A stretch of 20,465 nt of DNA from positions 1-20,465 of the IMG/VR virus record IMGVR_UViG_3300009080_000072; one strand, given 5' to 3'. The DNA comes from a virus. The position numbers were made by a program, and so were the translations under genes. The notes below the pieces were generated by a model. It did no database searches. It saw only the letters and a list, made by a program, of their open reading frames with translations, and was not told where the DNA came from. This document shows, one piece after another, positions 1-20,465 of this stretch (within the stretch, counting starts at the first letter, position 1; each line of letters begins with the position of its first letter).

Positions 1-1128
1 CGACACGAACGACTCCAGCGCGGCGCGGATCGCCGTCTCGTGTGCTTCCCGCTCTGTCGATCCCTCTGCCAGCTCATCGTCGAGGATGTCGCGATACCGA
101 CCGACCCACCGGGCCGCATTGGTGGCGAACTGATCGCGCACGGCGGCGCGCTGCTGACGGCGCAGGGCGCGGCGATCCTTGCGCTCCTCTCTGCGGTCTT
201 CTCTCTGATCTTTTCGGGTGGGTTTCGACATCGGGCGCACCTGTGACGCCGGGGCGGGGGCGGGCGTCGGGGAGGGTGTGGTGGAGGACGCCGGGGAGGG
301 CGCCGGGGAGGGTGTGGTGGACGGGGCGGGCGTCGGCGCAGGGGCGGGCGTCAGCGTGGGATTCTGCTTGATCACCGTGGGCGCGTCATCCTCTGCGGGC
401 TCCTCGATGACCGGCGGCTGTGATGCCGCCCCGCCGGAGGAGAAAACCGCCCGCGCCGCGTCGAGTCGGCGCTGACGGTCGGACAGTCCATTCAGACCGC
501 CGTTGATCCGGCGTGTCACCGTCTCTGTATCGTCCCGGTCTGTCGGCGCGTTCAGGCTGTGGTCCAGCCAATAGACGGCGGCGATCATGAACGCGGTATC
601 AGGCTGTGCAGCGCGGGCCGGGCGCACCTCCAGGCGAGTCTTCAGGAGCGATCCATACCGGGCATAGTTGGCGCGGCCTGTCAGCTGGATCACGCCGCGT
701 CCCTTGTATCGCACCCCGTCGCCCGGCTGGACATTGCCCAGATCCGCGCGCCCCTCGTATGCCTCCCCGGTGGCGTACTCCTCCAGGGTGGCGAATCCTG
801 CCGACTCGTGACCGAGCTGTGCAAGGAACTGCGGGAGCCGGGCGGGGATGATGTGGGCGTGACGCAGGGCGGCGTGCAGCGGGCGCACCCACGCTGCGGG
901 GAACGCGGGCGCGATCTTGCGCATCTCCTCCAGGCTGGGGAGGTGCAGCGCCTCTGCGTCAACCGATGCTGACAGCACCGTGAGTGCATCAGCCGGTGGC
1001 AGCGCAGACACCCCGGCGGCGTCGAGGGCGGCGCGGGTGCGCGGGCCGGGTAGCCCGTCGAGCCTGCCGGGGGAGAATCCCAGGCGACTCAGGGCGATCT
1101 GTGTCTGCATGATCGTGGCGTCCGTCAT
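1..1128 (-). CDS. Modular endolysin, GH19 chitinase-like (3' end beyond window)
   Basis: This is a peptidoglycan-cleaving lysin, read for 376 codons with no stop before the window edge. Residues 7-38 (LSRLGF, PGRLDG, GPRTRAAL) resemble a PG_binding_1 repeat. Residues about 70-228 form a GH19 lysozyme/chitinase domain. It shows GHES (E108, likely catalytic acid), LEEY (E116/E117, likely second carboxylate), AYEGRADLGN, GVRYKGRGVIQLTGRANY and a late RRINGG motif. Residues about 255-297 are a Pro/Ala/Ser/Thr linker. Residues 300-376 are extremely charged (KPTRKDQREDRREERKDRR), followed by a predicted helix. The ATG overlaps the stop of the upstream 78-residue gene (ATGA), so translation is probably coupled. 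The GH19 assignment comes from motif recognition and is strong. The role of the charged tail is unknown; it might help reach the wall or bind a partner. Confidence 0.93.
   Translation of the reverse strand, partial: MTDATIMQTQIALSRLGFSPGRLDGLPGPRTRAALDAAGVSALPPADALTVLSASVDAEALHLPSLEEMRKIAPAFPAAWVRPLHAALRHAHIIPARLPQFLAQLGHESAGFATLEEYATGEAYEGRADLGNVQPGDGVRYKGRGVIQLTGRANYARYGSLLKTRLEVRPARAAQPDTAFMIAAVYWLDHSLNAPTDRDDTETVTRRINGGLNGLSDRQRRLDAARAVFSSGGAASQPPVIEEPAEDDAPTVIKQNPTLTPAPAPTPAPSTTPSPAPSPASSTTPSPTPAPAPASQVRPMSKPTRKDQREDRREERKDRRALRRQQRAAVRDQFATNAARWVGRYRDILDDELAEGSTEREAHETAIRAALESFVS
268..321 (-). repeat. Direct and tandem repeats encoding the lysin linker
   Basis: An 18-base unit (plus strand CGGGGAGGGTGTGGTGGA) occurs at 268-285 and again at 304-321, exactly 36 bases (12 codons) apart. 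Between them a 12-base unit, CGCCGGGGAGGG, is repeated in tandem at 289-300 and 301-312. All copies keep the reading frame and encode STTPSP and PSPAP-type linker. This is the pattern expected from in-frame slippage or unequal recombination that changes linker length. Confidence 0.85.
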
Positions 1129-1361
1129 GCCGTCGCCACTGCAAGCGCATCGAGGACGCACCGGGCGATCACCCGCGCGTCAGCCTCTATCGGGGAGGCG
1201 GCATCAGTCGCAGTGTACAGCGCCTCCCATGCTGCGACGTCAGCGGTTGGGATTAGGACGGGGATAATTACAAACTCGTCCTCAATCTCTGTCCCGTCAG
1301 CGTCCTCTGTGGATACCGACTCTGTGGAGAGCTGGGAGGCGTCAACGTGTATCGCGGGCAT
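1125..1361 (-). CDS. Small acidic protein of unknown function
   Basis: This 78-residue protein is not recognised. The N-terminal third is acidic and Ser/Thr-rich (STESVSTEDADGTEIEDE). A short hydrophobic strand (FVIIPVLIPTADVAAW) and an Ala-rich C-terminal helix (IEADARVIARCVLDALAVAT) follow. It starts two bases after the stop of the tail-fibre-like gene, with a GGAG ribosome-binding site nine bases before the ATG. It ends inside the lysin start codon (ATGA). Its place between tip proteins and lysin could suit a tail-tip accessory protein or a fibre chaperone. That is inference from position only. Confidence 0.75.
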   Translation of the reverse strand: MPAIHVDASQLSTESVSTEDADGTEIEDEFVIIPVLIPTADVAAWEALYTATDAASPIEADARVIARCVLDALAVATA

Positions 1362-1363
1362 GT

Positions 1364-2128
1364 CTACACTCCAAAGCTTACGATCGATGTGGTCTGACTG
1401 ATTCGCATGGTGACGAGACTACCGGCGGCGATCGTGCCAGTGCCATAGGTGCCGATACCTACCATCTGATAGACCGCCGTTTCAGATCCGAATCCTGCAT
1501 TATAGTTGCTATTCCGCGATCCACTGTTCAGCGCAGTCTGATCGGCTTTTACCGTGATGTATGTGCCTGATCCTAATGAATCATTACTCCGCATCACGGT
1601 AGCGAGCCCACGGGACAGAGAGCTGTTCTGGCCTGATGTCTGCGCTGCTATCGTCCACACCCCGTATTGAAACGGGTTCGACGTGGACCCACCGTGGCGG
1701 AAAAAACCGCCCGTGCCGTCCATCGTATTGACGTCGGTAGACGTTGGATCATTGGCAAGCCCGACCACGACAGCGCGCGCCCACGGTGTCGGCGTTGCAT
1801 TGTTTTTTAAGTCGGTGGTCATTACCACCGTGTTCAGGTTCGTGGCGGATATTGCGCGGTACCACCTCGGCCAATGATGCCCGTTATTCGACGCGGCGGG
1901 CATATATTTAGCGTCACCCTGTGCAAGGCCCGCCATTCTGATCGTCGTCTCCCCGGTCGATGCGTCAAAAGTTGCGCCGCCCGTCCCGTATGTGGTGTCG
2001 ATCAGTCCATCCGGATCATACAATGTCCACCCTGAAGTCAGATCGACCACTTCAGGGGTGATCGCGTTTGTCGGTCCATCAGTGCCGCCACCGCCGCCCC
2101 CTCCGCCGGGGAAAATAAAGACGCTCAT
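1364..2128 (-). CDS. Tail-tip/fibre-like protein with polyglycine N-terminus
   Basis: The 254-residue product begins MSVFIFPGGGGGGGGTDGP, a short hydrophobic anchor followed by eight consecutive glycines. The rest is Ser/Thr/Asn/Gly-rich with alternating beta-strand character and no predicted helix or membrane segment. This is typical of lectin- or jelly-roll-like receptor-binding and fibre proteins. No family motif is recognised. The start overlaps the stop of the preceding gene (ATGA). The coding sequence between about 1380 and 1920 is visibly poorer in G+C than the head genes and uses more A/T-ending codons, as host-range genes that are often exchanged tend to do. Receptor binding is inferred from composition and position at the distal end of the tail operon. 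Confidence 0.7.
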   Translation of the reverse strand: MSVFIFPGGGGGGGGTDGPTNAITPEVVDLTSGWTLYDPDGLIDTTYGTGGATFDASTGETTIRMAGLAQGDAKYMPAASNNGHHWPRWYRAISATNLNTVVMTTDLKNNATPTPWARAVVVGLANDPTSTDVNTMDGTGGFFRHGGSTSNPFQYGVWTIAAQTSGQNSSLSRGLATVMRSNDSLGSGTYITVKADQTALNSGSRNSNYNAGFGSETAVYQMVGIGTYGTGTIAAGSLVTMRISQTTSIVSFGV

Positions 2129-2448
2129 CGGGCGGGCTCAGAAGATGCGCGGACATCCACCGTACCCGACGCAGCGGAGATGCAAACCGTGGCGTAATCC
2201 CCAGCGGATACGCGCCCGCCGAATGTGACCGAATATCCCTTCGCTGCCTCATCTGCCGTCAGCTCCAGTCGCTTCGCTGCGCCGGGGGCTGCGCCGCCCT
2301 CGATTACGCCGTTATAGACGTGGATCGCGCCGCTTGCCAGGATCTTACAGAGGTGACCGGGCAGACCCCGGATCTGGGTACAGGTTGTGCCCGCCCCGGT
2401 GACAGCGCCGAATGCGGGCTGGACTGGACTTGTGAGATCGATCGCCAT
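2125..2448 (-). CDS. Small beta-rich tail-tip accessory protein
   Basis: This 107-residue protein is not recognised as a named family. It has alternating short strands (CTQIRGLPGHLCKILASGAIHVYNGVI, GYSVTFGGRVSAGDYATVCISA), two or three cysteines and no hydrophobic segment long enough for a membrane helix. Small beta-rich proteins of this kind often sit next to tail-fibre genes in marine and environmental phages. The ATG is preceded by a Shine-Dalgarno AGGAG whose first bases lie in the 3' arm of a hairpin at 2459-2493. It is the only tail gene with a leader of more than 70 bases, so it may be expressed or regulated separately. Its stop overlaps the next start (ATGA). Confidence 0.75.
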   Translation of the reverse strand: MAIDLTSPVQPAFGAVTGAGTTCTQIRGLPGHLCKILASGAIHVYNGVIEGGAAPGAAKRLELTADEAAKGYSVTFGGRVSAGDYATVCISAASGTVDVRASSEPAR

Positions 2449-2458
2449 TGGTCCGCTC

Positions 2459-2493
2459 CTATGGCGGAATGATACCGATCTGGCCCGCCATAG
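2459..2493 (-). promoter_or_regulatory. Hairpin in the leader of the 107-residue gene
   Basis: The 74-base gap between two tail genes contains a perfect 9-bp stem. CTATGGCGG at 2459-2467 pairs with CCGCCATAG at 2485-2493, with a 17-base loop. In the minus-strand transcript the 3' arm runs into the AGGAG of the next gene. No U-tract follows, so a simple intrinsic terminator is unlikely. An RNA-processing site or partial masking of the ribosome-binding site fits better, but this is inference. Confidence 0.5.
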
Positions 2494-2522
2494 TCCATAT
2501 AATGCCCGCGCGCCGGGGCGGC

Positions 2523-4172
2523 TTAAACGCCGGGGATCTTGGTACTACTCCCCCGGATCGGATCGTCGTCAAATGCGATCACCAGATCCCAACTGATCCC
2601 ATTCCAGGACCGCTCCAGGACCGTCGCCAGATACGTCCTGTGCAGCGTGGCAGACTGCCAGCGTACCTGCACGCCGGGGTGAAGCCACCCATAGGATCGG
2701 TGTGCCGTGTAGTCCCGCTCCGCGTAGCCAAAACCAAGCACCTGCACACGCTCCCGCGCGATGAGCGCCGCACTGGAGTCGTCATAGATCCAGTCCAGCT
2801 CCAGCACCTCAGACTGCACCACCTCCGCCGCCGTCGATGTCGTCCATCGGTTGACCGATAGCTCTGCGTATTCGTCGGGGAACGCCTCCGGATCTGCGGG
2901 ATCTGGATCGGCCTGCACGGTGACGGTGCGTTTGAAGTCGCCCGTCGCTGCGCGGGGAGCAAATCGTATGGAGGAGCGGTTGATCACGTCTGCCAACTTT
3001 GTCCGCGTGATCATTGGCCCGCTTGGTTCCATGTCCGGTCCCTCGATGATCAGCTGTAGCCCCTCTGCATCTGCGGTGTTCAGGAGGCGGGGCTGTGGGT
3101 ACAGTCCATCCGGCCCGGTGCGCACCTCTGTCTGCACGGGTTCGAGTAGCCGGGTGACCAACGACATCGGGGTGAGCGTCGGCGTATTCAGGTACGTCGC
3201 CACCTTGACCCGATCCAGTGTAGCCGCCTCGATAAGCCACCGATCGACATCGACCACCAGAGAGCTGCGCAGGAGCGCCCACGCGCACACGCTCCCCAGC
3301 CCCTCCAGGGTGCCGCCGCTAAATGGCGAGGTGAGCCCGCCGCCGTTTGTCCAGCTCACCCAATACTCTGCGCTCGCTTTGTCGATGCTGCCGGAGTGGA
3401 TGTTGACGTAGCTGTACAGCCTCCCCAGCCCGTCGGTAGTTTGCTCGACGGTGAAGGTGTCTGATAGCCGGTCTGCGTCGTACACTGTGACCGTGACCGC
3501 CTCCACACCGTGCCCGGCGATCAGTAGCCGATCATCTGATCCGGAGTCGAGGACGACATAGGCGGGTGATCCTGAAGTGCCCCCCAGTGTGCCGTCGGAC
3601 TTGCGGAATACCCCCGGCGTCCCGATGACGGTCGGGTACACCTTCCCCGTCGATGCGCTGGGGGCGTTGGGATGTGTGATCGGGTTGATCGACGCGGCTT
3701 CATCGAGGACGTATGCATTGTCATCTGACGCCGACGCATCGAGGGTGAACGATAGGAAGCCGACCGGGCGGGACGGATCGGCGTATACCGGCTGTGAAAG
3801 CCGCCCCGTGAGGTATCGGAAGCGCCGATCGTAGTCCTGCCGTGATGCGCCGGTTTGTGCGTCGGTGAACACCGCGAACAGGTGGCCGCGTGCTTGCTCC
3901 AGGCGATACCCGCGCGCGATCTGCTGTGCCACGTCCACCCCGTCGAGGAGGACAGCGAGCGGCACGGTGTCACTCTCCTGCACGCCCTGACGGGACACGG
4001 CATCTACCACTGACGGCTCGGATAGCCCGTCCTGGTACGCCACCACTGCGCCCGACGGCGTGGTCAGATCCACCGGCTGCGTCGAAAGCCGATAGGTGCG
4101 CCCTCCCCAGTCGAGATCCAGGCACCACGTCAGCGCCGCGCCCTCGATGTCCGTCGGGTGCTGCCGGGCCAT
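2523..4172 (-). CDS. Tail-tip/hub-like structural protein
   Basis: The 549-residue product follows the large tail-tip gene directly: its ATG shares one base with that gene's TAA. The N-terminal region (WCLDLDWGGRTYRLSTQPVDL) looks like the strand-rich opening domain of distal-tail and baseplate proteins. The middle has Gly/Ser-rich strands, and residues about 290-400 are more helical (SVCAWALLRSSLVVDVDRWLIE, LTPMSLVTRLLEP). The C-terminus returns to beta structure (SYGWLHPGVQVRWQSATLHRTYLATVLERSW). No enzymatic motif is seen. Size, order after the tape measure and composition suggest a hub or adaptor linking tube to fibres. The hub role is inferred from gene order, not from a recognised domain. 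Confidence 0.72.
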   Translation of the reverse strand: MARQHPTDIEGAALTWCLDLDWGGRTYRLSTQPVDLTTPSGAVVAYQDGLSEPSVVDAVSRQGVQESDTVPLAVLLDGVDVAQQIARGYRLEQARGHLFAVFTDAQTGASRQDYDRRFRYLTGRLSQPVYADPSRPVGFLSFTLDASASDDNAYVLDEAASINPITHPNAPSASTGKVYPTVIGTPGVFRKSDGTLGGTSGSPAYVVLDSGSDDRLLIAGHGVEAVTVTVYDADRLSDTFTVEQTTDGLGRLYSYVNIHSGSIDKASAEYWVSWTNGGGLTSPFSGGTLEGLGSVCAWALLRSSLVVDVDRWLIEAATLDRVKVATYLNTPTLTPMSLVTRLLEPVQTEVRTGPDGLYPQPRLLNTADAEGLQLIIEGPDMEPSGPMITRTKLADVINRSSIRFAPRAATGDFKRTVTVQADPDPADPEAFPDEYAELSVNRWTTSTAAEVVQSEVLELDWIYDDSSAALIARERVQVLGFGYAERDYTAHRSYGWLHPGVQVRWQSATLHRTYLATVLERSWNGISWDLVIAFDDDPIRGSSTKIPGV

Positions 4173-7100
4173 TATCGCACCTCCTCCAGGACTACCGTCG
4201 CCACCCTAAACATCTCCCCGGTCTGTGGGCTGCACTCCTCCCCCAGCACAGACTCCACCTGGACCGCGCTTGCCATCGTGCAGAGCATGAATTCATCTGA
4301 GAACCGGTGATGGATCGTGTCTGATCCCCCGATGTCGATGCAGGGCAGGTATGTAATCGCGTCGAGCGCGCCGACATCCTGGAGGACGCCGCGCAGGGAT
4401 AGCGGCGGATCTTTCTGTGCCGCGACGGGCCAATTCCCCGCCGTCGTGGTGGAGGTGAGGTAATCGGGCGCAGTGGTCGCACCCTGGAGCTGTGTTGTGT
4501 CGATGGGATCGGGCCATGCGATCCGCACGGTGCGCCCGCCGGGGCCTGCGCGTCGAGCCCGCTGCACGCCGCCGATCGTCGTCTCTGTCAGATCGCCCGA
4601 CTCCTGCATAGACACCCGACCGTGACCGTATTGCGTGCCGAACACAAAGACGCGGCCCATCGAGAGGTGCCCGCAGCGCACGTCAAGGTCTGTGGTGGTC
4701 TGCGCGTCGATGCGCACAGCCCAGCCTCCCCCGGTTTCGCCGTTGGTGTGGAACGTCACGGCGAATTTGTCCGGTATCAGGGTGACAGTGGACACCGTGG
4801 GCTCCGATCCGTCGATCCCGTCGAGGCGAAATACTGGTTTAGGGGAGCTGACGGCAGGGGCAAGCGTGCCTGCAGTGTTGCCCGTGATGCGTCGGCACAC
4901 GCCGGAGGCAAACCGCACCGTCCACCCGGCGCACTCATTCTCCCGAAAATAGCGCCCGGTGGAGGGTGAGGGGATCGAGGGCACGATCAGTTCATTACCC
5001 CGGCGCGTCAGTGAGAACGCCGTGGTCAGCCCGTTGTCCAGCGTTGCCACCGATACCCACGCGCTTGATGTGGTGTCCCACCGCTCGAGGCTCCCGCTAC
5101 TCCAGTTCACCCCGGCGAATGTCGCATAGAGGAGCGTCCCGCCGAATCCTTGTTCCTCTGCGCCCGGCGTGGTGGCGTCGGTGTTGAGTACAAACGGGAT
5201 CAGCTGCTCTGGACAGCTCCCCGACGTGACCGCGACGGATCGCCATGTGCTGCGGGGGCTGGGGCTCTCTCTGTACAGCACCCGCTCGATGGGATGATCG
5301 TATGCCGTGGCAATAGAGAAGGTATCGCCCTCCATCGCGGTCCCATCGACTGCGACGATCCGCACGCCGTCGTCCACCCCGACGTATTGACCGCGCCGGG
5401 ACAGCGGTTGTCCTGCAAGATCGGCAGGGTTGCTAAACCCTCCGCCCAATGCGCCCGCCGTGCCAGCCCCTCCCATGTAGTGCAGTTCATGGACGATGTG
5501 AACGCCGGTATCTGTGCCCGCAGCACCAAACCGGATTCGGTTCGTCCCGGCGGGAGATGTCGCACCGATCAGGGTGTAGTCCTGGATCGCAGTAGTCCAG
5601 CTCCGATCGGACTTGCTATCAAGTGCACGAAACCAGCAGGAGAACTTACCCCCGACCACAGCCGCCAGAACGTCGATCCCGCCCGACGGTGCTACAGCGG
5701 TTTTATCGATCCCGATATTACCCCCGCCGCCGTTGTCGTACATCCTGAAAGCGGACGTGGTGAACTGGATCGACGCCTCGTATTCTGTGCTTCCGTCAGC
5801 CGTTCGGATCTTGAGAACGCATCGATCTGTCCCAAGCGCGCCGCCGCTGTTGACTGTCAGGCCGTACCGAACGATCAACCCCTGCGCCACGGTGGAGACG
5901 GGCGCATAATCGCTATATCGGGTGTTTCCTGACACCGTGCGCGACAACGTGCCCGCCGTGGTGATCGCGTCTGTGCCTGCGCCCGTGGTGGTCAATCCCG
6001 CAATGTTCGCGGGCAACTCAGCGGGTAGATAGCTCCGAATCCACCCGCTGCGCTGGTATGAGCTGGGGAGATCGGCACGCCCCGGCAGCGTCACCGTAGA
6101 TCCGCCACCGATGAACAGGGCGGCAAGCGTGGTCGATGTCGTCACGTCTGATTCAGTGAGGTGGAGGAGCACCTGACGCCCCCGGTGGTTGACGCCGACA
6201 AACGAAGTCAAGTAGGAGGACGCATCCCCCGTGTACGCGATCGACGCATCCCCGGCGTGGGTTCCCTGCGCGTCACCGTCACCGGAATACAGCCACGACA
6301 GGCCCCCGTCAGTGGACTGGATCAGAAATACCGATCCCTCATCGGTCGCATCTGTTGTGGCAAGCCTGAACGCACCATAGAGCGTACCGTCACCCGCCCG
6401 CCATACTGATCCGTCACCTGATACGATCACGTTTTGAGGATAGCTAAACTCCAAAACCTTGCCAGATCCAGCCGTGCCGGGTGCCTCAAATATCAGGAAG
6501 TCGGTAGCGTTGAGGATCACCGCAGCGCGGGCCGATATTGACGCCGACGCAGAGGGCAAGAATACGCGCATCAGGAATTGGACACCTGAATACAGAGCGT
6601 CGTCGATCTCTCCAGGCCAGAACACCCCCAGCTGTCCATCCATCTCGATCACGCTGTGGTTGCTAAAAGAGATTTCAAGACCGCCCTCAACCAGGGCCAC
6701 GGCAACTTCACGGCGGGTAAAGTTCCCGCCCCGGCTGACACTGAAATATTGAACCAGACGATCGCGGACACCCTGCGCGGTGTCATTGTCGATAATGTGC
6801 CCGACCAACAAACATTGACCGCCACTAAACGCCATGCGCAGCCGGGACACCTCATATCCGCTTGCTCCGGCGGATATGTTAACGCCGACATCTGACGCGC
6901 GGGCTGCTACCTGCGCCCACGTCACGCCCCCGTCAAGGCTGCGATGCGTTGCAACGTGCGCATAAAGCGCGGTGCTGTCGTAAGTCCACCGCGCCACATA
7001 CAGCCCGCCGTCGCGGGGGTTGTATGCGATCGCGGGGTGGTAGCCGTCAGTCGGGGAGTCTGATTGACTGTGGACTGTCGATATCGTCCATGTCCCGCCC

Positions 7101-7579
7101 GCCGGGTCATACACTGCGCACTCAATATTGTACGTCGGGGAGCCTGTCGTGACTTGCCTCTGGTACACCACGGCGATCCGATCTGTGCGGTCCTGTGCAT
7201 AGAACGCGCAGGAGTCGGGATCGGACAGCGCCCCCGTCGATGTCGCTACCGTGCTTTGTATCGCTTGCCATGCGCTACTTTGCTGCACGTCACACCCGCG
7301 CCACCGATCCGCGCCGTCACCGTCGTATTGGTAAATTACCTCTGCGCCGCCGGGACCGACAACACCCGCGCGCCCCTTGACCTTGATCCTCAGATCCTTG
7401 TCTGCCGACTGCGCGCCCGCAGCCTGGAGGGCAAGCGTATAGGCACCCTGCGCCTGTGGCTGTCCCGGCGTCGGTCCCTGTTGTGTGAATGTCGCTTTGT
7501 CAGTCCAGATAGACGCGGGCGTCAGGGCATAGGGGAGCCCAAAACCGCGCAGGGCATCACCGGTCACGTCTTGAGCCAT
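4172..7579 (-). CDS. Large tail-tip protein with sialidase-type Asp-boxes and a lectin-like insert
   Basis: This 1135-residue protein is the largest in the window. Residues about 100-480 have propeller-like strand repeats with two clear Asp-boxes (S-x-D-G-G-x-T/S-W): S214-W221 (SLDGGVTW) and S422-W429 (STDGGLSW). A degenerate copy lies near residues 157-164 (YDPAGGTW). Residues about 545-705 look like a LamG/concanavalin-type beta sandwich (IVRYGLTVNSGG, SFQFTT-like strands, GKFSCWFRALDSKSDRSW). The remaining C-terminus is a long beta-rich region shared in style with distal-tail proteins. Asp-boxes mark sialidase/BNR propellers but also occur in non-enzymatic ones, and I do not see a convincing arginine triad, so sugar binding is safer than hydrolysis. 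A GGAG site precedes the ATG. Several internal stretches (about 5560-5920 and 6420-6860) are less GC-rich. Confidence 0.8.
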   Translation of the reverse strand: MAQDVTGDALRGFGLPYALTPASIWTDKATFTQQGPTPGQPQAQGAYTLALQAAGAQSADKDLRIKVKGRAGVVGPGGAEVIYQYDGDGADRWRGCDVQQSSAWQAIQSTVATSTGALSDPDSCAFYAQDRTDRIAVVYQRQVTTGSPTYNIECAVYDPAGGTWTISTVHSQSDSPTDGYHPAIAYNPRDGGLYVARWTYDSTALYAHVATHRSLDGGVTWAQVAARASDVGVNISAGASGYEVSRLRMAFSGGQCLLVGHIIDNDTAQGVRDRLVQYFSVSRGGNFTRREVAVALVEGGLEISFSNHSVIEMDGQLGVFWPGEIDDALYSGVQFLMRVFLPSASASISARAAVILNATDFLIFEAPGTAGSGKVLEFSYPQNVIVSGDGSVWRAGDGTLYGAFRLATTDATDEGSVFLIQSTDGGLSWLYSGDGDAQGTHAGDASIAYTGDASSYLTSFVGVNHRGRQVLLHLTESDVTTSTTLAALFIGGGSTVTLPGRADLPSSYQRSGWIRSYLPAELPANIAGLTTTGAGTDAITTAGTLSRTVSGNTRYSDYAPVSTVAQGLIVRYGLTVNSGGALGTDRCVLKIRTADGSTEYEASIQFTTSAFRMYDNGGGGNIGIDKTAVAPSGGIDVLAAVVGGKFSCWFRALDSKSDRSWTTAIQDYTLIGATSPAGTNRIRFGAAGTDTGVHIVHELHYMGGAGTAGALGGGFSNPADLAGQPLSRRGQYVGVDDGVRIVAVDGTAMEGDTFSIATAYDHPIERVLYRESPSPRSTWRSVAVTSGSCPEQLIPFVLNTDATTPGAEEQGFGGTLLYATFAGVNWSSGSLERWDTTSSAWVSVATLDNGLTTAFSLTRRGNELIVPSIPSPSTGRYFRENECAGWTVRFASGVCRRITGNTAGTLAPAVSSPKPVFRLDGIDGSEPTVSTVTLIPDKFAVTFHTNGETGGGWAVRIDAQTTTDLDVRCGHLSMGRVFVFGTQYGHGRVSMQESGDLTETTIGGVQRARRAGPGGRTVRIAWPDPIDTTQLQGATTAPDYLTSTTTAGNWPVAAQKDPPLSLRGVLQDVGALDAITYLPCIDIGGSDTIHHRFSDEFMLCTMASAVQVESVLGEECSPQTGEMFRVATVVLEEVR

Positions 7580-7583
7580 AGAA

Positions 7584-7895
7584 CTACTCCATCATTAGGA
7601 AATAAATCCGCGCGTATCCTTGTCCATCATAATCCGGTGGGCACTCGATATTCAGCGCCCCGGCAGACTCATAAACGCGCCCCGCCGGATCGGCTGCACA
7701 CGCCGATCCGGCGGTGTAGTCGTCGCAATACACGACAGACAGCACCGACGCCGGGGGCACGCTGTCAACTTTCAGGACGCGCCCGCAGTATGAGGTGCGA
7801 TAGCTGCGGATCTCCCCCGTGGTGTACCCCTCAAGATCCCCAGCGTCGGGGAGGTCAAGAGGCGCGGCGCACGACAACAACAAGGCGGAGATCAT
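7584..7895 (-). CDS. Short lipoprotein-like protein inside the tail module
   Basis: The 103-residue product begins MISALLLSCAAPLDLP. LLSC fits a lipobox ([LVI][AST][GAS]C nearly), with C9 as the would-be lipidated residue. The signal is very short and lacks a basic n-region, so lipidation is uncertain. The mature part is acidic, has four further cysteines (in SYCGRV, VVYCDD, SACAAD and NIECPP) and ends IYFLMME. The ATG overlaps the tape-measure stop (TGATG) and the next gene starts four bases after its stop, so it belongs to the tail operon. No in-frame upstream ATG or GTG is close enough to lengthen the signal. Known phage lipoproteins can block superinfection or act as spanins; a small disulfide-containing tail protein is the main alternative. 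Confidence 0.72.
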   Translation of the reverse strand: MISALLLSCAAPLDLPDAGDLEGYTTGEIRSYRTSYCGRVLKVDSVPPASVLSVVYCDDYTAGSACAADPAGRVYESAGALNIECPPDYDGQGYARIYFLMME

Positions 7896-9805
7896 CAGTA
7901 GCCCCTGTTCTGTGACGGGTGGGGATTGGTTCTCAGGTTGCGGGCGTATCGCGTCGTGCCGCTGCGCCCGGATCGGTACAGCTCTTCATCGATGTGGGTA
8001 CGTCCGATCACGGCGCGGACCACCTGCCCGCCGCCGGACAGCTTGCCGTTGTTGGCATCATCGATAAGTCGGGTAGCTGTGCTGTTCGCCACCGCGCCGG
8101 GTGTGGACATCTCTGTCTGAAGCACCCGCCGCCCGAATGACACGCGCTCATCGGGCGCAAGCGTTCCCCCGGCGGGCGTGCCGATGTGGGCAGAGGGGAG
8201 CGGGACCGCGACGATAGACGCCACCTGTGCAAGCCCCGTGGCGATCTGTGCCACCATGGCGGGCGGGCCAATGATCGGACCCAGCTCCAACGCTTTCGTT
8301 GCGCCGACATAGGTGCTGACGGTTGCCTGTGCAATGCCCGCAGCCTTGGAGACTATCGCCAGTTTACGCGCCGCCCTGCCACCCCTGGAGGCGGCGCTGT
8401 CCGCGATGCTCGCAATAGCCCCCAGCGTGGTTGCGGTGCTGTTGAGTACGGCGGTCTGTACTTCCGTGTGCAGCGCCTTGACCTTGGCTGCGATCTCGGC
8501 TTGCGTTGCGCCCTGTTTCTCCAGGTCTGCCGTCAGGGCGCGCGTGGCTTCTGCCATGTTTGCCGATCCTGTGATGTACGGACTGACATCCACCCCTGCC
8601 ACGGCGGCGGTGCGTGCCGCCTCTGCCCGCTCCTCCTCTGCGCGGGTGGCGGCTTTGAGGGCGGCAAGATCGCGCTCGAGGCGCATCGCTGCCTGTGTCC
8701 GCGCCGTCTCCACGCCCTCAAGATCCCGGTGCGTGCCTGCCAGCTCATCGAGGACGGTGATCTGATCCTGATACCGGCGCGTCAGTTCCTCCTCTTGACC
8801 GATGAGATCAGACCGGGACGTGGTGATCGATGCGTTGACCTGCCCCTGTGCGGCTGCAAGTGCGGCGGCGGCGGCTGCAAGCTCCCGCGCTGCCTGTGAC
8901 TCTGCCCGGCGGGCGTCGGCGGCTCCCCGGCTCGACGCGGCGGCGTCCTCTGCGGCCTGTGCTGTCTCTGAATAGCTGCCGATCAATGCCTGCGCGCGGG
9001 GGAGGTAGCCGTCTATGGTGCTCTCTGCGGTGCTCAGACTGTCCTTGAATTGCTGCACACTCCACTGAAAAGACTCCAGCGCGTTTGCGCCCAATGGGTC
9101 TTTGAGGCGCTCCATCGGATTGAGGCGGTCAATCATCAGCCGGGTAAACGCGTTGCTTAACAGCATCACGGCGTCGATCGTCTTTAGGATCGCCTGCGGC
9201 GTGTCCCTGACTGCCATGGAAAAGGCGGTGACAAGGACCGCGCCTTTTTCGATAGCGGGGGCAAGCTCCACCGCGATTGCAACCCCCATACCCTTGACTG
9301 CCAGCTCAGCAGCCTCCAGAGCGTCATCAGTCTCGATAAGTCGATCGATGTCCCGCTGATTAATGAAGCCGGGGAAGTCCTCCGCTTCGATCCGCAGCTC
9401 GCGGGCGTTCACCGTGAGGCGTGCCAGCCCGGCAGCGACGACACCGATCGCGCCGATCGTCAGCGCGATACCCGCCCCCAGCCCGACCATGGCGATACCG
9501 GCAGCACCCGCCGATCCGGCGGCGCGCGTCAGCCCGCCCGCCAGATTACCGAGGACACGGGAGCCTTGACCGCCCGCCCTCCCCAGGACGGTGAACCCGC
9601 TTGTGGTCATGCGGATCGATTTGGACAGCTCCACCATGGACCGATCAGTGCGTTTCACCTGCCGGGAGGTCTGCGCCATCTCCCGCCCGGTGCGCTGTGT
9701 CTTGTCCTCCAGGCGATCGAAACGCTGGTTTATCCCCGTCACAGTGCGGTTTAGGTCGGTGGCGTCACCTTCCCATACATACGTGATCGTCTTTTCTTCT
9801 GCCAT
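7895..9805 (-). CDS. Tail tape measure protein
   Basis: The tape measure spans the lumen of the tail tube, sets tail length and usually assists DNA entry. The 636-residue sequence has an N-terminal heptad-rich helix (residues about 15-65), a hydrophobic Gly/Ala segment (about 95-130, IAMVGLGAGIALTIGAIGVVAAGLA) and a long Ala/Glu/Arg coiled coil (about 280-400). The characteristic C-terminal hydrophobic block follows at about 488-535 (GIAQATVSTYVGATKALELG, PPAMVAQIATGLAQVASIVA). It lies directly after the frameshifting chaperone pair and starts within their stop codon (TGATG), as is usual. With about 0.15 nm per residue, the length predicts a tail near 95 nm. The identification is firm from composition, length and synteny. 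Confidence 0.95.
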   Translation of the reverse strand: MAEEKTITYVWEGDATDLNRTVTGINQRFDRLEDKTQRTGREMAQTSRQVKRTDRSMVELSKSIRMTTSGFTVLGRAGGQGSRVLGNLAGGLTRAAGSAGAAGIAMVGLGAGIALTIGAIGVVAAGLARLTVNARELRIEAEDFPGFINQRDIDRLIETDDALEAAELAVKGMGVAIAVELAPAIEKGAVLVTAFSMAVRDTPQAILKTIDAVMLLSNAFTRLMIDRLNPMERLKDPLGANALESFQWSVQQFKDSLSTAESTIDGYLPRAQALIGSYSETAQAAEDAAASSRGAADARRAESQAARELAAAAAALAAAQGQVNASITTSRSDLIGQEEELTRRYQDQITVLDELAGTHRDLEGVETARTQAAMRLERDLAALKAATRAEEERAEAARTAAVAGVDVSPYITGSANMAEATRALTADLEKQGATQAEIAAKVKALHTEVQTAVLNSTATTLGAIASIADSAASRGGRAARKLAIVSKAAGIAQATVSTYVGATKALELGPIIGPPAMVAQIATGLAQVASIVAVPLPSAHIGTPAGGTLAPDERVSFGRRVLQTEMSTPGAVANSTATRLIDDANNGKLSGGGQVVRAVIGRTHIDEELYRSGRSGTTRYARNLRTNPHPSQNRGY

Positions 9806-10448
9806 CAGGCCGCGCCCTCCATCTGCTCAGCGGCGCGCAGGATCGCGGCGCGTTTCATCCGATCGGTGAACTTCTCACGGGCGGCGGGTGCGCCCGTCAT
9901 GAGGTTCTTCGCCATGCGCAGGGACAGGAACGCCTCCACCTCCTCCCGCCCTGCGTCGAGGGGGAGGGGGGCGGCGGCGGCATCCGTCAGAACGAAATCT
10001 AAGCGGCCCCGTTCTGTGAGGTAAAATTTGCGGCTTGTTCCACCACCTCTGCGCGGGGGATCGACGCGGTGATCTGCTGCATCAGGACTGCGCCCACGGT
10101 CCACAGCGTCAGCGGGATCTCCGCCCCGTCAGCCGTGCGCAGTGTCACCGCCTCATCCTCGACGCTCCACACCTGAACCGGCGTCGAGGGCGACAGCCCC
10201 CAGCCCCCGATCATCACGTCGCACACCTCCGCTGCATAGCTGTAGAGGTCGCGATCCCCACGCCGGGGGCGGTACGCGGGGAGGCGCTTGCCAGCCCAAC
10301 AGGTGCCGATCAGCGCCCACATTAGCCGTCCACGGTCTGCGTCGTCGGCGTTCCATGCAGACAGCAGATCCAGCCGGGCGGCGTAGCTCTGCGGGAGGGT
10401 GACGGGCACAGTGCCCACGCCGGGGATGTCCAGGTGCTTGATCTGCAT
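9805..10448 (-). CDS. Tail assembly chaperone, -1 frameshift fusion (gpGT-like)
   Basis: A -1 slip at 10023-10029 would join the first 142 codons of the short chaperone to 72 codons of the following frame, giving a 214-residue fusion. The added T-like part reads YLTERGRLDFVLTDAAAAPL and then PLDAGREEVEAFLSLRMAKNL and a basic helix (KFTDRMKRAAILRAAEQMEG). This second frame has no convincing start of its own: an ATG at 10104 would prepend a Pro/Arg/Gly-rich shadow of the first frame and lacks a ribosome site. The stop overlaps the tape-measure ATG (TGATG). In lambda-like phages the fusion is a minor product, and its ratio to the short form matters for tail assembly. The precise ratio here cannot be read from sequence. 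Confidence 0.87.
9988..10029 (-). promoter_or_regulatory. Programmed -1 ribosomal frameshift signal
   Basis: In the zero frame the codons are GCA AAT TTT. Together they contain the heptamer A AAT TTT (10029 down to 10023), an X-XXY-YYZ slippery site. A 6-base spacer (10022-10017) follows, then a perfect 7-bp stem: CAGAACG (10016-10010) pairs with CGTTCTG (9994-9988). The 15-base loop holds the zero-frame TAG. Shift direction, spacing and structure all fit a -1 frameshift. This is read directly from the sequence. Confidence 0.92.
9999..10448 (-). CDS. Tail assembly chaperone, short form (gpG-like)
   Basis: The 149-residue product made when no frameshift occurs. It begins MQIKHLDIPGVGTVPVTLPQ and is largely helical after residue 30 (SYAARLDLLSAWNADDADRGRLMWALIGTCW). 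It sits between tail tube and tape measure, the invariant position of the lambda gpG/gpGT pair. These proteins keep the tape measure soluble and recruit tube subunits and are absent from the virion. The stop TAG at 9999-10001 falls in the loop of the frameshift hairpin. The ATG follows the tail-tube stop by three bases with only a weak ribosome site, so coupling is likely. Sequence similarity to lambda is not visible; the call rests on position and on the frameshift signal. Confidence 0.88.
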   Translation of the reverse strand: MQIKHLDIPGVGTVPVTLPQSYAARLDLLSAWNADDADRGRLMWALIGTCWAGKRLPAYRPRRGDRDLYSYAAEVCDVMIGGWGLSPSTPVQVWSVEDEAVTLRTADGAEIPLTLWTVGAVLMQQITASIPRAEVVEQAANFTSQNGAA

Positions 10449-10451
10449 GGA

Positions 10452-10976
10452 CTACGCCGGGCCGGTGACGGTGTACGATCCCAGACACATCGCGCTGATC
10501 GTGACCTTGGTAGGATCGCCCTCTTTCAGGTCATACTTGAAAATGCAGCGGGTGAAAGTGATCGTGCTGTCCGCGCCGTCTCCCCAGTCCGATCCCTCGA
10601 CGGTGAACGTCAGATCGAGGTTGTGCTGTTCGTGGCTGGCACTGACCTTTGTCCACGCCGACGCGCCGCCGGTCCCGCTGATCACGTCGAGGAGTGACGC
10701 GGGGTTTGTGGCGCTCGTTTTGGAGTTGGTGAACGTCTTGAGCTTGACGGTGAAACTGACTTCGATCGGCTGCTGCTTGCCCTTCCTGGAGGCGGCGATC
10801 GTGCTGCGGTCATACACCACGATCGTCTCATCGAGATCACCCGGCCCGATGGCAAACCCAATGTCACCGTCCTCATAGTCCACGGTGAAATCATTGGTTC
10901 CGCCGCTGTCTTTGAGCTGGACAGAGCCGTCTTTGACGACTTTGGGCATAGTGGAGGGATCGGTAAATGTAGCCAC
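10452..10976 (-). CDS. Major tail tube protein
   Basis: The 174-residue product polymerises into the tail tube. It has the expected beta-rich composition: paired strands (KVVKDGSVQLKDSGGTNDFTVDYEDGDIGF; GKQQPIEVSFTVKLKTFTNS), a central helix (NPASLLDVISG) and closing strands (NLDLTFTVEGSDWGDGADSTITFTRCIFKYDLKEGDPTKVTISAMC). The pattern matches the tail-tube/gpV-like fold. It starts at GTG with a strong AAGGAG eight bases upstream, one of the best ribosome sites in the window, consistent with a protein needed in many copies. One base separates the start from the preceding stop. It lies immediately before the chaperone pair and tape measure, which supports the call. Confidence 0.9.
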   Translation of the reverse strand: MATFTDPSTMPKVVKDGSVQLKDSGGTNDFTVDYEDGDIGFAIGPGDLDETIVVYDRSTIAASRKGKQQPIEVSFTVKLKTFTNSKTSATNPASLLDVISGTGGASAWTKVSASHEQHNLDLTFTVEGSDWGDGADSTITFTRCIFKYDLKEGDPTKVTISAMCLGSYTVTGPA

Positions 10977-10977
10977 T

Positions 10978-11331
10978 TTAGGACTCCTTGATCAGTAGTG
11001 TGAGGCGGTCGTTTACGGTGTCTGCCAGCTCTGCGGCGCGCTGGTCGAATAGCCGCGCCGCCGCTGCCATGACGCGGCTCTGTGGTCGTCCCTTGTAATG
11101 GACGTGCCCGGCGTATGACGCGGTATTCTCGAGCGTCAGCGTGACGCCCCGCGTGGTATTCGTCACCCGGCGCTCCCATGATCGACGCATCAGCCCGGTG
11201 TCTACCGGCGTGATCATCTGGAGATCGTCTTTGATGTCCACCGACGCCCGGCGCGTCGTGTCGGTGATCGCCGGGACGATCTTGGATCGGGGGATACGCG
11301 GGATGTCATCAAACCGCTGTTTGAATTTCAT
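10978..11331 (-). CDS. HK97 gp10-like neck/tail protein
   Basis: The chosen start (MKFKQRFDDI) gives 117 residues and an ATGA overlap with the upstream stop. A longer reading from 11382 would add 17 residues that look like a shadow of the neighbouring gene. A basic helix precedes the family's hallmark ITPVDTGLMRRSW, followed by strands (GVTLTLENTASYAGHVHYKG) and an amphipathic C-terminal helix (AAARLFDQRAAELADTVNDRLTLLIK). The TPVDTG...SW...N..YA..V motif order is that of HK97 gp10-type proteins, which act at the head-tail junction or in tail completion. Here it follows the terminator-like gene rather than preceding it. Confidence 0.85.
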   Translation of the reverse strand: MKFKQRFDDIPRIPRSKIVPAITDTTRRASVDIKDDLQMITPVDTGLMRRSWERRVTNTTRGVTLTLENTASYAGHVHYKGRPQSRVMAAAARLFDQRAAELADTVNDRLTLLIKES

Positions 11332-11831
11332 TGATTGCGCTCCACCCTGCCGATCCACTGGATCAGCGCCGTGACGCGCCACCGTCGATACTGTTCTGTG
11401 GCGGTCCGCTTCTCCACCGCGACGGGCTGGATCACGCGCAGGTAGTAGCCCTCGACGGGCACAGGGGAGGACGGGGCGGCGTAGTCGAGGAACGTCAGCG
11501 CCCGACCGTCAAGGGCGGCGTCAAGCTCACTCGCAGCACGCTGCGGGGCGTATAGGTCAATCGGTGCGCCGTCGTCACCATTCGGCCAGAACAGATCCAC
11601 CGTCATGCGGGTGGACATCATGCGGGCGTCAAGGGTGGCGTCGATGCGCCCGCCATAGGTCGGGGGCTGCGGTCGGAACGTCACCCGGCCCCACGGGGAA
11701 GTCGGCAGGTTGCCGATCCGCGCCTCCTCTGTATGACGGATCGCGGGTGTCCCGGTCAGGGTGAGCGTCTGAAGAAACGCCATCAGGCGCATCTCCACAT
11801 ACTCGACGCGCATCGTGGGATCGGTCGCCAT
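11328..11831 (-). CDS. Tail terminator/completion-like protein
   Basis: The 167-residue protein starts MATDPTMRVEYVEMRLMAFLQTL, an N-terminal helix, followed by alternating strands (WGRVTFRPQPPTY, STRMTVDLFWPN). A helix (RAASELDAALDG) comes next, and the end is strand-rich (GYYLRVIQPVAVEKRTATEQYRRWRVTALIQWIG). The helix-strand-helix plan and the final RRWRVTALIQW strand are typical of tail terminator or minor tail proteins that cap the tube and join it to the neck. It overlaps both neighbours by one to four bases. The family is inferred from predicted fold and synteny between stopper and tube, not from a signature motif. Confidence 0.75.
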   Translation of the reverse strand: MATDPTMRVEYVEMRLMAFLQTLTLTGTPAIRHTEEARIGNLPTSPWGRVTFRPQPPTYGGRIDATLDARMMSTRMTVDLFWPNGDDGAPIDLYAPQRAASELDAALDGRALTFLDYAAPSSPVPVEGYYLRVIQPVAVEKRTATEQYRRWRVTALIQWIGRVERNQ

Positions 11832-12232
11832 TAGACAGACCGCTCCAGGGACAGCACGTAATGACCGGCGATCATGTCCTGCACAACCAGCGTCACGCCG
11901 TACCGGTCTGATCCGAGCGTCAGCGTGGTGTCTGTCGTCGGCGGGGTGCTCAACAGACTGACATCGACGTATGCCGTGCGACGAATCAGGACGCGTTGCC
12001 CTTCATCGTCCCGGACCTCCTGCGCGTCGAGCGGTCCCAGGAGGGCGGTCACGGTGTCGTTGTCCACCGTGGGCGTGGCGGTCCCGGTGGCGTAGTCCAT
12101 GACCGGCGCAGATGTCGGGGTGGAGATCACCACAGACGCAGCAACGCGGGCGTCTGTGGTGATCTCCAGGATGTCCCGCTTGACGGCAGCAAGCGCCACC
12201 GCGTCGAGGATGCCCGCGCCGTGGTAGTTCAT
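11831..12232 (-). CDS. Head closure (stopper)-like protein
   Basis: This 133-residue product lies second after the capsid gene. Its first third is helical (GAGILDAVALAAVKRDILEITTDARVAASVVI) and the rest forms a beta barrel-like series (TVTALLGPLDAQEVRDDEGQRVLIRRTAYVDVSLL; DTTLTLGSDRYGVTLVVQDMIAGHYVLSLER). The closing pattern (LGSDRYGVTLVVQD...GHYVLSLER) resembles stopper proteins that plug the connector after packaging (SPP1 gp16-like). The start overlaps the adaptor stop (ATGA). The stopper role is inferred from gene order and strand pattern. A neck protein of another class is possible. Confidence 0.75.
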   Translation of the reverse strand: MNYHGAGILDAVALAAVKRDILEITTDARVAASVVISTPTSAPVMDYATGTATPTVDNDTVTALLGPLDAQEVRDDEGQRVLIRRTAYVDVSLLSTPPTTDTTLTLGSDRYGVTLVVQDMIAGHYVLSLERSV

Positions 12233-12576
12233 CCAAGCACCGGCTCAACGAAGCCGGAGTCCATCGGCAGGAGTGCGGTGGATGGAGTCGCCAGCGTCGG
12301 CAAGTCTCCACCGTACAGCGCCAGCAGATCCCGCAGCGCGTTGAGCTGTGCGGTGTCATCGTAGGCAAGACCTTGCACGCCGAATTTCTTCATGCGCAAA
12401 CCCTTGCTTGCGAGGAGGGCGCGCAGACATGCCGCTGTGCCGCTGTCCACGCCCCCCTCGTCTTGGTGCATCTGATCGATCTCTGCGTCCTCAAACCAGT
12501 ACGCCGCCGGGTCGGTATCCCCCAGATTGAAGCGGATACGCCCCCGTGCAGTCGTAATGTCGTAAGTGAACGCCAC
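12229..12576 (-). CDS. Head-tail adaptor
   Basis: The 115-residue all-helical protein starts with MAFTYDITTARGRIRFNLGDTDPAAYWFEDAEIDQM. The R-x-R-x-x-L-G-D-T-D-P...F-x-D-x-E-I motif is the recognisable opening of gp6/gp15-type adaptors that bind below the portal ring. A second helix (DSGTAACLRALLASKGLRM) and a third (TAQLNALRDLLALYGG) follow, with an extended C-terminus that probably contacts the neighbouring stopper. Translation begins at GTG with a CGGAG site. The gene is first after the major capsid gene, the classical adaptor position. Confidence is high for family, moderate for exact contacts. Confidence 0.86.
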   Translation of the reverse strand: MAFTYDITTARGRIRFNLGDTDPAAYWFEDAEIDQMHQDEGGVDSGTAACLRALLASKGLRMKKFGVQGLAYDDTAQLNALRDLLALYGGDLPTLATPSTALLPMDSGFVEPVLG

Positions 12577-12590
12577 AGATCAACTCCGAA

Positions 12591-13583
12591 TCAGGACGCG
12601 GCTTTGTTGGCGCAGTAGTGGTATCGCCACTGATCGACAGCAGCGCCGAACAGATATTCGCTGTTCACCTTGATGTCGCCATTGTCGAGGGTGGTCACCC
12701 ACAGACGGGGCGCGCCGGAGTCGTAGATGCGCAGGCCGCGCCCACGCTGGACAAGCCACCACGCCGACGCAGAGGCGGCATCGGACAGCGCGTTCCACAC
12801 CACGATATCGAGCGATCCCGCGATTGGGTTCACGTCGTTGTTGTTGCTGCCGGTCACCTGGGTACTGTTCAGGATGGTGCGCGCGGTGTACTCCAGGCCA
12901 GCCGGGACGACGATCGTGTCCGGGCGGATCATGATCCGCTCCCCGCGATCATTGACGGCGTTGGTGGATCGCATGGCGATCAGTGCAGCCTGGAGGTTCG
13001 CCTGTGTCAGCGGGGCACTGACGGCGTGGTTGCTGTACGTGCCAGCTCCGCCCGCGATGGTGTGCGCGGTGTCGAACCAGGGCAGACCGTCGTAGATGAA
13101 TCCACGATTCGGGTCGGGGTTGCCGGGATAGGTGTTGTCAAACGACTCCACCGATCCAGCCGTCAACGTGCCCTTCTGGAACATCGCAGCGACGTGATCG
13201 TCCTTCTGGAGCATGGCGATCTCTGCACGGTCACGTGCAAACTCGATGATCCGGGCCTTGACCGCAGACGCCGCGCCATTGGAGCGCAGGAGGCGGGAGG
13301 GGAGGATCATGCCCCGGCTGAACTGACCGATCGACGCCTGCCAGTTGTAGGCGACGTCAGTGGTGGAGTCGTTGATCTCCTGGAGATCCGCGCGCTCATC
13401 GAACCGCTGGTGACCCATGAACACGGTCCCGCGATCTCCATACAGAGAGATCCCGGCGTCGGCGGGGTTGATGATCCGGCCCATGTTCTGGTACATCGCG
13501 GGCATTGCGTCGTACTGCTCAAACATGGCCTCATACCCATCGTTCTCGACGAGGGCGACAACCTGTGAAACGTCAACAGCCAT
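12591..13583 (-). CDS. Major capsid protein (HK97 fold, Mu gpT-like)
   Basis: The 330-residue protein forms the icosahedral shell. An N-terminal arm (residues about 15-60) leads to the spine-helix region (SAVKARIIEFARDRAEIAMLQK, about 107-127). Then comes LPWFDTAH (167-174), a pattern typical of Mu gpT-like capsid proteins, and the A-domain helix and strand (QANLQAALIAMRS; MIRPDTIVVPAGLEYTARTILNS, 218-240). The C-terminus is strand-rich (WWLVQRGRGLRIYDSGAPRLWVTT). There is no long N-terminal delta domain, in keeping with the separate scaffold gene upstream. A GGAG lies eleven bases before the ATG. The position between scaffold/decoration and the neck genes agrees. HK97-fold identity is confident; the closest subfamily is a judgement from motifs. 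Confidence 0.92.
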   Translation of the reverse strand: MAVDVSQVVALVENDGYEAMFEQYDAMPAMYQNMGRIINPADAGISLYGDRGTVFMGHQRFDERADLQEINDSTTDVAYNWQASIGQFSRGMILPSRLLRSNGAASAVKARIIEFARDRAEIAMLQKDDHVAAMFQKGTLTAGSVESFDNTYPGNPDPNRGFIYDGLPWFDTAHTIAGGAGTYSNHAVSAPLTQANLQAALIAMRSTNAVNDRGERIMIRPDTIVVPAGLEYTARTILNSTQVTGSNNNDVNPIAGSLDIVVWNALSDAASASAWWLVQRGRGLRIYDSGAPRLWVTTLDNGDIKVNSEYLFGAAVDQWRYHYCANKAAS

Positions 13584-13586
13584 TGG

Positions 13587-14009
13587 TTATGCCACTCCGG
13601 AGAAGGTGGGAACGATGGAAACCGCCATCGTGTTTGCATCGACATCGACAGAGAGGATCTGGATGTCATCGGTGGCGCTGGCGTCGATGTTGACAGTCAG
13701 ACCGTCCGCGCCAACGTCGGCGGTGTTCATTGCGTCGGTCACGGCGATGTTTCCAGCGTCAGGGGAGACGCGGTACACGCTGGCAGGGCTGACGTCCACC
13801 TTGACGGTAGCCGCGCCGTCAGTGGCCGGGCTGGACACCTTGGAGACAGCAACGCCGGTCACAGCCTCAGATTCGGTGTCCACTTCCTTGAAATAGCCGT
13901 CAGTGGCTCCGGAGGCGGTCAGCATCAGGCCCACGGTGATGTCGGCAGAGGTGGAGTCCAGCGGAAGCTCGATGATCTTCCGGGGTCCGTACATGTACTC
14001 AAAGGACAT
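13587..14009 (-). CDS. Capsid decoration/cement-like protein
   Basis: The 140-residue product is Thr/Ser/Val/Ala/Asp-rich, has no cysteine and is predicted all-beta (GLMLTASGATDGYFKEVD; TVKVDVSPASVYRVSP; DIQILSVDVDANTMAVSIVPTF). Small beta-barrel proteins of this composition just upstream of the major capsid gene are commonly head decoration proteins (DUF2190-like or gpD-like) that stabilise the shell. The ribosome site is nearly perfect (AAGGAGG seven bases before ATG), as expected for a protein made in capsid amounts. The stop lies three bases from the capsid start. The call rests on composition, translation strength and position. Confidence 0.8.
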   Translation of the reverse strand: MSFEYMYGPRKIIELPLDSTSADITVGLMLTASGATDGYFKEVDTESEAVTGVAVSKVSSPATDGAATVKVDVSPASVYRVSPDAGNIAVTDAMNTADVGADGLTVNIDASATDDIQILSVDVDANTMAVSIVPTFSGVA

Positions 14010-14057
14010 CCGGTGTCCTCCTTGCAGGGGTTATCGGGAGCCCGGTAGATCCAGCGG

Positions 14058-14747
14058 TTAGCCTTTCAGCTTGCCCTGTTTGATCAACCGGGGTTTCAAG
14101 CGCACAGCCCAATATCGTTTGGGGGGCAAGCCGTACCGCTTCCCCTCCCGGTCGCACTGGTCCTTGTACTGCGCGGGGATGTGGTCCTCTCTGCGCTTTG
14201 GTGGCGCGCTGCGGACACCGCCCGCCGGGCGATCCTCCGATGCCACTAAACGCTTTTCGATCTTGTCCAGCTGCCGGGACATTGCGGACGGGGTGAGTCC
14301 ATCGGGGATCAGCTCCCGCCACTCCTCCGGCAGTGCCTCGAGCCGTTCGGTGTTCTGCGCGGTCATTGCCTCGACGCGGGCTTTTTTCTCGCCTTTGAGT
14401 GCTTTCAGCTCTGCCAGCTCGGTGGCGCGCTCCGCTTTCAGTGCCTCGTACAGTTCTTTGAACTGACCCGACTCCGCGCGGCGTGCTTCCTCCGCTGCGT
14501 CCTTCTCTGCCTGCCACTCCTCCAGGCGCTTCTCCAATTCTTGCCGCTTCTTGCGCTCTGCCTGGAGTCCAGCCTGGAGCCCGGCGGCGGCTTTGTCTGC
14601 CGGGGGGTCTGCCGGTGGCGGCGTGTCGTCGGGATCGCTCTCTGTGTCCCAGTCCTCGATCTCCCCGTCCTCCTCCAGACACATCCCGCCCGGCGGCGGG
14701 GAGTGTGGCGGGGATGGGATCGGATAGACGCACGGCTTGACGCTCAC
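14058..14747 (-). CDS. Capsid scaffolding protein
   Basis: The 229-residue protein has an acidic, Pro-rich head (residues about 1-52), a long charged coiled coil from about 53 to 145 (ERKKRQELEKRLEEWQAEKD, FKELYEALKAERATELAELK) and a basic C-terminus (PPKRREDHIPAQYKDQC, RLIKQGKLKG). This layout matches phage scaffolding proteins, whose basic C-terminus binds the capsid protein inside the prohead. Translation starts at GTG six bases after AAAGGGG; an internal ATG at codon 22 has no comparable site. It is the first gene of the leftward head-tail block and is divergent from the plus-strand gene. A reading of the same DNA in another frame is Arg/Gly-rich and is a shadow. Confidence 0.88.
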   Translation of the reverse strand: MSVKPCVYPIPSPPHSPPPGGMCLEEDGEIEDWDTESDPDDTPPPADPPADKAAAGLQAGLQAERKKRQELEKRLEEWQAEKDAAEEARRAESGQFKELYEALKAERATELAELKALKGEKKARVEAMTAQNTERLEALPEEWRELIPDGLTPSAMSRQLDKIEKRLVASEDRPAGGVRSAPPKRREDHIPAQYKDQCDREGKRYGLPPKRYWAVRLKPRLIKQGKLKG

Positions 14748-14857
14748 TGACAGCCCCTTTGCGCCCGATAGTGCCCGGCGTCGGCGTGGGTATGGATATG
14801 GATCGGGATTATCGCTATTCTGATCAATATTCTACAGATAATCAAAGGGGCTGCACA
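14748..14857. promoter_or_regulatory. Divergent intergenic control region
   Basis: This spacer is clearly AT-richer than its surroundings (14791-14846) and is the only divergent intergenic region in the window. The scaffold-to-lysin block on the minus strand and the single plus-strand gene both start from it. Nested symmetries are present: the 11-base inverted repeat listed separately, a 7-base pair GATTATC (14807-14813)/GATAATC (14837-14843), and a central TGATCA (14821-14826). GATAAT-type -10-like hexamers occur on both strands, but no good -35 element is paired with them. A bidirectional promoter with an operator is likely but unproven. Confidence 0.6.
14751..14853. repeat. 11-base inverted repeat carrying both Shine-Dalgarno sequences
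   Basis: CAGCCCCTTTG at 14751-14761 and CAAAGGGGCTG at 14843-14853 are exact reverse complements, 81 bases apart. Read outward, each arm places AAAGGGG six or seven bases before a start codon: GTG of the scaffold gene on the minus strand and ATG of the plus-strand gene. The two genes therefore have identical 11-base translation-initiation leaders. Confidence 0.88.
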
Positions 14858-15232
14858 ATGCGCGCAGAGCTGATCAAGGTCAATCTATCGTGGATCATTG
14901 TCGATAAGTCCGTTCCCGGCTGGCGAACCGTCGAGACGCACGGGGAGGAGGCGCACGCCCTGGAGCGGCTGGCGATCCTGTCATCGAGTGCAAATAATCC
15001 AAAACCACCCCGCAGCCCCGGCGCGCCTCCGGCGTCGAGCGTCGAGGAGGACAGCGCACCCTCCCCGGCGTGGTCTGCCGTCCTCGACGGTCCCGTGAGG
15101 GATGTCAGGGCGCGCGTTGTCGCCTGCGACGATGTGGACACCCTGGAGGAGCTTCACGCCGTCGAGGCGGCGCAGGCCGGACGTAAGACAGTCCTCAGTG
15201 CGCTGCGGTCCCGGATCTCTGCCCTGTCCTGA
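14858..15232 (+). CDS. Lone plus-strand gene between scaffold and portal; function unknown
   Basis: The ATG at 14858 has AAAGGGG seven bases upstream and gives 124 residues; an upstream ATG at 14759 would add a poorly supported 33-residue extension. Codon third positions are strongly G/C in this frame. The N-terminal part (ELIKVNLSWIIVDKSVPGWRTVETHGEEAHALERLAIL) is a small mixed alpha/beta unit. Residues about 45-80 are a Pro/Ser/Ala linker. The C-terminal 45 residues are helical (VRARVVACDDVDTLEELHAVE, GRKTVLSALRSRISAL), a pattern seen in small phage proteins as a three-helix module. It runs head-on into the portal gene: the two stop codons abut in TGATCA. A moron-type accessory gene or a regulator of head-gene expression are both possible; neither is shown by the sequence. 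Confidence 0.82.
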   Translation: MRAELIKVNLSWIIVDKSVPGWRTVETHGEEAHALERLAILSSSANNPKPPRSPGAPPASSVEEDSAPSPAWSAVLDGPVRDVRARVVACDDVDTLEELHAVEAAQAGRKTVLSALRSRISALS

Positions 15233-16723
15233 TCACTCCTCCCCGTCCTCGATGAGCGGGGCGCGTCGAGCTGGGGGCGCGGCGGGTGCCTCGAGTCGCT
15301 GCATGTACTCTGCCGGGGTGGCGTCACGGTCTGCCAGATCAAGCCGTTGCACGCGTTCCACTGCGTCCTCCATCGTGATCAGACCGGCGGCGCGCGCTTT
15401 GGTGATCACGTCGAGGAGTGCCGCGACATCTGCGGGGAGGAGCGGCGGGCCGGACAAGCGCACCGGGTGGCGTGTCGGATCGTAGGGGCGGTTCTGTGCC
15501 ATGGCAACCCCCATGGCGATCGCCTTCTCGATGCTGCCGTAGATCCGCGCCCTGACGGCGGCGTACTTCACCTCGTATCGGGTGGCAAGCAGGCGCAGGG
15601 CGTCGGCGGAGAGGTTTGCGGTGGAGGAGCTGAATAGGAATTCTGGGAACGTGGATCGGACATCATCGATCAGCCGTTCCATCTGCGCGCGGATCTCGGA
15701 CACGCCGGACAGTGTGGGCTCCAGATACCGGGCGTCGGCGTTGGACATCGCGTCTTTGCTGCCACCGTACAAATTCAAGATCTTGCCGATGTTCAGCAGA
15801 TCCGCGCCCCCGCCGACCTTGACGCCCTTGATCATCAGTTTGGGATTGCCGTACCGATCGCCCACGGCGCTGATCTGACTTGCAAGGCTGTTGATCTCGC
15901 CCTCGGGACGATCCAGGCCGTGCGTCACCGGTAGGCTGTGCTCCGGCTCCATCGGGGAGGGTGTGAACCGCCCGTGCGCGATCGGCGTGATCGACAGTCC
16001 ATGCTCCCCGGCTCCCGCCTCCCCCTCTGCGTCCTCCGCTGCCGTCTGCGCGTCGATCTGTGCGCTGTACCGGGTGCGACTGATGGAGATCGCGCGGGCG
16101 TCGAGGGTGCGCTGATAGGTGTCCACCGCGCCGGACTCTGTGGGATGTCCGTGCATGTCCACGGACACCTCTCCGAGAATTGCGTGTGTGATCACCGCGC
16201 GGGAGATCCGCCGTCCCAAGATCGGATCGTACTCCAGGATCACCGTGCGGGCGTCGTGGCTCACCAGCTCCACTGCATACGGGCGCGTCGAGGACATCCT
16301 GACGGGCTCGACGTACAGATCACCGTACAGTGCGGCGTCTTTGCTCCACAGCGTGCCTTGCGTTGCCATCTCGCTCCGCTGCCAGATCGCGCGCGCCTCC
16401 TCCACGTCTGCGTCGGGTGCGCCCTCGACGGGGGTGAGCACCACTTCCCCGATCGCGAGTGCAGACGCCGCCACCTCTACCAGAAAGATCCGGTCACGGT
16501 ACAGCCGCCGGGTCTGCGCGATGATCTTGCCGTTGTCATCGAGGGCGCGGAATAGCTGTAGATCCTTGATCATCTGCGCGCTGTAGTTCTCCCCGTGGTA
16601 GGCATCGAGGAGGTACTGATACCGCTCTTGCCATGCCTCCGGCGTGCCCGGCCACCCAAAAGGGTCATCAGTGGTCAGGAGGCTGCGGTGATCGCGGTCA
16701 AGGTAGTGGACACCGTGCGACAT
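15233..16723 (-). CDS. Portal protein
   Basis: The portal ring sits at one capsid vertex, docks the terminase and conducts DNA. Start MSHGVHYLDRD at 16723 (GAGG eight bases upstream) gives 496 residues. A 120-codon upstream extension in frame is Arg/Pro-rich and overlaps another gene, so it was dropped. Typical elements are an N-terminal helical region (WQERYQYLLDAYHGENYSAQ), LYGDLYVEPV wing strands, a long stem-like helix (GVSEIRAQMERLIDDVRSTFPEFLF) and the crown helices (SADALRLLATRYEVKYAAVRARIYGSIEKA). The C-terminus is acidic (APLIEDGEE). Position after terminase and before scaffold fits. The stop abuts that of the convergent plus-strand gene. Confidence 0.9.
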   Translation of the reverse strand: MSHGVHYLDRDHRSLLTTDDPFGWPGTPEAWQERYQYLLDAYHGENYSAQMIKDLQLFRALDDNGKIIAQTRRLYRDRIFLVEVAASALAIGEVVLTPVEGAPDADVEEARAIWQRSEMATQGTLWSKDAALYGDLYVEPVRMSSTRPYAVELVSHDARTVILEYDPILGRRISRAVITHAILGEVSVDMHGHPTESGAVDTYQRTLDARAISISRTRYSAQIDAQTAAEDAEGEAGAGEHGLSITPIAHGRFTPSPMEPEHSLPVTHGLDRPEGEINSLASQISAVGDRYGNPKLMIKGVKVGGGADLLNIGKILNLYGGSKDAMSNADARYLEPTLSGVSEIRAQMERLIDDVRSTFPEFLFSSSTANLSADALRLLATRYEVKYAAVRARIYGSIEKAIAMGVAMAQNRPYDPTRHPVRLSGPPLLPADVAALLDVITKARAAGLITMEDAVERVQRLDLADRDATPAEYMQRLEAPAAPPARRAPLIEDGEE

Positions 16724-16790
16724 GTCTGATCCTCTGCGGGTGTGGTGTGACGCAATCCTAACCCCTGCGCCGTGGCGGGCGGGATGTGGG

Positions 16791-17111
16791 CTATTCGTCC
16801 TGATCTGCCTGGATACGCGCAGCCCAACGCCGCCCGGCGTTGCCTCCCCATAGAAGCCATGCCTGCGCGGCCTTGGATGTCGGTCTGTCCCGGCGTGCCG
16901 CTGCCGATCCAGGGGATGCACCGTGACGGGCAAAAAAGGACAACATCCGGCGCACCGTGTCGAGGCTGACGGGCTGGCGATTCGAGAGCTGCCGGGCACG
17001 TGCCAGCCCCACAGCCGTCCCGGCGCGGTTGCTGGGGGTCTGCGCCGCCCTGATCTGGAGTCCTCGACGTGCAGCGCGGGCAACGTCAGCAGGTGGTCTG
17101 TAGGACGGCAT
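16791..17111 (-). CDS. Small basic phage protein between terminase and portal
   Basis: The 106-residue product is basic and helical (PPADVARAARRGLQIRAAQ, NRAGTAVGLARARQLSN, PVSLDTVRRMLSFFARHG) and ends with WLLWGGNAGRRWAARI. I recognise this pattern, GxxVGxARARxLxxxxPVSxxTxRRMxSFFARH...WxLWGGxAGRRWA, from hypothetical proteins of other phages and prophages, but I know no proven function. The ATG overlaps the stop of the preceding gene (TGATG). The 67 bases that follow before the portal start carry no gene or clear signal. A DNA-binding or head-assembly role is speculation. Confidence 0.82.
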   Translation of the reverse strand: MPSYRPPADVARAARRGLQIRAAQTPSNRAGTAVGLARARQLSNRQPVSLDTVRRMLSFFARHGASPGSAAARRDRPTSKAAQAWLLWGGNAGRRWAARIQADQDE

Positions 17112-17302
17112 CAGGGCGCTTCGGTCATGACAGCGACAACGTCGTGAAGGTCTACAAGGGTGATCCCGTCGTCGTAAAGGTCAGGCCCGTCGATCGACTT
17201 TGATTCTCTAAACCGCGACATCAGTAGCGAAACCTCCTGATCGGGCGCGATCCGTACGATCTCCGATCCAGAGATCAGATAGATTGTGATCTTTGTCATC
17301 AT
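17111..17302 (-). CDS. Small unknown protein with HDVVAV motif
   Basis: The 63-residue product starts at one of two adjacent ATG codons. It has an N-terminal strand (KITIYLISGSEIVRIAP), a short helix (QEVSLLMSRFRESK) and a closing strand with GITLVDLHDVVAVMT. It has no recognised family. Both ends overlap neighbouring genes, so it is part of the same coupled string from the terminase gene to the 106-residue gene. The compact strand-helix-strand layout could suit a small accessory protein, but nothing specific can be said about function. Confidence 0.78.
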   Translation of the reverse strand: MMTKITIYLISGSEIVRIAPDQEVSLLMSRFRESKSIDGPDLYDDGITLVDLHDVVAVMTEAP

Positions 17303-17427
17303 TGCTGTATATCCCCGTGAATTTGGCTATTGATTGTCTGGTATTCCGCTTTGTCCCGTCTGCGGGTCATTGTATCGCCTGGATCGGCTCCCCTGTGCAG
17401 TAGATCCCCGACGAATCGGCTATCCAC
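17299..17427 (-). CDS. 42-codon gene bridging terminase and the next gene
   Basis: A GTG start at 17427 lies inside the last codons of the terminase gene. The frame stays open to a TGA at 17299-17301 that overlaps the double ATG of the next gene. The product begins MDSRFVGDLLHRGADPGD, passes an internal ATG (MTRRRDKAEYQTINSQ) and ends IHGDIQQ. It exactly fills a 117-base gap that would be unusual in this gene string. Evidence is the overlap at both ends and a sensible amino-acid mix; a Shine-Dalgarno is weak (GGGGCGG, poorly spaced). The alternative is a 23-codon version starting at the internal ATG. Confidence 0.55.
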   Translation of the reverse strand: MDSRFVGDLLHRGADPGDTMTRRRDKAEYQTINSQIHGDIQQ

Positions 17428-19096
17428 CAAACGATGCCGCCCCGTCAAACGTGGCAGATCCGCCGCCCTCCAGGAGCCAGATCGCGCGTTCCCAGGAGTC
17501 CGGCCCGTCGTCGTGCGTCCCGGTCGGGATCTCGCGGGCCTGCTCTACTGCGATCGGGTCCATGTCCTCCGCCACCTCGATCCATCCCAGATCAAACAAG
17601 GGGGCAAGTCTGGACATTCGGGTGTTTTTGTTCTCTGTCGATGCGTGCCCGATCAAGGGGAGGCTCCACACCCGCCCGGCGGCGCGGCGGGCCTTGCGCT
17701 GATCATCGAGGATCGTCCCGATCAGCCGGGCGAATCCGTTGTCTTCGTATCCATACAGCCCGGCAGGGCCGATGATGCCGAACGCCGCCCACATCAGATC
17801 CAGCTGTCCCAGTGTGCCGACGCGCCGGAGATCGGTTTTGAGGAGGTACTTGTATCCAAGCCGATCCTCCGCCGCGAGTGTGACAGCGGCGTAGTCATTG
17901 CGCTCTGTCTCCTCAGACGCGCGGGGATCAAGCCACACCGCTACCCGGCAGCTCTTCAGATGCACCCGCCGCCCCTTGCTCGACGTGATCACCTCCCCGT
18001 CAAATGAGCACCGTGCCCACCTCTCAGGCCAGAACACCTGCCGGGCGGGGTCCGTCGCAATGTTCTGTTTCTCGCTGTAAAATGACGCCTCCCCGTCTGT
18101 CCACAGCATGATCATCAGGTCATACAGGGGCTCCTTCTCGGGCCACAGCACCCGCGCGCCGCGATCCATCTCTGCCCGGTGGCGTCTGTAGTAGTCCCGC
18201 GCGGTGTCCTCACGGTCTGGATCGGACAGATCCGCCCACAGCCGTTTACAGCGGTCCCACAGATCCATCCGGTCGGGCCATGCCTCGACAGCCTGCCACC
18301 GTCGAGCCTGCCAGCCCGGCGCACCCTCCCCCGTCGGTCCCAGGATGCGGGACAGCATCGAGTCTGGATGTAGCACCGTGCCGATCACCCTGAAGATCGT
18401 CCCGGTGTCACCCGCTTTCAGGATGTCTTTTGTTAGGTAGCTCCACAGCTTTTCCCGCTGCGTCGGGCTCCTCACCCGGTCGGGGTGCTCCCCGTCGTCA
18501 ATGACGATCTTTGTCGGGCGCACTCCGGCATCTTTGGTGCCTCGAATCGATCCACCGAATGAAAACGCCTTAAATCGGGTGCGCCCCTCCCCGATGCCAA
18601 CACTGACGCGAAAATCGGTCTTCGATCCCGTCGCGTGGATCGGTCCATAGACGCGGTGCAGGTCTGCGTAGGTGTCTGGATCGGTGAACACCTCGTGCAG
18701 ATCCGCCACCAGATCCTCAGACAGAGAGAACGTCGTGGAGATGATCCCCACGTATGCCTCCAGGGCATACACGGCGTCGTGCGCAAGTGAGCAGAACGAT
18801 TCAAGGGTGCTCTTTGCATTGCCACGCGGCGCGGCGTCTGCAATGCGCTGGGGGCGCGGCCTGTCCCTCCAGGTGGTTTTGACGCGGCGGAGGGTGGACT
18901 GATGAAACCGTGAGAACGGCAGGGGTAGCCGGGCGCCGAAGAACACCGCGCAGAACAGCCCTAAATCGTACCGACAGCGCACGTACAGCGCGTCATCCCG
19001 GCGCGCGGCGGGGAGGGCGTCGAGGATGTCCAGGAATCCGGCGGTATCCGGCTCGATGAGCCACGCCCACGCGGCGGCGTCGATGTCCCGCGTCAC
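17420..19096 (-). CDS. terL: Terminase large subunit
   Basis: The 558-residue motor protein couples ATP hydrolysis to DNA packaging and cuts the concatemer. The ATPase half has a Walker A-like PRGNAKST (residues 90-97), Walker B IVIDDGE (197-203, E203 as probable catalytic carboxylate) followed by HPDRVRSPTQREKLW, and a coupling motif GTVLH (239-243). The RNase H-like nuclease half has VWLDP (D390), GYEDNGF (E451/D452) and HDDGPDSWERA (D529/D530/D533), the expected three acidic clusters. The gene overlaps the small subunit by four bases (ATGA). All key residues are present and the length is normal. The DDxE-x-n-RSPxQR-x-KLW pattern is typical of one common branch of phage terminases. Confidence 0.96.
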   Translation of the reverse strand: MTRDIDAAAWAWLIEPDTAGFLDILDALPAARRDDALYVRCRYDLGLFCAVFFGARLPLPFSRFHQSTLRRVKTTWRDRPRPQRIADAAPRGNAKSTLESFCSLAHDAVYALEAYVGIISTTFSLSEDLVADLHEVFTDPDTYADLHRVYGPIHATGSKTDFRVSVGIGEGRTRFKAFSFGGSIRGTKDAGVRPTKIVIDDGEHPDRVRSPTQREKLWSYLTKDILKAGDTGTIFRVIGTVLHPDSMLSRILGPTGEGAPGWQARRWQAVEAWPDRMDLWDRCKRLWADLSDPDREDTARDYYRRHRAEMDRGARVLWPEKEPLYDLMIMLWTDGEASFYSEKQNIATDPARQVFWPERWARCSFDGEVITSSKGRRVHLKSCRVAVWLDPRASEETERNDYAAVTLAAEDRLGYKYLLKTDLRRVGTLGQLDLMWAAFGIIGPAGLYGYEDNGFARLIGTILDDQRKARRAAGRVWSLPLIGHASTENKNTRMSRLAPLFDLGWIEVAEDMDPIAVEQAREIPTGTHDDGPDSWERAIWLLEGGGSATFDGAASFGG

Positions 19097-19578
19097 GCTT
19101 CACCGTCCCGCGTCAGCCCGACCTGTGCAGCCGCCGCCCTCAGTTCACGCATACGCGCGGCGGGGTCTGCCACGTCGTCCGTGCCCGTGAGCGACTGTAC
19201 TTCCTTGACGACGGCGGCGATGTCTTTGAGGGCGCGGGCCATTTGATCCGGCCTGTCCACCTCTGCGCGGCGGTCGGGACTCAGTACCCACTCCACACCC
19301 TGACGCAGATCCTCCACCCGGTCCTCTATCCACGTCCGCGCCCCCTCTGCCCTCACTTCGGATCGCGCGCGTGTGGAGCTGCGGCGTAGTGCGGCATCAT
19401 CCACCACCTCCCGCGCCCTCCACCACCTCCGAAGCGTCTTTTCAGAGATACGCAGGGCGGCACTGACGCTGCGGTATTGCGGCAACCATGCCCCGTCTTG
19501 TCCCTGTGATGCCGACGACATCAGCGCCCCGAGTGCGGCGTCTTTGGATTGCTGGGAGTACTTCGCTCGCCCTGCCAT
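19093..19578 (-). CDS. terS: Terminase small subunit
   Basis: The small subunit recognises the phage DNA and regulates the large subunit. About 161 residues: a basic N-terminus (GRAKYSQQSKDAALGALMSS) and a helix-turn-helix at about 37-58 (RSVSAALRISEKTLRRWWRAREV) for DNA binding. A central helical oligomerisation region (RTWIEDRVEDLRQGVEWVL, MARALKDIAAVVKEVQSLTG) and a C-terminal helix (AARMRELRAAAAQVG) complete it. The start is ambiguous: a GTG at 19581 and an ATG at 19578 are adjacent and both overlap the upstream TGA, so I give the ATG. Fusion to the large-subunit start by ATGA supports coupled production. Confidence 0.9.
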   Translation of the reverse strand: MAGRAKYSQQSKDAALGALMSSASQGQDGAWLPQYRSVSAALRISEKTLRRWWRAREVVDDAALRRSSTRARSEVRAEGARTWIEDRVEDLRQGVEWVLSPDRRAEVDRPDQMARALKDIAAVVKEVQSLTGTDDVADPAARMRELRAAAAQVGLTRDGEA

Positions 19579-19856
19579 CACTCCCCCCGCTCTGCGCGCA
19601 TCAGCTCTGCAAGATCATGCACCGATTGACCCGGCGCGGCACGCCTCCCCCGGCGGGTGCTGCCGGGCCGGGGGAGCGCATCGACGGCGCGGACATCCAC
19701 CGTCCGCAGTAGGGGCGGCGCGCTGGTGAGATGCCACCGTGAGCACTCCCCGCAGCGGTACGGATACAGCTCACCGCCATAGCGGGCGGTGAGTTTGCGG
19801 GCATAGCGGCGGGCGCTCCCTCGTCCTGGATAGGCGCTCTTTTCACGGCATGACAT
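19578..19856 (-). CDS. Small zinc-ribbon-like protein
   Basis: The 92-residue product begins MSCREKSAYPGRGSARRYARKL and continues to YRCGECSRWHLTS. C3, C35, C38 and H42 form a probable zinc site. This C-x31-C-x2-C-x3-H layout with a basic helix between the first cysteine and the CxxC is common in small phage and prophage proteins and often sits near terminase genes. The remainder (about residues 46-92) is Arg/Pro-rich and less ordered, ending in a short helix (SVHDLAELMRAERGE). The start overlaps a preceding stop by TGATG. Nucleic-acid binding is a reasonable inference from the zinc ribbon and charge, but the function is unproven. Confidence 0.83.
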   Translation of the reverse strand: MSCREKSAYPGRGSARRYARKLTARYGGELYPYRCGECSRWHLTSAPPLLRTVDVRAVDALPRPGSTRRGRRAAPGQSVHDLAELMRAERGE

Positions 19857-19980
19857 CAGGGGGATCTCCGGCGCGGGCGTGCGGCGTCATTGCGTTGCAG
19901 TGGTGGAGCTGCGTCCCGGCGGCGATCCCGATCAGCATCACGGCGATCACCTCCGCCCGGCTGTAGCGGCGGCGGCTCAC
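19843..19980 (-). CDS. Small single-span membrane protein, alternative frame
   Basis: A GTG at 19980 with GGAG eight bases upstream opens a 45-residue frame with very high G/C third positions: MSRRRYSRAEVIAVMLIGIA and then AGTQLHHCNAMTPHARAG. It has a basic N-terminus and one hydrophobic stretch (VIAVMLIGIAAG) that could be a short membrane helix or signal anchor. It overlaps the 3' half of the 109-residue gene in another frame and the first 14 bases of the zinc-ribbon gene. In this stretch its codon composition is better than that of the longer gene. A nested lysis accessory (spanin-like) is possible, but no lipobox is seen. Confidence 0.6.
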   Translation of the reverse strand: MSRRRYSRAEVIAVMLIGIAAGTQLHHCNAMTPHARAGDPPDVMP

Positions 19981-20185
19981 GTCGCAGTCTCCAGGATCGA
20001 TGGACAGCGCGGATCGTGCGCGCTGTAGTCCGCGCTCCATAGTGACCGGTGGACACCGCCCACACAATCGGTATCCACCACTCCGGCAGGATGGCAGACG
20101 CCGCGCCCGCCATCAGCACAGGGGCGCAGATGAGCAGCACCGGATCGTCCCGGTCTGGAATGTCCCACCATCCGAATACAGACAC
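19856..20185 (-). CDS. Membrane protein, candidate holin; 3' half uncertain
   Basis: The frame starts at GTG 20185 and is open for 109 codons. Residues about 15-48 are hydrophobic (PVLLICAPVLMAGAASAIL, PEWWIPIVWAVSTG), enough for one hairpin or two short membrane helices. A basic segment follows (ARTTARTIRAVHRSWRLRR). Third-position G/C is about 76% by hand count over the first 46 codons, then falls, and the last 40 residues are Arg/Pro/Asp-rich and look like a shadow. The stop overlaps the zinc-ribbon start (TGATG). The best ribosome site (GGGG) is better spaced for an ATG four bases upstream in another frame. Holin is suggested by size and topology only; the lysin is not adjacent in this window. 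Confidence 0.55.
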   Translation of the reverse strand: MSVFGWWDIPDRDDPVLLICAPVLMAGAASAILPEWWIPIVWAVSTGHYGARTTARTIRAVHRSWRLRREPPPLQPGGGDRRDADRDRRRDAAPPLQRNDAARPRRRSP

Positions 20186-20188
20186 GCA

Positions 20189-20419
20189 TCAGGCTACCCC
20201 GTCAGGGCTGGATCGGGGAGGGGGCGCTGACGGCAGGGCGTCGATCAGGAACGCCGCCATTTTGTGCGAGATCTGCCCGGCGGCGGTGTCCGGCTCGACG
20301 CACGCCCGCGCCCCGATGGAGGCGATCTGACGGCGCAACCAAGCCCGGTGGAGCTGTCTGCGCGTGGCATCAGACAGCGGCGGGAGGTCTATCGCGGTGG
20401 CGTGCAGATCCAGTGTCAC
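20189..20419 (-). CDS. Small unknown protein upstream of the membrane gene
   Basis: A GTG at 20419 gives 76 residues: MTLDLHATAIDLPPLSDATR and then RQLHRAWLRRQIASIGARAC, followed by a helical stretch (AGQISHKMAAFLIDALPS) and a Pro/Ser tail. I prefer this start to an earlier GTG (20449) because it overlaps the stop of the upstream gene (GTGA) and has GGGAG ten bases before it. The extra ten residues of the longer form lie in a region where the upstream frame has better codon use. No family is recognised. The mixed basic helix and hydrophobic helix do not point to a particular job. Confidence 0.72.
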   Translation of the reverse strand: MTLDLHATAIDLPPLSDATRRQLHRAWLRRQIASIGARACVEPDTAAGQISHKMAAFLIDALPSAPPPRSSPDGVA

Positions 20420-20465
20420 CGGGTGACGACTCCCGGCGGGACGTGCCACACTCCGGCGATCTCGA
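20416..20465 (-). CDS. C-terminal end of an unknown gene (partial)
   Basis: The last 15 codons of a frame that enters from the right edge read EIAGVWHVPPGVVTR before a TGA that overlaps the next GTG. Thirteen of 15 third positions are G or C, as in the real genes here. Too little is visible to identify the product. Confidence 0.6.
   Translation of the reverse strand, partial: EIAGVWHVPPGVVTR

Follow-up and report, generated by a model that had tools for sequence, protein, structure and literature searches.

A very probable -1 frameshift signal with a candidate internal Shine-Dalgarno-like stimulator in a presumed G/GT-type tail assembly chaperone gene of a virus

The window analyzed here, a stretch of 20,465 bases, is a virus record whose terminase is distant kin of the terminase in Mu-like Pseudomonas phages. 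On its minus strand, a probable tail tube gene is followed by two overlapping open reading frames (ORF1 and ORF2) and a tape measure gene, and this gene order with the tape measure downstream is the same in several relatives. The features of this region are as follows.

10452..10976, minus strand: probable tail tube protein, directly upstream of ORF1, assigned by position and conservation and without a PHROG name
9999..10448, minus strand: ORF1, 149 aa, G-like tail assembly chaperone (short form), named by gene order, with its zero-frame TAG at 10001-9999
3' end of ORF1, minus strand: ...GAA CAA GCC GCA AAT TTT ACC TCA CAG AAC GGG GCC GCT TAG
10040..10050, minus strand: Shine-Dalgarno (SD)-like element AGAGGTGGTGG, internal to ORF1, its last GGTGG ending 10 nt 5' of the heptamer
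10023..10029, minus strand: slippery heptamer A AAT TTT (pattern X XXY YYZ, in phase, reading GCA AAT TTT)
10017..10022, minus strand: spacer ACCTCA, 6 nt, inside the 4-10 nt rule (PMC4066793)
9988..10016, minus strand: stem-loop of CAGAACG (10016-10010) and CGTTCTG (9994-9988), with a 15-nt loop that holds the TAG; -10.0 kcal/mol
9805..10026, minus strand: ORF2, -1 frame, T-like C-terminal domain with 72 residues downstream of the junction ...ANF-YLTERGRLDFVL...
7895..9805, minus strand: tail length tape measure protein (PHROG tape-measure match, E 4.6e-9)

An earlier sequence-only reading of this DNA had described a heptamer in phase, a 6-base spacer and a 7-bp stem with the TAG in its loop, and all of these coordinates are correct letter for letter. 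Re-reading of the minus strand also agrees with the 149-residue short form, the predicted 214-residue fusion and the end of ORF2 on the tape-measure ATG given there. The -1 reading would yield a fusion of 142 + 72 = 214 aa, and the TGA of ORF2 overlaps the ATG of the tape measure gene at 9805 (shared TGATG). A short ORF whose start resembles that of a lipoprotein (MISALLLSCAAP) is found at 7584-7895 of the minus strand, between the tape measure and a 1135-aa tail protein, and similar small ORFs occupy the matching place in loci L004 and L014.

The filing of ORF1 among the G/GT chaperones is presumed from position, gene order and recoding architecture only. The gene lies between the tube candidate and the tape measure, and the tube gene is conserved upstream but carries no PHROG name. 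No relation to the known tail chaperones (Pfam, PHROGs, PDB) was found in either sequence or fold: neither ORF1 nor the fusion has a Pfam or PHROG match, and the AlphaFold model of ORF1 (pLDDT 88) has no structural match in PDB or BFVD. Known G and T ORFs have low mutual sequence similarity (PMC5009743), such that the frameshift class is not defined by resemblance in sequence.

For comparison among viruses, the tail-tube protein aligned over six loci was used as the query and led to 68 related loci. A total of 63 viral loci (window included) have enough sequence past the tube gene, with the chaperone region present. The chaperone as the query retrieved no close viral relatives other than L001/L007 (97%) and L002/L031 (67%). 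Searches by tblastn against cultured phages with the chaperone, the tape measure, the tube, the 1135-aa tail protein and the fusions of three relatives found nothing beyond chance; a match to Mycobacterium phage Jeon lies on the opposite strand and is meaningless. Scans of genome contigs were negative, as were the Rfam and tRNA scans.

In 62 of the 63 loci, a zero-frame ORF is kept together with a heptamer in phase and an ORF in the -1 frame; these include L046, in which the contig ends shortly afterwards. The sole locus without a -1 heptamer is L035 (4831-5125), in which ORF2 is in the +1 frame. Here, the shift appears to be +1, and TAC TTT CCT would permit a +1 move of the Phe-tRNA from UUU to UUC; the frame may reflect either a changed shift direction or a sequencing indel. 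Homologues that keep both frames and lose the heptamer had been named in the sequence-only reading as evidence that would speak against a frameshift. Such a case was seen once, in L035, and in none of the other loci (62/63). A frameshift layout was also observed in L018 (13226-13890), which has a 62%-identical major capsid and a different tail module; it consists of G GGA AAC, TCCTAA and then GCCCTCGCGAGGGC.

Among 31 T-type non-redundant homologues, the mean BLOSUM62 score of frame 0 drops from +0.88 to -0.53 across the heptamer, while that of frame -1 rises from -0.65 to +0.45, and the Phe at the slip site is invariant. Between the window and L031, the -1 frame score increases from 0.40 to 3.38 across the heptamer, and ORF2 is conserved only downstream of it. 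The independent evidence is this frame-conservation result and not the motif count, because site picking favoured such heptamers. One alternative is that ORF2 encodes a separate protein produced by re-initiation or from an internal start, with the heptamer being incidental. The overlap of the two ORFs, the SD-like sequence upstream of the overlap and a distant GTG (10104) that opens the -1 frame in the window are compatible with such a start. However, the -1 frame has no ATG, GTG or TTG from -6 to +5 codons of the site in any of the 36 homologues examined (0/36), in 18 of the 36 the -1 frame is closed by a stop no more than 12 codons upstream of the site, and conservation starts at the heptamer. 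Taken together, the absence of a nearby ORF2 start, the upstream stops and the conservation switch make independent initiation very unlikely, and the earlier statement that the second frame lacks a credible start holds across the homologues. An assembly indel or transcriptional slippage as the source of the frame change is less probable still and has next to no credibility. Metagenomic viral contigs do carry errors, but the architecture is common to 62 loci, and the run in the window contains only four T, with most homologues similarly short. Frameshifting of the lambda G/GT class by -1, as first proposed from the sequence, is supported by the shared architecture (62/63 loci), by the switch in conserved frame at the heptamer, and by an in-phase heptamer near the ORF1 end followed by a -1 ORF without a start.

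The heptamers of 60 loci comprise GGATTTT (17), AAATTTT (12), GGGAAAC (11), GGATTTC (4), GAATTTT (3), AGGTTTT (3) and others (10); L048 and L051 (both GGGAAAC) were read after this count. AAATTTT had been singled out as worth recording, but it is the second commonest heptamer (12/60, after GGATTTT with 17), and R_RRU_UUY motifs had been described before as prone to shifting in E. coli (PMC4066793). Among these loci, A AAT TTT is an ordinary choice. Across loci, the A-site codon is limited to TTT, TTC, AAC or AAT; the P-site codon varies and includes GAT, GCT, GTT and GGT, not all of which re-pair well. In E. coli, A-site re-pairing matters most (PMC4066793), and the heptamer pattern in the homologues agrees with this rule.

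Upstream of the heptamer by 10-14 nt lies the internal SD-like element, which is absent from the sequence-only reading and for which the comparison suggests selection at the RNA level. In the window, the SD-like sequence includes GAGGTGGTGG, and its matches are located at rule distances of 17 (GAGG), 15 (AGGTG), and 14 and 11 nt (GGTGG), in agreement with the published rule for stimulatory SDs (PMC4066793). The SD distance for -1 shifting is 9-14 nt, and stimulatory SDs are without competitors just upstream (PMC5009743). For pairing to the 16S 3' end, the mean energy over the 36 non-redundant sites has its minimum in windows whose start lies about 21 to 17 nt upstream, and there is almost no 16S pairing in the stretch 5' of this minimum. 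The published SD rule holds in 34 of the 36 homologues, compared to 27.9 +/- 2.2 with synonymous shuffling, and this count was reached in 0 of 500 shuffles.

Codon choice at the same place is strongly biased. Glu codons at positions -6/-7 across the homologues are GAG in 33 cases and GAA in none, whereas elsewhere GAG makes up about two thirds. The product probability of 33/33 GAG from the usage of each locus is 3.5e-8, and that of the 22 such codons in 23 representatives below 45% identity is 3e-5; both values ignore shared ancestry and refer to positions picked post hoc. This preference may alternatively be a protein or codon-context effect that involves no internal SD interaction. The Glu-Val motif is itself conserved in the protein and accounts for part of the SD signal, and the total SD pairing energy is not beyond that of synonymous shuffles (46 of 300). 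The excess over synonymous shuffling is confined to codon choice and the rule-based count. In contrast, GAG is used at -6/-7 even in loci that otherwise prefer GAA (7 codons of 7 loci), Glu-Val outside the site is encoded with 164 GAG and 69 GAA, and GAA is common enough where Glu occurs at codons -3, -4 and -8. A protein or context effect is unlikely, although it retains some weight, and an internal SD-like element is the preferred reading. In the partial library consulted, no paper links an internal SD-like element to tail-chaperone frameshifting, and no claim of priority is made.

The stem downstream of the heptamer in the window is real, yet only marginally above chance. The exact stem CAGAACG/CGTTCTG occurs once in the window. 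Shuffled sequences fold as well as the stem region in 5 of 200 cases (43 nt, z -2.2), in 5.5% of cases for 30 nt and in 3% for compact hairpins, but in 44% once hairpins up to 70 nt compete (p 0.44). When 60 nt are folded, another fold wins; at 80-100 nt, the stem is present in the minimum-energy fold. By the published rule, a hairpin begins 4-10 nt downstream with a G-C closing pair and has at least 7.6 kcal/mol (PMC4066793). The window hairpin agrees with this rule (spacer 6, -10.0 kcal/mol), which is weak evidence as 30% of its shuffles pass too. Two further structures were noted: a second strong G/C-rich hairpin at 9940-9975 of the minus strand (CCTCCCCCTC with GGGCGGGAGGAGG), about 50-85 nt after the heptamer and inside ORF2, and a candidate pseudoknot between the loop GGGGC and a downstream GCCCC, which arises easily by chance in C-rich sequence.

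Relative to the window, the stem in L007 has one change from A-U to G-U, and that in L031 keeps five pairs and one G-U with one pair broken; within these three sequences only, no two-sided (compensatory) change was seen. The 29-nt stem-loop segment has the highest identity to L031 in the compared stretch (86-90% at the DNA level), which dual coding also explains. Across the family, hairpins of up to 70 nt anchored at the proper spacing are stronger than in dinucleotide shuffles (Wilcoxon p 0.002). Ranked among other positions of the same genes, the slip-site hairpin does not stand out significantly (p 0.56), indicating that composition contributes to this enrichment, and fixed 30-nt folding windows gave no family-wide hairpin signal (p 0.14). 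Ten homologues have no hairpin that agrees with the rule. In L070, L079 and L087 (GGGAAAC), hairpins of about 50 nt with -27 to -36 kcal/mol start 5-6 nt after the heptamer and have the zero-frame stop in the terminal loop; these are stronger stimulator candidates than the stem of the window.

These results bear on whether the frameshift is real with the 7-bp stem idle, such that the heptamer and the SD-like element suffice. The marginal strength of the stem, the lack of compensatory change, the broken pair in L031 and the ten homologues noted above are consistent with an idle stem, whereas the family-wide enrichment of anchored hairpins, the correct 6-nt spacing and the high identity of the segment to L031 argue for a role. 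On balance, an idle stem is a serious possibility, albeit the less probable one, and a stem that contributes to the shift is preferred.

The stop codon inside the stimulatory loop had been regarded as unusual. However, family hairpins usually contain the zero-frame stop, mostly as a result of the two sharing one stretch, and there is a precedent in SARS-CoV-2 (PMC8168617). It is true that ribosomes open the stem before terminating, as had been suggested for those that do not shift, but this holds for every passing ribosome and is not special to non-shifters. In SARS-CoV-2 ORF1a/1b, the stimulatory structure likewise contains the zero-frame stop, a few codons past the slip site; that system differs in its eukaryotic ribosome, its pseudoknot in place of a hairpin and its heptamer. 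A nearby stop raises frameshifting there, for which refolding of the structure before the next ribosome is the proposed cause (PMC8168617).

Lambda G/GT and its counterparts in long-tailed phages share with the window the order of tail tube, chaperone and tape measure, a slip near the ORF1 end, an ORF2 without its own start, and a short form beside a low-level -1 fusion, which is predicted here (PMC5009743). The window differs from lambda in having no detectable protein homology, in the heptamer A AAT TTT and in the SD-like element upstream. The lambda heptamer is G GGA AAG. In the G/GT class, the fusion is a low-level product that tail assembly needs and that the virion lacks. The layout of SD, slip heptamer and hairpin resembles that of E. 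coli dnaX and of IS911 (PMC5009743, PMC4066793), and the SD spacing of the window (10 nt for the last GGTGG) is within the 9-14 nt for -1 shifting; the genes and heptamers are different, and the stimulators of the window are candidates. Pseudomonas phage Cline (PQ571160, L091; 24127-24751) has an annotated chaperone followed by a tape measure; between the two lies a -1 ORF that is missing from the annotation, with T TTT TTC in phase upstream. A relationship to Cline was seen for the terminase alone (28%), and the slip in Cline is 132 nt before the stop.

The site very probably directs programmed ribosomal frameshifting by -1 in a presumed tail assembly chaperone gene of the G/GT type, through a slip site and two proposed stimulators. 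Most ribosomes would pass AAT TTT and terminate at the TAG to produce the 149-aa protein. In a minority, the Asn-tRNA in the P site and the Phe-tRNA in the A site would slip back by one base on A AAT TTT and re-pair on AAA and TTT, and ORF2 would then be read to give the 214-aa fusion. The SD-like sequence may stimulate the slip by pairing with 16S rRNA at a distance of 10-14 nt on the 5' side of the slip site, and the hairpin may do so six bases on. The slip, its efficiency and the action of both stimulators are predicted from sequence comparison, and the chaperone role from gene order. Like gpG and gpGT in lambda, the two forms would act as chaperones of the tape measure and bring in tail-tube subunits.

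Taken by itself, the window presents an ordinary frameshift of the known G/GT class, and the SD-like stimulator is the part worth testing. The fusion is missed by annotation pipelines that list ORF1 alone. A broader proposal, for which the chances are evenly balanced, is that these loci represent a large uncultured phage group in which tail-chaperone frameshifting would be driven by a selected internal SD as in dnaX. In this group, relaxed pairing would be tolerated in the P site (A AAT, G GAT, G GCT, G GTT and A GGT) with UUU/UUC or AAC/AAU kept in the A site, and the G:GT ratio would depend on the SD and on A-site slippage instead of on 3' structure. The approximately 36 non-redundant sites, with homologous genes and varied heptamers, SD strengths and hairpins, form a natural series, such that the element responsible for the chaperone ratio can be sought by direct tests.
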